Shown in pieces: positions 1-64,000 of a DNA stretch of 64,000 nt. The notes below the pieces were generated by a model. The model was not told where the DNA came from, made no database searches, and saw only the letters and a list, made by a program, of their open reading frames with translations. This DNA comes from Numidum massiliense (lineage in GTDB: Bacteria > Bacillota > Bacilli > Thermoactinomycetales > Novibacillaceae): contig NZ_CTDZ01000009.1 in assembly GCF_001375555.1 (NCBI RefSeq), forward strand, positions 558,001 through 622,000, in the 5' to 3' direction. Within the stretch, counting starts at the first letter, position 1. The number at the start of each line of letters is the position of its first letter. The position numbers were made by a program, and so were the translations under genes.

Positions 1-122
1 CGACCCGCTGCGGCGGTGGTGGCGGTGGCCGCCCAGATCTAGCGCAGGCTGGCGGGAAGGAACCGGATAAATTGCAAGCGGCGTTATCCGAAGTGCCAGC
101 ACTCGTCGCCCGTATGGCGTAA
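1..122 (+). CDS. alaS: Alanyl-tRNA synthetase, C-terminal end (partial)
   Basis: The reading frame enters from the left edge (first full codon at base 3) and stops at TAA 120-122. The visible 39 residues include a glycine run followed by [16 protein letters not shown], which is the end of the DHHA1 domain of bacterial alanyl-tRNA synthetases. The enzyme charges tRNA-Ala in the cytoplasm, and its C-terminal domain takes part in tRNA binding and editing. Its position directly upstream of ireB and ruvX is the usual Bacillales order and supports the call. Only the tail is present, so nothing can be said about the catalytic core. Confidence 0.9.
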
Positions 123-212
123 GTTCACAAATATTACACGGCTGAGGCAGGAGAAACAAGTAGAGAGCGAGAAAGAGTTTTTAACTACTTTTTCAGGTAA
201 GGGGTGGCTAGG

Positions 213-473
213 TTGAGTTCGATGGACAAAACGATGAAGTTTAGTTTTAAAGATGATGAACAACCAGTTGACGTACGTGAAGTGTTGTTGAGCGTTTTCG
301 CAGCACTTGAGGAAAAAGGATACAACCCGATCAATCAAATCGTCGGATACTTGCTATCCGGCGACCCGGCCTACATTCCCCGCCACCAAAACGCCCGTAA
401 CATGATTCGCAAATTGGAGCGGGACGAAATAATCGAGGAGTTAGTGAAGTCGTATTTAGAGAACCACAAATAA
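213..473 (+). CDS. ireB: IreB family regulatory phosphoprotein (UPF0297/YrzL)
   Basis: This 86-residue protein matches the UPF0297 family along its whole length: [10 protein letters not shown] at the start, [20 protein letters not shown] in the middle, and [17 protein letters not shown] at the end. In Enterococcus the family member IreB is a substrate of the PASTA kinase IreK and influences cell-envelope stress resistance; the role here is by homology. I chose the TTG at 213 because GGTAAGGGG lies about 8 bases upstream and the resulting N-terminus fits the family. GTG 204 overlaps that ribosome site, and ATG 222 would drop conserved residues. It sits between alaS and ruvX, the classic order. 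Confidence 0.93.
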
Positions 474-514
474 GTAGGCGCAATGTTGGATAATATACAC
501 GATAGGGGTTCATC

Positions 515-940
515 ATGCGTATTATCGGATTAGACGTCGGGGAGAAGACAATCGGGGTAGCGCTCAGTGACGGACTCGGTTTGACTGCGCAAGGTGTGGA
601 AGTGATCCGCCGTGCCAGCCGTGCGCAGGACATCGCGCGTCTACAAGAACTTATTGAAGCTAACGACGTGAGCCAAATCGTCGTCGGGCTGCCAAAAAAT
701 ATGGACGGGTCGATCGGCGCGCGCGCGCAAACGTGTCAGTCGTTTGCGCTAGAGATGGAAAAAGCGCTCGGATTGCCCGTTATCTTATGGGATGAGCGGT
801 TGACGACCGTCGCGGCGGAAAGGACGTTGTTATCGGCCGACGTCAGTCGCAAAAAGCGGAAACAGGTAATCGATAAGCTTGCTGCATCCCTCATTTTACA
901 AGCTTTTTTAGACGCGCAAAGGAGGAATACGCATGCCTAA
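515..940 (+). CDS. ruvX: Putative pre-16S rRNA nuclease / Holliday junction resolvase-like YqgF
   Basis: The 141-residue protein has the RNase H-like YqgF fold. It begins MRIIGLDVGEKTIGVALSDG with the first catalytic aspartate, carries VVGLPKNMDGS, then WDERLTT, and ends with DKLAASLILQAFLD. In Escherichia coli YqgF is required for 16S rRNA 5'-end maturation; the older name reflects resemblance to RuvC resolvases. The length is normal for the family and the key acidic residues appear intact. Its stop overlaps the start of the next gene by 8 bases, so the two are translationally coupled. Confidence 0.93.
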   Translation: MRIIGLDVGEKTIGVALSDGLGLTAQGVEVIRRASRAQDIARLQELIEANDVSQIVVGLPKNMDGSIGARAQTCQSFALEMEKALGLPVILWDERLTTVAAERTLLSADVSRKKRKQVIDKLAASLILQAFLDAQRRNTHA

Positions 941-1253
941 AAATGGGGCTAGCGATGAGCGGGAAGTCATTTATATTCCCGACGACGAAGGTAATGACGA
1001 AGCATTTGAAGTGGTCATGACGTTTGAACGGGATGACAACGGCAGTAAATATATGATGGTCACTCCGGCCGACGGCGAAGTTGACGAGGACGGGCATACA
1101 GAGGTGTACGCGTTTCGGTACACCGACGACGATGACCATCTCCACCTCTACCTTATCGAGGACGAGGACGAATGGGCGGTCGTCGAAGAGACGTTCAACA
1201 CGCTGCTCGGTGATCAAGAAGAAGACGACGGTGAGCAGGATGCAACCTTATAA
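933..1253 (+). CDS. DUF1292 family protein (YrzB-like), copy 1
   Basis: This is a 106-residue, very acidic protein of the DUF1292 family, found next to ruvX in many Bacillota and of unknown function. It shows the typical alternation of short beta segments (EVIYIPDDEGNDEAFEVVMT, then KYMMVTPAD, then YAFRYTDDDDHLHLYLIED) and ends in a D/E-rich tail. The start at 933 is set by GGAGG six bases upstream. It overlaps ruvX by 8 bases and the following DUF1292 gene by 14 bases, so the three are probably co-translated. Confidence 0.88.
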   Translation: MPKNGASDEREVIYIPDDEGNDEAFEVVMTFERDDNGSKYMMVTPADGEVDEDGHTEVYAFRYTDDDDHLHLYLIEDEDEWAVVEETFNTLLGDQEEDDGEQDATL

Positions 1254-1521
1254 GGTGTGCCACTGTTTAACAGACGCGTTCGGTACAGAACTCGTATTGG
1301 AAAATGGTGGATCGAAAGGCGAACGTTACCGCATACTGGCGGAGATGGAAATCGACGAACAGCCGTACGCCGTGCTACAGATGCACGGCGATCCGCGTGA
1401 AGACGCGTATTTATTTCGCGTCCTGCGGCACGAGGAGGGCGGGTATGTCGTCGAAGACGTTGCCGACGACGACGAATGGGAGCGCGCTGCCGATGCGTAC
1501 TATCGAATGATTTGCCAGTAA
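1240..1521 (+). CDS. DUF1292 family protein, copy 2
   Basis: This is a second, 93-residue DUF1292-type protein (MQPYKVCHCLTDAFGTELVL at the start, YLFRVLRHEEGGYVVEDVAD later). The ATG at 1240 lies inside the end of copy 1 and follows GTGAGCAGG, a modest ribosome site; an upstream in-frame start at 1081 would run through copy 1 in another frame and is unlikely. Tandem DUF1292 genes after ruvX are known in Bacillales. Its function is unknown. A strong terminator follows about 50 bases later, closing the operon. Confidence 0.85.
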   Translation: MQPYKVCHCLTDAFGTELVLENGGSKGERYRILAEMEIDEQPYAVLQMHGDPREDAYLFRVLRHEEGGYVVEDVADDDEWERAADAYYRMICQ

Positions 1522-1572
1522 CAGTAGGTGAGGTTGCACGAATTGTCGAGACGTGGCCTAGACGGAGCAAGG

Positions 1573-1630
1573 AAAACGTCGGGCGGGATGGTCGGGTAAC
1601 CCCCCTTTTTTGTCCGACGTTTCTTTTTTG
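1573..1630 (+). terminator. Rho-independent terminator of the ireB-ruvX operon
   Basis: The arms AAACGTCGG and CCGACGTTT form a nine-base stem around a G/C-rich inner part, followed by CTTTTTT. It lies just after the second DUF1292 gene. Confidence 0.8.
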
Positions 1631-1774
1631 TGCCGCCGGTGTAAGGGCCACTTATGTGTTTAAAATGGTTAATCGCCATACATACACCATGGTACGGTAA
1701 ACCCCTAATAGGGGTTTGACGCTCCGGGGCGGCGAGCGACCAGCCCGTACAGTTACAAGTTCGATAACCCCCTA

Positions 1775-2563
1775 TTACACGAGTTTGACCCACGGTCGAT
1801 CTTTCTGCCATTCTACTTCCAGCGGCATATCGAACAATGTACTTAATTGACAGTCGGTTAACGACTGTTTTTTTTCGCCACTCGTTAACACGCACCCGTC
1901 TTTTAGCAGTAGCGCATGTGTAAAGAGCGGTAAAATCTCTTCGACGTGGTGCGTGACGTAGACGATTGTCGGTCCGTCAGGTTGTTCCGCAAGGCGTTCA
2001 ATAGTCGCAAGCAGCTGTTCGCGCGCCGTTAAGTCCAAGCCCGTACAAGGCTCGTCAAGAATGAGCAATTGCGGTCGGCTCATCAATGCCCGCGCGAGGA
2101 CGAGGCGCTGTTTTTCGCCTTGGGAACACGTGTGAAACAGTTTGTCGGCTAACTGTTCACAGCCAAACAACTGCAACAGCTCCAGTGCGGTTTGCCGATC
2201 TTCCTCGGTGACTGCTTCGTACACGCCGATCGACGCATGTTTGCCGCTCAATACGACATTTAGCGCATTTTCTCGTCGTTGTGAGCGATAGAAGCGATCA
2301 AATAAGGTCGCACTTACCCACCCAATCGATTGGCGTAGCTCGCGTAGGTCGACGTGCCCAAACGACTTACCTAACACGGCAACCGAACCGCGTGACGGCC
2401 ACATATATCCGGAGACGATATTCAAGAGTGCCGTTTTACCTGCGCCGTTCGGACCGATGAGCGCCCAGTGCTCCCCACGCCTCACTGACCAGTCGACCGC
2501 ATGCAATATATAGCGGTCGTCGCGTTGCCAACTCACATTTTGTAAATCGATTATATTAGCCAA
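1775..2563 (-). CDS. ABC transporter ATP-binding protein (YlmA-like)
   Basis: This 262-residue ABC ATPase has Walker A GPNGAGKTALLN near residue 38, signature SQGEKQRLVLARAL near 145, Walker B LLILDEPCTGLD near 168, and the switch histidine in YVTHH. It resembles Bacillus YlmA and molybdate-type ModF ATPases, which stand alone without a permease, and no permease gene adjoins it here. The substrate cannot be read from the sequence. AAAGGAG-like bases lie upstream of the ATG at 2563. The signature has SQGEK where LSGGQ is usual, a variant also seen in YlmA-like proteins. Confidence 0.85.
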   Translation of the reverse strand: MANIIDLQNVSWQRDDRYILHAVDWSVRRGEHWALIGPNGAGKTALLNIVSGYMWPSRGSVAVLGKSFGHVDLRELRQSIGWVSATLFDRFYRSQRRENALNVVLSGKHASIGVYEAVTEEDRQTALELLQLFGCEQLADKLFHTCSQGEKQRLVLARALMSRPQLLILDEPCTGLDLTAREQLLATIERLAEQPDGPTIVYVTHHVEEILPLFTHALLLKDGCVLTSGEKKQSLTDCQLSTLFDMPLEVEWQKDRPWVKLV

Positions 2564-2771
2564 AGTTGAAAAACTCCTTTTTGCTATGATTCAGGAAAGT
2601 AGTGGGGGATTGACAGGCTTGATTCAGATTCCCCTTCTCCGCACATTGTTAAGTCGCACAAAAGTGCCTGTTGTTGTATGATTACCATAATAGGATAACT
2701 CGCGTCATTACTCAACCGGGTATGAAAGGAAGATATAAAATCTCATCATGGACGCTAAGGGAGGCGAATGA

Positions 2772-3041
2772 TTGTTGGACATTAAATACTATATTTTTGA
2801 AACCATTGCTGCAAGCCACATAATGAGTGGCATCCTAGACTTGTACAAAGTGATATTTGACACCCGGAATTACTTACCTATTAAAATAAAAGATAAAAAA
2901 GGATTACTATTTAATATCGCATTAGATGACACAAAGGTTATTGGATTTAAAATTGGATACGAGCTTGATAAAAATAAGTTTTATAGTTGGCTGGGCGGTG
3001 TGGATCCTAAATTATTAAGAGGTGAGTTAACGCGTTGTTAA
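2772..3041 (+). CDS. Small hypothetical protein
   Basis: I do not recognise this 89-residue protein. It begins at TTG 2772 after AAGGGAGGCG, which is a good ribosome site; TTG 2775 is an alternative. It is rich in I, K, Y and D and clearly more A+T-rich than its neighbours, which suggests recent acquisition. There is no signal peptide or clear transmembrane segment. A hairpin follows at 3094-3122. It may be a fragment of a larger imported gene. Confidence 0.55.
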   Translation: MLDIKYYIFETIAASHIMSGILDLYKVIFDTRNYLPIKIKDKKGLLFNIALDDTKVIGFKIGYELDKNKFYSWLGGVDPKLLRGELTRC

Positions 3042-3093
3042 GCCATAAACCCAGCATTAAGGCTAATTAATTAATAAGTTCTCGACAATAGAA

Positions 3094-3122
3094 TGACCCT
3101 CATACGTATTGTATAAGGGTCA
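3094..3122. terminator. Stem-loop between convergent small genes
   Basis: TGACCCT pairs with AGGGTCA, with an inner ATAC/GTAT pairing. There is no long T run, so it is a weak terminator candidate serving both strands. Confidence 0.4.
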
Positions 3123-3142
3123 GCTTCCTCTTTATGTGGTGG

Positions 3143-3415
3143 CTAGGCATTTTTTAGTTTATAAATGTCACGGTCATGTTTTGCAATCATTTGATCGTAG
3201 TAGGCAAGATCGGCTTTCATCACCATTTGTTCCAACATTTTAGCAGTGCGGTCATCAATTTCTTCAACAGCTTGAGCAATGGCTGGGATCATGGCCGTAT
3301 CGTCCTTGAGCGCCACGATGTCGGCTTTCATGGTCGAAATGTCCACTTCAACGTTGCCAACGCGCTCGTTTAACTGTCGCAGTTCACCCAGAATCAGGTC
3401 TAATTTGTCGTCCAT
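3143..3415 (-). CDS. Small coiled-coil protein, function unknown
   Basis: The 90-residue protein is strongly helical with heptad-like spacing: LDLILGELRQLNERVGNVEV, then MKADIVALKDD, then MLEQMVMKADLAYYDQMIAK. Short coiled-coil proteins of this kind are common in Bacillota, often near mobile DNA, and have no assigned function. An excellent ribosome site (AGGAGG, minus strand) sits a few bases before the ATG at 3415. No membrane segment or signal peptide is visible. It is flanked by intergenic DNA with no obvious operon partner. Confidence 0.7.
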   Translation of the reverse strand: MDDKLDLILGELRQLNERVGNVEVDISTMKADIVALKDDTAMIPAIAQAVEEIDDRTAKMLEQMVMKADLAYYDQMIAKHDRDIYKLKNA

Positions 3416-3479
3416 GGCGGTCCTCCTTTCTGTTTTCGACTTTCATCCGTATCGAGTCGGTTGCTCCATCTAGTGCTGC

Positions 3480-4190
3480 GAACCTAGCCGTTCATATTGC
3501 TATAGCTTTTCTTATTATAGCAGAAGCATGGGTGACCTACGGTTAATCTTTTACAGATTTTCTTCTACTGCCAGAATTGTGTCAAACGAGTTGGTGTCGT
3601 GAGGACCTTCTCGATTTACTGTCGATTAAAGGCATAAATACGTGTTGAGCGGTGTTGATTGTCACTGAAGGGGAGTAGTGCAATGAGATATACAGTGAAA
3701 GGGAGAATAGGCGGAAGGTCGTTAGAGGTCTACCGACATCATCAACATAGCGGTGCCGCAATAGGTCGCTCCCACCGCGTACTGCACGACCGTTGTCGCA
3801 AGTGTGCTGACGCTGCTTCTGCTGTGGCGGCGGGAGAGGAAGCGGGATGTTGTTTAATGTCATGACTTCTTTGCGGGTAGACAGAATTTGATCGCTGTAA
3901 GTACGAACCAAATAGTACCAGAAGTAAGGCCAACCCATTTAAGCCAAGTCATGTGGTTTAAAGTCGAGGTCGGAGATCCAAGAAGATAGTAAGAGAAAGA
4001 AAAGTAGATCTGTTGCGCTAAGCTTCTGCATAACTTTTTCCGGTGGAATCGGCTATGATCTATTTTAGAGAACGTCACGATGTACGCAACGGTATAAAAG
4101 GTGTGCGGAATGCCGATCACCGTAGCTCCTATCTAAGGAATACCATAACAAAAGGTGTGCTTCTGTCAGCGTATTCTTCGAAAAAGGAAC
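3480..4190. other. Gene-poor stretch with no recognised gene
   Basis: No ORF here has both a convincing ribosome site and a recognisable product. On the minus strand, frames between about 4120 and 3860 encode hydrophobic segments (for example LKWVGLTSGTIWFVLTAI) interrupted by frame changes, so this could be a decayed membrane-protein gene. A plus-strand ATG at 3682 follows GGGGAG, but its 60-codon product (MRYTVKGRIGGRSLEV at the start) is unlike any family I know. Confidence 0.4.
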
Positions 4191-4194
4191 CTGA

Positions 4195-4215
4195 AAGAGC
4201 CCCTGTAAAAGGGGC
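4195..4215 (-). terminator. Probable terminator of sigK
   Basis: GCCCC and GGGGC arms at 4199-4215 are followed on the minus strand by a short T-rich stretch, about 26 bases past the sigK stop. Confidence 0.45.
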
Positions 4216-4240
4216 CATCCACCAAGCCTTTAAGCTTACA

Positions 4241-4951
4241 CTACTTATTCTGCTCCTTCGTGCGGTAAAACTCGTGAAACAATTTCATTAGTGCCCTTTT
4301 TTCGATGCGGGAAACGTAGGAACGCGAGATACCGAGTTTGCGAGCGATTTCTCGTTGCGTCTGCTCTTCGCCGTTATCGAGCCCGAAGCGCCCGCGAATG
4401 ACTTCTTGCTCGCGTTCGTCGAGCACGTGAATGAAGCGGTATATTTTGCTCTTCTCGATCTTGAGTTGCACTAGCTTGATCACTTCGTCGATATCTGACC
4501 CGAGGACGTCGATTAACGTGATTTCGTTGCCCTCTTTATCAGTGCCGATCGGATCGTGGAGTGACACATCTTTGCGCGTCTTTTTTAGGGACCGCAAATG
4601 CATTAAGATTTCGTTCTCGATACACCGGGCGGCGTACGTGGCGAGTTTTGTTCCTTTGTTCGGACGGTAACTTTCGATTGCTTTGATTAAGCCGATCGTT
4701 CCAATGGAAATTAAGTCTTCGCTGTCTTCGCCGGTATTCTCGAATTTTTTTACGATGTGTGCCACGAGGCGCAAGTTGTGTTCGATCAACATGTTGCGCG
4801 CGACTTTGTCCCCCTCGCCTATTTTACGTAAGTAATATTCCTCCTTGTCTTCGGAAAGTGGCTGGGGAAAGGCGTTGTTTTTAATGTACGACACGAACAA
4901 CACGATCTCGCGGAACATTAAGGAAAGTAAGGCAAACAGGCCCGGCACCAC
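4241..4951 (-). CDS. sigK: RNA polymerase sporulation sigma factor sigma-K (pro-form)
   Basis: The 236-residue protein aligns end to end with Bacillus sigma-K. The N-terminus carries a hydrophobic pro-sequence followed by [14 protein letters not shown]. Region 2 includes [38 protein letters not shown] and [19 protein letters not shown]; region 4 ends with [20 protein letters not shown]. Sigma-K drives late mother-cell transcription (coat and cortex genes). In B. subtilis the pro-sequence is removed by SpoIVFB, and retention of a pro-sequence here suggests the same control. The gene is continuous, with no skin-type insertion. The GTG at 4951 follows GGAGGTGACAC. Confidence 0.95.
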
Positions 4952-5057
4952 GTGTCACCTCCATAAGTTGGAGGGACTTGCTCTCTACTGTCGCAAGCCC
5001 TCTTAAGTTACCTTATGAGGATAAAGTGGGCGCGTGCCTGTTCGGGAGAAATTTTCC

Positions 5058-6212
5058 TTACGCTTTCAGTGACACAACCCTTCCTTCGGCATGACTCCGC
5101 ATTGCGGCTTCGATGACGCGAATCGTCTCCCGACCGTCGACGGATGCTACGGGAGGTGCCTCCCCGTGCAGAATTGCTGCTGCAAACACGCGGTAATAGG
5201 AAGCGTATGAACCGGGAATAGGCGTTACTTTAGTGGTTGTTGTCGGCAAGTTCGCTCCGCTTGTTGTCTGTTCTCCTCCGCTTGTTGCTTGCTCTCCTCC
5301 GCTTGTGGGCAAGGTAGTGACGGCGACGTCGATGGCGCGAGCGGCGTCGGCGGCAGTTGCCCAGGCGGCGCTGCCCGGTTTGTGACCTTGTTTAAGTGCT
5401 GCTTCTTGTGGGTCAAGGCCGTAACTGAAGAAACTGCCACGGTCACCGTGAACGGCAAAGCGCGGTCCTGTCTGTAGTACGAGGCACCCGCCGTGCAAAA
5501 TGACGCGTAGCGGGTCGTCGTAGCCGAGTACGAGGTGGAAGTAGTCGACTGTTTGCGCAGCAGGACGTTGTAACATGAGATCGGCCGATACTGTTTTTGG
5601 CGGTCCGAACAGGTGAATCGCTTGGTCGATGAGATGGGAACCGAGGTCGTACAACAGCCCCGCGCCGGGGACATCGCGTTCGCGCCAACGATCCCGCACG
5701 TGTGGACGGAAGCGGTCAAAGTGAGCTTCGTACGTGTGGATATTGCCTAATGTCCCGTCGGCGATGTTCGCTTTTAACGTTAAGAAGTCGCTGTCCCAGC
5801 GGCGGTTTTGGTACACGCTCAGGATGAGTCCGCTCTCCTCGGCGATTTGCACCAACTCATCTGCTTCCTCCGCGTGGAGGACGAACGGCTTTTCGACGAC
5901 GACGTGTTTGCCCGCCGTGAGGGCCCGTTTGGCGAACTTGTAATGCGTATCGTTAGGAGTCGTAATGACGACAGCGTCGATCGTTTCGTCTTTGAGCACC
6001 TCATCGATGTCGGAGACGACGGCGACATCGGGATAGTCGCGCGTCACTTTGCCTGCGTTACTCGAGACGACTGTCGTTAGCGTTAGATCGTCGATCGCGT
6101 CGATGATCGGGGCGTGGAACACGGAAGCGGAAAATCCGTAGCCGACGAGTGCAATATTCACGTTGTTAGTAGTGCCACTTTTGTTGTTCATGTTGTCACT
6201 CCTATTGTCCAT
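5058..6212 (-). CDS. Gfo/Idh/MocA family oxidoreductase with a low-complexity insert
   Basis: This NAD(P)-dependent oxidoreductase of about 384 residues has the Rossmann motif ALVGYGFSASVFHAP, then TPNDTHYKFAKRAL, EKPFVLHAEEA with the conserved EKP lysine, and the C-terminal GAGLLYDLGSHLIDQAIHLF dehydrogenase signature. It is similar to sugar/inositol dehydrogenases such as B. subtilis YvaA (IolW), but the substrate is unproven. A Ser/Thr/Gly/Glu/Gln-rich insert from a 21-bp repeat interrupts the C-terminal domain (see 5258-5314). I chose ATG 6212, which follows AAAAGGAGTGG; GTG 6230 lacks a ribosome site, and ATG 6191 also follows an AGGAGTG, so the start is uncertain by a few codons. Confidence 0.87.
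   Translation of the reverse strand: MDNRSDNMNNKSGTTNNVNIALVGYGFSASVFHAPIIDAIDDLTLTTVVSSNAGKVTRDYPDVAVVSDIDEVLKDETIDAVVITTPNDTHYKFAKRALTAGKHVVVEKPFVLHAEEADELVQIAEESGLILSVYQNRRWDSDFLTLKANIADGTLGNIHTYEAHFDRFRPHVRDRWRERDVPGAGLLYDLGSHLIDQAIHLFGPPKTVSADLMLQRPAAQTVDYFHLVLGYDDPLRVILHGGCLVLQTGPRFAVHGDRGSFFSYGLDPQEAALKQGHKPGSAAWATAADAARAIDVAVTTLPTSGGEQATSGGEQTTSGANLPTTTTKVTPIPGSYASYYRVFAAAILHGEAPPVASVDGRETIRVIEAAMRSHAEGRVVSLKA
5258..5314 (-). repeat. 21-bp in-frame repeat inside the oxidoreductase gene
   Basis: The heptamer CGCTTGT recurs at 5258, 5279 and 5300, giving a 21-bp period. It encodes TSGGEQA, TSGGEQT and a diverged TSGANLP. The unit length is a multiple of three, so copy changes keep the frame. 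Confidence 0.8.
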
Positions 6213-6298
6213 TGTGCCACTCCTTTTCACTCCTCAAAAATGAATTGAGACGTGAAAAACAATTACGTAATTTATATAACTATTGAAACAAACGTATC

Positions 6299-6343
6299 AA
6301 AAACGGGTACCGCTCAGCCCTTCGGTCGTGGCGCGGTACCCGT
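6299..6343 (-). terminator. Terminator of the M32 carboxypeptidase gene
   Basis: An eleven-base perfect stem (ACGGGTACCGC with GCGGTACCCGT) is followed on the minus strand by TTTTT. It begins 12 bases past the stop at 6355. Confidence 0.88.
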
Positions 6344-6354
6344 TAAGTGCACAG

Positions 6355-7857
6355 TTACAGTTCGTACAGTTCGCCGTATTTTTGTCGTAAATAACGCATA
6401 TACGGTTCGTTCGACAGCGCGCCGCCAGTCGTGCGAGCGATGAGTTCTTCTGGTGTAAATTTACTGCCGTGGCGATAAATGTTTTCTTTCAGCCAGTTGT
6501 GCAATGTAGCGAAATCCCCCTGCCTGATCTGGACCGGAATGTTCGGGTGAGCGCGCAAGGCAGCGTCGAAAAATTGGGCACTCATAACGTTGCCGAGCGT
6601 GTATCCTTGGAACGATCCGCCGATCGTCCCCCCGAACCAGTGGACGTCTTGTAAGACGCCGTCGCGGTCGTTCGGCGGAGTGACGCCGAGGTCGGAGGTG
6701 TAGCGTGCGCGCCACGCTTCGGGCAAATCGCGTACAGCGAGGCGGCCTTCGAGCAGTTCGCGCTCTAAGTCGTAGCGGATGATCACATGCAAATTGTAGG
6801 TCACTTCGTCGGCGTCCGTACGAATTAACGACCGCTGCACTTTGTTAATGGCGCGGTAAAACTTATCGAGCGAGACGTCGCCTAGCTGACTCGGAAACGC
6901 TTCTTGTAGTTGCGGGTAAAAATACGTCCAAAAGTCGCGGCTGCGTCCGACGATGTTCTCCCACAAGCGCGATTGGCTTTCGTGTACGCCGGAAGATGTG
7001 CCTTCGGCGAGCGGCGTGGCTTCAAATTTCCGGTCGATTCCGAGCTCATACATCGCGTGGCCGGCCTCGTGCATCGTCGAAAACAGTGCATCGGATAAGT
7101 CGTTTTCGTTAAAGCGAGTGGTGATCCGTACGTCGCTGAGGGAAAACTTCGTCATAAACGGATGGTGTGTGCGATCTTGTCTGCCGCGTTCGAAATCGAA
7201 GCCGTATTGACGAATGGCGTCGAGACCGATCGCTTCTTGTTTGTCTTCCGGGTAATGGGCTTTTAAAAAGCCGTCCTCTGGCGGAGTCTGTGCCGTAATC
7301 GTTTCGACGAGCGGCGTGAGTTGGTTGCGCAAATCGGCGAATAGCGGGTTGATCGTCGCAACTGTCATCCCGTAATCGGAGAAGCCGATGAGTGGGTCCA
7401 TGACGTGCTCCGCTTTGAAGAAAGACGAAAATTCCCGGCTTAACTCGAGCGTTTTTTCTAGTAACGGCGCGACGGCCGCAAAGTCGTTTGCAGGGCGCGC
7501 CTTCGTCCAAGCCGAATAGGTGACGGCTGAATGGGAATTAAGTTTACTGACAAAGTCAGATGGAATGTTGACCAATTTTTCATAATAGCGCCGAGCAAGG
7601 CGGATGAGACTCGCGTCGTCGGAATCGTAAGGCAAACTTTCTTCGTAAGGGCGCAAGTCGTCGAGCAACTGGCCCGTTTTATCATCGGTGATTGTTTCAT
7701 GTGCAATGCGCGCCAGCGTCGCGATTTGTCGACCGCGCGCTTCAGCACCGGCCGGCGGCATGTAAGTCGATTGATCCCAAGACAGCACGGCACCGGCAGC
7801 GAACAAGTCGTTAGTCTCGCGTAACCGTTCTTTAAGCTCTTTCAATTTAGCTTCCAT
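6355..7857 (-). CDS. Carboxypeptidase M32 (thermostable carboxypeptidase 1 family)
   Basis: The 500-residue length is normal for M32 metallo-carboxypeptidases such as Taq carboxypeptidase and B. subtilis YpwA. The zinc motif HEAGH lies near residue 264, and the family signature HESQSRLWEN follows with the third zinc ligand. Further conserved blocks are LSWDQSTYMPPAGAEARG at the N-terminus, DEVTYNLHVIIRYDLERELL and DVHWFGGTIGGSFQGYTLG. The enzyme removes C-terminal residues from peptides in the cytoplasm, with broad specificity. AAGGAGGATCC precedes the ATG at 7857. It is a single-gene transcription unit with its own terminator. Confidence 0.95.
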   Translation of the reverse strand: MEAKLKELKERLRETNDLFAAGAVLSWDQSTYMPPAGAEARGRQIATLARIAHETITDDKTGQLLDDLRPYEESLPYDSDDASLIRLARRYYEKLVNIPSDFVSKLNSHSAVTYSAWTKARPANDFAAVAPLLEKTLELSREFSSFFKAEHVMDPLIGFSDYGMTVATINPLFADLRNQLTPLVETITAQTPPEDGFLKAHYPEDKQEAIGLDAIRQYGFDFERGRQDRTHHPFMTKFSLSDVRITTRFNENDLSDALFSTMHEAGHAMYELGIDRKFEATPLAEGTSSGVHESQSRLWENIVGRSRDFWTYFYPQLQEAFPSQLGDVSLDKFYRAINKVQRSLIRTDADEVTYNLHVIIRYDLERELLEGRLAVRDLPEAWRARYTSDLGVTPPNDRDGVLQDVHWFGGTIGGSFQGYTLGNVMSAQFFDAALRAHPNIPVQIRQGDFATLHNWLKENIYRHGSKFTPEELIARTTGGALSNEPYMRYLRQKYGELYEL

Positions 7858-8281
7858 CGGATCCTCCTTATGTACGATGTGATATTATTGGGGTGGCGGG
7901 GATCGTGTACCTTAAAAAACGCCAGTCTACCCCGCAAAGAAAAGCGATGCTACTAAGAGTTTAACACAATTGTTTGCTGCTTCGGCACTTTTTGTGCGGG
8001 TCTGTCAATGTGAATGAAGACTGCTTTGTGCACGGCGGACGAGGAAAGCCGCCCTTTTCCCGCGCAGTGTCATCGCGGGTAATCAGTGAAGTTCGCCGCC
8101 ACTTGCGGTAATGTCTGCATTCGTCGTTGCGGCTGTGACGACGGCGATGTGCAAGGCCCGGACGATGTTGGAAACACGATTATTTTTTTCGCTCCAAAAT
8201 GAGCAAATCATGTTGGTAACTATCGCGTGAAATGCCGTATAATTAGGGTAGATAACAAGGTGTGGAAAAGGATGTGCTCCG
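7858..8281. other. Intergenic region between divergent genes
   Basis: It separates the M32 gene (minus) from the CBS gene (plus) and should hold both promoters. The only ORF (68 codons, minus strand) has no ribosome site or recognisable product. GTGTGGAAAAGGATG just before 8282 carries the CBS ribosome site. Confidence 0.5.
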
Positions 8282-8701
8282 ATGAACATTGCCTTTTTTT
8301 TACTGCCTAAAGACGAAGTGAAGTTTTTAAATCCAGAAGCGACGTTGCGTCAAGCACTAGAGAAGATGAAGTATCATCGATACACGTCGGTTCCGCTCAT
8401 TAACGAACAGGGTCAGTATGTTGGGACGCTTACCGAAGGAGACTTATTGTGGTTTATTAACAATGCGTTGGACGAGGGCCGCACAGACGTGTTGAAGGCG
8501 AAATTGAAAGACGTTCCGCAACGCGTCCACAACGTGCCTGTGTCCATTAACGCTGAAGTTGAAGATTTATTGACACTCGCGATCGACCAGAACTTTATTC
8601 CCGTCGAAGATGACCAAAAAAGCTTTATCGGTATTATTAGGCGGAGGGACATCATTAAATTCACAGCTAAACTGCTATATAACCAAAATCAAAATAGCTA
8701 A
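8282..8701 (+). CDS. CBS domain-containing protein
   Basis: The 139-residue protein consists of a CBS pair. The first CBS covers about residues 10-62 (HRYTSVPLINEQGQYVGTLT then EGDLLWF), and the second covers about 75-130 (VPVSINAEVEDLLTLAIDQ, then FIGIIRRRDIIKFTAKLL). CBS pairs bind adenosine nucleotides; the closest familiar relatives are B. subtilis YkuL and c-di-AMP-binding CbpB proteins, but the ligand here is not shown. AAAAGGATGTGCTCCG precedes the ATG. It is transcribed alone and closed by a strong terminator. Confidence 0.88.
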   Translation: MNIAFFLLPKDEVKFLNPEATLRQALEKMKYHRYTSVPLINEQGQYVGTLTEGDLLWFINNALDEGRTDVLKAKLKDVPQRVHNVPVSINAEVEDLLTLAIDQNFIPVEDDQKSFIGIIRRRDIIKFTAKLLYNQNQNS

Positions 8702-8762
8702 TTTGTAAACGTTGTTATTGCGACTGGAACATAACGACCTTTGACGACATGAAACAATAACG

Positions 8763-8802
8763 AAACCCCGCAGATGAACTGGCGCGTACCTGCGGGGTTT
8801 TC
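8763..8802 (+). terminator. Terminator after the CBS gene
   Basis: AAACCCCGCAG pairs with CTGCGGGGTTTT. The stem is near-perfect and has U tracts on both strands, so it may also close the minus-strand small-ORF cluster. Confidence 0.85.
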
Positions 8803-8825
8803 AAATGTACCTTTAGATGACGTCG

Positions 8826-8978
8826 TTAATAAAACATGTGCCAATGTTTGGCTCGTCGATCGCTTACTTCTTCCATAAGGTGCGCGATTCGTTCAGCGCT
8901 TTGAACGCGTGTCGCGTCGATGGCGGGTTCTCGCCGCGAGATCGTTACTGTAAAAAATAGTAAGTGGAAAGTAAACAC
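8826..8978 (-). CDS. YrzI-like small protein
   Basis: This 50-codon gene is too short for ordinary ORF lists. Its product begins MFTFHLLFFTVTISRRE and continues as a charged amphipathic helix with ERIAHLMEEVSDRRAKHW. The N-terminal FHLLFFTVTI block followed by basic residues is the signature of the Bacillales small-protein family YrzI, of unknown function. The GTG start at 8978 follows AGGGGGTGAACAATC, a strong ribosome site. An 18-codon ORF lies just upstream on the same strand. The product may be membrane-associated through its hydrophobic N-terminus. Confidence 0.7.
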   Translation of the reverse strand: MFTFHLLFFTVTISRREPAIDATRVQSAERIAHLMEEVSDRRAKHWHMFY

Positions 8979-9011
8979 GATTGTTCACCCCCTATATGTG
9001 TGTGTCTTCTT

Positions 9012-9068
9012 TCACGTCGAACCTTCCACCAATAAAAACCAGACTGTCTGAAAACGTACATTGCTCAT
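9012..9068 (-). CDS. Possible 18-codon peptide ORF
   Basis: MSNVRFQTVWFLLVEGST is preceded by AAAGGAGGAAATGTT, a near-perfect ribosome site with ideal spacing. It lies about 34 bases upstream of the YrzI-like gene and could be a leader or a real micropeptide. The ribosome site is the main support. Confidence 0.4.
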   Translation of the reverse strand: MSNVRFQTVWFLLVEGST

Positions 9069-9101
9069 AACATTTCCTCCTTTGGGTGCCTAAAAATAAA
9101 T

Positions 9102-9136
9102 AAAAAGCCACAGGTTGGTAACCACCTGTGGCTTTT
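9102..9136 (-). terminator. Strong stem-loop upstream of the micro-ORF cluster
   Basis: A perfect 16-base stem, AAAAGCCACAGGTTGG with its complement, is flanked by A/T tracts so that either strand could terminate. It closely resembles the hairpin at 9295-9329. Confidence 0.75.
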
Positions 9137-9183
9137 AAGCGGGCGCAAGTTATTGTCGGGAGTAAGAAGGAGAGGACAAGAAA

Positions 9184-9258
9184 TTGGACCGTGCCAGAGT
9201 CGTTAATGTCGAGTGTCGTACTTCGACAAAGTATATGGCATTAACGTCCGCAACTTAA
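9184..9258 (+). CDS. Possible 24-codon ORF within a structured interval
   Basis: TTG 9184 follows GAAGGAGAGG by eight bases and opens 24 codons (MDRARVVNVECRTSTKY at the start). The same DNA contains an 8-bp inverted repeat (CGTTAATG 9201-9208, CATTAACG 9239-9246) enclosing a second imperfect stem. The interval may therefore be a structured RNA and not a gene. Confidence 0.25.
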   Translation: MDRARVVNVECRTSTKYMALTSAT

Positions 9259-9294
9259 CCCCTTGACAGCATGCGCTGAATCGCCCGAAAATAT

Positions 9295-9329
9295 AAAAAA
9301 GCCACAGGTGTTCGACCTGCGGCTCTTTA
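9295..9329 (-). terminator. Second stem-loop of the small-ORF cluster
   Basis: AAAAAGCCaCAGGT pairs with ACCTGcGGCTcTTT around GTTCG. On the minus strand it lies 56 bases past the 31-codon ORF and ends in a T run. Confidence 0.65.
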
Positions 9330-9384
9330 TACCATGTGATGTGAGAGTAACCTTAGCGAACTACTGAACAGCTACGAACAGCCG

Positions 9385-9480
9385 TTAGCGTTCGGTTCCC
9401 CTCGTAATTAAATATAAAGCGCGAGGTCGACGAGAATGGAAGTATGCAGTTTTGCCCAGTGTGTTCACAACGTCAGTCAT
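9385..9480 (-). CDS. Possible 31-codon small protein
   Basis: The ORF (MTDVVNTLGKTAYFHSRR at the start) begins at ATG 9480 after AAAGGAGGTACGACAGA, an excellent ribosome site, and is followed by a terminator-like hairpin. The product has no recognisable family. Its setting resembles the YrzI-like gene downstream: tiny ORF, strong ribosome site, hairpin. Confidence 0.4.
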   Translation of the reverse strand: MTDVVNTLGKTAYFHSRRPRALYLITRGTER

Positions 9481-9601
9481 TCTGTCGTACCTCCTTTAGA
9501 AATAATTACAATTGCTATTATACGCATGTTACGCCCTTCTGTAAACCCTTTTTTCGTAAAAAGGTGTTCTTCCATAAAAAAGGGTGATCGCATTCGTTGT
9601 A

Positions 9602-9777
9602 GTATCCTTGCCGCCAACTTTGCAAATCGTGAACGCTTTCGTCGTAACTTTTTATTATCTCTTTTGCATAGGTCAGAAAACGGCGTCCACCGTCGGTTGT
9701 GCCAAAAAGAGTACTTCCGCTGTTTTGTGGAAATTTTCGTAGTGAGCAGCCGTCACAAATGTTCTCAACCACTTCAT
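9602..9777 (-). pseudogene. LysR-type transcriptional regulator remnant
   Basis: ATG 9777 (minus) opens MKWLRTFVTAAHYENFHKTA and reaches EVLFLAQPTV, the start of a LysR helix-turn-helix. The frame then breaks. In another frame GRRFLTYAKEIIKSYDESV and HDLQSWRQGY follow, matching the linker helix of the same family (CitR-like). About 40 residues that should join them are missing, and the effector domain is absent downstream. This is a deletion- and frameshift-decayed gene; a track frame of 101 codons at 9518-9823 is a hybrid of these pieces. Confidence 0.75.
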
Positions 9778-10019
9778 GTCCTACAGGCCGTTGCGATGCC
9801 TTCCACGCTGTACACGCCGACATTTACCGCGAGCAGAATCATCGGCTGGACGGCGCACGTGTTGGAGCAGGCAGCATATAATCGCATTTTCCGGCCACAG
9901 TCCGTTTATGTCGGATCCGTACCTTCTAAAGACATATAAAAAAATGCCGTACGGCACATAATCGTGTATGATAAGGAGATGATGGATCGACATTCCTTGA
10001 AGGACAGGAGTACGACTCG

Positions 10020-10909
10020 ATGACACTTTTAGAAACTTTTCTCGATCAACCGGCGTGGCGCATCATCGACCATACCGAGTTCGGCACAAACTTTGCCGCG
10101 CTCGATTCTTTTGCGATCGACGATACGTTGTGCGCAGCCGTCGGCGCCAACGAATCGGAAGCGGTGGCGCGCTTCTGGGTACACGATGCGACCGTCGTGC
10201 TAGGTATACAAGACAGTCGGCTACCATTTGTGTCCGAGGCACTTGCAGAGTTAGAGGGACGTGGTTACCATACGCTCGTCCGCAGTTCGGGGGGGCTCGC
10301 CGTCGTCCTCGACGCCGCCGTGCTTAACGTTTCGCTCATCGCTCCAGCGCCAGACGTGTTCGGGGGCATCGACTTCGGCTATGAAACGATGTGGCAGCTC
10401 GTCCGCGAAATGATTTTGCCGTTCGGAAAGGGCGTGGCGACGGGGGAAATAGTCGGATCGTACTGTCCGGGTCGTTACGACTTGTCGATCGGCGGGCGTA
10501 AGTTCGGCGGCATTTCTCAGCGGCGGACGCGCGGCGGGATGGCCGTGCAGGCATTTTTGCTCGCCGCAGGGTCAGGTGCGGCGTGGCCGTGCAGGCATTT
10601 TTGCTCGCCGCAGGGTCAGGTGCGGCGCGCGCGGCGCTCGTGCGCCACTTTTATGATCGCGCTGACCGGGAACGGACGTCGACCTTCGATTACCCGCGTG
10701 TTCGCCCGGAAACGATGGCCTCCCTCGCTGAATTACTCCAGACGGACATAACGGTCACACAGTTAAAAGGGCGCGCTGCCGACGTCTTACAGCAGCATGC
10801 ACCGCAACTAAGGGCGACGCCACTTTTTGCTGCGGAGGCTGCTCGTGTGGAACGCAACCGCGAACGGATGATGGCGCGCAACGAAAAACTACTGCGCGAA
10901 AGGAATTAA
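10020..10909 (+). pseudogene. lipL: Octanoyl-[GcvH]:protein N-octanoyltransferase, frameshifted by a tandem duplication
   Basis: The product matches B. subtilis LipL, which moves octanoyl or lipoyl groups from GcvH to E2 subunits. Visible blocks are SFAIDDTLCAAVGANESEAV, the active-site region IVGSYCPGRYDLSIGGRKF with the catalytic cysteine, and FGGISQRRTRGGMAVQAFL. A 44-bp segment is exactly duplicated (10540-10627); because 44 is not divisible by three, the first frame goes off and stops at 10751. The original frame resumes at the second copy as GSGAARAALVRHFYDRADRE and runs to 10909. Removing one copy restores an uninterrupted gene. No other lipL is visible in the window. A genuine recent mutation or an assembly error are both possible. 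Confidence 0.88.
10540..10627 (+). repeat. Exact 44-bp tandem duplication
   Basis: Bases 10540-10583 and 10584-10627 are identical, beginning TGGCCGTGCAGG and ending GGTGCGGCG. The duplication lies inside lipL and shifts its frame. Confidence 0.97.
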
Positions 10910-10954
10910 GGTGTGAACGCTTCTCGCGTCTATCTTCTTTTTTTACGTGAATGG

Positions 10955-10993
10955 AAAAAGCCCAGACGACATAACGATGCGTCCTGGGCTTTT
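10955..10993. terminator. Bidirectional terminator between lipL and lrgB
   Basis: AAAAAGCCCAG pairs with CTGGGCTTTT, with an inner GAC/GTC extension. It separates two convergent genes. Confidence 0.82.
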
Positions 10994-11031
10994 ATGGGCC
11001 AATGGAACGATTAAAAGGTGGAAAAGACCTT

Positions 11032-11718
11032 TTAGAATAAAAGTAAAATGAAGAGCGGGGCGAGGATGGAGGTGAATACCGCACACAACGTCATCGCCAC
11101 GGAGCTTGCGGTGCCTTCTGCTTCGCCGTATTCCAACGCCTTGGACGTACCGATCGCATGGGCAGCACTTCCCATGCCGACGCCTTTACCGAGAGCGTGG
11201 TCGATGTGGCACCATTTGAATACATACGGGCCGAACACGGCGCCAGTTAAGCCAGCGACCATGACGAAGACGGCTGCAAGCGGTGGGATGCCCCCTAGCG
11301 TGCCTGCGATATCCATCGCGACGGGGGTCGTCACCGACTTCGGCAAGATGGAGTAGATGAGCTCTTCGTCGAAACCGAGGAGATGAGCTAGCGCGATACC
11401 GCTAGCGAGCGCCAGTAGGCAACCGACCGTCACGCCGCATAAAATCGAAACAGCGTACTGTTTCACCATCTTCCGGTGGCGATACAGCGGGATCGCCATG
11501 GCGACGACGGCAGGGCCTAGGAGCTCGTTCAGCCACCGCCCGCCGATCATATACGTGTCGTACGAAATACCGAGAGAAAGTAATAGCGCGACCATTGCCG
11601 CCCCCGACGTCAAAAGCGGCAGCAACAGCGGGAAGGGGGCGTATTCATAAAGGCGCTTCATCGCCAGAAAGAGGACGATGGTTACACTGATGGTGAGCAG
11701 TCCGACAAGCCATTTCAT
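11032..11718 (-). CDS. lrgB: LrgB/CidB family membrane protein
   Basis: The 228-residue integral membrane protein has about six to seven hydrophobic segments. It carries the family blocks ELLGPAVVAMAIPLYRHR, LPKSVTTPVAMDIAGTLGG and GKGVGMGSAAHAIGTSKA. LrgB works with LrgA in holin/antiholin-like control of murein hydrolase activity, or in small-molecule transport (B. subtilis PftAB imports pyruvate). AAAGGAGGCGGCACGCG precedes the ATG. It overlaps the 3' end of lrgA by 74 bases, an unusually long overlap, because the LrgA C-terminus runs on into this gene. Confidence 0.92.
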   Translation of the reverse strand: MKWLVGLLTISVTIVLFLAMKRLYEYAPFPLLLPLLTSGAAMVALLLSLGISYDTYMIGGRWLNELLGPAVVAMAIPLYRHRKMVKQYAVSILCGVTVGCLLALASGIALAHLLGFDEELIYSILPKSVTTPVAMDIAGTLGGIPPLAAVFVMVAGLTGAVFGPYVFKWCHIDHALGKGVGMGSAAHAIGTSKALEYGEAEGTASSVAMTLCAVFTSILAPLFILLLF

Positions 11719-12088
11719 CGCGTGCCGCCTCCTTTCGACGTGCCATCCACTGCGTGACCAACCCCGACGTACATAAAACGGCGACGGTACTTACCATGAC
11801 GATGGCGACCGCCCATATGCCCTCCTCTTTAAAAAAGGGCAAGAAATCGATGACGCCAATGATTGTTGGAAGAAATAGGAGTGGTAAATAACGCAACAGC
11901 GGATCAGCTCCGGATGCGAGCCACTCCTCTTTAACGAGTCCAGTCATTAAAAAGAAAAACAAGAGCAACATGCCGATGATGCTGCCGGGAACGAACAAAT
12001 GGAACGCGCGCTGCAGCCACGTGCCGACGAGATACAAAACATACAGCCCACTTAATTGGACGATAAGGCGGATCGCTTTCTTAAACAT
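11645..12088 (-). CDS. lrgA: LrgA/CidA family holin-like protein
   Basis: This is a four-segment membrane protein of about 147 residues with the family blocks LYVLYLVGTWLQ, FVPGSIIGMLLLFFFLMTGL and PLLFLPTIIGVIDFLPFF. I chose ATG 12088 (MFKKAIRLIVQ), which matches family N-termini; GTG 12103 sits directly on the ribosome site. The C-terminal 30 residues are hydrophilic, atypical and overlap lrgB. Together with lrgB it forms a two-gene unit. Function follows LrgA/CidA homologues and is unproven here. Confidence 0.88.
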   Translation of the reverse strand: MFKKAIRLIVQLSGLYVLYLVGTWLQRAFHLFVPGSIIGMLLLFFFLMTGLVKEEWLASGADPLLRYLPLLFLPTIIGVIDFLPFFKEEGIWAVAIVMVSTVAVLCTSGLVTQWMARRKEAARDEMACRTAHHQCNHRPLSGDEAPL

Positions 12089-12438
12089 GTAATCGACAGT
12101 CACTCCTCTCTAACAACCTTTCATGTGACAAAGCGTGATCTGACGTACTGTTCTGCGGCGCTGGCGGGACATATACGTCGCCTTGTGTCTCACCTACACC
12201 TCATAAAGCTCATAAATGTGTTTGGCAAGTTTAGATATTATGATATTGTGTATTTTATATAACCAGCGATATTTTGTAAAGTACTTTCAAGTGTGAATAA
12301 CGGTGCGCAAAGAAAAAGACGGTGCGTTACACAGGCTAGCACCGCCCATTTTTTAGAACCGGTTCAAAACTTATTACCAATTTTATTCCGCTTTTATTCC
12401 GCAAAAACGCATGGCATCTGTGACCCTTCGTCAACATT

Positions 12439-12472
12439 TAGTGTACGAGTTTTTCTAGTGTACGAGTTTTTC
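12439..12472. repeat. Exact 17-bp tandem duplication at a stop codon
   Basis: TAGTGTACGAGTTTTTC occurs twice in a row. The junction contains the stop codon of the acyl-CoA ligase gene, so the extra copy only alters the 3' untranslated side. Confidence 0.92.
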
Positions 12473-14044
12473 GTGATCTTTCCACCAAGCGGTGCGTAAG
12501 CGGTACTTCTGGATTTTTCCCGTAGCTGTGCGCGGTAGTTGATCGACGAAGATATACTCTTTTGGCGCTTTGTAATGGGCCAAGTGCGAGCGACAAAATT
12601 GCTTCAGTTCGGCGGCAGTCGCTTTGCTACCCTCTTTCAGCACGATGAACGCGACGGGGGCTTCGCCCCATTTTTCGTCCGGCTTCGAGACGACGCCGAC
12701 GTCGAGGACGTCCGGGTGTTTGAACAAGACACCTTCTACTTCGATCGAAGAAATATTTTCACCGCCGGAAATGATCACATCCTTGGAACGGTCGACAATT
12801 TCGATGTAGCCGTCCGGGTGAATGACCGCAAGATCGCCAGTGTGAAACCAACCGTTGCGGATCGCTTTGGCCGTCTCTTCCGGCTGTTTGTAGTACTCCT
12901 TCATGACGGTGTTGCCCCGGGCGACGATTTCGCCAATTTCTTTCCCGTCCCACGCTACTTCTGTACCGTCGTCGCGCAGTACCGTCGTTTCACCGCTAAA
13001 AATCATCTCCACGCCTTGCCGACTCATCATCGCCGCTTTTTCATCCATCGGCAAGTTTGCAAAGGAATCGCGCCATTCGCAGTAAGAGATGAAAGGCGCC
13101 GCTTCGGTCAACCCGTAAACGTGGATAATAGTCATATTTAAACGCTGTTGCACCTTTTCGATGACGGCCGCTGGCGGCGGGGAACCGGCCGTGGCGATGC
13201 GCGGGTGCGCTTCTAACTCAATGTTGTCGATGTTCGGTGCCTGCAATAACATGCTAAGTACCGTCGGCGCGCCGCAAGCGAGCGTTACTTTTTCTTTTTC
13301 CATCAATGCGAGGACGTCTTTTGGGACAATTTTGCGGAGACAGACGTGGGTTGCCCCGACACCAGAAACGGCCCAAACGCCTCCCCAGCCGTTGACGTGA
13401 AACATCGGGAGTGTGTGTAAATACACATCGTCAACCGAGATGTGTAAGTGAAACAAGAAGTCGGCCGCATTAATATACGTGTTGCGGTGGGTGAGCACGA
13501 CTCCTTTCGGTTTAGACGTCGTGCCACTCGTATAGTTAATCGTGATCGGATCATTTTCGTCAATCGCGACAAAAATAGGATCTGCACTCGACTGAGCGAG
13601 TAGTTGTTCGTAGTCGATCCCTTTCAGCGGCGATTCGTAACCGCTGTCAATTTGGACAACGTGACGGACTTTGGGTAACTGTGGCAAAATCGTGTCAATC
13701 GTCGCTCCCCATTCGGAATCGACGACGATCACCTCGGCGTCGCTGTGATCGATTATGTAGCGCAGTTCCTCTTCTTTAAGACGAATGTTCAGCGGGACGA
13801 GGACGGCTCCTAACTGACAAATACCGTAAAAGCATTCCAACATTTCATGCGTGTTCGGTGCCAATACGGCGACCTTAACGTCCTTTTTTACACCGAGGTC
13901 TTTCAGCCCGTGGGATAGCCGATCGCATCGTTCGGCAAACTCCACATAAGTAAAGCGTTTTTCACCGTCGATGACAGCGAGTTTGTTGTGGTACAGCTTG
14001 ACAGCTCTCCGCTTAAAGTCTAGTGGCGTTAGTGGTGTGATCAT
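12455..14044 (-). CDS. Acyl-CoA synthetase (long/medium-chain fatty acid-CoA ligase family)
   Basis: The 529-residue ANL-superfamily enzyme has the P-loop-like motif NYTSGTTSKPKGVVLTH, the HVYGLTEAAPFISY adenylate motif, then GWFHTGDLAVIHPDGYIEIV and DRSKDVIISGGENISSIEVE, ending with the catalytic lysine context PRTATGKIQKYRLR. It activates a carboxylic acid with ATP and CoA for beta-oxidation or lipid synthesis; chain length cannot be predicted. AAAGGAGAGA lies about ten bases before the ATG at 14044. It is a stand-alone gene with no adjacent fad genes. Confidence 0.92.
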   Translation of the reverse strand: MITPLTPLDFKRRAVKLYHNKLAVIDGEKRFTYVEFAERCDRLSHGLKDLGVKKDVKVAVLAPNTHEMLECFYGICQLGAVLVPLNIRLKEEELRYIIDHSDAEVIVVDSEWGATIDTILPQLPKVRHVVQIDSGYESPLKGIDYEQLLAQSSADPIFVAIDENDPITINYTSGTTSKPKGVVLTHRNTYINAADFLFHLHISVDDVYLHTLPMFHVNGWGGVWAVSGVGATHVCLRKIVPKDVLALMEKEKVTLACGAPTVLSMLLQAPNIDNIELEAHPRIATAGSPPPAAVIEKVQQRLNMTIIHVYGLTEAAPFISYCEWRDSFANLPMDEKAAMMSRQGVEMIFSGETTVLRDDGTEVAWDGKEIGEIVARGNTVMKEYYKQPEETAKAIRNGWFHTGDLAVIHPDGYIEIVDRSKDVIISGGENISSIEVEGVLFKHPDVLDVGVVSKPDEKWGEAPVAFIVLKEGSKATAAELKQFCRSHLAHYKAPKEYIFVDQLPRTATGKIQKYRLRTAWWKDHEKLVH

Positions 14045-14533
14045 GTTGGCGCGATCTCTCCTTTCACTCTTACTACTAATGTGTACTTAACAACGTAAAG
14101 CGGTTACACATTGATGATGCTATGTGGTAACGTGTTAAAGTCTGTGACCGACACGCATAGAAAACAGGTGCAGCGTAGGGAACCATCGTGCGTCGCACAT
14201 ACTATTAAAGCGCTTACCATTTTGGCACCCCGAGATCTTCTTTACGAACACCTTCATCAATTCTAACGTTGTGCTCCCGCAGGCCAAATAGGGACAGTGC
14301 AAATCCAAGTCCGAATATAACATAATAACAGACATAGAGTCAATCCCCCAATAGTTTCGTTAGCACCGAAGAATAAAAAAAGTCGCTAGAAGGTGGGCTG
14401 TTTCCGCTAGATGGGGAATTTATGCCGGGGAACCTTTCCACTGAGATTCTTTTTTGCGGGAGGGCGGGGAAATATGGTAAGCTTATGCCATCAAGAAATG
14501 CCGTTAGAGGTGCATTTGAGGTGAATAAAGGCG
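14045..14533. other. Intergenic region between divergent genes
   Basis: This spans the acyl-CoA ligase start (minus) and yqeG (plus). A 66-codon minus-strand frame at 14135-14335 lacks a ribosome site and any family features. GGGAGGGCGGGG near 14458 and GAGGTGAATAAAGGCG before 14534 are purine-rich; the latter is the yqeG ribosome site. Nothing else was identified. Confidence 0.5.
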
Positions 14534-15046
14534 TTGAAGCAGCTAATTCCAGATATGTTCGTCAAAGATGTGTACAACATCGACTATAACGACTTGCAAC
14601 GCCGCGGAATTAAGGCGATTATTACCGATTTGGACAATACGTTAGTCGAAGCGGACCGCCTAGATGCGACGCCCGAGTTAGTCCGCTGGTTAGCGGAAAT
14701 ACGAGCACGAGGCTTTCGCGTGATGATCGTCTCCAACAACCGAGAGACGCGCGTTTCCCGGTTCGCGGAACCGCTCCGCATTCCGTACATACACGCGGCA
14801 AAAAAACCGTTCAACACGTCGTTCCGCAAGGCGCTTCAACGGATGGAGACAACCTCGAAGGAGACCGCCGTCATTGGCGACCAACTGTTTACGGACGTAC
14901 TCGGCGGCAATCGGCTCGGCTTGTATACGATTTTAGTTACCCCGATCTCGAAGCGGGAAGGACTGGGGACGAAAATAAACCGCTGTTTGGAAAAGCTCGT
15001 CTACGCGTGGATGAAAAAGCGCGGCATCGAGCGGTGGGAGGAATAA
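14534..15046 (+). CDS. yqeG: YqeG family HAD-IIIA phosphatase
   Basis: The 170-residue protein has HAD motif I ITDLDNTLVEADR, motif II IVSNN, a conserved lysine in HAAKKPF, and motif III VIGDQLFTDVLGGNRLG. It starts at TTG after a GAGGTG-like ribosome site. YqeG proteins head the conserved yqeG-yqeH-aroE cluster of Bacillota; they are predicted phosphatases, and a phosphatidylglycerophosphate phosphatase role has been shown for relatives. It is separated from yqeH by two bases, so the genes are co-expressed. Confidence 0.93.
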   Translation: MKQLIPDMFVKDVYNIDYNDLQRRGIKAIITDLDNTLVEADRLDATPELVRWLAEIRARGFRVMIVSNNRETRVSRFAEPLRIPYIHAAKKPFNTSFRKALQRMETTSKETAVIGDQLFTDVLGGNRLGLYTILVTPISKREGLGTKINRCLEKLVYAWMKKRGIERWEE

Positions 15047-15048
15047 GT

Positions 15049-16263
15049 TTGACAGAGGCGATACATTATTGTGCCGGCTGCGGCGCACGGTTACAAACTG
15101 AAAATAAAAACCGTTCGGGGTATGTGCCAGAGGGCGCGCTGACGAAGGAAGGAGCGGTATGCCGACGGTGCTTCCGCATTCGCCACTACAACGAAGTGTC
15201 ACCGGTCGAATTGACGGCTGACGATTACCGCGCCGTGTTGGACCAAATCGGCCAGTCGGAGGCGCTCGTCGTACAAATTGTCGATATTTTTGACCTCGAA
15301 GGTAGTTGGGTACGGGGGCTGCCGCGGCGGATTGGCGCCAACCCGCTCTTGCTCGTAGCGAACAAACTGGACTTACTACCGGCGTCGACCAACTGGCGCC
15401 GCCTTGAACAATGGCTGCGCCACGAATGTCTGGAATGGGGCGTGCGCCCGTTAGACGTCGCGCTGTGCAGTGTGAAAAAAGGGACAGGCACGGAAGATGT
15501 CGTTCAAAAAATTGAGCAGTACCGCGATGGCCGCGACGTGTACATCGTCGGGGCGACGAATGTCGGCAAGTCGTCGTTCATGAATCGGATTTTAAAGGAT
15601 TACGGGGAAGGTGAAGGTAATGAAATGACGACTTCGTTTTACCCGGGGACGACGCTCGGCACAGTCGGCATCCCTTTAGAAGACGGTCGCGAGCTAATCG
15701 ACACACCGGGTATTGTCAACGAGGACCGCCTCAGTGAGCGCATCGCGCCGCACGACTTGCGCTATGTCGTACCGACGGCGCGCCTAAATCCGAAAGTGTT
15801 CCAGTTAAACGCAGAGCAGACGCTCTTTTTTGGCGGGTTGGCTCGCTTCGACTTTAAGCGCGGCGAACGACAGCCGTTCGTCTGTTATGGGGGACGGGAG
15901 CTGTACATCCACCGCACGAAACTGGCGAACGCCGACCAGTTGTACAGGGAGCAGCGCGGAAAACTGTTAGTGCCGCCAACTGCTTCAGGAGAAGTCGCTG
16001 CTAGCAATCCTGCAGATCGCTTGCCTGATTCAAGGGAGGGCTCAGTCTCTGGGGATCCTATATCTAACGATTCGCGGTTAGGGGATCCAGTAGCCGCCAA
16101 TGCACTTGACTTGACGGTCAAACGGTCTTTTCGGATCGACGGTGAGAAGACGGACATCGTCATTTCTGGGCTCGGCTGGCTGACGTGCCGCGGCGATGCC
16201 GCTGACATTGACGTGTACGTGCCGCGCGGCGTCGCTGTATCCGTTCGACCGGCAATTATATAG
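15049..16263 (+). CDS. yqeH: Ribosome biogenesis GTPase YqeH (circularly permuted)
   Basis: The 404-residue GTPase has an N-terminal zinc site (CAGCGARLQ, then CRRCFRIRHYNEV). The permuted G motifs follow: NKLDLLP (G4) near residue 105, GATNVGKSSFMN (G1) near 168, and IDTPG (G3) near 222. YqeH assists 30S assembly. It is about 35-40 residues longer than B. subtilis YqeH; the extra length is a Ser/Asp/Ala-rich linker (PPTASGEVAASNPADRLPDS onward) near residues 308-350, before the C-terminal domain. TTG 15049 follows GGGAGGAATAAG; an upstream in-frame ATG lies within yqeG. Confidence 0.95.
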   Translation: MTEAIHYCAGCGARLQTENKNRSGYVPEGALTKEGAVCRRCFRIRHYNEVSPVELTADDYRAVLDQIGQSEALVVQIVDIFDLEGSWVRGLPRRIGANPLLLVANKLDLLPASTNWRRLEQWLRHECLEWGVRPLDVALCSVKKGTGTEDVVQKIEQYRDGRDVYIVGATNVGKSSFMNRILKDYGEGEGNEMTTSFYPGTTLGTVGIPLEDGRELIDTPGIVNEDRLSERIAPHDLRYVVPTARLNPKVFQLNAEQTLFFGGLARFDFKRGERQPFVCYGGRELYIHRTKLANADQLYREQRGKLLVPPTASGEVAASNPADRLPDSREGSVSGDPISNDSRLGDPVAANALDLTVKRSFRIDGEKTDIVISGLGWLTCRGDAADIDVYVPRGVAVSVRPAII

Positions 16264-16296
16264 CATAGCGACAGTGTGTTCTACGGGAGGGGTTAC

Positions 16297-17145
16297 ATGG
16301 AGACGACGGTTCAGGCGACGGCACACACACAGCTTTTAGCGGTCATCGGGCACCCGATCGCCCATTCAAAGTCACCACAGATGCATCAAGCCGCTTTAAA
16401 TGCGCAGCAGCTTCCGTTGACGTATCTTGCCTTTGACGTGTGGCCGGAAGAGTTACAGGAAGCTGTGAGTGGGTTGCGTGCACTCAGGGTACGCGGCTGG
16501 AACGTCACGATTCCGCACAAAGTGGCGATTATACCTTTTCTAGATGCAATTGACGAAGATGCGCGGGAAATTGGCGCCGTCAATACGGTCGTGAACGACG
16601 GTGGCCGGCTCATCGGCTACAATACGGACGGGGCGGGCTACTTGGCGTCCTTGCGCGAGGAGACGGGAATAACGCTCCGTGAGCAGCGGGTGCTTATCTT
16701 AGGGGCAGGCGGTGCGGCGCGGGCGATCGCCTACGTGCTGGCGCGGGCTGGTGTACCACACATCGTCGTCGCTAACCGTACCGCTTCCCGAGCGCGCGAA
16801 CTCGCCTCGTTTGTCGCACAGTGGACGGAGACATCGGCACTTGCCTTGGAAGAGGTAGCGGCGTGCACGAGCGACCGCACCTTAATCGTCAATACGACGT
16901 CTGTCGGCATGGCACCGCACACGGACGCCACGCCACTCGACCCACGGCTCATACCAGCGGGCTCTGTCGTGAGTGACTTAATTTATAATCCGGCGAAGAC
17001 GCTGCTCTTGCAGGAAGCGGAAAAACGCGGCTGTACGATTCATAACGGGCTAGGGATGTTTATTCGCCAAGGGGCGCTCGCCTACGAGAAGTGGACGGGA
17101 AAGCCCGCACCGCTAGACGTCATGCGCTCTGCCGCTTCGTCGTAA
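16297..17145 (+). CDS. aroE: Shikimate dehydrogenase
   Basis: The 282-residue enzyme reduces 3-dehydroshikimate to shikimate with NADPH in aromatic amino acid synthesis. It carries IGHPIAHSKSPQMHQAAL, the catalytic lysine motif NVTIPHK, the active-site region GAVNTVVND, and the dinucleotide-binding block ILGAGGAARAIAYVLA, ending with GLGMFIRQGALAYEKWTG. ATG 16297 follows GGGAGGGGTTAC. It lies 33 bases after yqeH in the conserved cluster. Confidence 0.95.
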   Translation: METTVQATAHTQLLAVIGHPIAHSKSPQMHQAALNAQQLPLTYLAFDVWPEELQEAVSGLRALRVRGWNVTIPHKVAIIPFLDAIDEDAREIGAVNTVVNDGGRLIGYNTDGAGYLASLREETGITLREQRVLILGAGGAARAIAYVLARAGVPHIVVANRTASRARELASFVAQWTETSALALEEVAACTSDRTLIVNTTSVGMAPHTDATPLDPRLIPAGSVVSDLIYNPAKTLLLQEAEKRGCTIHNGLGMFIRQGALAYEKWTGKPAPLDVMRSAASS

Positions 17146-17382
17146 GATATAGTAAGGCAGGAGTAGATCTGTAAATAGGGCAATAGGAAGAAGTGTTGCC
17201 CGGAAAACGTTTGATAGATATACTTACAATCTGTCGCTTCGGAAAGGGACGAATCGTTACGGTGGGAAGAAAAGAAAGCACATCTAGGATAAGATACAGT
17301 CGACAAATTGCGCAGTACAGGCTGTGTAGCCAAGCGATGGTCGCTCATAAAGAAGTAAGTGATAGGGCGGTGAGAGGTTAGG
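17146..17382. other. Interval where yhbY (yqeI) normally sits
   Basis: In B. subtilis the RNA-binding gene yqeI/yhbY lies between aroE and nadD. Here the 237-bp interval holds only a 62-codon frame from TTG 17193 (MLPGKRLIDILTICRFGKGR at the start) that vaguely resembles the first lines of YhbY but lacks its conserved body. I see no intact yhbY; either it is lost or moved, or this is a remnant. Confidence 0.4.
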
Positions 17383-17964
17383 ATGCGGGTCGGACTAATG
17401 GGTGGCACGTTTGATCCGATTCACCTCGGGCACCTCATCGCCGCGGATCATGTACAGGAACAATTGGACTTAGACGAAGTATGGTTTTTACTAGCAGCAG
17501 TGCCGCCGCACAAGAGCGGCCAGAGGATTACCGCCCCAGAGCATCGCCTGCAAATGGTGCGTTTGGCCGTTTCTGACCACCCGCATTTTCGCGTCTGCAC
17601 GATTGAATTTGAACGGCGCGGGCGTTCGTACACCGTCGATACGCTCACCATTTTGCGGCAGCGGTATCCGGAACACGACTTTTTCTTTATGATCGGTGGG
17701 GATATGGTACAAAATTTACCGAACTGGCACCGCGTCGACGACCTCGTCCACTTGGTGGAGTTTGTCGGCATGACGCGTCCCGGGTACGCACGGCAGCCGT
17801 TACCACCCCCGATTGCGGCGGCGGTACAGTATGCCGAATTGCGGCTCGTCGACATTTCGGCGACAGACATTCGGGAGCGGGTAAAAGAAGGGCGTTCGAT
17901 CCGTTATATCGTACCGGATCAAGTGAGAAACTACATTGAGGAGCAACAGTTATATGCAACGTGA
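17383..17964 (+). CDS. nadD: Nicotinate-nucleotide adenylyltransferase
   Basis: The 193-residue enzyme joins nicotinate mononucleotide and ATP to make deamido-NAD. The nucleotidyltransferase signature GGTFDPIHLGHLIAA is at the N-terminus. MIGGDMVQNLPNWH follows mid-protein, and ISATDIRERVKEGRS, the second nucleotide-binding motif, near the C-terminus. GAGAGGTTAGG precedes the ATG. The end overlaps yqeK by 11 bases, the usual arrangement. Confidence 0.96.
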   Translation: MRVGLMGGTFDPIHLGHLIAADHVQEQLDLDEVWFLLAAVPPHKSGQRITAPEHRLQMVRLAVSDHPHFRVCTIEFERRGRSYTVDTLTILRQRYPEHDFFFMIGGDMVQNLPNWHRVDDLVHLVEFVGMTRPGYARQPLPPPIAAAVQYAELRLVDISATDIRERVKEGRSIRYIVPDQVRNYIEEQQLYAT

Positions 17965-18544
17965 ACAACTTTTAGCGGCGATCGAGAGCGAGTTGAACGA
18001 TGCGCGCTTTCAGCACACGCTGAGAGTCGCGAAAACGGCCGTCGAATTGGCGGGGCGGTTCGGTGCAGATCCCGCCAAAGCAGAACTGGCGGCACTGCTG
18101 CACGATTACTGCAAGTGCTGGCCGCGGGCGACACTCAGGCAATGGATCGTCGATCGGCAGTTAGATGAAGATGACTTGTTAAACTACGGACCGGCTTTAT
18201 GGCACGCGTTTGTCGGCGCTGCTGCTGTACACGAGCGCTTCGGGATTGACGACGAACACGTGTTAAACGCGGTGCGTTACCATACATCGGGAAGGCCGGG
18301 GATGACGCCGTTAGAAAAAGTTGTCTGTCTCGCTGATTATATTGAGCCGGGGCGTACGTTCCCCGGCATCGACGACGTGCGCGATCTCGCACAGCACGAC
18401 CTGGAACGGGCGCTATTGCGTTCGTTCAACAATACCGTCATGTGGCTGTTACAAAATGACCGCAAGGTGTTCCCGTTAACGATTGCGGCGCGCAATGACT
18501 TGTTAGTGCAAATAGCCGCTCGTCATAAAAAGGAGGCGTTATAA
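17954..18544 (+). CDS. yqeK: YqeK: HD-domain bis(5'-nucleosyl)-tetraphosphatase (symmetrical)
   Basis: The 196-residue HD protein shows FQHTLRVAKTAVELA, ALLHDYCK with the HD pair, a second metal ligand in WHAFVGAAAVHERFG, and VVCLADYIEPGR. YqeK proteins hydrolyse Ap4A to ADP and need bound iron; that activity is known for B. subtilis and relatives. ATG 17954 is preceded by GAGGAGCAACAGTT inside the end of nadD. It is followed by rsfS after two bases. Confidence 0.93.
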   Translation: MQREQLLAAIESELNDARFQHTLRVAKTAVELAGRFGADPAKAELAALLHDYCKCWPRATLRQWIVDRQLDEDDLLNYGPALWHAFVGAAAVHERFGIDDEHVLNAVRYHTSGRPGMTPLEKVVCLADYIEPGRTFPGIDDVRDLAQHDLERALLRSFNNTVMWLLQNDRKVFPLTIAARNDLLVQIAARHKKEAL

Positions 18545-18546
18545 CA

Positions 18547-18888
18547 TTGGATGAATTGCAAGTAGCTAAGTTAGCCGTTCACGCGGCCGAGGACAAAAAG
18601 GCGCACCGCTCCGTCATTTTAGACATTCGCGGGTTATCGGTCATCGCCGATTACTTTGTCATTACGACCGGGAACTCGGAAAAACAAGTGCAGGCGATCG
18701 TCACCGGGGTCAAAGATGCGATGGCCGAAGCGGGAATCGACATTCGCGGCATTGAAGGGTACGAACAAGGCCGCTGGGTGTTAATCGACGCTGGCGACGT
18801 CGTCATTCACGTGTTTCACCGCGACGAACGCGACTTTTACGGGTTAGAACGTCTATGGGGAGACGCGAAAAGGGTCGAGGCGCAGTGA
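18547..18888 (+). CDS. rsfS: Ribosomal silencing factor RsfS
   Basis: The 113-residue protein has the RsfS/Iojap signature: KKAHRSVILDIRGLSVIADY, FVITTGNSEKQVQAI and GIEGYEQGRWVLIDAGDVVI, then HVFHRDERDFYGLERLWGDA. It binds L14 of the large subunit and blocks subunit joining during starvation. TTG 18547 follows AAAGGAGGCG. The stop overlaps the GTG start of the next gene. Confidence 0.95.
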   Translation: MDELQVAKLAVHAAEDKKAHRSVILDIRGLSVIADYFVITTGNSEKQVQAIVTGVKDAMAEAGIDIRGIEGYEQGRWVLIDAGDVVIHVFHRDERDFYGLERLWGDAKRVEAQ

Positions 18889-19733
18889 CGCCCCTTTTGC
18901 GAACGACTGACGATAGCTACCGGCAATTAGCTTATGTTTACGATTTACTCATGCGGGATGCGCCTTACGGCGAGTGGTTGGCGTGGGCTGAACAGATGTG
19001 GCGCTTGGCGGGTAGTCATCCCCGCCAAGTCGTCGATTTAGCCTGTGGGACAGGGACACTGACTCGTGCGCTAGCACAGACGGGTCGTCAAGCAATCGGC
19101 GTCGACTTGTCCACCGACATGTTGGCCGTGGCGGACCAGAAAGCGGCGGATAGGGGTGGTACGCAAGGTGCTGATCGCGTCGCAGGAGCCGGAAGTGTCA
19201 GAAGTGCCAGAGGTACCACAGGCGCTCGAGACGGTGCCGTCACGTGGCTGCAGCAAGATATGCGCGAGCTGCAATTGCCAGCAGCGGTGGACAGCGTCGT
19301 TTGTTTTTGTGACAGTCTGAACTACTTGCTGACGGAAGGAGATTGGCGCGAGACGTTCCGCGCAGTATACGATGCCTTACAGCCGAACGGCGTGTTTCTA
19401 TTGGACATTCACAGTGAGTATAAGGTGCGCACCGTGTTCGGTAATGAAGTGTACGCGTGGGAGGAGTCGGGTGTGTACTGCGTCTGGCACAATGAGCTCG
19501 ACGAGGCGGCGTGTGCTGTAGACGAAGCGCTCACCTTGTTTGTCGAAGGTGAAGACGGATGCTACGAGCGGTTCGACGAGTGGCATCGCCAGCGGACGTT
19601 TCCGCCTGACGTCGTGCGCCAGTGGCTGGTCGACGCCGGGTTTGAGGTGCTTATGGTGACGGGTGATTTCCGAACGACGGGAGGAGTTCGTGCCGAGGAT
19701 GAGCGCGTCTTTTTTTGTGCGCGGAAACGGTAG
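18885..19733 (+). CDS. yqeM: YqeM family class I SAM-dependent methyltransferase
   Basis: The 282-residue methyltransferase has VVDLACGTGTLTRALAQTG as SAM motif I, GVDLSTDMLAVADQKA as motif II, and VCFCDSLNYLLTEGDW further on. The methyl acceptor is unknown. GTG 18885 overlaps the rsfS stop (GTGA), suggesting translational coupling; ATG 18855 has no ribosome site. A Gly/Ala/Arg-rich low-complexity insert (ADRVAGAGSVRSARGTTGAR) separates motif II from the QQDMREL block, which normally follows closely. It is the last gene of the cluster. Confidence 0.9.
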   Translation: MTPLLRTTDDSYRQLAYVYDLLMRDAPYGEWLAWAEQMWRLAGSHPRQVVDLACGTGTLTRALAQTGRQAIGVDLSTDMLAVADQKAADRGGTQGADRVAGAGSVRSARGTTGARDGAVTWLQQDMRELQLPAAVDSVVCFCDSLNYLLTEGDWRETFRAVYDALQPNGVFLLDIHSEYKVRTVFGNEVYAWEESGVYCVWHNELDEAACAVDEALTLFVEGEDGCYERFDEWHRQRTFPPDVVRQWLVDAGFEVLMVTGDFRTTGGVRAEDERVFFCARKR

Positions 19734-19824
19734 GAAGGTAAGTCCTGCGAATCGTGAACAGGGATGTGAGAGAACGAGAAGGTAATCGCAGAGATTGAGG
19801 ATATAGAGACAATATAGATTGGCG

Positions 19825-19858
19825 AAAAGAACCAGCTCCTACAGGGCTGGTTCTTTTT
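19825..19858 (+). terminator. Terminator of the yqeG-yqeM cluster
   Basis: AAAAGAACCAGC pairs with GCTGGTTCTTTTT, a classic intrinsic terminator 90 bases past yqeM. Confidence 0.9.
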
Positions 19859-20019
19859 GAGGTTTACATTGGGATATTTTTCGCCATTACGTGAAAAGAG
19901 CCAGCTTTCGTCTATGAGAACCTTTTAAACGCTCGGTTGCTTTAAGTTTCGCTTGCTAAGTGTATGATGATTCGTTATTGTATTATTGGTATAACATTAG
20001 ACTGAAAGTTGGGATTAAC

Positions 20020-20199
20020 ATGGAACTATACATTTGGATGTTTATGGCGATCATACTATTAGTCCTTAGTATCGCTGCGTTATTTAGAACTGTTAATAAA
20101 ACTGTGAAAAGGAAATGCGATGACTCCAGACAACTAAAGGAAAAAATTGATAAATCAGAACAGGAGGTTAAAGAAATTAAGAATAAATTACATAAATAA
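20020..20199 (+). CDS. Small single-pass membrane protein with coiled-coil tail
   Basis: The 59-residue product starts with a hydrophobic helix (IWMFMAIILLVLSIAALF) and continues as a lysine/glutamate-rich coiled coil (LKEKIDKSEQEVKEIKNKLH). It is A+T-rich compared with the flanks. ATG 20020 follows AAAGTTGGGATTAAC, a weak ribosome site. Its function is unknown. It sits at the left edge of the duplicated accessory region. Confidence 0.6.
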   Translation: MELYIWMFMAIILLVLSIAALFRTVNKTVKRKCDDSRQLKEKIDKSEQEVKEIKNKLHK

Positions 20200-20250
20200 G
20201 AAATGAGGTTCTTAAATGATTAAAATGGGAACATGTTAATTTGGCGTTGT

Positions 20251-20491
20251 ACGATGGTCGTAACAGCGAGTTCCGGCTGGTCCCTCGTCGTGCTCATCGT
20301 CTATATGAGACGAGTACGCATGTGTTGACGGAGGGACACTTACTGCCGTTTTTACAAACGTGTGTTTGTTTCACAACGCACCGGCTCTGAGCGACGTCCT
20401 TCGGGAGTGGTCGGTGTATGTGCTTGCGGCGAGCGGTGCGCTGTTTTTAACCGGGCAATGGTTGCTGCAGCGCACGCAGCGGTTTCATTAG
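20251..20491 (+). pseudogene. Decayed 3' end of an ABC-2 permease gene (left duplicate)
   Basis: This segment is homologous to bases 25783-26016, the end of the intact permease gene at 25375. It keeps long identical runs (for example GTGTATGTGCTTGCGGCGAG) but has small insertions that shift the frame, and it lacks the first two thirds of the gene. It is the left copy of a direct segmental repeat. Confidence 0.85.
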
Positions 20492-21048
20492 TTGCCCGAT
20501 GTTTACTTCAGATCCTTAAAGGAATTAACCATTCTTTGAAACGTCTTTTTGCTCTCGGCAAATTGGTCTTGGTTGGACCATGCCATGATTTGGTAGAAGT
20601 GCGTCTTCGTTTCGACGACAGTGTACAAATAAGCGATTTTGTACTTACTCATTTCCCCGGTCGCCTCAAATTGCAGCGCCTTGTAGTTGCCTATTGTTAT
20701 TTTCTTCGGGGAGGTCGTTTTTAAGTTGTCGATCGAATCGGCCGTCATTTCGTGGAAGAAATCGACGAAGTCGTCTAAGACCAACTCATTTTCCTTTTTT
20801 TCATCGAAAATGACGATGGCGTATTCGTCCCCTTGCAAGTTTTGTACTTGAATGTCGGCGCTGTCGTTCAGATCGTCCGTCGACTCCCACCCGCCGGGAA
20901 CGGTCAGCTGTACTTTGTTCTTCTCGTCTTTCACGACGTGTTCGCCTTTCGGTGCCTCTTTAGTGGTGGAAGTTGCGTTGCCCGCGTCTCCGGCTAATGG
21001 GCGGAAGCTGGCGGCTATTTTTTCAAACTCCGCTTGATGGGTCGCGAC
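20251..21048. repeat. Left copy of a direct segmental duplication
   Basis: Bases 20251-21048 correspond to 25783-26340. The right copy lacks about 245 bp internally (between TTCGG repeats near 20707 and 20951). The unit joins a permease 3' end to the 3' part of a convergent lipoprotein gene. Left: permease broken, lipoprotein intact. Right: the reverse. Confidence 0.9.
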
Positions 21049-21708
21049 ATTTTCATCTACAGTCCAAAAGACGAGTTGATAAAACTTGTCGTCCGCCTCG
21101 ACGAGATACACGATGTACTGGACATCGATGCCTTCTACGTTCGCGGGCATACTGAAATGAAGGGCCGGGAGCTCATTGATCGTCAGTTTCTGCGGTTTGC
21201 TCGCTTTACCGTCTTTTGCACCGTCTGTCATATTGGTACTCACAATGTCGTAATAGTCATCGAGTTTGGCGCCCTTGACGAAGTCCTTTTTATTGTCGTA
21301 CAAAATAATCAAGTATTTCTCCTTAATTAAATTGGCAAGGCCGAGTGTCGCTTGCGGGTTTAAGTCGTTTCGCTCTCGCCAATCTTTGGGTGCCTCGATT
21401 TGAAATGAACCGTCGGGGCTTTTGCGCACATTCTCTTGCTCTGAGGCGAGAGTTGTTTGCGAGGGGCCGTCGTCACTTTTGTCCTTGTCAGTTTTTTCGT
21501 CCTCATCCGTGTCTTCCTTACCGTTGTTGTCGTCTTTTTCGTTTGCTGTAGGTTCTTTCGCTGTTTTTTTCTTTTTGTCACTCGCTTCGGTTGTAGACTC
21601 TTTGTCGCCTGCGGACTCGCTTTTGGCTGAGCTACACCCGACGAGTAGAGCAAATGCGCATGCTACGGCTAAGAGCAGTTGCCCCAGTTTGTTCCTTTGT
21701 ACGTGCAT
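20503..21708 (-). CDS. Lipoprotein with two tandem PsbP/DUF-like domains
   Basis: The 401-residue lipoprotein has a signal peptide with lipobox LLVGCSS near residue 25, a Lys/Glu/Asp-rich linker to about residue 90, then two homologous domains. Domain 1 runs from FQIEAPKDWRERNDLN to FEKIAASFRPL; domain 2 from VQLTVPGGWESTDDLNDSAD to FQRMVNSFKDLK. Each has the pattern W(R/E)(E/S)xxDLN, ALxF and a final (S)F. It should be anchored outside the membrane; its role is unknown. ATG 21708 is preferred because GGAGGT abuts the earlier ATG 21717. A truncated second copy lies at 26039. Confidence 0.82.
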   Translation of the reverse strand: MHVQRNKLGQLLLAVACAFALLVGCSSAKSESAGDKESTTEASDKKKKTAKEPTANEKDDNNGKEDTDEDEKTDKDKSDDGPSQTTLASEQENVRKSPDGSFQIEAPKDWRERNDLNPQATLGLANLIKEKYLIILYDNKKDFVKGAKLDDYYDIVSTNMTDGAKDGKASKPQKLTINELPALHFSMPANVEGIDVQYIVYLVEADDKFYQLVFWTVDENVATHQAEFEKIAASFRPLAGDAGNATSTTKEAPKGEHVVKDEKNKVQLTVPGGWESTDDLNDSADIQVQNLQGDEYAIVIFDEKKENELVLDDFVDFFHEMTADSIDNLKTTSPKKITIGNYKALQFEATGEMSKYKIAYLYTVVETKTHFYQIMAWSNQDQFAESKKTFQRMVNSFKDLK

Positions 21709-22011
21709 CTCGTCCATACCTCCAAATGGTTTTTCGGTCGGCGAGGTACGGTCGTTCGACCGCCTCTTGTAATTACATGTAAAAGTATATAGGATGTGTG
21801 GTTAGTTTCATACTGTTTTTTTACGGGGTTTGCGGCCTGACTTGCGTCACCACTCGATTACACGACACGTATGAGCTCGGAAGGAGACGTCTATATTCTA
21901 TCAAAAGGAGTATTTCCTTTTATTTATTCTTTTAGTATAATCTCGCTTAGACATCAAGATTAGGCCGGAAGTAGTAGAACAAAAGGGGGGAAGAATCAAA
22001 AGGGATTTAAA

Positions 22012-22252
22012 GTGTATTTCAATTACGGATGTTGGGTGACTAGCTACACCAAGATTCATGCTGTTTCCGATGGGGAAGACGGTCCAAGATGTTACCGGAC
22101 CGGATCCTCTAATATCTAATAGAAAAATGCAAATTGGAGGTAAAGCTAGCTGGACCGTCAGAAAAAATCCAGCAGGTACCTATTACATTCACCTTGACCC
22201 CGACGGCGCTTGGTATACGGGTTGTAACGGTTGGGGAAAAGCTGTGAGGTAA
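22012..22252 (+). pseudogene. Possible frameshifted small W/Y/G/C-rich protein
   Basis: From GTG 22012 one frame gives YFNYGCWVTSYTKIHAVSDG and stops near 22118. A second frame, open to 22252, gives GGKASWTVRKNPAGTYYIHL then WYTGCNGWGKAVR. Both halves share an aromatic, cysteine-containing style typical of small secreted proteins, so a single gene with one frameshift is plausible. There is no strong ribosome site. I do not recognise a family. Confidence 0.35.
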
Positions 22253-22261
22253 TTTTAACTT

Positions 22262-22299
22262 GAAAAGGGGGTGTAGATTCATTACTCCCCCCTTTTTTA
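22262..22299 (+). terminator. Intrinsic terminator before the ABC-2 gene cluster
   Basis: AAAAGGGGG pairs with CCCCCCTTTTTT around an A/T-rich loop. Confidence 0.75.
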
Positions 22300-22326
22300 G
22301 GACAAGCTAACGAAAGAGGGTTCTCT

Positions 22327-24414
22327 ATGAAAATAATCGACGCTTGGAAAATAGAACTCACCTTGCTGCGGAGAAATGTTTTTGTTTGGCTTGTACTGCT
22401 TCTATCGCTCCCCGTGCTCGCTCTCCACTATAACCGCCTTTTGCCGCAAGATCCTGGCGACGCGTTAACGTCGACTGCTTTCATCATTCAAGGTGGCATG
22501 ATTGCGAGTATGATGTTAGGTTTTTCGCTGATGAATAGTGAAAACGCTACAGCGAGTGCGGAAGTTTTTCGCGTGCTCCCGAACGGCTTTCTCGTCAAGG
22601 CATGCGGCAAATGTTTGGCGTTACTCACCGCGGTCATCGCCTTTTGCCTTGTCGCACTCGCCGTGTTGTATACAGTGTACGCGTTTCACCCGATCCCGCG
22701 CTTTTTTTATGCTGAGGCCGTCACTTACATATCGCTTTACTTCGGTTTATCTTTTTTTGTCTCTGGCCTCGTCGGGATGAGCGTCGGCTCGTTTACGCAG
22801 TCGCGCTTTGCGTATATATTGTTAGTCATTTGCTGGCTGTTACTCGGGCCGTTAAATTTAGCGGTCGGCGAACCGATTATTACCGTGCTCCGCATCGATT
22901 TTACGCCACTGCTTATGTTTCTTAATTTAGGACAAAGTGAACCGCATGCGATGTATGATCCGGTGTACGGGTTGCCGCTAGAGACAGAGCGGTGGGTCGT
23001 GAAAGGGATGATGATAACGGTTTTACTAACCGTATTCGTCTTAGCGATCCTTACGAAAAGTGGTCGCGCGTCATTAAAGAACGTTTTCCTCGTGTCCCTC
23101 GGCGGAATCGTCCTATTCGTCCCGCTCCTTTATGCCTACGGGCAACCGAGTCAAGTGGTAACAATCCGTTACGGTCAAGAAGCGAAAGGTACAGTCGATC
23201 ACGACTATTACCGCCAACAACGGGCTGTAGCGAAAGAGCGGGCGCCGGATGTAAACGTTCACGCGTACAACATCGAACTACACGACATACGCCATTTATC
23301 GGCGCGTGTGACGGTCGAATTGGCTCCGCAAGAACGCACGCGCGATTTTGCTTTCACGCTGTATCATCGTTTGCGCATCGACAGTGTGTCGTTGGGCGGA
23401 AAGACGCATGTTAACTTTGAGCAGCGGGGCGACCAACTGCGCGTACGATTGCCACAAGCGGTGCCAAAAGAGGACAAGATCGCCCTTACGTTTGTTTATG
23501 ATGGTAACAGTTCCCCTCTTTTTTTTGCTAACGAACAGGCGATGATGCTTCCGAGCTATTTTCCGTGGTACCCTGTGCCAGGCGCTCATGATGCGATGCA
23601 TGACTCCGAAGGGGGGGAGTTGCGCCAATTTCCCGTCGTTCTCGATCAAAAAGTGGACTATACACTGACGTACGACGGTGATCTCGCCTTAGAGACGAAC
23701 CTTGCACCGGTCAAAAACGGCGTTTGGCGCGGGACGAGTTTGAGCGGGTTAACCGTCGTGGGGAGTAAGCTCAGTACGGAAACGATTAACGGCGCGCGCG
23801 TCGTTTATCCGTCGTCGATGGCTCTATTGGCAGTTGCCATGCCACAGTATGTAGCCAACATAAAAGCAGCGGCACGTCAAGTGAGCGCCGATCTCGGTCA
23901 AACGATTCACACCGACGTTCCCCATATTTTCTTTTTATCGGTGCCATCTTTTTCCGAATACTACGATACCGGGGTGCTGTTGTTGCCGGATCAGTTGGTG
24001 ATCGCCGTCAAGCAACTCCACAACGATCCTGAACTCGTTCCTAGCGAAGGCGAACTTGTCCCCGACATCCTCGTAACAGCGACGCAGATGGGTGAACAGT
24101 CGTTCTATCAGGAGGACGACATGCGCAGATTGTTCGTCGATGCGTACGTTTATTGGTACGATCGTCGCTTCGGAGTGCGCAACGCCGACGGCGAACGGTA
24201 CGAAATCGAACCGCCGGCGGCAGCGGACGACCCGCAGAAACAGGCAATCGCTAAAAAACTGGCGCAGTTTATAGAAGCGCACGACGCGAATGAGCACGTC
24301 GTGCAGCAATTTTTCCGGTGGTGGGTAGGAGCGTTGGAACGGGAGAAGTTGACCTTCCCCGCTTTCGCAAAACGACTTGACGCCGCATTAGTGAATACGG
24401 AAAAGGATAGGTGA
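22327..24414 (+). CDS. ABC-2 type permease fused to a large extracytoplasmic domain
   Basis: The 695-residue protein begins with an ABC-2 permease half of about six to seven membrane segments (residues 15-270, with WLVLLLSLPVLAL, FGLSFFVSGLVGMSVGSFT and LLVICWLLLGPLNLAVG). It continues as a soluble region of about 420 residues rich in beta strands (from VTIRYGQEAKGTVDHDYYRQ). The layout recalls ABC-2 permeases fused to M1-peptidase-like domains, but I see no HExxH zinc motif, so any such domain would be inactive. It lies nine bases before the ATPase gene, with a second permease following. The transported substrate is unknown. Confidence 0.78.
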   Translation: MKIIDAWKIELTLLRRNVFVWLVLLLSLPVLALHYNRLLPQDPGDALTSTAFIIQGGMIASMMLGFSLMNSENATASAEVFRVLPNGFLVKACGKCLALLTAVIAFCLVALAVLYTVYAFHPIPRFFYAEAVTYISLYFGLSFFVSGLVGMSVGSFTQSRFAYILLVICWLLLGPLNLAVGEPIITVLRIDFTPLLMFLNLGQSEPHAMYDPVYGLPLETERWVVKGMMITVLLTVFVLAILTKSGRASLKNVFLVSLGGIVLFVPLLYAYGQPSQVVTIRYGQEAKGTVDHDYYRQQRAVAKERAPDVNVHAYNIELHDIRHLSARVTVELAPQERTRDFAFTLYHRLRIDSVSLGGKTHVNFEQRGDQLRVRLPQAVPKEDKIALTFVYDGNSSPLFFANEQAMMLPSYFPWYPVPGAHDAMHDSEGGELRQFPVVLDQKVDYTLTYDGDLALETNLAPVKNGVWRGTSLSGLTVVGSKLSTETINGARVVYPSSMALLAVAMPQYVANIKAAARQVSADLGQTIHTDVPHIFFLSVPSFSEYYDTGVLLLPDQLVIAVKQLHNDPELVPSEGELVPDILVTATQMGEQSFYQEDDMRRLFVDAYVYWYDRRFGVRNADGERYEIEPPAAADDPQKQAIAKKLAQFIEAHDANEHVVQQFFRWWVGALEREKLTFPAFAKRLDAALVNTEKDR

Positions 24415-24423
24415 ACAAGGACG

Positions 24424-25284
24424 ATGAACACGTTATGCATACGCCATTTAACGAAAGACTACGGAAATAAACGCGCGCTGAGCGATGTCACGCTGGAGAT
24501 CCCGCAAGGGATGTTTGGACTGCTCGGGCCAAACGGGGCGGGGAAAACGACGTTAATGCGCATCGTGACGTCACTCCTCCCACCGACTACAGGCGAACTG
24601 ACTTACGGCGACGTGCGCTGGCACCATGCGCACGAAGTACGGCAAATCATCGGTTACTTGCCGCAAAAATTCTCCTTATATAAGCACATTAAAGTGGGCG
24701 AAGCGCTGTTGCACGTAGCGACTTTAAAAGGAATGCGCAAAGGTGAGGCGAGGCGGGAAGTAGACGGCGTACTCGAGCAAGTGAACCTTACCGAGCAACG
24801 CGACGTGAAGATTGGGAAACTGTCAGGTGGGATGGTGCGGCGAGTCGGCATCGCACAAGCGATGCTCGGGAACCCGGAAATTATCGTTGTCGATGAGCCG
24901 ACGGCGGGACTCGATCCGGAAGAGCGCATCCGCTTTCGCAAGTATTTGCGTCGCTTGAGTAAGGAAACGGTCGTCATCATTTCGACCCATATCGTCGAAG
25001 ATGTCGCTGCAACTTGTGAACAGACTGCCGTTTTAGTAAATGGTAGCGTACGAATATGTGACTCTACGGAAAAAGTCGCGCAACAGGCGGTAGGGAAAGT
25101 ATGGGAAATGCAAGTTGCCGAGGAAGATTTTTATGAGCTATCGGAAGAACTGAACATCGTCTCTAGTCAAAAGGCGGCAGGGCACTACCGAATCCGCTTT
25201 CTTTCCGAAACACCGCCCCACGGGGCAGAAGCGTGTCAACCGCATCTCGAAGACGGCTATTTACATTTGCTACAAAAAAGTTGA
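24424..25284 (+). CDS. ABC transporter ATP-binding protein
   Basis: The 286-residue ATPase has Walker A LLGPNGAGKTTLMRI near residue 35, the Q-loop GYLPQKFSLY, signature KLSGGMVRRVGIAQAM near 136, Walker B IIVVDEPTAGLDPEERIRF near 158, and the H-switch ISTHIVED. The sequence after residue 215 is a C-terminal extension typical of export-type (ABC-2) ATPases. It is flanked by two permease genes, one 9 bases upstream and one 90 bases downstream, so together they make a heteromeric exporter-like complex. LSGGM where LSGGQ is usual is common in this family. Confidence 0.9.
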   Translation: MNTLCIRHLTKDYGNKRALSDVTLEIPQGMFGLLGPNGAGKTTLMRIVTSLLPPTTGELTYGDVRWHHAHEVRQIIGYLPQKFSLYKHIKVGEALLHVATLKGMRKGEARREVDGVLEQVNLTEQRDVKIGKLSGGMVRRVGIAQAMLGNPEIIVVDEPTAGLDPEERIRFRKYLRRLSKETVVIISTHIVEDVAATCEQTAVLVNGSVRICDSTEKVAQQAVGKVWEMQVAEEDFYELSEELNIVSSQKAAGHYRIRFLSETPPHGAEACQPHLEDGYLHLLQKS

Positions 25285-25374
25285 CAGGTTCTTCGCTTGT
25301 AAACTGAGCACGAAAAGGACGATGTATAATTTCATAGAAAATAAACCGAATAACTGACAAGTGGGGGGATCGGC

Positions 25375-26016
25375 GTGTCAGGAAGACTTAATCTCTGTTT
25401 CGATTGGCGGGCGATGGGGAGTGTGGCCTACTTTCCGCTGGCAGTCGTCGTGGCCGTGATCGGATATGTACGTTTGAAGGAGGCGCAACTGGGGATCGTC
25501 TTGCCTGCGTTAGAGTTTACGCTGCCCGTTTTTGCGGCATGGTGGAGTATCTTTTTGTTTTACGACGTGCTCGAGGAAGAAGGAACGGAAACGATCCTCA
25601 GTTATCCTTTGGCGCGGTGGAAGTTAGGGGCGCTGCGGGTGGGTGTTTTTTTCTTAGGCTACTTTGCGCTCGTCGTCCTCGTCGTCGCTTTAACAGTATA
25701 CTGGTCGGGAACGGACGCGTTTTTCCCACTCGTGTACCAACTGGGCGTCGAATCGTTTTTCTTCGCCGCGGTCGGCTTTTTCACGATGGTCGTGACGGCT
25801 AATTCCGGCTGGTCCCTCGTCGTGCTCATCGTCTATACGAGTACGCAATTATTGACCGAGGGACACTTACTGCCGTTTACAAATGTTTATTTGTTTAACA
25901 ATGCACCGGTTCAGAGAGACCTTCTCCGGGAGTGGTCGGTGTATGTGCTTGCGGCGAGCGGTGCGCTGTTCTTAACCGCGCAATGGTTGTTGCAGCGGAT
26001 GCAGCGGTTTAATTAG
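25375..26016 (+). CDS. ABC-2 type permease protein
   Basis: The 213-residue protein has six predicted membrane segments, including VAYFPLAVVVAVIGYV, LRVGVFFLGYFALVVLVVAL, and FFFAAVGFFTMVVTANSGWS. EEEGTETILSYPLARWKLG between segments two and three is the conserved cytoplasmic loop of ABC-2 permeases. GTG 25375 follows GTGGGGGGATCGGC. It pairs with the ATPase upstream. Its 3' third was duplicated and decayed at 20251-20491. Confidence 0.86.
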   Translation: MSGRLNLCFDWRAMGSVAYFPLAVVVAVIGYVRLKEAQLGIVLPALEFTLPVFAAWWSIFLFYDVLEEEGTETILSYPLARWKLGALRVGVFFLGYFALVVLVVALTVYWSGTDAFFPLVYQLGVESFFFAAVGFFTMVVTANSGWSLVVLIVYTSTQLLTEGHLLPFTNVYLFNNAPVQRDLLREWSVYVLAASGALFLTAQWLLQRMQRFN

Positions 26017-26340
26017 TTGCCCGATAGTCGCCCGATGTTTACTTCAGATCCTTAAAGGAATTAACCATTCTTTGAAACGTCTTTTTGCTCTGGGCAAATT
26101 GGTCTTGGTTGGACCATGCCATGATTTGGTAGAAGTGCGTCTTCGTTTCGACGACAGTGTACAAATAAGCGACTTTGTATTACTCATTTCCCCGGTCGCC
26201 TCAAATTGCAGCGCCTTGTAGTTGCCTATTGTTATTTTCTTCGGTGCCTCTTTGGTGGTGGAAGTTGCGTTGCCAGCGTCTCCGGCTAATGGGCGGAAGC
26301 TGGCGGCTATTTTTTCAAACTCCGCTTGATGGGTCGCGAC
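25783..26340. repeat. Right copy of the direct segmental duplication
   Basis: It is homologous to 20251-21048, in the same orientation and about 5.5 kb away. It includes the intact permease end and a shortened lipoprotein gene end. Homology stops abruptly after TCGCGAC at 26340. Confidence 0.9.
26039..26340 (-). pseudogene. Truncated copy of the two-domain lipoprotein gene
   Basis: It matches the 3' end of the lipoprotein gene at 20503-21708, with the same stop and near-identical bases. An internal deletion of about 245 bp joins two TTCGG sites, one base is missing near 26177, and the 5' half is absent. It cannot encode a working protein. Confidence 0.88.
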
Positions 26341-26382
26341 CTTTGGGGCGGCTGCGCGGTCGTTTTTAAGGTATTTTGTAGG

Positions 26383-27477
26383 TTAATTTCGTAGACTACT
26401 TCCCTTCCCGTTAAGTAACACAAAGTCCTTTAGAATAGTTTCGCGCATGATCGGCAGATCGATATTTTTTACTTTTTTTAGCGTCTGTTTGTCAAAAACA
26501 CCGATGTAACCGGCACGGGTGTTGTCACCGCGAGGAATAATCGTTAAAGTGTACACGTAGTCCTTGTCTACTCGAATCTGCTGTAGGTAGTGATCGTCCT
26601 CATCGTCGGCTTCTTTCACACGTTTTTGCACGCGATAGTTTTGGTCGAGCTTAAAAAGGTAACCTTCTTCCGTAGAGACGTAGAGGGTGTCACCGTCTAC
26701 CGCTAAAAATTGCGGGGTGACGTCCTTGGCGAGAAATACCTTTTTCATTTTCTCTGTTTTTAGGTCGAAAATGACTATATGGTCTATAAATTCATTCCCC
26801 TTTATCGAAGGGGCCATTACAATTTTCCCTTGGAATAGTTGCATATCGTCGACTGCACCATAATCATTTACCATAGCGACTCTCTTTTTTATCTTCCCGC
26901 TCTTGATATCAACGATGTATAGGTAGCTATAATGATCCGCATCGACAGCAACGTACACATTTTTACCGTACACGAGTGCGGAACGGGTTAAGCTGGGAAG
27001 CGTGGTTTTGCGAACGTGTTCTCCCTTGCGGATTTCCATAATATTTTCGTCCATAGTCGTATTGTAAATGATCACTTGTACGTCATTCTGCGTATCCGCA
27101 AAGGTATGTTGATACTTGAATCCAGCGACGGTCATTTTTCCATTACGGTCAATACGAGCTCTTGTGTCATCACCTAAAGTAGCTGGAAGTAAATAACCGC
27201 CTTTTCCATCAGACCCGATGCGCTCCACGCCTTGCCCTTTAAAATTGACAGAGGAAAGGATATCGCCTTGTTCATCCGCAACGGCAAAAGCGGCATCTCG
27301 TTCGATGGATGAAGTATAGAGTAGACCGAAGGATCCCCCGTCTAAGTCAACCGTTTTCGTCGACTTTTTATGGGTGGTTTTTTTGGTAGAATATTTAGAA
27401 TCAACCGTATCTGAGGGGCTGCAAGCGATTAAAAATATGCAAATTAGAAGAGCAGGTATAACGTGTTTGAGTCGCAT
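26383..27477 (-). CDS. Lipoprotein, predicted beta-propeller
   Basis: The 364-residue protein starts MRLKHVIPALLICIFLIACS, a lipoprotein signal with its cysteine at about residue 19. After a K/T-rich linker, repeated blocks of about 40-50 residues follow, with patterns such as VYGKNVYVAVDADHYSYLYI, VDGDTLYVSTEEGYLFKLD and VDKDYVYTLTIIPRGDN, suggesting a PQQ/YVTN-type beta-propeller. ATG 27477 follows GGAAGTGATCAC; the frame is open further upstream, but without another ribosome site. It lies 62 bases downstream of a YiiX-like gene on the same strand and is probably co-transcribed. Function unknown. Confidence 0.8.
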   Translation of the reverse strand: MRLKHVIPALLICIFLIACSPSDTVDSKYSTKKTTHKKSTKTVDLDGGSFGLLYTSSIERDAAFAVADEQGDILSSVNFKGQGVERIGSDGKGGYLLPATLGDDTRARIDRNGKMTVAGFKYQHTFADTQNDVQVIIYNTTMDENIMEIRKGEHVRKTTLPSLTRSALVYGKNVYVAVDADHYSYLYIVDIKSGKIKKRVAMVNDYGAVDDMQLFQGKIVMAPSIKGNEFIDHIVIFDLKTEKMKKVFLAKDVTPQFLAVDGDTLYVSTEEGYLFKLDQNYRVQKRVKEADDEDDHYLQQIRVDKDYVYTLTIIPRGDNTRAGYIGVFDKQTLKKVKNIDLPIMRETILKDFVLLNGKGSSLRN

Positions 27478-27539
27478 GTGATCACTTCCTGTTAAATAGT
27501 CAATCGCAGGAGATGGCAACGCCATCCCCCACGGAAAGG

Positions 27540-28217
27540 TTACTTGGAATAGTACGCCACGGTATGTTTACTTCTGATTAGGTCTACAGGCCAAACAGAG
27601 GGACCGCCATCGTGATCTAGGTCTTTACCGCTCGCATTTTTCCAAGCCCGCCAAACGAGCTGGGAACAGTAGAACTTCTTAGACGTCTTTTTATCGGCAA
27701 AGAAATAGTTGTAAGGCTTTCCAATTTGTTTTTTGGCATAATTAGCTGCCTTAGTATACTGCTTCTTCGACGCTTTCTTGACGTACATTTTCTTAAGGTG
27801 TTTGTAACGGCTAGTCCAGTTATTTTTGTGTCTTTGGACACCTTTCTTCGGATAGCTTTCAACTGTATATCTAAGTTTACTATCCGGGTGGATAATTCCT
27901 GCATGACCAACTAACTTGCCAAGGGAAGCACCAGTGTCCGTTGTGACAAGCACGGCGCCCACCCTATCTTTCTTCTTCTTTTTGGCCATACCCGTTATTT
28001 CTTTTTTACTCACCCCCATGTCTTTCAATGCTTGATCGATCGCTTTCTGGTCCAGTTTGTTGCTCCAGTTTTTGTTGTATTCAGCTGTTTCCTTCGCCTT
28101 CTTCTTGATGTCTGCCTCCAAAGCAGATTTTGAAGAAGCGTCAACTGTAGTCGTGAAAGAGCCAGCGGCAAGAACAAAGAAGGCAATGACGGAAACGACG
28201 ATTTTCTTTAAACGCAT
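27540..28217 (-). CDS. Secreted YiiX/YebB-like NlpC/P60-superfamily cysteine hydrolase
   Basis: The 225-residue protein has a signal peptide (IVVSVIAFFVLAAGSFTTTV) and a lysine-rich helical part to about residue 85. The permuted papain-like core follows: VGAVLVTTDTGASLGKLVGH with the catalytic-type histidine, KQIGKPYNYFFADKKTSKKF, and YCSQLVWRAWKNASG with the cysteine. In this family the His precedes the Cys, as here. Substrates may be peptidoglycan peptides or acyl groups. ATG 28217 follows GGGAG at good spacing; TTG 28226 is too close to it. Confidence 0.82.
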   Translation of the reverse strand: MRLKKIVVSVIAFFVLAAGSFTTTVDASSKSALEADIKKKAKETAEYNKNWSNKLDQKAIDQALKDMGVSKKEITGMAKKKKKDRVGAVLVTTDTGASLGKLVGHAGIIHPDSKLRYTVESYPKKGVQRHKNNWTSRYKHLKKMYVKKASKKQYTKAANYAKKQIGKPYNYFFADKKTSKKFYCSQLVWRAWKNASGKDLDHDGGPSVWPVDLIRSKHTVAYYSK

Positions 28218-28226
28218 TTGTCTCAA

Positions 28227-28623
28227 CTCCCATTTTTTATGGATTGGTTCGTTTTCCAGACCTATTGTTACAGCGCTTTCAAAGTAAATTCATCACAAGT
28301 TAATAGATTGCTTCTAATATACCCCCTCTAGACACCAATTTGCATTCCTGCAATCTTAGATGTAATCTCCTAACTGACAGTTGCATAATATCACAAATTT
28401 ACTTACATGACAACAAAAAAATCATAAATAGTAAATTATATTTTAACAGTTCTGTCGTGTTAATTGGAACTTTATGTATAAGGCTAAAAAAATGATATAC
28501 TCAATCAATTGGTTTTTGTTAAGTATAGGTGATCTATTAGTAAGGAGAAGATAGGTGTAAATAGAATGAAATGCTATATGTGTATTAAAAGAGAGGGCAG
28601 ATCTAATGAAATGACTTAGCTAT
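28227..28623. other. A+T-rich intergenic region left of the IS element
   Basis: This roughly 400-bp stretch is markedly A+T-rich, has no ORF with a ribosome site, and probably holds the promoter of the YiiX-like gene near its left end. Nothing else was recognised. Confidence 0.5.
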
Positions 28624-28694
28624 TAAGCCCCTATAGTAACTTGGACATCACTAAACACTTTAAGTTATACTAGTGATGAAAGGGGCAGAATCAA

Positions 28695-29006
28695 ATGAAA
28701 CGCCGTCAGTTCACCAAGGAATTTAAAATCCAAGTCGCAAAGGAAGCCATGGAGGTTGGTAACCAAGCGCTAGTTGCTCGCCGCTATGATCTCGGTTCTA
28801 ACTTGCTTAACCGATGGGTTCGCGAATATAAGGACGGGCACTACGGGGACGTCCCGATCGAATCCGCCCAACCACGCGAATTCAGTGATCTTGCTCAGGA
28901 AAATGATCAGCTAAAACGGTTGTTGGGCGAAAAGGATTTAGAAATTGCCATTTTGCGTGATCTTGTAAAAAAGCAGCACCCTCACTTGCTGAAAAGATTG
29001 AAGTAG
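28695..29006 (+). CDS. IS3-family transposase OrfA
   Basis: The 103-residue protein has the N-terminal helix-turn-helix of IS3 OrfA (FTKEFKIQVAKEAMEVGNQA, then NLLNRWVREYK) and a leucine-zipper C-terminus (AQENDQLKRLLGEKDLEIAI). It binds the element ends. AAAGGGGCAGAATCAA precedes the ATG. Near its end the A_AAA_AAG heptamer allows a -1 shift into OrfB. Confidence 0.93.
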   Translation: MKRRQFTKEFKIQVAKEAMEVGNQALVARRYDLGSNLLNRWVREYKDGHYGDVPIESAQPREFSDLAQENDQLKRLLGEKDLEIAILRDLVKKQHPHLLKRLK

Positions 29007-29923
29007 CGGACAAGTGGATTTCTAAGGGATACCCGATCCAAACCGTTTTACGGATTGTCCACGTACCGCGTTCCACCTATTACTATCAGAAACACTATCG
29101 GGTGAAGGAGAAGAAAGTAAGTGGGGGGAGACCGGCACCAGGTTACTCCTTCACAAACAGCGGGCAAAAAGTGTCCGACGAACAAATTAAAGAATGGCTT
29201 ATGGAGCTCGTCTCGGGTGATGGCTACGCGTATGGGTACCGAAAATTAACGGTGGCGCTCCGTTCGACGTACGATTTAGTCATTAATAAGAAAAAAGTGT
29301 ACCGTCTCTGCAAACGGTTAGGCATCTTACTGCCGCAGCGACGGAAGCGAATCCGCCACCCTAGGCGCCTTGCACGTAACCGCCTCGTTGAGCGATCGAA
29401 TGAGCTGTGGGAAACAGACATCAAGTATGGGTACATTGCCGGAGAAAACCGCTTTTTCTTCCTGCTTTCCTACATTGACGTTTATGACCGTTCGATTATT
29501 GACTATCATGTTGGATTAGCTTGCGAAGGTCAAGACGCTGTTCAGGTGCTACAACGAGCGCTTTCGACACGCGGGCTTCAGGAGGCACAAGAAAAGCCGA
29601 TCATCCGGACGGACAATGGTCCACAGTTCGTATCTAAAGTATTCGAAGAAGCTTGTGAACACTACGGTTGTGAGCACGAACGTATTCCGCCGAACACACC
29701 GAATAAAAATGCCCATATTGAGGCGTTTCATCGGATCGTTGAGGACGAATGCTTCAACAAGTATTCCTTTGAGACGTACGAGGAAGCATATCGTACCGTC
29801 ATAGGCTTTATGGACTTTTATAACAACCGCCGCATACACGGTAGTATTGGGGACATGAGCCCCGCGCAGTTTTTCCATGCGCATCAAACATCTTCGTTGC
29901 GCACGAAAGCCGTTCGACTCTGA
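28967..29923 (+). CDS. IS3-family transposase OrfB (DDE integrase domain), made by -1 frameshifting
   Basis: The frame is open from 28961, without a good start codon before GTG 29102, so expression as an OrfAB fusion through the slip at 28967-28973 is likely. The product includes the HTH_21 region (EKIEVADKWISKGYPIQTVL) and the rve catalytic core: LWETDIKYGYI (first D), IIRTDNGPQF (second D), and NKNAHIEAFHRIVEDE (E). It ends at 29923. All DDE residues are present. Confidence 0.92.
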   Translation, partial: KKAAPSLAEKIEVADKWISKGYPIQTVLRIVHVPRSTYYYQKHYRVKEKKVSGGRPAPGYSFTNSGQKVSDEQIKEWLMELVSGDGYAYGYRKLTVALRSTYDLVINKKKVYRLCKRLGILLPQRRKRIRHPRRLARNRLVERSNELWETDIKYGYIAGENRFFFLLSYIDVYDRSIIDYHVGLACEGQDAVQVLQRALSTRGLQEAQEKPIIRTDNGPQFVSKVFEEACEHYGCEHERIPPNTPNKNAHIEAFHRIVEDECFNKYSFETYEEAYRTVIGFMDFYNNRRIHGSIGDMSPAQFFHAHQTSSLRTKAVRL

Positions 29924-30350
29924 TCCTTCCCTTTCGTCTTCCAAGCCAACAGCCGCTGTAAGACGTGACGTCAAGGGCGAGCGAAAGCGAGGGCGTAGCC
30001 TTTACCCTTGACGGAAGGTCTGAAGCGACTACACTTCTATTGACGAAAGGAAGCGAGAACCAGAGATAACGTGAGCTTGTAGTTATGTATGTCCAGTTTT
30101 AAGGGGTTTATCCGTTAGATCCATTAGTTTAAAAGTTATTGGGAATTTCAAAGTCAGCTTATGAATAAGGCCAGTGCTATTATCAGTAATGGGTTGGGCC
30201 TTCTGCTGACATTCCCGCCCCCCTCTACTATACTAGTAAGAAACGGGTAGTCGCTTAGGCGACGTTATTTTACTTTCTTGATGCATCATCCGATACGAGA
30301 TTTACGACAAATCGTTTATATATCACTCAATACATAAGGAGGTCTGTACG

Positions 30351-31619
30351 ATGCGTATTTTACATACGGCGGACTGGCACCTCGGAAAAACGTTGGAAGG
30401 ACGCGACAGGTCGGAAGAGCAGTACCGCGTGATGGCGGAAATTTGCGAGATTGCGGAAGAGGAAGCGGTCGACCTCGTCTTAATTGCCGGCGATGTGTAC
30501 CAAACGGTCAATCCACCGGCGTGGGCGGAAAACTTGTTTTACGAGACGATTCACCGGCTTAGCAACTTTGGTAAGCGCGCAGTCGTCGTCATTTCCGGCA
30601 ATCACGACAACCCGGAGCGCATTCGCGCCGCCAACCCGCTCGCCGACAAGCAAGGGGTTTATTTAGTCGGCTTGCCGAAGGATGAGCTGACACCGTCAAA
30701 ACTACCGCGTCCGCACAGTGTCCAAGCTGTCGCCGCCCGCACGGGGCTGCTTGAACTGGCAGTGCCGACGTGTGCACATCATGCGGTTCTTGCGCTATTA
30801 CCGTACCCGTCGGAAGCGCGACTACAAGAACTGCTGTCGGCGAGTGCCGAGGTGAGCGACATTCGCGCCGCTTATTCGGAGCGGATCGGGCAGTGGTTCG
30901 CCGCGCAGGAGGCATACTTTCGTCCGGACACGGTCAATGTGGCGATGAGTCACTTGTTTGTGCACGGGGGACAGGAATCCGATTCGGAGCGGCAAATTCA
31001 ACTCGGCGGCGCGTATGCGGTCGAAGCGGACAAGCTACCTCGCACCGCGCACTATGTCGCGCTCGGCCACTTACACCGCCCGCAAAAAGTGGCAGCGGCC
31101 TTAGCGCCGACGCGTTACGCCGGATCGCCGCTCGCCTACAGTTTTTCCGAGGCAGGACAAGAGAAGTCGGTCGTGCTCATTGAAGCCGAACCGGGCAAGT
31201 CTGCGACGACGCGCCTCATACGACTCACTTCTGGCCGGCCGCTCATGCGCTGGGAGGTCACAGGCGGCTTGACCCAATTAGACACGTGGTGTAGTGAGGG
31301 GAAAGATGCCGAGGCGTGGATCGATTTGGAACTACACGTGCCGCACCCGCTCTCGCAAGAAGACATTCGCCGCGTGCGCAAAATGCACCGCGGTTTTGTG
31401 CACATTCGCCCCGTTTTTCCCGAGGGCGAGGCGGAAACAGAGCATGTCCGTACGCCAGAGGCAAAGCGTCCGGAGGCGCTGTTCCGGCGCTTTTACAATG
31501 AACGCACGGGGGGCGAGCCGCGCGAAGCGGTGGTAGATCTGTTTTTGGAGCTGTTGCACGAGGAAGCGGACGTCGATGGGACAGATAGTAGGAAGGAAGT
31601 CGCCGATGAAGCCTCTTAA
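30351..31619 (+). CDS. sbcD: Exonuclease SbcCD subunit D
   Basis: The 422-residue Mre11-type nuclease subunit has all metallophosphoesterase motifs: HTADWHLGKTLEGRDRSEEQ at residues 4-23, LIAGDVYQ near 45, VVISGNHDNPERI near 80, the MSHLFVHGG block near 200, and VALGHLHRPQ near 238. With SbcC it cleaves hairpins and trims DNA ends. AAGGAGGTCTGTACG precedes the ATG. It overlaps sbcC by 14 bases. Confidence 0.95.
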   Translation: MRILHTADWHLGKTLEGRDRSEEQYRVMAEICEIAEEEAVDLVLIAGDVYQTVNPPAWAENLFYETIHRLSNFGKRAVVVISGNHDNPERIRAANPLADKQGVYLVGLPKDELTPSKLPRPHSVQAVAARTGLLELAVPTCAHHAVLALLPYPSEARLQELLSASAEVSDIRAAYSERIGQWFAAQEAYFRPDTVNVAMSHLFVHGGQESDSERQIQLGGAYAVEADKLPRTAHYVALGHLHRPQKVAAALAPTRYAGSPLAYSFSEAGQEKSVVLIEAEPGKSATTRLIRLTSGRPLMRWEVTGGLTQLDTWCSEGKDAEAWIDLELHVPHPLSQEDIRRVRKMHRGFVHIRPVFPEGEAETEHVRTPEAKRPEALFRRFYNERTGGEPREAVVDLFLELLHEEADVDGTDSRKEVADEAS

Positions 31620-34600
31620 GTTGACGATCGCCGGGTTGCACAGTTTTCGCCGCGAGCAGACGATCGACTTTACGCGGGTGACCGATGCGGGCATCTTCGG
31701 CATTTTTGGACCGACGGGGAGCGGCAAGTCGTCGATTCTCGACGCGATCACGCTAGCACTATACGGGCGTGTCGAGCGCAGCGGCGGAAACCGCTACGGT
31801 ATCCTTAACCAACACGAGCTACAGTTGCACGTGGCGTTAACCTTTCAAATTAGTAGCAGCAGCGGTAAAAACGTGTACCGCGTCGAGCGGACATATAAGC
31901 GCAAGGACGGACACAGTGTGCAGTCGTCGCACGCGCGGCTCATCGCCTGTACGCCGGAAGGAGACAAGGTGCTCGAAGATCGAGAAACGGCGGTAAATAA
32001 CGGCATTTTACGCATTCTCGGTTTGAGCGTCGACGACTTTACGCGCGCTGTCGTTTTGCCGCAAGGGAAGTTTGAAGAGTTTTTGAAGCTGAAAGGCAAA
32101 GAGCGCCGCGACATGTTAGAGCGCATTTTCCGCCTCGACGCGTACGGCGAGGCGCTGAGGAAACGTTTGCTCACTCGCTTGCAATCGTTGGAAAGTGAAG
32201 TGAACCGTTTGGAGAGCCAGCAGGAATTGCTCGGCGAGGCGACGAGCGAGGCGGTTAAGGAAGCTGCAAGACAACTTGAAGTGGCGCAAGGTAAGTTAGC
32301 CGAAGCGACGCGAAACCGCGACGCGTTTGGGCACGAATTCGAACAGTGGCAAAAAGTTCGCGGGCATATGCGAGAATTGCGTGACGTCGCGCGTCGCGAG
32401 GAAGAGCTTGACGCGCGGCAAGGGGAGATGCAAGTGCTCGAAGCTGCGCTGCAAACGGCGGCGCGCGCTGAACGCGTCTCGCTGTACGCCGCGACGTACC
32501 GCGAGAGGGAGCAGCAGCTACAAGTGACAAAAGCGGCGCTACAGGAGGTACAACAAGCGATCACAGCGGCCGCAGAGGAACGGGAACAGGCACAAGCTGC
32601 ACATCGTGCGGCTGAAGAAGCGTGGGAACGAGAAGCGCCGCATCTTTCGGAACGGAAAGTGAAGCTCGAAGAAGCGTTAGAACGGGAAAAAGAGCGCGCG
32701 GCGCTCGACCGGGAGGAACAGGATCGTGCCGAGCGACTACAGCGCGTGACAGACGGCTGGCAGCGTGCGAAAACGCAAGTTGAAACGGCGCAACAGGAAT
32801 TGGCCGTGCTGCGTACCCGCGCAGCAGAGCTGCAGCAACGGGCGGCAGAGCTGCGCGTGACGACCGACGAACGCCGCCGCCTGCGAGTGGCGGAAGCGGC
32901 GAAGGCCGACGTCGAAGCGGCGGAAAAACAATTGACTGACGCGGAAAAAGAGGCTACCGCGCAAGTAGCGCACTGGCGCGTGGCGGAAGCGGCGAAGGCC
33001 GACGTCGAAGCGGCGGAAAAACAATTGACTGACGCGGAAAAAGAGGCTACCGCGCAAGTAGCGCACTGGCGCACGCAGACAGATGCGCGAGCGGCCGCCG
33101 TCGCAGCGGAGGAGGCGAAAGCGCGCGAATGGCAAACGTTGCGTGAAGCTGTCGAAGGGCTTAAAGGACAGGCTCCGACAACCGGAGAAAAGTTGCAACA
33201 GCGTGAGCGCGAGCTGCACGATTACGCCTACCGCGTGGAGCGACTCGCTCAGCTAGAAGCGGATCGGCAAAAGGCACGTCGAGATGTAGCAGCGCTCGCG
33301 AAGCAGCTGGACGACGTACGCGTGCGGCGGGAACAGCTAGACGAACAGCGCCAGCAGTGCGCCGCGAAACTTACTGCAGCGGAAACGCACCTCCAAGAGC
33401 TAGAAAAGGCACAGCGAGCCCGCATGGAGCAGCATATGGCGGCACAACTTGCGGCAAGTTTGGAGGCAGGTTCCGCTTGTCCCGTGTGCGGGGCAACCGA
33501 CCACCCGCATCTAGCGGCGACCGGGGCGCACGCGGCGGAGCAGGCAGACGAGGGGCGTGTGCACGACGAACAGCTCCAGCGCGCCAACGAAGCGGTCGCC
33601 ACGCTTAGGCAACAGTTGCATCAACGACAGACGGACTGCTCAGTGCTCGCGGAAACGTACACCCATCGCAAGGCACAGCGCGAAGGGGCAGAACAGATAC
33701 TCGCCGAACGACATACGAAAATAGTGGAACAGCAGCAGGCGCTGCCGCGACGGCTGCAGGGGGCGACTGTGCCTGAGACGGAGGAACACCTCCGTAGGGA
33801 ACAAGATAACCTTCAGGAAGAGCGCCGTAAGCTCGCAATTTGGGAACGAGACGTCGCCGCGAAAGAAGAACAGTTACACGCGTACCAGCTCGCGTATCAC
33901 CGTCTGCGGGAACAGACGGCGACCGCGGAGGCGAACGCGCAACACGCCGCTGAACGGGCACAAACGGCGGAAGCAGCTGTCGCCAAGTGGCGGGAACGCG
34001 TCGCCACAACGAGGGCAAAATGGGAAGAGGTGCGCGGCGAGTGGACGTTTGCTGGGCTCGCCGAACGGCTACGCGAAGTCGAAACTTTCGACCGGGAACG
34101 GGAAACGGTTGAAGCGGCTCGCGAAACACTCACTGGCGAGCAGGAAGCGACGGAACAGCGGTTAGACGACGGGCGGCGAGAAGAGGATAAGTGGCGCGCA
34201 GCGACACACGACGCGGAGCAACAGCTGCGGAAGGTACGGGAGCGGCGGGAAGGCCTGACGACGGCGATCGACGCGATAACCGGCGGTCAGCCAGCCGCAC
34301 AATTGCTCGCCGAACTCGTAGCTCGTTCCGATGAGTTGCGACAGCAGCTGGCCCGTACGGAAGAAGTCTTGCGGACAGCGGAACAAACGTGGCAAGAAGC
34401 GAGTCGCCAGCTGTCCGCCCTAGAGGCAAAAGCAGAAGATCACGCGGCACAGTTACAGCTGGCGGAGCAGCAGCTTAACGACAAACTCGCGACTTACCAG
34501 TTTGCGAGTGTAGCGGAAGTGGAAGCGGGGACCCTCCAACTGGAGGAGCGCGAACGTCTATCCGCTACGTTGACCGAGTTTCGCGAGGCGCAAATAAAAG

Positions 34601-35325
34601 TGGCTAGCGATCGGCAACGATTGCAAGAGCTCCTCGCCGGACGCACCTTGACTGAGGAAGCGTGGCAAGAGATGACTGCCAAGCGCGAGGCGCTCGCCGA
34701 GGTGTGGCAAGCGGCACAAAAAGCAGCCATTAGCGCCGAACACGCGCATCGGGAGACGGAGCAAAATCACGGCAAGTGGAAAGTACTTGAAGCGGAGCGC
34801 CGGAAATGGCAGCGGCAGCTCGACGATGCGCACGACTTACAGCAAGTGTTGAAAGGGAAGGCGTTCGTCGAATTTGTCGCTCGCGAACACTTGGAAGGGA
34901 TCGCCGCCGACGCCTCGCGCCATTTGGGGAAATTGACGCGCTACCGCTATGCGCTCGAAATCGCGCAAGATGGCAACTTTGTCATGCGCGACGACGGTAA
35001 CGGCGGGATGCGGCGGCCGGTGAGCACGTTGTCGGGAGGAGAAACGTTTTTGACATCACTCGCTCTCGCCCTCGCCTTGTCGTCGCAAATTCAGCTGAAG
35101 GGCGAATGCCCGCTCGAGTTTTTCTTTCTTGACGAAGGGTTTGGCACACTTGATCCCGAGTTGCTCGACGTCGTCATTACGGCGTTGGAAAAACTGCACT
35201 ACGAACATATGACGATTGGCCTCATTAGCCACGTCCCAGAACTGCAAAACCGCCTACACCGCAAAATTCGCGTCCTACCGGCGACGGTAGATGAAGGAAC
35301 GACCGTACGCATCGAGTACTCATAA
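31606..35325 (+). CDS. sbcC: Exonuclease SbcCD subunit C (SMC-like ATPase)
   Basis: The 1,239-residue Rad50-type protein has Walker A FGPTGSGKSSILDAI near residue 35, long coiled coils, a zinc hook CPVCGATDHPH near residues 625-635, signature STLSGGETFLTSLALALALS near 1140, and Walker B FFFLDEGFGTLDPE near 1172. ATG 31606 is preferred over 31576; it follows AGGAAGGAAG and gives the usual MKPLKLTIAGLHSFR start. An exact 93-bp (31-residue) tandem duplication lies in the first coiled coil (32887-33072). It keeps the frame but changes the coiled-coil length on one arm. Confidence 0.95.
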   Translation: MKPLKLTIAGLHSFRREQTIDFTRVTDAGIFGIFGPTGSGKSSILDAITLALYGRVERSGGNRYGILNQHELQLHVALTFQISSSSGKNVYRVERTYKRKDGHSVQSSHARLIACTPEGDKVLEDRETAVNNGILRILGLSVDDFTRAVVLPQGKFEEFLKLKGKERRDMLERIFRLDAYGEALRKRLLTRLQSLESEVNRLESQQELLGEATSEAVKEAARQLEVAQGKLAEATRNRDAFGHEFEQWQKVRGHMRELRDVARREEELDARQGEMQVLEAALQTAARAERVSLYAATYREREQQLQVTKAALQEVQQAITAAAEEREQAQAAHRAAEEAWEREAPHLSERKVKLEEALEREKERAALDREEQDRAERLQRVTDGWQRAKTQVETAQQELAVLRTRAAELQQRAAELRVTTDERRRLRVAEAAKADVEAAEKQLTDAEKEATAQVAHWRVAEAAKADVEAAEKQLTDAEKEATAQVAHWRTQTDARAAAVAAEEAKAREWQTLREAVEGLKGQAPTTGEKLQQRERELHDYAYRVERLAQLEADRQKARRDVAALAKQLDDVRVRREQLDEQRQQCAAKLTAAETHLQELEKAQRARMEQHMAAQLAASLEAGSACPVCGATDHPHLAATGAHAAEQADEGRVHDEQLQRANEAVATLRQQLHQRQTDCSVLAETYTHRKAQREGAEQILAERHTKIVEQQQALPRRLQGATVPETEEHLRREQDNLQEERRKLAIWERDVAAKEEQLHAYQLAYHRLREQTATAEANAQHAAERAQTAEAAVAKWRERVATTRAKWEEVRGEWTFAGLAERLREVETFDRERETVEAARETLTGEQEATEQRLDDGRREEDKWRAATHDAEQQLRKVRERREGLTTAIDAITGGQPAAQLLAELVARSDELRQQLARTEEVLRTAEQTWQEASRQLSALEAKAEDHAAQLQLAEQQLNDKLATYQFASVAEVEAGTLQLEERERLSATLTEFREAQIKVASDRQRLQELLAGRTLTEEAWQEMTAKREALAEVWQAAQKAAISAEHAHRETEQNHGKWKVLEAERRKWQRQLDDAHDLQQVLKGKAFVEFVAREHLEGIAADASRHLGKLTRYRYALEIAQDGNFVMRDDGNGGMRRPVSTLSGGETFLTSLALALALSSQIQLKGECPLEFFFLDEGFGTLDPELLDVVITALEKLHYEHMTIGLISHVPELQNRLHRKIRVLPATVDEGTTVRIEYS
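32887..33072 (+). repeat. Exact 93-bp tandem duplication in sbcC
   Basis: Bases 32887-32979 and 32980-33072 appear identical and encode two copies of VAEAAKADVEAAEKQLTDAE and onward to HWR. The 31-residue unit is not a whole number of heptads (4.4), so the coiled-coil register shifts across it. Confidence 0.95.
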
Positions 35326-35438
35326 GGCGTACGGTGCATACGGTCGTAAGTGACGGTTGATCAGCAATTTTATCTCACGTTTTTCCGCACGAAATGCCCC
35401 ATTCCGCACCAGCTCCACCTCGTAAATGAGGCGCGAAG

Positions 35439-36206
35439 CTAATCGCGGATCGAGGACAGCGTGATGACGAGGCGCACAGCCGCTTTGGCCATAAAAATGC
35501 CGAGAAAAGCAGTAAAAAACAGTTTGATCCATACAATTGGCAGGGATATCCACAACGTGCAGGCGGCGAGTAATAATAAGACGAAGAAAAAGCCAGGCAA
35601 CCCGGTAAAGAAGGCGACCCATTCAAAGAAGTTCGACTTCACGCGAATTTGCTTCACCGGGTCGACTTCTTCCGTCTTCGCCTGCGTTAATTGTAGCGCG
35701 ATCGGAATAAATAACGACATCGTGGCGACGACAATTACCGTGTAGAGAACGGCGGCGTACAAAGCGCCGAGCGCCTGTCCCGTATGTAGCTCGACCAGCG
35801 CAATGCCGATCGAAGAAAAAATCGGAATGCTGCAGGCCTGAATCAAAATATCTAAAAAATAGCCGCGACGGCTCGTCCGCTCTTGGATGCGGGCCATTTC
35901 GCCGTCGACACAGTCGCTCATATACCCGATATTGTAAAAAACGAAGGCGAGTAAAAACGACGTCGGGCTCGCGAACGCCATACTGTACCCGGCAGCGATC
36001 ATCCCGAGTAAACTGATCCAAGTGACGGCGTTCGGCCGTACATTTCGTTTGCTGAGCAAAATCGCAAAGTAGATGGACAGCCTCCTGAGCACATACCACG
36101 ACCAGACGTCTTCGAGCTCGCGCCCTTTCTGACATTGCTTACGGTATGTCAAGACAGTGGGCGAGTCGAATGGTAGTGTCGGGAGATTTTTAGGCCGATT
36201 ACCCAT
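35439..36206 (-). CDS. CDP-alcohol phosphatidyltransferase family protein with an altered catalytic motif
   Basis: The 255-residue membrane protein has about six hydrophobic segments and the CDP-alcohol phosphotransferase motif DCVDGEMARIQERTSRRG followed by YFLD. The first three aspartates of the D-x2-DG-x2-AR-x8-9-G-x3-D-x3-D signature are present, but the position of the fourth aspartate is glutamine (LDILIQA). That residue is the proposed catalytic base, so activity may be altered. ATG 36206 follows GGTGGAGGAATCT; ATG 36221 lacks a ribosome site. The lipid product is not predictable. Confidence 0.84.
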   Translation of the reverse strand: MGNRPKNLPTLPFDSPTVLTYRKQCQKGRELEDVWSWYVLRRLSIYFAILLSKRNVRPNAVTWISLLGMIAAGYSMAFASPTSFLLAFVFYNIGYMSDCVDGEMARIQERTSRRGYFLDILIQACSIPIFSSIGIALVELHTGQALGALYAAVLYTVIVVATMSLFIPIALQLTQAKTEEVDPVKQIRVKSNFFEWVAFFTGLPGFFFVLLLLAACTLWISLPIVWIKLFFTAFLGIFMAKAAVRLVITLSSIRD

Positions 36207-36531
36207 AGATTCCTCCACCATTTCAATCTGCTACAAAAGTTGTTTGAGTAAGGATGTATTTGTTGCAAAACGTACCACAACGCTTGCGGAATGTAAAGCG
36301 ACGCATTATGTTAGCCACGGAAAAATACAAGACAAAGGTTGTTGCGAGATGAGTTAGACGAGAATGAGGACGCACGTCGGACACGAGAAGATACGCAAAG
36401 AGAAATAGAGCCGCACTGCCCAGACGCATGGCCTGAACAGGTTCTAAAATAACCTGGAAAAAATGGTATACTGTTGGGACAGAGTGGCTGTGACCCTTTT
36501 AAGAAGTTCTACAGTCAGGGAGGAGTTCGTC
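36207..36531. other. Shared promoter region of two lipid genes
   Basis: This is the intergenic region between the divergent CDP-alcohol transferase and plsC genes. It has AGGTT and AACCT arms near 36437-36453 and a TATACT hexamer about 60 bases before plsC. No gene is recognised in it. Confidence 0.4.
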
Positions 36532-37110
36532 ATGTTTTATCGAATTGTACGAGCGATTGTCTACGCCTATATGCATGTACGTTTCCGCATTGCGATTAAA
36601 GGCTTGGAAAACATTCCGGAGGGCGGCTGTATTCTCGCCATGAATCATACGAGTAACTACGACCCGGTAATGGTCGGCATTCATACGCCGCGCAAAATGC
36701 ATACAATGGCAAAAGAAGAGTTGTTTGCGAATCGGCTTTTCGGAAAAATATTGTCAGAACTAGGCGCCTTTCCGATTAAACGCGGAAAAGGCGATATCCG
36801 TTCATTGAAGACGTCGATCCGCTTAGTGCAAGAGGGGAACATTTTTGCCATTTTTATTGAAGGGACACGGTCTAAGACGGGCGAAATGCAAGTACCGAAA
36901 AAAGGTGTCGGTTTTATTACGACGAAAAGTAAGTCGCCCGTCATTCCGACGTATATTTACGGAGTCAAAGGCGGCTGGTTCGCTCGTGCTGGAGTCGTCT
37001 TCGGGGAACCGCTGCAATTCGAAAGCACCGATTACGAAGAAGTTACGAACGAAATCGCTGCCGCGATCAAACAGTTGGCTGACGAGCAGCGGGAGCGGCC
37101 GAGCGCTTAG
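36532..37110 (+). CDS. plsC: 1-acyl-sn-glycerol-3-phosphate acyltransferase
   Basis: The 192-residue acyltransferase has the catalytic motif MNHTSNYDPVMVG near residue 40, KEELFANRLFGKILSELGAF, the substrate-binding FIEGTRSKTGEM near 110, and PTYIYGVKGGW. It makes phosphatidic acid from lysophosphatidic acid at the membrane. GGGAGGAGTTCGTC precedes the ATG; the longer frame from 36463 has no ribosome site. A TATACT -10-like hexamer lies near 36467. It is divergent from the CDP-alcohol transferase gene, so both lipid genes share one intergenic region. Confidence 0.93.
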   Translation: MFYRIVRAIVYAYMHVRFRIAIKGLENIPEGGCILAMNHTSNYDPVMVGIHTPRKMHTMAKEELFANRLFGKILSELGAFPIKRGKGDIRSLKTSIRLVQEGNIFAIFIEGTRSKTGEMQVPKKGVGFITTKSKSPVIPTYIYGVKGGWFARAGVVFGEPLQFESTDYEEVTNEIAAAIKQLADEQRERPSA

Positions 37111-37206
37111 GCCTTCGACCCCTCGCAGGGCGTCGAAACGCCCAGTATACATTTCACTCGATCAATTGTGCATAGTCCGACGTTATTTAGTCTATAGGCT
37201 TAAAGA

Positions 37207-37758
37207 TTAACTGTGCAGTAATTTGAGGAACTCGCGCATAAAGCCCGGTAGATCTGGCCACGCGTGACCAGAGACGAGATTGCGCTCGACGTAGAGCGGA
37301 CTTTCGACGTATGTCGCCTGCATCACCTCTACCGAAGGTTTACAGGCGATGTAGGCGGTCAGTTTGCGCCCTTGCATGACATCGGCGACCGTCTCCAACA
37401 CTTGGGCGGCGTGGCAAATAGCCCCAACTGGTTTTTCGTGGACGAAGAAATGGCGCACGATCGTAGGCAAGTGTTCGTTAAGGCGGATATATTCGGGCGC
37501 CCTACCGCCGGGGATAATGAGCCCGTCGTATTCTTTCGGCTTGACGTCGGCAAAGGACACATCAGCCTCAATTAAGTACCCAGGTTTTTCTGTATACGTC
37601 TCCCAATCGACAAAATCGTGCACGACCGTATGCAGTTTTTTCTTAGTCGGTGCAGCGATCGTCGCTTCAATGCCCGCTTCTTGTAAGCGGTAATACGGGT
37701 AATAAATTTCTAGTGCTTCGACAGCGTCTCCAGCGACAATTAACACTTTTTTCGTCAT
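37207..37758 (-). CDS. DJ-1/PfpI family protein
   Basis: The 183-residue protein has the class I glutamine amidotransferase-like fold of DJ-1/PfpI: KKVLIVAGDAVEALEIYYPY at the start, YDGLIIPGGRAPEYIR in the middle, the nucleophile-elbow AICHAAQVLETVADV with the conserved cysteine, and LVSGHAWPDLPGFMREFL at the end. Members act as deglycases, chaperones or peptidases, and the activity here is unknown. ATG 37758 is at good spacing from GGAGGG; ATG 37764 abuts it. It appears monocistronic. Confidence 0.9.
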   Translation of the reverse strand: MTKKVLIVAGDAVEALEIYYPYYRLQEAGIEATIAAPTKKKLHTVVHDFVDWETYTEKPGYLIEADVSFADVKPKEYDGLIIPGGRAPEYIRLNEHLPTIVRHFFVHEKPVGAICHAAQVLETVADVMQGRKLTAYIACKPSVEVMQATYVESPLYVERNLVSGHAWPDLPGFMREFLKLLHS

Positions 37759-37874
37759 CGTCATCCCTCCATTGTATATATAGCATTTGCGATAAATTAT
37801 CACTTACCCTACTAATAGCATTACCCTGTTACGTCGCGGTCAAAACTACTAGGTAGGAAACGGGGCTGGTTGCA

Positions 37875-38020
37875 GTGAAAAAAGTGTACGTCTTGCTCGT
37901 GCGCGAGGTGGATCAACAACTGAGCGGGAGCGGTTGTTATGGCCGCATCGAGGGTAATGTGGCAGCGACCCGAGGTTGTGCCGTGTTCAGTGAGCGACGG
38001 CAAACGATGGAGGCGATGAG
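37875..38020 (+). pseudogene. Truncated small cysteine-containing protein, possible remnant
   Basis: GTG 37875 opens MKKVYVLLVREVDQQLSGSG and continues CYGRIEGNV to SERRQTMEAM. It loosely recalls short Bacillota proteins with a SGSGCCGR motif, though I cannot name the family. After about residue 48 the frame runs through the next small gene in the wrong register, so the original end seems lost. No strong ribosome site is present. Confidence 0.35.
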
Positions 38021-38064
38021 GCGTAAGATCGTGGTCCCGAGCCCAATAGAAGGAGTTGTAAACT

Positions 38065-38163
38065 GTGAATTTGAGTATCCTCATCGCAAGTATGGTCGGT
38101 ATTCTCGGTCTCATCGTTGGACTGATCGTCTGGGCTGTGACAAAAATAGCAAAGAGAAATTAA
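38065..38163 (+). CDS. 32-residue single-pass membrane peptide
   Basis: GTG 38065 follows AGAAGGAGTTGTAAACT, an excellent ribosome site. The product is almost entirely one hydrophobic helix (LIASMVGILGLIVGLIVWAV) with a basic tail TKIAKRN, and it ends directly before a strong terminator. The size and shape fit small membrane proteins or type I toxin-like peptides; no antisense RNA is evident. Too short for ordinary ORF lists. Confidence 0.62.
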   Translation: MNLSILIASMVGILGLIVGLIVWAVTKIAKRN

Positions 38164-38168
38164 TTAAG

Positions 38169-38192
38169 CAGGCTGCTAGCCTGTTTTTTTTT
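38169..38192 (+). terminator. Intrinsic terminator after the small membrane peptide
   Basis: CAGGCT pairs with AGCCTG around GCT, followed by nine T residues. Confidence 0.88.
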
Positions 38193-38249
38193 AGGTGCGC
38201 CCAGCATGGGCGCAGTCTATAGGGGGCAAATCTCGAATTGTGAAGGCAG

Positions 38250-38375
38250 AAGTAACAGTTAGCCTAACGCAAGGGTGTCCGCTGCGACGCGGAATTTGAA
38301 GGAAGCGGGCGGCAAACCTCCGGTCTGAGGCACACGAACTTCATACAAGGCTTGATATGATTGGATGAGTTAAGG
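38250..38375 (+). mobile_element. Group II intron domain I remnant (no ORF)
   Basis: The stretch contains GCCTAACGCAAGGGTGTCCG, GGAATTTGAAGGAAGCGGGC, GGCAAACCTCCGGTCTGAGG, and CAAGGCTTGATATGATTGGA followed by TGAGTTAA. As I recall them, these are hallmark sequences of domain I in bacterial group II introns that carry LtrA-type reverse transcriptases. Neither the intron's 5' GUGYG end, nor a reverse transcriptase ORF, nor a domain V hairpin is recognisable, so only a fragment remains. Confidence 0.68.
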
Positions 38376-38723
38376 CGTTAACACTTACTCCTACTCTATA
38401 CAATATTACAGCTTTACAGTAAGATAGAGGCCGTTTTAAATCCCTTTTTTTGTGCATTTCCACTAATAAATAGTCTATTAAAACAACATTACTTATCACA
38501 GATATAAAATAATTTGCCTGCTTCGCAAATTTGCTCTTGCATATTGTTTTTTTTGTTATATGATAGATTTAACATCATGAGCAGACCCCATTTCTTAATC
38601 AAATTATAATATCGGAGGTGGTAGCGCTCTCTTTATCCAGCCAAATGTGTCGTTGTCGTGTAAGCTTTGGGGATCGAGCGTTTCAATCTACTAAAAATCG
38701 AATGAGGGGAGAAAGAATTAAAG
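38376..38723. other. A+T-rich leader region of the subtilase gene
   Basis: About 350 bp with no gene. It is A+T-rich to about 38610. GGAGGTGG near 38614 is a stray ribosome-like motif with no ORF behind it. The subtilase promoter presumably lies here; I did not find a clear -35/-10 pair. Confidence 0.4.
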
Positions 38724-41700
38724 ATGAGAGTTAATAAGCGTGTTTTGATACGTTTCCTCAGTGTGCTCCTCTGTTTCAGCTTAGTGCTGCCACTCGGTTT
38801 CTTCTCTACGGTGCAGGCGAAGGCGGATCAAGGCGTCCACACATCCGTCCACGAAAAGTCGCAAAAACCGGCCAAGGAAAAGATCGCCGACCGCTTACAG
38901 AAACAGTTCAAAGAAAAGAAAACGGTTACGTTCCTGCTTAAATTTCAGGAACAAGTCGATACCCAAAAAGTAGCGAAAGACGCGGCAAAAAAAGCGCAAA
39001 AGCTAAAACAGACTGCCGCGCAAACGACACTGGCGAAACGTTCGTCCGTCGTCTCGGCTTTGCGGGGAACTGCCAACGAGACTCAGCAGGACGTCAAAGC
39101 GTTTTTGGACAAGCAGAAAAAAGCTGGTCACGTGACGTCGTACGAATCGTACTACATCGTGAATGCGATCGCTGTAACAGGCTCGCAAGAAGTGATGGAA
39201 CAACTCGCTTCGTTCCCGGAAGTGGCGAAAGTGTTGCCGAACGAACTGCGGCAGCTACACCCGGCAGAGCGAGTAAAAGCGAAAGCGGAAACCGCAGTGA
39301 AAGGTACCGCTAAAGCTAAGGACGGAAAAGCGAAGCAGGACTCCAACCTTTCGGACATCGAGTGGAACATCGACCGCGTAGGGGCTCCCGCCGCCTGGCA
39401 AATGGGGATTGACGGCACAGGAACGGTAGTCGCGAACATCGATACGGGGGTCGATTGGGAACACCCGACGTTGAAAGAAAAATACCGCGGTTACGATGAA
39501 GCTAACCCGGACAACCCTAGCCACGACTTCAACTGGTTCGACGCGACGGCCGGCCGTACCACGCCGTACGACGACGACGGACACGGCACGCATACGATGG
39601 GCACGATGGTCGGTGCCGAGCCAAACGGTGCGAACCAAATCGGTGTCGCTCCGGGGGCGAAATGGATTGCCGTTAAAGCGTTTACGCCAGCAGGCGGATA
39701 CGATAGTGATCTGTTAGCTGCTGGCGAATGGATCCTCGCGCCGAAAGACGCGCAAGGCAACCCGCGCCCTGATATGGCACCCGACGTCGTAAACAACTCG
39801 TGGGGCGGTGGATCGGGCATTGACGAATGGTATCGGGACATGGTACGCGCTTGGCGCGCCGCTGACATCTTCCCCGAGTTTTCCGCTGGGAACACGCGTC
39901 CTGGCAACCCGGGGGGACCGGGTTCCGTCGCTAACCCGGCGAACTACCCCGAGTCGTTTGCAACCGGTGCGACTGACATTAACGACCAATTAGCGAGCTT
40001 TTCGCTTCAGGGACCGTCGCCGTACGGCGAGCTTAAACCAGAAGTGAGTGCACCGGGCGTCAACATCCGTTCGGCGATCCCGGGTAACGGCTACGGCAAC
40101 TACAACGGCACATCGATGGCCGGACCGCACACGTCTGCTGTCGTTGCTCTGCTGCGGCAAGCGAACGCATCGCTGACAGTCGACGAAATCGAACAGATCT
40201 TGCAAGATACGGCGACGCCGTTGACGGACAGCACCTTCCCAGAATCGCCGAACAATGGCTACGGCTACGGCTTAGTGAATGCGTTTGACGCCGTTTCCTC
40301 CGTCATGGACGGATTGGGCCGTGTGCAAGGACAAGTCGTACGAGAGGGCGAAGACAATGAACCGCCCACTTTTGAACATGATTCGGTGAGTACGACTTAC
40401 GAAGGGATGGATTTGCCCCTCGTCGTGACAGCGCGCGACAATGTAAGCGTCACGAGTGTGCAACTGCAGTATCGGTCGAATAGCGGTGACGACTGGGCGA
40501 CGGTTGACGCGAAACGCATTAGCGGGGACTTCCGCGACGGGGTGTATCAAGCGACAATACCCGGTGAGGACATTAGCGGGTCATCCTTGCACTACCGCTG
40601 GAAAATTACCGACTTCGGCAACAACGAAGTGACGAGCGACGTTTACGACGTGAACGTATCCCCGGGCATTACGATCGGCTACAGCGAAGACTTCGAAAGC
40701 TATCCGGTCGGCTGGGTGTCCTATGGCGAGAACGACAGCTGGGAGTGGGGTGTACCGACGTCGGGACCGGGCAGCGCCTTCTCCGGCGAGAACGTCTACG
40801 CGACCAATTTGAGTGGTATGTACGACAACAACTCGCAAGCGACACTCATGATGCCGCCAGTCGATTTGCCCGAAGGGCCCGCATACTTGCAGTATAAGCA
40901 TTGGTACAACTTAGAGAACCGCTGGGACTTTGGATACGTGCGCGTGTCAACCGACATGGAAAACTGGACGACGTTAGAGACGTACACGAACATTTCTAAC
41001 GATTGGGTTGACGGAGAAGTAGACTTGTCCGACTATGCCGGACAGCGCGTGTACCTCTCGTTCCACCTGGCGACTGACTTCAGTGTGACGCGGGACGGAT
41101 GGTACATCGATCAAGTCGCCTTAACGAACACATCGCTGAACAAAGAAAGCAAAGCGAAGTTGGGGGTTGAACCGAAGCAAAGCGATAAGGCGGATAAAAA
41201 CGATCCTGCTGCTGCGACAGGAAAAGCGGACAAAAGCAGCGCCGCTACATCTGCTGAGAAAAAAGGCAAGCCGGCTGTCGCCAAGCAAGGTGCGCCGAAA
41301 AACGTGAAGGCACCTGCTGCCAGCAAACAGAACGGAAAAAAACCGGACAAGGGCAAGAACAAAGGAAAGAACAAGGATAAAAAGGATAAAGACAACGGTA
41401 AACAACCGGCTGCCCTGCCGTTAGCAGCGAAAGTAAGTGTGCTCGAGTCGGGACGGCAAGTGAACACGAACCCGGCAGACGGCAGCTACTCGCTTACTCA
41501 CGCCACTGGAACGTACACGATGCAGGCAGAAGCATACGGTTTCCGATCAGCCGATCAGGCCGTGGAGGTCTCGCGCGACGGCGAAGTGACGGCAAACTTT
41601 ACGCTCGACCCGATTCCGCAAGGAAACATTACCGGTACCGTCACGAATAAATCGACGGGTGAACCGGTGGCGAATGCGACGTTGTACGTCGTTGAAGACG

Positions 41701-43205
41701 CAGCGGTACAACCGGTGTCGACCGATGAAAACGGCGCTTATTCGCTAACCGCCTACGAAGGCACGTACACGCTAGTCGTGTCGGCGCCGAATTACTATCG
41801 CACGGAAGTTGAAGTGACAGTGTCCGGTAACGACGACACGACAAAAGACATCACCTTGAAGCCGTTTATCGGTTACCCCGGTGAAATTGGCTACGACAGC
41901 GGCGAACCAGATAATGCCCGCGCCTTCTATGACGCTGGAAACGGCTGGGCGGTAAAAATGTCGCTCGCCGAAGGCAAGGAGCGTGCGTTGCTCACGGCTG
42001 GCGTGTTCCGCTTTTGGGATACGGAATGGCCGATTCCGGGAGGTACGGAGTTCCAAGTTGCCGTATACGATGCGAGTGGCGACAAAGGTGCTCCGGGTAA
42101 GAAGCTCGCTGGACCGATCGACGCGACCGCTAAGCGCGACGGTAGCTGGACGGTTGTCGACTTGTCGGATAAAGGGATCATGGTTGAAGGCGACTTCTAC
42201 ATTGTCTACATCCAGACAAAAGTGCATCCGAACGCTCCAGGCCTCGCGACCGATGAAAGCGGTCAATGGTCCGGACGCAGCTGGCAGCTCGTTGGCGGCG
42301 CATGGTCCCAATCGCCGCGTGACGAAGGTAACTACATGATCCGCGCCCGCGTGAATTACGAAGTAGAGACGCCGACGATTACGTCGCCAACAGACGGGTC
42401 GTTCACGAACGATGCGACGATTACAGTAGAAGGCCAGGCGACCGCGGACACGAATGTACACATTATGAACAACGGAGAAGAAGTTACGACTGCGACTGCG
42501 ACGAAGGACGGCAAGTTCTCTACTGACGTCGAGCTGCAAGTCGGCGAAAACTCGCTCACGGCTGCCGCTTCTACCGAAAATGGTAGAACCGAGGCGTCTG
42601 AACCGGTTGTCGTCACGCTCGACCAAACAAAACCAGAGGTTACCATCGACAGCCCGAAAGACGGTTCCAAAACGAACCGCGAGACAGTGACGGTCGAAGG
42701 TAAAGCGATCGACGACCATCTCGACTGGGTGAAAGTGAACGGTCAAAAAGCGAACGTTAACGATGACGGATCGTTTGCTCAGCGCATCTTGCTCGACAAC
42801 GGCAAGAACGAGATTAAAGTTGTCGCCCAAGATAAAGCTGGCAACAAAACGACGAAGAAAGTGACAGTGCACGCGAAGTACGAAGTACCAGTGATCGACA
42901 ACTTGGAGCCGACAGAGGACAAGCACTTGAAAGCTGGGGAAACGGTGAAGATCGCGTTTGACAGTGAGCCTGGACTTAAGGCGACATTCACCATTCGCAT
43001 GCCGCTCGTGAACGAAAGGGCGAAACTTACGGGAGTCACCGAACTGCCGATGATGGAAATGGGCGATGGCCATTATGTCGGCTACTGGACGGCCACCTCG
43101 AACGCCTTCGCGAAAGGTGCCGAGATCGAAGTGAAAGTCGTCGACGACTACAAAAACGAGGCTCGCAAAACGGCAGCAGGTAAATTATTCATTAACGTCG
43201 AATAG
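38724..43205 (+). CDS. S8 family serine protease, bacillopeptidase F-like, multidomain
   Basis: The 1,493-residue secreted protein has a signal peptide (residues 1-35), an inhibitor-I9-like propeptide (to about 190), and an S8 catalytic domain with Asp in NIDTGVDWEHP (near 240), His in DDGHGTHTMG (near 287), Asn in VNNSWGGG, and Ser in NGTSMAGPHT (near 464). Then come a MAM/immune-inhibitor-A-like domain (from YSEDFESYPVGWVSYGEN, about 650-800), a Lys/Ala-rich linker (about 820-895), two carboxypeptidase-regulatory-like repeats (about 900-1050), a domain near 1055-1210, and bacterial Ig-like repeats. B. subtilis Bpr is similar at 1,433 residues. GAGGGGAGAAAG precedes the ATG. It is likely involved in extracellular protein degradation. 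Confidence 0.93.
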   Translation: MRVNKRVLIRFLSVLLCFSLVLPLGFFSTVQAKADQGVHTSVHEKSQKPAKEKIADRLQKQFKEKKTVTFLLKFQEQVDTQKVAKDAAKKAQKLKQTAAQTTLAKRSSVVSALRGTANETQQDVKAFLDKQKKAGHVTSYESYYIVNAIAVTGSQEVMEQLASFPEVAKVLPNELRQLHPAERVKAKAETAVKGTAKAKDGKAKQDSNLSDIEWNIDRVGAPAAWQMGIDGTGTVVANIDTGVDWEHPTLKEKYRGYDEANPDNPSHDFNWFDATAGRTTPYDDDGHGTHTMGTMVGAEPNGANQIGVAPGAKWIAVKAFTPAGGYDSDLLAAGEWILAPKDAQGNPRPDMAPDVVNNSWGGGSGIDEWYRDMVRAWRAADIFPEFSAGNTRPGNPGGPGSVANPANYPESFATGATDINDQLASFSLQGPSPYGELKPEVSAPGVNIRSAIPGNGYGNYNGTSMAGPHTSAVVALLRQANASLTVDEIEQILQDTATPLTDSTFPESPNNGYGYGLVNAFDAVSSVMDGLGRVQGQVVREGEDNEPPTFEHDSVSTTYEGMDLPLVVTARDNVSVTSVQLQYRSNSGDDWATVDAKRISGDFRDGVYQATIPGEDISGSSLHYRWKITDFGNNEVTSDVYDVNVSPGITIGYSEDFESYPVGWVSYGENDSWEWGVPTSGPGSAFSGENVYATNLSGMYDNNSQATLMMPPVDLPEGPAYLQYKHWYNLENRWDFGYVRVSTDMENWTTLETYTNISNDWVDGEVDLSDYAGQRVYLSFHLATDFSVTRDGWYIDQVALTNTSLNKESKAKLGVEPKQSDKADKNDPAAATGKADKSSAATSAEKKGKPAVAKQGAPKNVKAPAASKQNGKKPDKGKNKGKNKDKKDKDNGKQPAALPLAAKVSVLESGRQVNTNPADGSYSLTHATGTYTMQAEAYGFRSADQAVEVSRDGEVTANFTLDPIPQGNITGTVTNKSTGEPVANATLYVVEDAAVQPVSTDENGAYSLTAYEGTYTLVVSAPNYYRTEVEVTVSGNDDTTKDITLKPFIGYPGEIGYDSGEPDNARAFYDAGNGWAVKMSLAEGKERALLTAGVFRFWDTEWPIPGGTEFQVAVYDASGDKGAPGKKLAGPIDATAKRDGSWTVVDLSDKGIMVEGDFYIVYIQTKVHPNAPGLATDESGQWSGRSWQLVGGAWSQSPRDEGNYMIRARVNYEVETPTITSPTDGSFTNDATITVEGQATADTNVHIMNNGEEVTTATATKDGKFSTDVELQVGENSLTAAASTENGRTEASEPVVVTLDQTKPEVTIDSPKDGSKTNRETVTVEGKAIDDHLDWVKVNGQKANVNDDGSFAQRILLDNGKNEIKVVAQDKAGNKTTKKVTVHAKYEVPVIDNLEPTEDKHLKAGETVKIAFDSEPGLKATFTIRMPLVNERAKLTGVTELPMMEMGDGHYVGYWTATSNAFAKGAEIEVKVVDDYKNEARKTAAGKLFINVE

Positions 43206-43453
43206 GTGCCGTTGCTAAATCGCCCGCCCAAGTCGTGAGTGCCGCATAAGCTCGAGGCGGTCTTAGCAGTTGGCTTAAGAAAAACTAATAGCGATATAAA
43301 CGGTAGGTTGCCGGTCGACTAAGGTTGCATGGGAAAGAAAATAGGACGGTCATTGTAGACTGACTATCCATCATGACTACCCTTGACGAGATGTCACTTA
43401 TGGTGACTAACGACTAACCTACCTAGCGTCGAAGAACCTTACCATATCGCGTC
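43206..43453. other. Intergenic region after the subtilase gene
   Basis: No gene was recognised between the subtilase stop and the terminator at 43454. Confidence 0.4.
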
Positions 43454-43494
43454 GTAATGCCACCCATGCTTGACTAGGGTGGCATTACTTTTTT
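43454..43494 (+). terminator. Intrinsic terminator upstream of the amiE-nagZ operon
   Basis: GTAATGCCACCC pairs perfectly with GGGTGGCATTAC, followed by TTTTTT. It lies about 250 bases after the subtilase stop. Confidence 0.88.
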
Positions 43495-43582
43495 CACTTT
43501 GTTCGCAAAATCTGTCACAAAAAAGTCTTTTATTGTTGTTGCAGGAATATCGTTTATGGCGTCGAATAGTTATATAAACGTC

Positions 43583-43598
43583 TGGTGGTCTATACAAT
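43583..43598. promoter_or_regulatory. GntR/HutC-type operator (DasR/NagR-like) before the amiE operon
   Basis: TGGTGGTCTATACAAT resembles the TGGTCTAGACCA core of DasR/NagR operators. An identical 16-mer lies at 56882-56897 before the sugar ABC transporter. The operon it precedes encodes a GntR/HutC regulator, the likely cognate protein. Confidence 0.7.
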
Positions 43599-43657
43599 AT
43601 TGGCGCAAATTGGCAATCAATACAAATTTACAAATACAGTCGCTTGGTGGTGGAACG

Positions 43658-44770
43658 ATGAACGGAAATTTGCCGCTGCGTCCTGAAAAAGTCGGGATCG
43701 ACGGCCCGCGTCTGCGCGCTGCGTTTCAATTGCTCGACGAAGCGGTAGAGTCGGGGGCTATTCCCGGGGCGGTTGCTGTGATCGGCAGGGGATCTGACAT
43801 CGCAGGACGACACGCGGTAGGTTATGCGGTAAAATGTGAGCAAGAAGAGCAAGTTTTGCAAATGGATACACTATTCGACTGCGCGTCGCTGACGAAAGTC
43901 GTCGTGACTTTACCGCTTATTTTGATCTTGCTGGACAGGGGTGAGTTACACTTAAATGAACCGGTTGCCACTTTTCTCCCCGAATTTGCCGTTAACGGAA
44001 AAGATGCGGTCACTGTTGGGCAACTTTTAACACATACGTCAGGGTTAGCGGCTCACCGACCGTTTTACGCGCACGATACGACTGCAGAACAAATTAAAGC
44101 GGCCGTGTGCAATGAGCCGTTAGCTTATGAGAGTGGGACGCAAGTCGTTTACAGTGATCTCGGATTTATCGTCTTAGGAGAAATCGCAGCAAAACTTTAC
44201 GGTTGTCCATTAGATGAAGCCGCTGCACACGAATTGTTTCACCCCCTCGGGATGCGCGATAGCCAATTTTGCCCGCCGGACGGATTAAAAAGCCGGATCG
44301 CCGCCACTGAATATCGCGAGCACCTCGGGCGCTATCAACGCGGCGACGTGCACGACGAAAACGCTCTTGCCTTAGGAGGCGTCAGTGGACACGCGGGGCT
44401 GTTTGCGACCGCGGGCGATCTTGCCCACTACGCAGCGATGTGGCTCGCGAACGGCGCGTGGGAGGGACAACGCATTCTTTCTTCAGCTAGCGTCGCCTTC
44501 GCGACACGCAGTTATACAACCCACCTACAGGATAACCGCGGGCTAGGATGGGCGCTAAAAGGGGACAGTTTTGATGCAGCGGGAGATCTTTTTTCAACGG
44601 CGACTTTCGGTCATACAGGGTTTACCGGGACGAGTGTATGGATCGATCCTGAACGCAGCTTGTACGCGGTCTTACTAACGAACCGCGTGCATTTCGGACG
44701 CGAAACGTCGATTGCTCGGTTGCGCGCCTGTTTTCACAATGCGGTGGCGGCAAGTGTCATTGCACCGTAG
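43658..44770 (+). CDS. Beta-lactamase-family serine hydrolase (AmiE/YbbE-like)
   Basis: The 370-residue class C beta-lactamase-like hydrolase has the SxxK motif in DCASLTKVVV (near residue 80), the tyrosine motif in VVYSDLGFIVLGE (near 167), and the C-terminal HTG motif in FGHTGFTGTS (near 325). B. subtilis YbbE (AmiE) is an N-acetylmuramyl-L-alanine amidase encoded beside nagZ (ybbD) and releases peptides from muropeptides; neighbourhood and family point to the same role here. No signal peptide follows ATG 43658, which lies after GGTGGTGG. The longer frame from 43499 passes through the operator and is rejected. Confidence 0.83.
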   Translation: MNGNLPLRPEKVGIDGPRLRAAFQLLDEAVESGAIPGAVAVIGRGSDIAGRHAVGYAVKCEQEEQVLQMDTLFDCASLTKVVVTLPLILILLDRGELHLNEPVATFLPEFAVNGKDAVTVGQLLTHTSGLAAHRPFYAHDTTAEQIKAAVCNEPLAYESGTQVVYSDLGFIVLGEIAAKLYGCPLDEAAAHELFHPLGMRDSQFCPPDGLKSRIAATEYREHLGRYQRGDVHDENALALGGVSGHAGLFATAGDLAHYAAMWLANGAWEGQRILSSASVAFATRSYTTHLQDNRGLGWALKGDSFDAAGDLFSTATFGHTGFTGTSVWIDPERSLYAVLLTNRVHFGRETSIARLRACFHNAVAASVIAP

Positions 44771-44803
44771 CTCGTGGCTTATTTGGAGGAAAAGAGGGAT
44801 TGT

Positions 44804-45538
44804 ATGAAGCACGTGCTCAATAAAAATATTCCCATCCCGCTATATTATCAATTGAAGCAGTGGTTGTTGGACCAGATGGAGCGCGGCGAATTGAAACCAG
44901 GAGACTTCATTCCATCAGAACGTGAACTAAGTGAACGTTTCGAAATAAGCCGCATGACTGTAAGGCAGGCGTTGCTCGAACTCGTCAACGAAGGAAAACT
45001 CGTGCGTGAAAAAGGGAAGGGGACGTATGTCGCCGAGCCAAAAATAAGTCAAGGGTTGTTGAAATTGACGAGTTTTAGTGAAGACATGTTGAATCGCGGC
45101 ATGACGCCAGGGGCGCGAGTCGTAGATGTCGCCGTGAAGCGCGCCCCGCAGAGCGTGCAACCTAAACTAAATATCGGATCGCGCGAAGCAGTGATCATCG
45201 TCACACGCGTCCGGATGGCGGACGACACACCGATGGCGCTAGAGACGACTCACCTCTCGCTCTCGCGCTTTCCCGCGCTCGAACAACAAGATTTTAGTAA
45301 CACGTCACTTTATCAATTTTTACACGACCATTACGGAGTGAAAACGTCCTTTGCCACACAGACAATGGAAGTCGGCTTGCCAAACGAGCGGGAACAAGAG
45401 TTGTTACACATTAGCGAAGACATCCCGATTCTACTCATCGAACGCGTCACGCTCGACGAGCAACGAGCGCCGATCGAGTTCGTAAAATCGATTTACCGCG
45501 GCGACAGGTACAAACTGTATGCCGAGATGGAGCGATAG
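44804..45538 (+). CDS. GntR/HutC family transcriptional regulator (NagR/YvoA-like)
   Basis: The 244-residue regulator has an N-terminal winged helix (PSERELSERFEISRMTVRQA, then GKLVREKGKGTYV) and a C-terminal UTRA effector domain (RVVDVAVKRAPQSVQPKL to IEFVKSIYRGDRYKLYAEME). HutC-subfamily relatives such as NagR and DasR sense amino-sugar phosphates. It sits between the AmiE-like gene and nagZ and most likely acts at the two TGGTGGTCTATACAAT sites. ATG 44804 follows GGAGGAAAAGAGGG. Confidence 0.88.
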   Translation: MKHVLNKNIPIPLYYQLKQWLLDQMERGELKPGDFIPSERELSERFEISRMTVRQALLELVNEGKLVREKGKGTYVAEPKISQGLLKLTSFSEDMLNRGMTPGARVVDVAVKRAPQSVQPKLNIGSREAVIIVTRVRMADDTPMALETTHLSLSRFPALEQQDFSNTSLYQFLHDHYGVKTSFATQTMEVGLPNEREQELLHISEDIPILLIERVTLDEQRAPIEFVKSIYRGDRYKLYAEMER

Positions 45539-45770
45539 GTTAATCGTGTACGATACGATCTTCCCGGTCCTTTGGCAACGCTGATCGCTCCGTTATTTTG
45601 GTATGTTATGCGCGTTGCAATTTATGAAAGACGAAGCGATTGAGGTAACGGCAGTCAAAAATAAGGACAAGGAAACGTTTAGAAGTTGTTTAGATTTTTT
45701 ATGTGGAACTTTCGTGTACACATAAACGGATATAAACAGACAGACATGTTCAGAAAGGATGAATGACGCG

Positions 45771-47402
45771 GTGGACGTTAACCAACTATCCTTAAGGCAA
45801 AAAGTCGGGCAACTGATGATGTTCGGCTTTTCCGGGCTGACAGTGAGCGAGGACATACGTCAACTGATCGCGGAGGATTACGTCGGAGGCATTATTTTGT
45901 TCGCGCGCAACATTGGCACACCGAGTGACGTGTTGCGATTGACGAGTGACCTTCAAGCGGTAGCCAAACAGACGGCACAACCGAATCCACTTCTGATCGC
46001 CATCGATCAAGAAAACGGTGCCGTACGTCGTCTAGGGAAGGGGCCGACCCTTTTCCCGGGAAATATGTTGCTAGGGGCAATCGATGAACCGGAGGCGACG
46101 CGCGCAGTAGCCCGTGCAACCGGTGCAGAATTAAAGGCACTTGGTATTAATATGAACTTGGCACCCGTACTCGACGTCAATAACAATCCGCATAATCCGG
46201 TCATCGGCGTACGTGCGTTTGGGGAGGATCCGGAAAAAGTTTCGACGCACGGTACAGCGGCGATTGCCGGCTACCGTGAAGCCGGAGTACTCGCGACGGC
46301 CAAACATTTCCCCGGGCACGGAGATACCCATACCGATTCACACCTCGCTTTACCGACGATTGCTCACGATTTAGAACGGTTGGAACGAGTCGAGTTCGTT
46401 CCGTTTAAGAGGGGCATTCAAGCGGGCGTCGAATGTGTGATGGTCGCTCACGTCTACTTTCCCGCTTTGGAACCGGGCAAAGACGTTCCAGCAACGTTAT
46501 CTCGCGCGGTCGTCACCGGGCTCTTGCGCGAAAAGATGGGGTTTTCCGGAGTCGTTACAACCGATTGCTTAGAAATGAAAGCTATCTCAGAAGGAATTGG
46601 CACAGCCGAAGGGGCACTCCGCGCCTTAAAAGCCGGTTGTGACATTCTTATGGTTTCACATACGGCACATGAACAAAAAGCGGCCATAGAACGCATTGTA
46701 CAAGCGGTGGAACAAGGGGAGCTTGCAGAAGAAATACTCGACGCGGCTGTGGCACGTGTCTTGAACATGAAACAGAACAAGTTGACGTGGGATGATGTAC
46801 CACCCCCCGTCGGGGGTAAGGCGCATCAACAGCTCGCGGAACGGCTGTACGCTCGCGGGGTCACAGTGGTGAAAAACGAAGGAATCTTACCGCTAGACGA
46901 CTCTACTTCTACCTCGGGCGACATCCTCGTCGTAACGCCGGAAAAAGCGGTGTCGACGTTAGTCGAAGACGTCGAATATGCAGACTATAGGCTCGCTGAT
47001 GCGTTGCGTGCGCATTCTAGTCGCGTGACCGAGGTGACGTTCTCGGTAGATGGCACGGTTAGCGACGCCGAAATGGAATCGCTTGTCGTCCAAGCACAGT
47101 CAGCCGATACGGTAATCGTCGGTACAGTAAACATGCACCTTAAGCCGACACAAGCTGAACTCGTTCGTACGCTATTGACGAAAAATAAACGGCTCATCGT
47201 CGTCGCTATGCGCAACCCGTACGACTTAATGGCCGTACCGGATGTGCCTGCCTACGTGGCGACGTATGAGTTTACTTTTCCCGCGCTCTGCGCTTGTGCC
47301 GACGTCATTTTCGGTAAAACCGAGGCTCAAGGAAAGTTGCCAGTGACGATTCCTTTGTCAGCACCTACTTATTCGCCTCGCGACAATTTATCGACGGACT
47401 GA
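45771..47402 (+). CDS. nagZ: Beta-N-acetylglucosaminidase NagZ (GH3)
   Basis: The GH3 enzyme of about 543 residues has the acid/base motif KHFPGHGDTHTDSHLALP (near residue 177) and the nucleophile region FSGVVTTDCLEMKAI (near 260), with a C-terminal domain after about residue 350. The KHFPGHGDTHTDSH His-Asp dyad is diagnostic for NagZ. It removes terminal GlcNAc from GlcNAc-MurNAc compounds. No signal peptide is evident, so it acts in the cytoplasm or leaves by another route. GTG 45771 is preferred because AGAAAGGAT abuts ATG 45759, but the start is uncertain by four codons. A promoter could lie in the 230 bases upstream. Confidence 0.92.
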   Translation: MDVNQLSLRQKVGQLMMFGFSGLTVSEDIRQLIAEDYVGGIILFARNIGTPSDVLRLTSDLQAVAKQTAQPNPLLIAIDQENGAVRRLGKGPTLFPGNMLLGAIDEPEATRAVARATGAELKALGINMNLAPVLDVNNNPHNPVIGVRAFGEDPEKVSTHGTAAIAGYREAGVLATAKHFPGHGDTHTDSHLALPTIAHDLERLERVEFVPFKRGIQAGVECVMVAHVYFPALEPGKDVPATLSRAVVTGLLREKMGFSGVVTTDCLEMKAISEGIGTAEGALRALKAGCDILMVSHTAHEQKAAIERIVQAVEQGELAEEILDAAVARVLNMKQNKLTWDDVPPPVGGKAHQQLAERLYARGVTVVKNEGILPLDDSTSTSGDILVVTPEKAVSTLVEDVEYADYRLADALRAHSSRVTEVTFSVDGTVSDAEMESLVVQAQSADTVIVGTVNMHLKPTQAELVRTLLTKNKRLIVVAMRNPYDLMAVPDVPAYVATYEFTFPALCACADVIFGKTEAQGKLPVTIPLSAPTYSPRDNLSTD

Positions 47403-47421
47403 CGTCAGGAGCTGTTAAGTG

Positions 47422-48483
47422 ATGAAAAACCGTTGGATCACGTTTGATTTAGATGGTACGTTAATGCAGAACCCGTTTGTCGGTTGGGTGTTCCCGGAAA
47501 TCGCTAAAGCTGTTTTGCAAGCGTTAAACGCACAGCACGGAAAGGCGGATGCCTCCGCTACTAAAGGGGTGGAGGGTGCACCGCCTCTTTCTAGCAACTC
47601 AGGAAATAAACGAATGATGGCCGTGTTGGGCGAGGTGGAGAAGGAATCGGCGGCGGTTCCCCGCGATTCCGACGTGCCGGACGATGTTGGCGATCTAGCA
47701 GATGAGCCAAACAATGCTAGCGATACTGACGTTCCCGACGAAGCAGACGATGCCGGTGGCTCCGACGAAGCTGGTGGCGCAACGGAAGTGCAGATATCGG
47801 CAGCGGAGAAGCGTATCCTCGAGGAGATTCGCGAGAAAATCTTCAACGAACATAAGAGACGCATGCGGGCACGCGAGTGGGTCGCCGCGTATGACTGGGA
47901 CGACATCGTGCAACAATGCGTTGCCAAGCTGGGGCTGCAGCTAACAATCGACGTTGCTAGTTTAGTAAAAAAACATGCTCTACCACCAAAAATTTACTTG
48001 CTCGAAGACGGTGTGCACGATGTGTTAAAGGCGTTAAAAAAAAGCGGTTACCGTCTCGCCGTCGTCACAAACGGTTTTTATAAGTATCAAGCGCCAGTGA
48101 TGGAAGCCTTGAACATCGACGCGCTATTCGATGCCGTCATAACACCGGAGCGCGTCGGCTACGGCAAACCCGATCCGCGTATGCTCGCCCCTCTACAGCA
48201 GAAGGGGGAAATCGTCGCCCACGTCGGCGATCGGCTCGATCACGATGTGTGCTTGGCGAACGAGAGTGGCGTGACGTCTGTGTGGGTTATACGGAAACTG
48301 CCCGCTAAGTTACACGCGGTGGCGCCGCAGCATCGGCAAGACAGCGACGCGACGATTGACCTATGTACCACGCGGTGGCGGCAAGAGCAGGGGAAATCTG
48401 CTGCGCCGCTCCCTACCGAAGCCATCCCCGACGTCGTCGTGCACTCACTGGACGAGCTACTTGCTTATTTGGGGATAAAGTAA
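47422..48483 (+). CDS. HAD family hydrolase with an acidic insert
   Basis: The 353-residue HAD-superfamily phosphatase has motif I FDLDGTLMQN at the N-terminus, motif II AVVTNGFYKYQ, lysine in GYGKPDPRML, and motif III VAHVGDRLDHDVCLANE. Between motif I and the cap lies an insert of about 70 residues rich in Asp, Glu, Ala and Ser (SDVPDDVGDLADEPNNASDT is part of it), absent from ordinary HAD proteins. It follows nagZ by 20 bases. HAD phosphatases such as MupP act on MurNAc-6-phosphate in peptidoglycan recycling, so a sugar-phosphate substrate is a guess from context. GTG 47419 is an equally possible start. Confidence 0.85.
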   Translation: MKNRWITFDLDGTLMQNPFVGWVFPEIAKAVLQALNAQHGKADASATKGVEGAPPLSSNSGNKRMMAVLGEVEKESAAVPRDSDVPDDVGDLADEPNNASDTDVPDEADDAGGSDEAGGATEVQISAAEKRILEEIREKIFNEHKRRMRAREWVAAYDWDDIVQQCVAKLGLQLTIDVASLVKKHALPPKIYLLEDGVHDVLKALKKSGYRLAVVTNGFYKYQAPVMEALNIDALFDAVITPERVGYGKPDPRMLAPLQQKGEIVAHVGDRLDHDVCLANESGVTSVWVIRKLPAKLHAVAPQHRQDSDATIDLCTTRWRQEQGKSAAPLPTEAIPDVVVHSLDELLAYLGIK

Positions 48484-48601
48484 GTGTCGCTCGATAAACA
48501 ACGATCAGAAAGATGAGAAAGGTACTGTATCAAGGTGCGAGTAGCGTAACAAAGCCGTAACGATTACATCCCTTCCGCGGTGAAAGGCATGCTGATTAGG
48601 A

Positions 48602-48635
48602 CCCTGCGGCTGTTATTCAAAAAACAGCCGCAGGG
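48602..48635. terminator. Perfect stem-loop between convergent genes
   Basis: CCCTGCGGCTGTT pairs perfectly with AACAGCCGCAGGG. There is no T run, so it is a transcript end or stabilising hairpin for the HAD gene, or a palindromic barrier between convergent units. Confidence 0.6.
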
Positions 48636-48749
48636 CTCACACCGACTGCAGTCATAAAGAAAGGTAAAAAATGAGTTGTAGACCAGCTCTCCCATTTTAT
48701 ACTCACCTCAGGCTCGACGCATCAACGCGCCTTTCCCATTACCTCTACG

Positions 48750-49529
48750 TTATTCACCTAGAGTTTCTTTTTGCAACGGACTATACCCGAGACGGGTAGA
48801 AATGTTTGTAGCTGTCGCCCTTACGGCAGCGATTAGCTGTTCCAATTGCGGTTTCATCCGATCGGATGGCCCAATAATGCTGATCGACGCGTGCACCTCG
48901 GCGAGCGAGTCGAAAATAGGTGCCGCGACCCCAGTAACCCCGATATTGCGCATGTCCGAGCTGATTTCGTACTTTTTCTGACGAATCGTTGTAAGGCGTT
49001 CTTTCATTTGCTGTCGGTCAGTGATCGAGCGCTCTGTATAAACTATTAATTCATCAGATAGAATTCGGTCGATGAACACCTCTTCTTGAAAGGCGAGAAT
49101 GACTCGCGAGGCAGACGTCGCGTATAACGGGAACCGCCTGTAAGTATCGACGTTAAAGCGGATCGGATGGGGCGAGTCGATTTTTTGCATATAGATGGCG
49201 TCATATTTATCGCGTAAACATAAACAGACGAGCTCCTTCGTCTTAGCGGCGAGAGTTGTGAGGTCGGGGGTACAAAGTTCGACGAGGTTTTGACCGTTCA
49301 TCACTTTGTGTCCGAGTTCGAGCAACGTATAACCGAGAGAGTAACGTTTTGTCGCCGGGTTTTGTCTAATAAACCCTTCGCTTTCGAGTGTCGCGAGCAG
49401 TTTGTAGACGGCGCCTTTGGAAATCCCGAGCCGCTTACTTAGTTCGGTGACGCCCATTTCTGGCGGGGAATCGAGAAACGTTTTCATTAACAAACAGCTT
49501 TTTTTAACCGATGATAAATAATTATCCAC
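48750..49529 (-). CDS. IclR family transcriptional regulator
   Basis: The 259-residue protein has the IclR winged helix (MGVTELSKRLGISKGAVYKL, then LATLESEGFIRQNPATKRYS) and the C-terminal effector domain (LCLRDKYDAIYMQKIDSPHP to GVTGVAAPIFDSLAEVHASI). It is divergent from an ABC importer operon, with a palindrome at 49747-49763 in between, so it probably regulates that operon and itself. The ligand is unknown. Confidence 0.9.
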   Translation of the reverse strand: MDNYLSSVKKSCLLMKTFLDSPPEMGVTELSKRLGISKGAVYKLLATLESEGFIRQNPATKRYSLGYTLLELGHKVMNGQNLVELCTPDLTTLAAKTKELVCLCLRDKYDAIYMQKIDSPHPIRFNVDTYRRFPLYATSASRVILAFQEEVFIDRILSDELIVYTERSITDRQQMKERLTTIRQKKYEISSDMRNIGVTGVAAPIFDSLAEVHASISIIGPSDRMKPQLEQLIAAVRATATNISTRLGYSPLQKETLGE

Positions 49530-49687
49530 AACGGATCATCCTTTTCTCACTCACAGTGATAGATTCCGAACAATTCATGCGCATTTTTCGGATAGTGTAC
49601 CATAAAATGACGGCTATTGTACAGGTAGTGTCACGACTATGAGCGTTCACCCCATTAGGTCGACTTTCAGTACTCGGAAAATTGTTA

Positions 49688-49716
49688 TTGCCGTAAGCGC
49701 TCCCGTATGCTATGAT
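49688..49716 (+). promoter_or_regulatory. Sigma-A-type promoter of the ABC importer operon
   Basis: TTGCCG (49688) and TATGAT (49711) are 17 bases apart, upstream of the substrate-binding protein gene. Confidence 0.6.
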
Positions 49717-49746
49717 GTCAATCATAGTTTATGTATAGTAAAACAC

Positions 49747-49763
49747 GTTTCCGTATGGGAAAC
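49747..49763. promoter_or_regulatory. Probable IclR operator palindrome
   Basis: GTTTCC, then GTATG, then GGAAAC is a perfect inverted repeat, 31 bases after the predicted -10 and beside the divergent IclR gene. TTTCC/GGAAA half-sites are typical of IclR regulators. Confidence 0.55.
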
Positions 49764-49782
49764 AAGGGAGGAGACATGTGCA

Positions 49783-50880
49783 ATGAAGAAAAAGTGGTTT
49801 GCCGCGGTGACAAGTGTGATGTTAGTCGGATCACTGTTGATAGGATGCGGAGGCACCGAGGACAAAAAAGATGCCGGACAAGCAAAAAGCGAGGAAGGGA
49901 AGCTCGAAAAACAACTCGTCGTTGCAGGTAACGGGGCAACTGTAGAAAAACTGATGAAGGATGAGATCTTCAAAAAGTTTAACGAGAAGTTCCCCGACGT
50001 TAAATTAACGTACGTGAGCGGTGTGTCCACAGAAATTGTCGCGAAAGTGAAAGCGCAAAAGAACGCGCCGCAAATCGATGTCGTCGTCGTTGAGGGGGGC
50101 GAGCAAGAGGCGGGACGCAAAGAAGACTTGTGGGAAACGTTAGATGAAAAGGAAATCCCGAACATAGCCAAAGTATCCGACGATTTAAAAGTAACTGACA
50201 ACAGTGGCGTTACTGTCAATTTCACCCCGATGGGCATTTCCTATAACGCGGAATTAGTGAAAGAAAAAGGGCTTCCCATACCGGAATCGTGGAACGACTT
50301 GGCGCGTCCGGAAATGAAAGACAACTTGTCGCTCACTGAAGTAACGAGTAACTTCGGCCGTTCGACGCTCATCATGCTCGCCTACGCGAACGGGGGATCA
50401 GAGAAGCAAATTGATCCCGGATTCGACAAATTGAATACGATTGCCGGTTACATGCCGACATTTGCGAAAAGTGCCGCCCAGTTAGAGCAAAGCTTGCAAG
50501 ATCAGACGGCCGTGTATACGACGTGGACGATGGCGAGAAGTTTAGTGCAAAAAGAAGCTGGCTTGCCCATTGAATTTGTGTTTCCGAAAGAAGGCGCGAA
50601 CATCGTCCCGAACGTCGCTGCACACGTTAAAGGAGCCAAAAATGAACACGCGGCAAAACAGTTTATCGACTTCTTACTGTCCGACGATGTACAAAAACTG
50701 TACGGTGAAGCGTTGTTTTACAACCCGGCAACTTCTGTCGAGCTGTCGGATGACGTGGCAGAAAAACTAGCGTTTGACCGTGACAAAGTCGTGACATTCG
50801 ACTACGGTGCCATCAGCACGCACATGTCGGAATGGCTAGATCGCTTCAACAAAGAAACGGCAACGAAGATGGGGAAATAG
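49783..50880 (+). CDS. ABC transporter substrate-binding lipoprotein (PotD/AfuA-like)
   Basis: The 365-residue lipoprotein has the signal KKKWFAAVTSVMLVGSLLIG with its lipobox cysteine at about residue 21, followed by a periplasmic-binding-protein type II fold (GNGATVEKLMKDEIFKKFNE, WNDLARPEMKDNLSLTEVTS, FPKEGANIVPNVAAHVKGA). This fold serves polyamine, iron(III) and similar substrates. ATG 49783 follows GGGAGGAG. The ATPase and two permeases follow with no gap, and an M20 carboxypeptidase ends the operon, so an amino-acid conjugate is one possible substrate. Confidence 0.88.
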   Translation: MKKKWFAAVTSVMLVGSLLIGCGGTEDKKDAGQAKSEEGKLEKQLVVAGNGATVEKLMKDEIFKKFNEKFPDVKLTYVSGVSTEIVAKVKAQKNAPQIDVVVVEGGEQEAGRKEDLWETLDEKEIPNIAKVSDDLKVTDNSGVTVNFTPMGISYNAELVKEKGLPIPESWNDLARPEMKDNLSLTEVTSNFGRSTLIMLAYANGGSEKQIDPGFDKLNTIAGYMPTFAKSAAQLEQSLQDQTAVYTTWTMARSLVQKEAGLPIEFVFPKEGANIVPNVAAHVKGAKNEHAAKQFIDFLLSDDVQKLYGEALFYNPATSVELSDDVAEKLAFDRDKVVTFDYGAISTHMSEWLDRFNKETATKMGK

Positions 50881-52062
50881 GTGATTAGCTTGGCTAAAAC
50901 GATTGATGTAGAATTGCGCAACGTGCAAAAGCGGTTTGACGATCACGTCGTCGTGAACCGTTTCAATTTACAAATCGAGAAAGGGGAGTGCATCTCCTTC
51001 CTCGGCCCTTCCGGTTGCGGCAAAACGACGACGTTAAATATGATTGCCGGTTTTTTAGAACCCGATGAAGGTGAGATTTACATTAAAGGAACAAAAATGA
51101 ACGGCGTGCCGCCAAATAAGCGCGACCTCGGGATGGTCTTTCAAACGTATTCGCTATTTCCACACATGACGGTAGCCGAAAACATTTCTTACGGCCTGAA
51201 ATTGCGCAAAATAGCGAAGAAGGAAATAAATGAGCGCGTCCAAAAGGTGTTGCAGCTCGTACGGCTGCCACACGTTGGGGATCGTTATCCGAAACAGCTG
51301 TCTGGGGGACAACGGCAACGTATCGCGATCGCGCGAGCACTTGTCGTCGAACCGTCACTGTTGCTGTTGGACGAGCCGCTCAGCAATTTGGACGCTAAAC
51401 TGCGGGAAGAATTGCGAGAAGAAATTCGCCGCTTGCACCAGCAAATCGGTGTGACGACGATTTTTGTCACACACGATCAAGAGGAGGCACTGTACTTATC
51501 CGACCGGATCGTCGTGCTCGATCACGGTAAGATCGAACAAATTGGCACGCCGTGGGACATTTACAACCGACCGGCTTCCACCTTCGTTCACACGTTTATC
51601 GGGAAGACGAACCGCTTTACTGGAAAAATCGAGCAAGTGACAGCGGAACGGGTGACGATCTGCATGGCCGACGGTTCGACCGTGTGCGCAGAGGGCGCAG
51701 CCACGGCAGAGCGGACAACTTCATTCCCCCGCATGGCACCTGGTGCGGAAGTGAATTTTTACGTCCGTCCGGAAAACATCCAAATTAGTGCGACGGCCGA
51801 TGGAGGAAGCGATGTATTCGACAGTCAAACAGGTGCACCAGCGGCTACGGGAAGCGATGCGCTCAATAGTGTCAGGGGACGTCTCCGCCTCATGTCGTTT
51901 CTCGGTTCCTATATGCAATGTGACGTACAGGTCGGGGAGCAAACCGTCTTCGTCAAGCTGCCAATGTCTGAGCGGCCGCCAAACTTGACGCAAGGACAAG
52001 CCGTTTACTTACAGTGGCATCCACAAAGTGTATTTATTTTACCCGAAGAGGTGCGAGAGTGA
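50881..52062 (+). CDS. ABC transporter ATP-binding protein (PotA/FbpC-like)
   Basis: The 393-residue ATPase has Walker A FLGPSGCGKTTTLNMIAG near residue 41, the Q-loop VFQTYSLFPHMTV, signature QLSGGQRQRIAIARAL near 140, Walker B LLLLDEPLSNLDAKLREELR near 160, and a C-terminal TOBE domain (VNFYVRPENIQI). Its GTG start directly follows the stop of the binding-protein gene; a TTG nine bases on is an alternative. It energises the two permeases that follow. The TOBE region contains a short low-complexity stretch around ATADGGSDVFDSQTGAPAAT. Confidence 0.93.
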   Translation: MISLAKTIDVELRNVQKRFDDHVVVNRFNLQIEKGECISFLGPSGCGKTTTLNMIAGFLEPDEGEIYIKGTKMNGVPPNKRDLGMVFQTYSLFPHMTVAENISYGLKLRKIAKKEINERVQKVLQLVRLPHVGDRYPKQLSGGQRQRIAIARALVVEPSLLLLDEPLSNLDAKLREELREEIRRLHQQIGVTTIFVTHDQEEALYLSDRIVVLDHGKIEQIGTPWDIYNRPASTFVHTFIGKTNRFTGKIEQVTAERVTICMADGSTVCAEGAATAERTTSFPRMAPGAEVNFYVRPENIQISATADGGSDVFDSQTGAPAATGSDALNSVRGRLRLMSFLGSYMQCDVQVGEQTVFVKLPMSERPPNLTQGQAVYLQWHPQSVFILPEEVRE

Positions 52063-52931
52063 TGGCGAAACGTAAGACGTCGGGCAAACGGCATCCGGCA
52101 TATGCGGCGCTTTTATTGCTCGTCCCTAGTTTGATCGTTATGATTGGCGTGTTTGTACTCCCACTCTTTTTCATGTTTTTACAGAGCTTTCAGAACTATG
52201 ATGAGACTTTTACGCTACAAAACTACTTGCTCTTCGTACAGGATCCTTTTTACCTAGAAATATTGTGGCGCACGATTCGTGTCAGTTTGTGGACAGTGCT
52301 CACCTGTTTAGTGCTCGCCTTTCCCGTCGCTCTGTTCATGTCTAAAGTGTCGGGGAGATTGCGTGGGGTCGTCACCTTTCTGATCATCTCGCCGCACTTA
52401 GTGAGCGTCGTCATTCGCAACTTCGGTTGGATGACGTTGTTAGGCGAGAAAGGTTGGATTAACGAGACGCTACTGAAATTAGGGGTGATCGATGCACCGC
52501 TACGCTTACTGTACAATGAGCTCGGCATCGTCATCGGTTTGACGGATTCGTTTATCGTTTATATGGTTTTGGCGCTTGCCACAAGCTTGTATACGATCGA
52601 CCCGTCGTTGTACAAGGCGGCGTCCATTCTCGGCGGGTCGCGGTTGCGGGCGTTTTTTGACATTACGCTTCCGCTTAGCCTCCCAGGGATCGTCGCCGGG
52701 ACGACGCTCGTGTTCAGTTTGTCGATGAGTGCGTTTGTCACACCGGCGCTCATGGGCGGGACATCGGTGAAGGTGCTCCCCGTCATCGCGTACGAGACGA
52801 TCATGACGACGCTGAACTGGCCGCTCGGGGCGGCAATTTCGTTCATGCTGTTGTTTTTTACAGTATTACTCGTCAATGTCTTTACACGGCTGGTGGAAAG
52901 AAAGCGATATAGAGAGGTGTTTTCATCGTGA
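52062..52931 (+). CDS. ABC transporter permease (PotB-like)
   Basis: The 289-residue membrane protein has six segments, from LLLLVPSLIVMIGVFVLPLF to ISFMLLFFTVLLVNVF. The EAA loop near residue 190 reads AASILGGSRLRAFFDITLPL. The ATG overlaps the ATPase stop (TGATG), so translation is coupled. It forms a heterodimer with the next gene product. Confidence 0.92.
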   Translation: MAKRKTSGKRHPAYAALLLLVPSLIVMIGVFVLPLFFMFLQSFQNYDETFTLQNYLLFVQDPFYLEILWRTIRVSLWTVLTCLVLAFPVALFMSKVSGRLRGVVTFLIISPHLVSVVIRNFGWMTLLGEKGWINETLLKLGVIDAPLRLLYNELGIVIGLTDSFIVYMVLALATSLYTIDPSLYKAASILGGSRLRAFFDITLPLSLPGIVAGTTLVFSLSMSAFVTPALMGGTSVKVLPVIAYETIMTTLNWPLGAAISFMLLFFTVLLVNVFTRLVERKRYREVFSS

Positions 52932-53731
52932 GCAGGCGTTTCTCGTTACTCGGTTTCGTCACTTGCTGTGTCCTGTTGTTCGTCACGGCGCCGTTCATCG
53001 TCATTATTCCGAGCTCGCTAACGGCGGCGAATTATTTATCGTTTCCGCCTGAAGGGTTGTCGTTGAAATGGTACGCCAAAATTGCCGAGCGTCGCGAGTT
53101 TATCGACTCATTTATTTTTAGCCTGCAGCTCGCGACAGTAACGGCTGTCCTCGCGACGATCGTCGGGACGCTTGCTGCACTGTCGCTGGCGAAGTTTCGC
53201 TTTCCGGGGAGGCAGGCAATCAATACGCTACTGCTGTCGCCACTGACGATCCCAGCGCTCATTATCGGGATTGCCGCCTTGCAGTTTTTTACGCGCTTCG
53301 GCCTTGCGGGGACGTTTTTTGGCTTGCTCGCGGCGCACGTGCTCATTTCTATTCCTTACGTCGTCAGACTCGTACTGACTGGATTAAGTACGTTTGACTA
53401 TACGCTAGAGCGGGCGGCTTACATTTTAGGTGCGAAACCGGTGCACGTCTTTTGGCACATTACACTGCCTCTGTTGAAACCGGCGATCGTGTCAGGATTA
53501 ATTTTTTCGTTCCTGACATCGTTTGACAATGTCACTGTGTCCCTATTTCTCATCTCTCCGGAAAACACGACGCTGCCGCTCGCGATATTCAGCTACATGC
53601 AAGAAACGCTCGATCCTTTAGTCGCCTCCGTTTCGTCGATCGTTATTTTACTCAGTTTCGCGTTTATCATTTTGCTCGAAAAAGTGTACGGGTTGGATCG
53701 CTTATTTGGCCTGAATACGCAATCCCATTAG
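52928..53731 (+). CDS. ABC transporter permease (PotC-like)
   Basis: The 267-residue partner permease begins at GTG 52928, overlapping the previous stop by four bases. Six membrane segments are visible (LLGFVTCCVLLFVTAPFIVI at the start). The EAA motif reads AAYILGAKPVHVFWHITLPL near residue 160. It completes the IclR-linked importer. Confidence 0.92.
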   Translation: MSRRFSLLGFVTCCVLLFVTAPFIVIIPSSLTAANYLSFPPEGLSLKWYAKIAERREFIDSFIFSLQLATVTAVLATIVGTLAALSLAKFRFPGRQAINTLLLSPLTIPALIIGIAALQFFTRFGLAGTFFGLLAAHVLISIPYVVRLVLTGLSTFDYTLERAAYILGAKPVHVFWHITLPLLKPAIVSGLIFSFLTSFDNVTVSLFLISPENTTLPLAIFSYMQETLDPLVASVSSIVILLSFAFIILLEKVYGLDRLFGLNTQSH

Positions 53732-53749
53732 TAGAAAGGTATGCATACG

Positions 53750-54889
53750 ATGTCCGTTTTTACACTTGCCGCTCAGTCCTATATGCCGGAATTCATGCGG
53801 TTGCTTAAGGAAAGCGTCAATCATGATTCACCGTCGACGAGTAAAACACATAACGATCGCATGGCCGATTGGCACACCCGTCATTTTCTGCGCATCGTCG
53901 GAGGGGAGGTGCGGCGGCAAGAGAATGCAACATACGGTGACCAACTGTGCTGCGAAATTGGGAACGGTCCGAAGACGGTGTTATTGGCGGGTCACTACGA
54001 CACGGTGTGGCCCGTCGGAGAGGTATCCAAGCGCCCGTTTACCATTTCCGCGGGGAAAGCGTACGGACCGGGCGTGTACGATATGAAGGCGTCACTACTC
54101 CAAGCACTGTTTGCACTTAAGCTGCTGCACGACACAAGAAGTTTTCCACACGATAAAAAAGTCGTCTTCTTTATGAATAGTGACGAGGAAATTGGCAGTC
54201 CAACGTCGCAACAAGTGATTGAAAGAGAAGCAAAGAACGCGCACGCCGCGTTTGTGCTCGAGCCACCGCAGGAACCGGGTGGGGCGTTGAAGACAGCGCG
54301 CAAGGGCAGTGGTCGGTTTCATCTGACCATTCGCGGCGTTGCTGCCCACGCCGGAGTCAATCCTGAAAACGGGGTGTCAGCGATCGAGGAACTTGCGCAC
54401 CAAGTGCGGCAGCTACATGCGCTAACAGATTACGAGACAGGGACGACGGTCAACGTCGGAATCGTTAAAGGCGGCATGAGCACGAATACAATCGCCGACC
54501 GAGCAGAGGCGAGTATCGACGTCCGCGTGGCAAACAAAGAAGAGGCGGCAAACATTCGAACGTCCATTTACCAAATGAAACCCGTTCTTCCGGCGGTAGA
54601 ACTAAAGGTTAGCGGGGGGATTGTGCGCCCGCCGATGCCGCGAACAGACGAGACCGAGGCGTTGTTTATGCTTGCACGGCGCATTGCCCGGCAAGAACTC
54701 GGCCTCAACTTACAAGAAGCGGCAACTGGCGGCGTAAGCGACGGTAACTTTATCGCTAACTGCGGCGTACCGACGTTGGACGGGCTTGGTATAAGGGGAG
54801 GGGGCGCCCATGCGCTGACTGAACATATTCTCATCGAGGACATTCCGACTCGCATCGCGCTTCTCGCCCGATTAATCGAACAGTGTTAA
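53750..54889 (+). CDS. M20 family metallopeptidase (carboxypeptidase G2-like)
   Basis: The 379-residue zinc peptidase has VLLAGHYDTVWP (first zinc His and catalytic Asp, near residue 82), YGPGVYDMKASLLQALFAL (bridging Asp), FMNSDEEIGS (catalytic Glu-Glu), the dimerisation domain (LTIRGVAAHAGVNPENGVSA), and a C-terminal zinc His in GGGAHALTEHI. Relatives such as CPG2 cleave C-terminal glutamate or N-acyl amino acids. ATG 53750 is at proper spacing from AGAAAGG. As the last gene of the importer operon it probably processes the imported compound. Confidence 0.9.
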   Translation: MSVFTLAAQSYMPEFMRLLKESVNHDSPSTSKTHNDRMADWHTRHFLRIVGGEVRRQENATYGDQLCCEIGNGPKTVLLAGHYDTVWPVGEVSKRPFTISAGKAYGPGVYDMKASLLQALFALKLLHDTRSFPHDKKVVFFMNSDEEIGSPTSQQVIEREAKNAHAAFVLEPPQEPGGALKTARKGSGRFHLTIRGVAAHAGVNPENGVSAIEELAHQVRQLHALTDYETGTTVNVGIVKGGMSTNTIADRAEASIDVRVANKEEAANIRTSIYQMKPVLPAVELKVSGGIVRPPMPRTDETEALFMLARRIARQELGLNLQEAATGGVSDGNFIANCGVPTLDGLGIRGGGAHALTEHILIEDIPTRIALLARLIEQC

Positions 54890-54899
54890 GCAGACAAGA

Positions 54900-54937
54900 A
54901 CAGATCGGTCGAATCAACGCACCGGTCTGTTTTTTTG
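54900..54937 (+). terminator. Terminator of the ABC importer/M20 operon
   Basis: CAGATCGGT and ACCGGTCTG form a stem with one G-T pair, followed by TTTTTTT. Confidence 0.85.
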
Positions 54938-55069
54938 TCCGCCTGTCGTTGCTTTCCTACTGCTTGCACACCAAGTTTACATGCAGTCGTCGTGTCATCA
55001 TTTTATTTCACAAGCTTATTTGGCGGGCAGGAATTTACTAAGACTGTATCGAATTTAGTAATCGTCAGT

Positions 55070-55085
55070 AGGTAAGCGCTATCAA
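55070..55085 (+). promoter_or_regulatory. Near-consensus CcpA cre box before the GHL10 gene
   Basis: AGGTAAGCGCTATCAA fits WTGNAARCGNWWNCAW at 15 of 16 positions and lies 28 bases before the start codon. Confidence 0.6.
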
Positions 55086-55112
55086 AAAAATGGGGTAAAG
55101 GAGCTGAAGGTT

Positions 55113-56669
55113 TTGCTAAAAAAAGTAGCTGTCGTCGCTGTCTGTTTTGCCCTCGTATTAACGACTGTATGGGTAGGATTTAGTACGTCACCGCCGGAAG
55201 TAGCAGCGAAAGGCAAACAGGAAGAAAGGCATTACCGTGCGTTTTGGGTGAACGCTTTTGAACCAGGGTTGAAAACGCCACAGGAGATCGATCAACTCGT
55301 CGCTGACGTGAAAGCGGCAAACATGAACGCGATCGTGGCGCAAATTAGTCGTAGACACGATGCCTACTACAATAGTACGTATTTGCCACGGACAGAGGAT
55401 CCCGCCGTCCCGATAGGGTTCGATCCACTCGGCTACTTGATCAAAAAGGCGAAAAAGCATCATATTGAAGTGCACGCCTGGGTAGCCGTCGGCCCAATGT
55501 GGAGCACGGTGTACGGTGGACCGCCGCAAAATCGGAACCACATTTGGCACAAGCACGGACCGGATGCTCCCGATGAGGACACGTGGGTGACGAAAGGTTA
55601 CGACGGATCGAGTGGCGCGTACATGCAGCCGTATATGGACCTCGGCAATCCCGACGCCGTCGAACACCTCGTGAAGATGGTGCGAGAAATCGTGCGCAAG
55701 TACGACGTGAATGCCATTCACCTCGACTACATCCGTTACCCGGAGAACCCGGGTGGCAAACCGAACGGTTGGTACGGGTACAACCCGACGGCACTGCAGC
55801 GGTTTCAGCTGGAGACAGGGCGTACCGATCGTCCCGAACCGAGCGATCCGGAATGGCTACAATGGAAAGTGCGGCAAGTCGATCAAGCGACACAGCGCAT
55901 CTACTTAGAAATTATGAAGCTCAATCGTAAGGTTCACGTAACGGCTGCGGCGCTTTCGTGGGGCTTTGCCGACCCGCGCACGTCCGACTGGCAGAAGATG
56001 GACCCGGTACAGCGTGCGCATCAAGATTGGAAAAAGTGGGTACAACACGGGTACCTCGACTACGCCTTCGTCATGAACTACGATCCGGAGGCCGACCCGC
56101 GCCGCTCCGAACGGTTCGAACAATGGATTGAATGGCAGAAAGACATGCCACGTACACGGGGTATCGTCATCGGCCCTGGCATATACTTGAACAGCATTTC
56201 CGATAGTATCGTTCAGATCAAAAAATCGCTGGCACCTTCGCCTGCGGGCAATGTTGCCGAAGGTGTCAGCCCGTACGTGTACAACGTTTGGAGTAACGAC
56301 GGCAAACCGCAAGGGGATCTCATTCGTTCGCTGTCCCAACCGACCGCTTACAACGACGGTGAGCCACCCTTTACGAAGAAAGTAAAACCGCCGGTCGCCG
56401 ATTGGAAGAAAGCGAAAAAAGGGCACGTGCTCGGCCGTATCGTCGACAAGCGCGGGCAAGTGGTAACGAGCGGTACTGTCGAGCTGTTAAAAGACGGCAA
56501 AAGAAATCATGCGGTGACAGTAGCGATCGACGGCAACGGTTACTTCGGGGCGACCGACTTACAGCCGGGTAAGTATACCGTGCGCGTGAACGGTGTCAAA
56601 CTAAAGCAGAAAATTAAAGTGAAGCAGAAGAAAGTTGCCGCCGTGACGCTCAAGATAAAAAAGAAATAA
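55113..56669 (+). CDS. Secreted GHL10/DUF187 glycoside hydrolase (DigH-like)
   Basis: The 518-residue protein has a signal peptide (VAVVCFALVLTTVWVGFSTS) and a GHL10 (DUF187) TIM barrel. Conserved blocks are YRAFWVNAFEPGLKTPQEID, NAIVAQISRRHDAYYNS, DPLGYLIKKAKKHHIEVHAW and NAIHLDYIRYPE (near residue 208), then MNYDPEADP. A C-terminal carboxypeptidase-regulatory-like beta domain follows (HVLGRIVDKRGQVVTSGTVE). E. coli DigH of this family cleaves peptide-free peptidoglycan strands, and family and context suggest a cell-wall glycan substrate here. TTG 55113 follows AAAGGAGCTGAAG. A cre box lies upstream. Confidence 0.86.
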   Translation: MLKKVAVVAVCFALVLTTVWVGFSTSPPEVAAKGKQEERHYRAFWVNAFEPGLKTPQEIDQLVADVKAANMNAIVAQISRRHDAYYNSTYLPRTEDPAVPIGFDPLGYLIKKAKKHHIEVHAWVAVGPMWSTVYGGPPQNRNHIWHKHGPDAPDEDTWVTKGYDGSSGAYMQPYMDLGNPDAVEHLVKMVREIVRKYDVNAIHLDYIRYPENPGGKPNGWYGYNPTALQRFQLETGRTDRPEPSDPEWLQWKVRQVDQATQRIYLEIMKLNRKVHVTAAALSWGFADPRTSDWQKMDPVQRAHQDWKKWVQHGYLDYAFVMNYDPEADPRRSERFEQWIEWQKDMPRTRGIVIGPGIYLNSISDSIVQIKKSLAPSPAGNVAEGVSPYVYNVWSNDGKPQGDLIRSLSQPTAYNDGEPPFTKKVKPPVADWKKAKKGHVLGRIVDKRGQVVTSGTVELLKDGKRNHAVTVAIDGNGYFGATDLQPGKYTVRVNGVKLKQKIKVKQKKVAAVTLKIKKK

Positions 56670-56761
56670 TTGTATAACGTTTCGCAGCATCATGCGCGGC
56701 GGACAATGCCACTAGTAACGTTGTACAAATACCAGTTTTGTCAATTGTGGCATAGAAACGA

Positions 56762-56796
56762 CACCGCATCGCTTCACGAGGAGTGGTGCGGTTTTT
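56762..56796 (+). terminator. Terminator after the GHL10 gene
   Basis: CACCGCA and TGCGGT arms with an inner CTTCAC/GTG pairing are followed by TTTTT. Confidence 0.65.
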
Positions 56797-56881
56797 CTAG
56801 CTTACAAATTTGTCATTTTTTTATAACGGAAAAGCAGGAATTTCGTTTTTGTTAGCGAATATAGTAATTTATACTAACATA

Positions 56882-56897
56882 TGGTGGTCTATACAAT
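56882..56897. promoter_or_regulatory. Second GntR/HutC-type operator, before the sugar ABC transporter
   Basis: TGGTGGTCTATACAAT is identical to 43583-43598. It follows a plausible promoter (TTGTTA near 56850, TACTAA 17 bases later), so a bound repressor would block initiation. Confidence 0.7.
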
Positions 56898-56943
56898 TGC
56901 TCAAAGGCGACAAAGGCGACAATCCCGGGTCAAGAGCACAGAG

Positions 56944-57154
56944 GTAAGTCATCATTCCTGCGCAAAAAGAAAGCGTCTTCCTGTACGAAGTTTGCGCAGA
57001 TGCCCATATACATAACTTAAGCGCAGGCGTCTTGATCGCGGTAACGGAGAGTGTTGCAGGCACAAAGGATACAAACAGCATCAAAGGCGTTGTCCCTTGT
57101 GAGCTCGTACAGATTAGTAAGGGGGTGGTGTCGGCGCTTGCAAGTTTAGTGTGA
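56944..57154 (+). pseudogene. ORF remnant without a start codon
   Basis: Between the operator and the binding-protein gene, one frame is open for about 67 codons (IIPAQKESVFLYEVCADAHI, later GVVPCELVQISKGVVSALAS) and ends at TGA 57154. It has no usable start or ribosome site, but the composition looks protein-coding. I do not recognise the family. It may be the end of a lost gene of the transporter operon. Confidence 0.35.
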
Positions 57155-57158
57155 CTAA

Positions 57159-57174
57159 GTGTAAACGATATCAA
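57159..57174 (+). promoter_or_regulatory. Near-consensus CcpA cre box before the sugar ABC transporter
   Basis: GTGTAAACGATATCAA matches the cre consensus at 15 of 16 positions, 67 bases before the start of the binding-protein gene. Confidence 0.65.
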
Positions 57175-57240
57175 TCGGGCAAAAGGCTGAGCGGATATCT
57201 AAAAATTGTATCTAAAAAATTGAAAATGGGAGGAAGTAAA

Positions 57241-58686
57241 GTGAGGCGTTACAAGAAAATCATGTATTTGCTGTTCGTGGCGGTCCTTTCGGTGGCGCTC
57301 CTGGCCGGGTGTAACAGTGGCACGTCTTCGGGTGACAAGGAGGATAATGGCAATTCTGGGAAGACCGAGGAACCGGCGGCTAAGGGCGACGAGAAGAAAA
57401 AAGATGTCGTTAAAGTGTGGACATTTCCCGTAGAGGCGGAATACAACGACAACTTTGCCAGGATTAAAGAGGCTTTCGAAGAGGCGAACCCGCATATTAC
57501 GATTGAAAAAGAAGAGCTCTCCTGGGCAGAGGGGATAAAGAAGTTTGACACGGCGATCAACGCAGGTAATCCGCCGGACATTATGTTCGTTACGCCCTCG
57601 GCCAAATACGCACAGACAGGTTTAATGGTACCGGTTGAAGACTACGCCGATGCGAGTGCTTTGGAAGACTTTGATGCGAACGCACTCGAATACATGAAAA
57701 TCGACAATAAACTGTACGGTTTACCGCTGTACATGAAGTTGCATACGATTGCCGGTAACCCGAAATTGATGGATGAAATCGGGCTCGACTGGAAGAAGAT
57801 CCAACGAGAAGGTTGGACGTGGGACGAGTTTAAAAAGGCGATCAAGAAGGGAACGAAGAAAAACGCGGACGGCAAGCAACAGTACGCGTTCGTCTTTCAC
57901 GGAGCCGAGACAGATCCGACTGAACTGCTCGATCATATGAACTTGAACAACGGTCTTATTTCCGCTATTGACAAAGACGGTAAGTATCAGTACACGAGCC
58001 CGAAGTTTTTGGAAACGCTTAAGTTTATCCGCTCGCTTATAGACGAGGATTTAATGCCGAAAGAGTCGAACCAGATTACGCCGACGAAGCGCATGGAGTA
58101 CTTCTACTCCGAGCAGGCGATGATTATCGGGAAGGCGATGCCGTACTACGAAGTCGTCATCGGCAATCACAATCAAGACGTGAAAGATAAAAAAGCGTCC
58201 GCTGGTCAGAAAGAAGTCGATTTTGTCCTTTTACCCGAACCGCATCACAAAGATGCGGAAGCGGTGACACCGGGTGGCGTCGACGGCTACGCGATGTTTA
58301 AGCAGAAAAATTATAAAGGGAACGTCGATCAAGACACGCATTTGAAAAACGTCGCTAACGTTCTCGTCGCTTTGACGTCGAAAGAGGCTGGCGCGTCTGC
58401 GGTCGTGTTACGATTGCCGCAGGTGACGAAGTCAGGGGACGAAATGTGGAAAGACAAGTATGAAATGAAGCCGGAAAACAAAGAAATGTTGGATCGACTA
58501 TTTGAAAAAGTCGTGCCGCCGGTGCAAGTTGATCCGGAGTTGTCGCAAAAAGCGATCAAGCTTTACGACGAAGTCATTAAAGCGAAATACCCGGCCTTAC
58601 TCGGTGGGGATGTCACGGCCGAAGATATGCACAAAGCGATTGTAGAGCGGGCCGAGAAAGACTTTGGCGACAACATCGTGAAGTGA
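57241..58686 (+). CDS. Carbohydrate ABC transporter substrate-binding lipoprotein
   Basis: The 481-residue lipoprotein has the signal KKIMYLLFVAVLSVALLAGC with its lipobox cysteine near residue 22 and a Ser/Gly/Asp-rich linker. The family-1 solute-binding fold of sugar-specific proteins follows (VWTFPVEAEYNDNFARIKEA, GNPPDIMFVTPSAKYAQTGL, GWTWDEFKKAIKKGTKKN, EQAMIIGKAMPYYEVVIGN). GTG 57241 follows GGGAGGAAGTAAA; the open frame extends to 57151, across a cre box, without a ribosome site. It is the first gene of a four-gene sugar importer. Confidence 0.92.
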   Translation: MRRYKKIMYLLFVAVLSVALLAGCNSGTSSGDKEDNGNSGKTEEPAAKGDEKKKDVVKVWTFPVEAEYNDNFARIKEAFEEANPHITIEKEELSWAEGIKKFDTAINAGNPPDIMFVTPSAKYAQTGLMVPVEDYADASALEDFDANALEYMKIDNKLYGLPLYMKLHTIAGNPKLMDEIGLDWKKIQREGWTWDEFKKAIKKGTKKNADGKQQYAFVFHGAETDPTELLDHMNLNNGLISAIDKDGKYQYTSPKFLETLKFIRSLIDEDLMPKESNQITPTKRMEYFYSEQAMIIGKAMPYYEVVIGNHNQDVKDKKASAGQKEVDFVLLPEPHHKDAEAVTPGGVDGYAMFKQKNYKGNVDQDTHLKNVANVLVALTSKEAGASAVVLRLPQVTKSGDEMWKDKYEMKPENKEMLDRLFEKVVPPVQVDPELSQKAIKLYDEVIKAKYPALLGGDVTAEDMHKAIVERAEKDFGDNIVK

Positions 58687-58725
58687 CAGTCTGTGACAGT
58701 CTGTGACAGTCTGTGCCAGTCTGTG
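58685..58725 (+). repeat. Short 10-bp tandem repeat (four copies)
   Basis: GACAGTCTGT occurs three times in a row, with a fourth copy bearing one change (GCCAGTCTGT). It begins at the stop codon of the binding-protein gene. Confidence 0.9.
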
Positions 58726-58732
58726 CGTGGCA

Positions 58733-58764
58733 AAGGCTTATCGGACATCAATAGCGTAAGCCTT
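58733..58764 (+). other. Intercistronic stem-loop 1
   Basis: AAGGCTTA (58733-58740) pairs with TAAGCCTT (58757-58764) in the gap between the binding-protein and permease genes. Confidence 0.5.
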
Positions 58765-58785
58765 GACAACAGAAACAGCCCCGTT

Positions 58786-58817
58786 GTGCTCGCCGTTCTC
58801 CCCGGAGCGGCGAGCAC
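58786..58817 (+). other. Intercistronic stem-loop 2
   Basis: GTGCTCGCCG pairs perfectly with CGGCGAGCAC. No T run follows, so it is better read as an mRNA-processing or stability element than as a terminator. It could raise binding-protein levels over permease levels. Confidence 0.6.
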
Positions 58818-58876
58818 TGTACGTGTTCTAAAGTAGCCATTAACTGTAAGGGCTTGAGAAAGGAGACTAGCTTAAG

Positions 58877-59752
58877 TTGAAGCAATTTATTCGCGATCAC
58901 GGCTGGGCGTATGTGTTTATTGCGGCACCGGTGCTCGTCTTTCTAACGTTTACGCTGTATCCAATCGTGCATGCGTTTTTGATCAGTTTTCAAAAATATA
59001 ACGTGTCTGGTTCCGAGTGGATTGGTCTAGAGAATTACCGCGACATTTTCACGAGCGAGTTGTTCGGCAAAGCGTTTATTGTGACAGTTATTTACACTGT
59101 CGGGACGGTCCCTGTGAACGTGCTCATCTCACTCGGTTTGGCACTCCTTATTTTTAAGTTAGGAAAAAAATCCCAGACATTTTTTAAGGCTTCCTTTTAT
59201 TTACCGGCCGTCACCTCCGGTGTCACATTGGCTCTCGTGTGGTTGTGGATGTATGACCCGATGCCGGAAGGGTTGTTTAACCAGTTGTTAAACGTGTTCG
59301 GCGTCTCCAATGTGAACTGGTTAGGGTCAAAAGACACCGCCTTGTTCTCTTTAATGCTGATGACGTATATCGGCGGCCACGGTGCAGGCATTATTTTATA
59401 CCTTGCTTCTTTGGGCGGCATTCCAAAAACGATTTATGAAGCAGCTGACATCGACGCGGCGAGTGCGTGGTCCAAGTTCAAAAATATTACGTGGCCACTG
59501 CTAAAGCCGACGACATTGTACATGTTCGTCATCGGCGTGATCGGTTCCTTCCAAGTATTTGTGCCGATTTACTTGATGACGGGAGGCGGACCGGATCATG
59601 CGACAACGACGATTGCCTACTTAATCTATCAAAATGCCTTCGAGTACTTTGAATTCGGCATTGCAGCAGCGCAATCGTTCGTGTTAGCCGTCATGATCGT
59701 GATCGTTTCTGTATTGCAGTTTAAATATTTAGGATCTGACGTTGAATATTAA
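58877..59752 (+). CDS. Carbohydrate ABC transporter permease (MalF-type)
   Basis: The 291-residue permease has six membrane segments, beginning WAYVFIAAPVLVFLTFTLYP. The EAA motif reads AADIDAASAWSKFKNITWPL near residue 195. TTG 58877 follows AAAGGAGACTAGCTTAAG. It pairs with the next gene product to form the channel for a sugar or oligosaccharide. Confidence 0.93.
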   Translation: MKQFIRDHGWAYVFIAAPVLVFLTFTLYPIVHAFLISFQKYNVSGSEWIGLENYRDIFTSELFGKAFIVTVIYTVGTVPVNVLISLGLALLIFKLGKKSQTFFKASFYLPAVTSGVTLALVWLWMYDPMPEGLFNQLLNVFGVSNVNWLGSKDTALFSLMLMTYIGGHGAGIILYLASLGGIPKTIYEAADIDAASAWSKFKNITWPLLKPTTLYMFVIGVIGSFQVFVPIYLMTGGGPDHATTTIAYLIYQNAFEYFEFGIAAAQSFVLAVMIVIVSVLQFKYLGSDVEY

Positions 59753-59766
59753 GGGGGGCTGACAAC

Positions 59767-60657
59767 ATGGAGTCTGACTTGCAAATACAGCGCACTGAAG
59801 AAGTCCCTATACTGAGGGAGCAGAAAAAGCCGTCTTTTTACATCGGCCGCACGCTGACGTATGCGGTGCTCATTTTATGGTCCGTTTTTACGTTTTTTCC
59901 TTTTTACTGGATGTTGACATCGGCACTGACCGATCCAAATGCGTCGGTGGCACTTAGATTTTCGCTTATTCCGCAAGAGATTACACTCGATTCGTTCATA
60001 TACTTTTTTACGTTTAACGAACACGTGTGGCGCTGGTTGTTTAATTCTATTTTTATTTCGTCCGTCATTACGGCATCGAACGTCTTGTTTGCCGCGATGG
60101 CCGGTTATGCCTTCGCCAAACTAAGATTTCCCGGGAAAAACACGATTTTTTGGATTTTGATGTGTGCGATTATGATTCCGGGGCAAGTGACGCTGATCCC
60201 GCTGTACATTTTGATTATTAACGTGTTTGATATGGCGGATACGTATGCAGCGATCATCTTACCATCGCTAGCAACAGTGTTTAACGTCTTTTTAATGAAG
60301 CAATATTTAACGTCGATCCCGTCGACATTAATTGATGCCGCGCGGATCGATGCGTGTACGGAATTCGGCATTTTTCGGAAAATAATCTTGCCGCTGGCAA
60401 AGCCGGGTCTCGCCGTGCTAGCGATTTTCACGTTTGTCGGGCAGTGGAACGATTTTTTCTGGCCATTTCTCGTGACGCAGACGAGCGAGATGCGTACGAT
60501 CCAGGTTGGACTAGCTTCGTTCCGCTTTGCCGATAGCACCCAGTTTGGCCCGATGATGGCCGGAGCGGTTATTGCCTCCGTCCCGATGATCATCTTGTTT
60601 TTCTCGCTGCAGCGCTATTTCTTGCAAGGGATTACGATCGGGGCATTGAAAGGTTAA
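59767..60657 (+). CDS. Carbohydrate ABC transporter permease (MalG-type)
   Basis: The 296-residue partner permease has a cytoplasmic N-terminal stretch of about 25 residues and six membrane segments (YAVLILWSVFTFFPFYWMLT first). The EAA motif reads AARIDACTEFGIFRKIILPL near residue 200. The start follows AGGGGGGCTGACAAC, 14 bases after the previous gene. It ends 119 bases before the ATPase gene. Confidence 0.93.
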   Translation: MESDLQIQRTEEVPILREQKKPSFYIGRTLTYAVLILWSVFTFFPFYWMLTSALTDPNASVALRFSLIPQEITLDSFIYFFTFNEHVWRWLFNSIFISSVITASNVLFAAMAGYAFAKLRFPGKNTIFWILMCAIMIPGQVTLIPLYILIINVFDMADTYAAIILPSLATVFNVFLMKQYLTSIPSTLIDAARIDACTEFGIFRKIILPLAKPGLAVLAIFTFVGQWNDFFWPFLVTQTSEMRTIQVGLASFRFADSTQFGPMMAGAVIASVPMIILFFSLQRYFLQGITIGALKG

Positions 60658-60776
60658 AGACGAGGGTAGTACCCGGGGGGCAAAGCTAGGGCACTTATCC
60701 CCGTAGGAGAAGTAGCAAGTACTTTTTTAGGGAGTAGATCGCGATAGACCGCTATGAACGAGAGGAGTATACAAAA

Positions 60777-61889
60777 GTGGCACAAGTAGTGTTTGAGCGC
60801 GTAACGAAAACGTTTAAAGATGAAAAAAGGGGTTACTTCAACGCTGTCGACGACGTCTCCTTTACGATCGAAGACCGGGAGTTCGTCGTTTTCGTCGGCC
60901 CGTCCGGTTGTGGCAAATCGACGTCGCTGCGCATGATCGCTGGCTTGGAAAAACAGACGAAAGGAAATATATCGATCGGCGATACAGTCGTGAACCAGTT
61001 GCAGCCGAAAGAGCGGGATATTGCGATGGTCTTTCAAGACTACGCGTTGTACCCGCACATGACCGTTTACGAAAACCTTTCCTTCGGCTTGCGTAATTTG
61101 CGGGAAAAGAAAACGGCGATCGCACAGAAAGTAAAAAATGCAGCACACATTTTGGGCATCGAACATTTGCTGGATCGCAAGCCGCGGGAACTGTCCGGGG
61201 GTCAAAGACAGCGGGTCGCAATCGGACGCGCGATCGTACGTAACCCGAAAGTGTTTCTTTTCGATGAACCGCTGTCTAATTTGGACGCGAAATTGCGGCT
61301 GCAAATGCGCGTCGAATTGGCAGAGCTGCACAAAGAACTGCAAACGACGATCATTTATGTGACGCACGATCAAGTCGAGGCGATGACGTTAGGCCAGCGC
61401 ATCGTCGTCATGAACGAAGGGACGATCCAACAGTTTGCGACTCCCGACGAACTGTACCACCGACCGAGCAACTTGTTTGTCGCCGGCTTTATCGGCGCTC
61501 CTTCGATGAACTTCGTCGACTGCCGCGTCGACCGGGACAAGCTCGTACTAGCGGACCTATCCTTTCCGATCCCAGAAAAGTACCGCGCCTCGTGTCAGGA
61601 TTACGATGGGCAGACGGTCGTCCTTGGGATTCGCCCGGAAAATATGTTCGATCCACAGACGGTGCAGCAGCTAAAAAATGAAGTAAGCTTCGACATTGAG
61701 GTGAAAGTGGTGGAACGGCTCGGCAACGAAAACTTGCTCTACTTCGATCAGTTCGAGCAGCAGTTTACAGCGCGCGTCGATGCAGAAAGCCGCTTACTAG
61801 CGGGTGACCGCGCGAAAATCGTCATGAGCACCGACAAAATTCACCTCTTCGATAAAGAGACGGGAGAGGCACTTGCCCGCGATGAGTAG
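60777..61889 (+). CDS. Carbohydrate ABC transporter ATP-binding protein (MsmK/UgpC family)
   Basis: The 370-residue ATPase has Walker A FVGPSGCGKSTSLRMIAGLE, the Q-loop VFQDYALYPHMTV, signature ELSGGQRQRVAIGRAI, Walker B KVFLFDEPLSNLDAKLRLQM, and the C-terminal regulatory OB domain (VVLGIRPENMFDPQ). GTG 60777 follows AGAGGAGTATACAAAA. Many Bacillales share one MsmX ATPase among sugar importers; having a dedicated one in the operon makes this transporter self-sufficient. Confidence 0.94.
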   Translation: MAQVVFERVTKTFKDEKRGYFNAVDDVSFTIEDREFVVFVGPSGCGKSTSLRMIAGLEKQTKGNISIGDTVVNQLQPKERDIAMVFQDYALYPHMTVYENLSFGLRNLREKKTAIAQKVKNAAHILGIEHLLDRKPRELSGGQRQRVAIGRAIVRNPKVFLFDEPLSNLDAKLRLQMRVELAELHKELQTTIIYVTHDQVEAMTLGQRIVVMNEGTIQQFATPDELYHRPSNLFVAGFIGAPSMNFVDCRVDRDKLVLADLSFPIPEKYRASCQDYDGQTVVLGIRPENMFDPQTVQQLKNEVSFDIEVKVVERLGNENLLYFDQFEQQFTARVDAESRLLAGDRAKIVMSTDKIHLFDKETGEALARDE

Positions 61890-61969
61890 GATGCACGGGA
61901 ACGAACGCCGTTTTAGAAACGAAAAAGGATGCGGCGACAAAGCTATCCTCAAACAGGAGGGAGACGGCG

Positions 61970-62758
61970 ATGGACACCAACACCATTTCCGGAACGAGAG
62001 AAGGTTCGGCGACGCACACGATGTCTAGAACGAGAAATGGCTCGACAATGAACAGAGGTCCCGAAACGAAAGGTCATTCGGCGAAAGGCACCGTTAGTGA
62101 CGTTTTGAAAAAAAGCGGCCACGAAGTGTATGAAAACATTTTAACGGTCGTCGGCGTCAGCGTATTGTCTTTTTTAGTCGTCGCTCCGGGGATTTTGTTT
62201 TTGAAACCCCCGCTATTCGGCATCGTTTTTATGCTGCTCACGGCCGCCCCTGCGCTCGCCGCCGCCTTTTACGCTATGCGACAGAAGCTAGAGCGGCGGT
62301 CGATTCAAACGTTTAAGTATACAGTGTTTTTTACCGGGTTTAAGAAGTTTTACGGTCGGGCGTTGACGTATGGTCTCGTTATGGCCGCCTTTACACTTAT
62401 TTTAGTTACCTCTTGGTGGTACTATTGGCATAACCAGACGTTTTTTCCGCTTGTGATCGCTTTATTTCAAACGTATTTTTATGTATTCGTGAACTTGGCG
62501 TTCATGTACACCGTACCGATTCTCGTCAGTGAAGATTGCAGCATCCTAACTAGTTTTCATCGGTCGCTGCAATTGTTTTTAGGTAACGGTTTGTATAGTG
62601 CGGGGGCAGTATTGCAAATTGTTACCGTTGGCGCGCTATTACTCGTAACTGTCATAAGCGCACCGCTACTTTTAACGGGAACTGTCGCCGTCTTCTTACT
62701 GAACACTTATGAAAACTTAGTCGCACAGCCAGCTGAGGCGTGTAAGAAAAGAGAATAA
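61970..62758 (+). CDS. DUF624 family membrane protein (YesV-like)
   Basis: The 262-residue protein has a hydrophilic Thr/Arg/Gly-rich N-terminus of about 45 residues with repeated GTREGS/RTRNGS-like units, then five to six membrane segments (VGVSVLSFLVVAPGILFL, FTLILVTSWWYYW, GAVLQIVTVGALLLVTVISA). DUF624 proteins commonly accompany carbohydrate ABC importers, though their role is unknown. The AGGAGGGAGACGGCG site precedes the ATG. The repeat-rich N-terminus is unusual for the family. Confidence 0.83.
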   Translation: MDTNTISGTREGSATHTMSRTRNGSTMNRGPETKGHSAKGTVSDVLKKSGHEVYENILTVVGVSVLSFLVVAPGILFLKPPLFGIVFMLLTAAPALAAAFYAMRQKLERRSIQTFKYTVFFTGFKKFYGRALTYGLVMAAFTLILVTSWWYYWHNQTFFPLVIALFQTYFYVFVNLAFMYTVPILVSEDCSILTSFHRSLQLFLGNGLYSAGAVLQIVTVGALLLVTVISAPLLLTGTVAVFLLNTYENLVAQPAEACKKRE

Positions 62759-62804
62759 AGAAGGATCGGCCGACAACAGAAAGGTAGCATGTTGTGCGGC
62801 GAGT

Positions 62805-62829
62805 GGAGGGAATGGTTCCCTCCTTTTTT
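62805..62829 (+). terminator. Terminator of the sugar ABC operon
   Basis: GGAGGGAA pairs perfectly with TTCCCTCC around TGG, followed by TTTTTT. Confidence 0.9.
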
Positions 62830-62973
62830 ACTACAGCGATTGTCGTCAACTATTGAAAAAATTATCAAACAGGTGTAAGATTTAAAATGAAACACTTATG
62901 CTTTTGTCGACTTGAAGATGCACAAACTGTGATGGCATTTTAATAACAAATCGTAAAACAAGGGGATGAAGGA

Positions 62974-63001
62974 TTGATTTACTGAGTCAAACTGTTATAA
63001 T
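62974..63001 (+). promoter_or_regulatory. Predicted promoter of the manC-like gene
   Basis: TTGATT (62974) and TATAAT (62996) are 16 bases apart, 71 bases before the start codon at 63073. Confidence 0.6.
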
Positions 63002-63010
63002 CATAATGTC

Positions 63011-63030
63011 CTGTTCTTAATAAAGAACAG
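63011..63030. promoter_or_regulatory. 20-bp palindrome in the manC-like leader
   Basis: CTGTTCTT and AAGAACAG form a perfect inverted repeat with an AATA spacer, just downstream of the predicted -10. It could be an operator or an RNA hairpin. Confidence 0.45.
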
Positions 63031-63072
63031 AAGAAGAGCTTCGTTGTGAATGTCATAAAAAGGATGATGGAC

Positions 63073-64000
63073 ATGAAGTTGATCCTCTTGTCCGGCGGAT
63101 CGGGGAAGCGACTGTGGCCACTTTCGAATGACTCTCGTTCCAAACAGTTTCTACACGTGTTAAAAAACGAACAAGGCGAGCTAGAGTCGATGGTTCAGAG
63201 GGTTTGGAAACAGTTGCAATCTTGCGGGCTAAACGAATCTACCGTAATTGCAACGAGCAAAAACCAAGTCGATGCCATTGAGAACCAACTAGGGACACAC
63301 GTTCCGCTCATTATTGAACCTGAGCGGCGCGACACGTTCCCTGCTATTGCTTTAGCGGCTACATATCTTTATTCCGTCGCTGGCGCTAGCCTCGATACGG
63401 TTGTCGGCATCCTGCCAGTCGATCCGTACGTGGAAGGCCGTTTTTATAAGCGGGTTGTACAATTGGAGCAAGTACTTCGTGCCACGGATGCGGAAATAGC
63501 GTTAATCGGCGTAAAACCGACGTACCCTTCGGCGAAATACGGTTATATCGTGCCGCAGAAGGCGTCAACAGGGGTGGCAGACGCGGCGGAAGGTGCCATT
63601 ACGGTTAGCCACTTTAAAGAGAAGCCGAGTGAAGAGGTAGCGGCGGCGCTCATAAATGAGGAGCAGGCTCTTTGGAACTGCGGCGTGTTCGCCTTTAAGC
63701 TCGAATATATCATTTCCTTACTCGAGAAGGAGCAGTTGCCGCTGCACTACGAGGAACTTATAAAGCAGTACAACCGTCTACCGCGCAACAGTTTTGACTA
63801 CGAAGTGGTAGAAAAGGCTAAACGAATCGTTGCCTTATCGTATGACGGGGACTGGAAGGACCTCGGCACGTGGAACACGCTTACCGAAGAGATGGGTACG
63901 GCTTTAATCGGTCGTGGGGTCGTAAGTGCCGACTCTAGAAATACACACCTCATCAATGAGCTGGACATTCCAGTTGCCGTGCTCGGTGTGTCCGATGCCG
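63073..64000 (+). CDS. manC: Mannose-1-phosphate guanylyltransferase (partial)
   Basis: The reading frame runs off the right edge after about 309 codons. It begins MKLILLSGGSGKRLWPLSND, the GT-A nucleotidyltransferase signature, with RSKQFLHVL next. Further blocks are PLIIEPERRDTFPAIALAAT, ILPVDPYVE, HFKEKPSEE, WNCGVFAFKLEYI and YDGDWKDLGTWNTL. It makes GDP-mannose for exopolysaccharide or glycan synthesis. ATG 63073 is at good spacing from AAAAGG; ATGs at 63064 and 63067 are too close. A C-terminal isomerase domain, present in some ManC proteins, cannot be judged. Confidence 0.88.
   Translation, partial: MKLILLSGGSGKRLWPLSNDSRSKQFLHVLKNEQGELESMVQRVWKQLQSCGLNESTVIATSKNQVDAIENQLGTHVPLIIEPERRDTFPAIALAATYLYSVAGASLDTVVGILPVDPYVEGRFYKRVVQLEQVLRATDAEIALIGVKPTYPSAKYGYIVPQKASTGVADAAEGAITVSHFKEKPSEEVAAALINEEQALWNCGVFAFKLEYIISLLEKEQLPLHYEELIKQYNRLPRNSFDYEVVEKAKRIVALSYDGDWKDLGTWNTLTEEMGTALIGRGVVSADSRNTHLINELDIPVAVLGVSDA

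Follow-up and report, generated by a model that had tools for sequence, protein, structure and literature searches.

The LipL-like gene at 10020-10909 of the window (64,000 nucleotides of contig C9, in the 3.76-Mb, nine-contig genome of Numidum massiliense) is, in the deposited sequence, broken in frame inside an exact 44-bp tandem doubling. The leading explanation, and a reasonably probable one, is that the doubling arose in assembly, because the array belongs to a class of four long, blunt arrays at peaks of G+C, one member of which splits accB. The living strain would then have one copy and a presumably intact LipL that moves lipoyl groups from GcvH to the E2 proteins.

The 44-bp doubling and the split lipL frame

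The two units, at 10540..10583 and 10584..10627 on the plus strand, abut and are 100% alike, as the original prediction had described, and chance is far from able to produce an exact abutting repeat of this length. The array (10540-10627) is exactly 88 bp long; neither flanking base continues the repeat and there is no partial third copy. Forty-four being no multiple of three, the frame shifts within lipL, and in place of one continuous frame of about 280 codons there are a 243-aa ORF (10020..10751, plus strand) and, in another frame, a 108-aa ORF with a GTG start (10583..10909, plus strand). The first ~188 residues of the 243-aa ORF are LipL-like, with the conserved GSYCPG included, and the remaining ~55 are a frameshifted tail. 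The pieces overlap by about the unit length, which places the loss of frame within the array, while to either side of it the gene stays open, so that the expectation of a gene otherwise intact was borne out. A hairpin at the array was considered and rejected, the fold of 10490-10680 being unexceptional (z -1.24). Elsewhere in the window an exact 17-bp doubling (12439-12472) lies across the 3′ end of an ORF on the minus strand (12455-14044) that is labeled acyl-CoA synthetase-like from its sequence rather than from a database search, and a 10-bp unit is repeated 4.3 times, 96% alike, at 58683-58725.

That the gene is LipL-like, and frameshifted in the deposited sequence, was confirmed by the matches of its two ORFs to NF053589, an octanoyl/lipoyl-[GcvH]:protein transferase model. 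The first is matched at positions 4-185 of 276 (E 1.6e-79, 267.3 bits) and the second at 172-275 (E 9.4e-27, 94.2 bits), both under the curated whole-protein cut-off of 400 bits because each is half of the protein. NF047857, another model of this transferase, similarly covers 2-185 in the first piece and 174-276 in the second. PF21948 matches the first piece (E 8e-31), and a Pfam search with the second gave no match. By profile and by alignment with Bacillota relatives this is the family of the Bacillus subtilis and Staphylococcus aureus LipL proteins, with the difference that here the frame of the assembly is broken and that searches of the genome yielded neither lipA nor a LipM. The relatives come from a sample of 60 genomes, none of the same genus; 16 were entered in the alignment, 14 of them with a usable protein. 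Taken together the two pieces account for the whole length of LipL, and the duplicated residues are all that they have in common. All 14 relatives have lipL unsplit and the 44-bp stretch single, and all 14, like the window piece, keep the GSYCPG cysteine, which we take to be catalytic.

The relatives bear on two readings in which the broken arrangement would be functional. One is that LipL is made as two cooperating proteins. A precedent exists in archaea, where a lipoate ligase can consist of two parts (LplA with LplB), and both pieces are open, the second from its GTG. The pieces repeat the same residues, however, the first ends in the frameshifted tail, and lipL is split in 0 of the 14 relatives, so that this reading is scarcely credible. 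The other, put forward in the original prediction, is a reversible on/off switch, in which slippage would remove one copy, LipL would be regained and lipoylation would vary within the population. The repeat is both perfect and frameshifting, and so its copy number does alter the lipL frame. A parallel is described in passages of PMC3681913 on gudB-CR of B. subtilis 168, a cryptic metabolic gene that is kept silent by a short, perfect tandem repeat and that loss of a copy would reactivate; there the unit is 9 bp and in frame, and its precise loss has been observed at ~1e-4, whereas the lipL unit is 44 bp, shifts the frame and is of doubtful existence in the cell. The single copy in 14 of 14 relatives argues against a conserved switch, though such conservation is not strictly required of a recent one. 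With the doubts over the existence of the array applying equally here, and no positive evidence in this genome, an evolved switch is very improbable.

Tandem arrays across the genome

Exact arrays with units of at least 12 bp were surveyed in 1,658,356 bases of this genome (the window and 80 stretches, ~44%) and in 800,000 bases of G001, the sole relative of the same family in the comparison. They number 68 here (41 per Mb) against 5 in G001 (6.2 per Mb; p 2.4e-7). With diverged arrays included, Tandem Repeats Finder gave 195 per Mb for this genome, a total of 324 arrays of all degrees of divergence in the sample, against 54 per Mb for G001. A first subset of 0.86 Mb had given 218 per Mb for this genome and 40 for G001, and 27 loci with LipL from other Bacillota gave 111, so that the contrast derives partly from G001 being poor in repeats. 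As for loss of a repair gene as the cause of the richness, the two looked for, MutS (a 905-aa open frame) and a 5′-3′ exonuclease domain protein (an 883-aa open frame, PolA by size), are both present.

Assembly error behind all of the arrays was also rejected. Exact units of 12-29 bp are divisible by three in 18 of 25 cases inside ORFs against 9 of 28 between them (Fisher p 0.006; ORFs called mechanically rather than by a gene finder, and 8 arrays straddling an ORF end excluded). Among diverged arrays with units of at least 30 bp inside ORFs the proportion is 15 of 16, with the SbcC array excluded, and every degree of divergence is present. The short arrays are apparently for the most part real sequence.

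Long blunt arrays at G+C peaks

Exact arrays with units of at least 30 bp number seven in the sample. In three of them, with units of 78, 66 and 45 bp, there are 9-92 extra bases. The other four consist of two copies exactly, with 0-2 bases more; their units are 44, 93, 94 and 96 bp, and all lie inside ORFs. Two shift the frame (lipL and accB) and two are multiples of three (sbcC and brnQ), as if the reading frame did not matter, in contrast to the diverged long arrays inside ORFs, of which 15 of 16 keep it. The sbcC member, a 93-bp unit twice over with 0 extra bases, is at 32887..33072 of the window (plus strand), at a G+C peak inside an SbcC-like ORF (31576-35325) that scores under the curated SbcC cut-offs. 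The brnQ member is a 96-bp doubling at C9:902038-902229 (L093:2038-2229) inside a branched-chain amino acid carrier that is over the TIGR00796 cut-off, so that 32 residues are repeated within the permease.

In 200-bp windows with one copy counted, the local G+C percentiles are 99.82 for lipL, 97.96 for accB, 99.97 for sbcC and 99.07 for brnQ. All four are thus in the top ~2%, with a combined p of 2.5e-7 that is to be read with the class having been defined after inspection of the data. For the short exact arrays the median percentile is 26, and just 1 of 61 reaches 97.9. G001 has zero arrays of the blunt class in 0.8 Mb, against an expectation of ~1.9 if its rate were equal, and so is a weak control.

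The member that weighs most on whether such a doubling is real is that in accB, where an exact doubling of 94 bp (C9:1099006-1099195; L095:19006-19195, with the pieces in L068) splits the gene into two frames. Against TIGR00531 the N-terminal piece covers 2-69 and the C-terminal piece 43-155, and each was also compared with the AccB of G001; accC, over its own cut-off, is downstream. A search for biotin/lipoyl domains found eight places in the genome, of which the split accB is the sole accB detected. Others are an 80-aa carrier that passes NF006079 and one GcvH match, and the remaining five are in frames of 444 to 1161 aa, which to judge by size may encode pyruvate carboxylase and E2 proteins. 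In G001 AccB is whole, at 168 aa, and there is a second carrier of 162 aa. In B. subtilis all subunits of acetyl-CoA carboxylase (ACCase) are essential, according to a portion of PMC5437119. A clonal culture with a split accB should not grow, unless the C-terminal piece suffices or another carrier substitutes, and the accB doubling is probably an assembly error of the same kind as the lipL array. The three sister arrays at G+C peaks, one of them splitting accB, leave without support both the claim that the living strain carries the lesion and that of an on/off switch.

Uncollapsed contig-end overlaps in draft assemblies are a kind of error that gives false tandem duplications. The likeness here is in the two copies with no partial third, the position at G+C peaks and the indifference to frame and to gene importance, the same array shape recurring at such peaks regardless of gene function; the difference is that the error is here inferred from sequence. 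On the simplest account short-read coverage, which is prone to drop at G+C peaks, would have failed here, and two contig ends overlapping by 44 bases were probably set side by side with the overlap uncollapsed. The literature found on false duplications consists of general assembly papers and one account of reference errors, none on the uncollapsed-overlap error exactly; parts of PMC5393005 advise caution where reference or draft genomes are repetitive or rich in G+C.

Against an artefact stands the frequency of true tandem duplication in this genome. A diverged 69-bp array (C9_990001, 89% alike) is also at a top G+C peak, showing that such peaks undergo true duplications, and the post hoc recognition of the class and the weakness of the G001 control count on the same side. 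The lipL unit, at 44 bp, is half as long as those of the sister arrays; if it may be conjectured that the word length of the assembler limits such overlaps, units of 93-96 bp would agree with this, and 44 bp fits poorly. It is conceivable that the second accB piece yields a truncated AccB that works, and no observation directly contradicts the doubled sequence. A further reading is that tandem duplication is unusually active in this lineage and produces blunt doublings at G+C peaks so often that the cultures are mixed, with knockouts of lipL and even of accB persisting beside one-copy cells and revertants; the lipL allele would then be one state of a variation in lipoylation within a lipoate auxotroph. 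Such a population is very improbable.

Lipoylation genes and a possible true lipL lesion

The main rival to an assembly artefact is that lipL of the sequenced strain was put out of action by a real and recent tandem duplication. A relic of de novo lipoylation would be decaying after the loss of lipA and lipM, while an LplJ-like ligase attaches scavenged lipoate directly. We regard it as unlikely on balance, with a chance that is nevertheless far from negligible. Searched as DNA, 10000-11200 matches the genome in one place only. PF21948 matches two proteins of the genome: the split LipL and, at C9:9661, an LplJ-like ligase in an open frame of 359 aa, of which a stretch of 196 aa is enough to pass the lipoate--protein ligase cut-off. 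Thus, of the second lipL or lplJ that the original prediction had named, a second LipL was not found by the PF21948 search and an LplJ-like ligase was. That search also found no protein of the LipM type. No lipA is above its cut-off, the best score being 28.7 bits against 310. G001, by comparison, has a lipA above the cut-off (404 bits) and three PF21948 proteins: one that is LplJ-like, one that has the size of a LipM (286 aa), and LipL.

A lipA above the cut-off is present in 53 of 61 genomes, and the 8 without, this one among them, include one that is only 67% complete and another that is 84% complete. Twelve genomes have a strong match to LipL (E 1e-29 or better), and among these the present one alone is without lipA. 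Three of the lipA-less genomes (G049, G051 and G053) have a single PF21948 protein each, LplJ-like in score and in size, and so life without LipL is possible. For GcvH there is a match at C9:3500543, over 42 aa of a frame of 130 aa. To judge from this gene content, the organism is likely a lipoate auxotroph or scavenger, using either a relay from LplJ through GcvH to LipL or LplJ alone. The richness of the genome in exact arrays, real ones included, is also consistent with a true duplication in lipL.

Several observations weigh on the other side. The lesion belongs to the odd class of blunt, G+C-rich and frame-indifferent arrays that includes accB, and the remainder of LipL is well preserved, with GSYCPG intact. 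As related in sections of PMC5049849, S. aureus lipL mutants do not grow in defined medium, with or without lipoate; they do grow once branched-chain fatty acids are supplied in the medium, and their E2-PDH and E2-BCODH are no longer lipoylated, and so a true loss of lipL could be costly. An artefact of assembly keeps its place as the leading explanation of the lipL doubling.

When a draft genome shows an exact short tandem duplication, a pseudogene or a phase-variable switch is to be called only with caution, and sister arrays in essential genes, together with local G+C, provide a cheap test of such duplications. Should the lesion prove to be true, the lipoyl-relay step would have been knocked out recently in a bacterium for which neither LipA nor LipM was found, and one could ask there whether LplJ by itself is able to supply pyruvate dehydrogenase.
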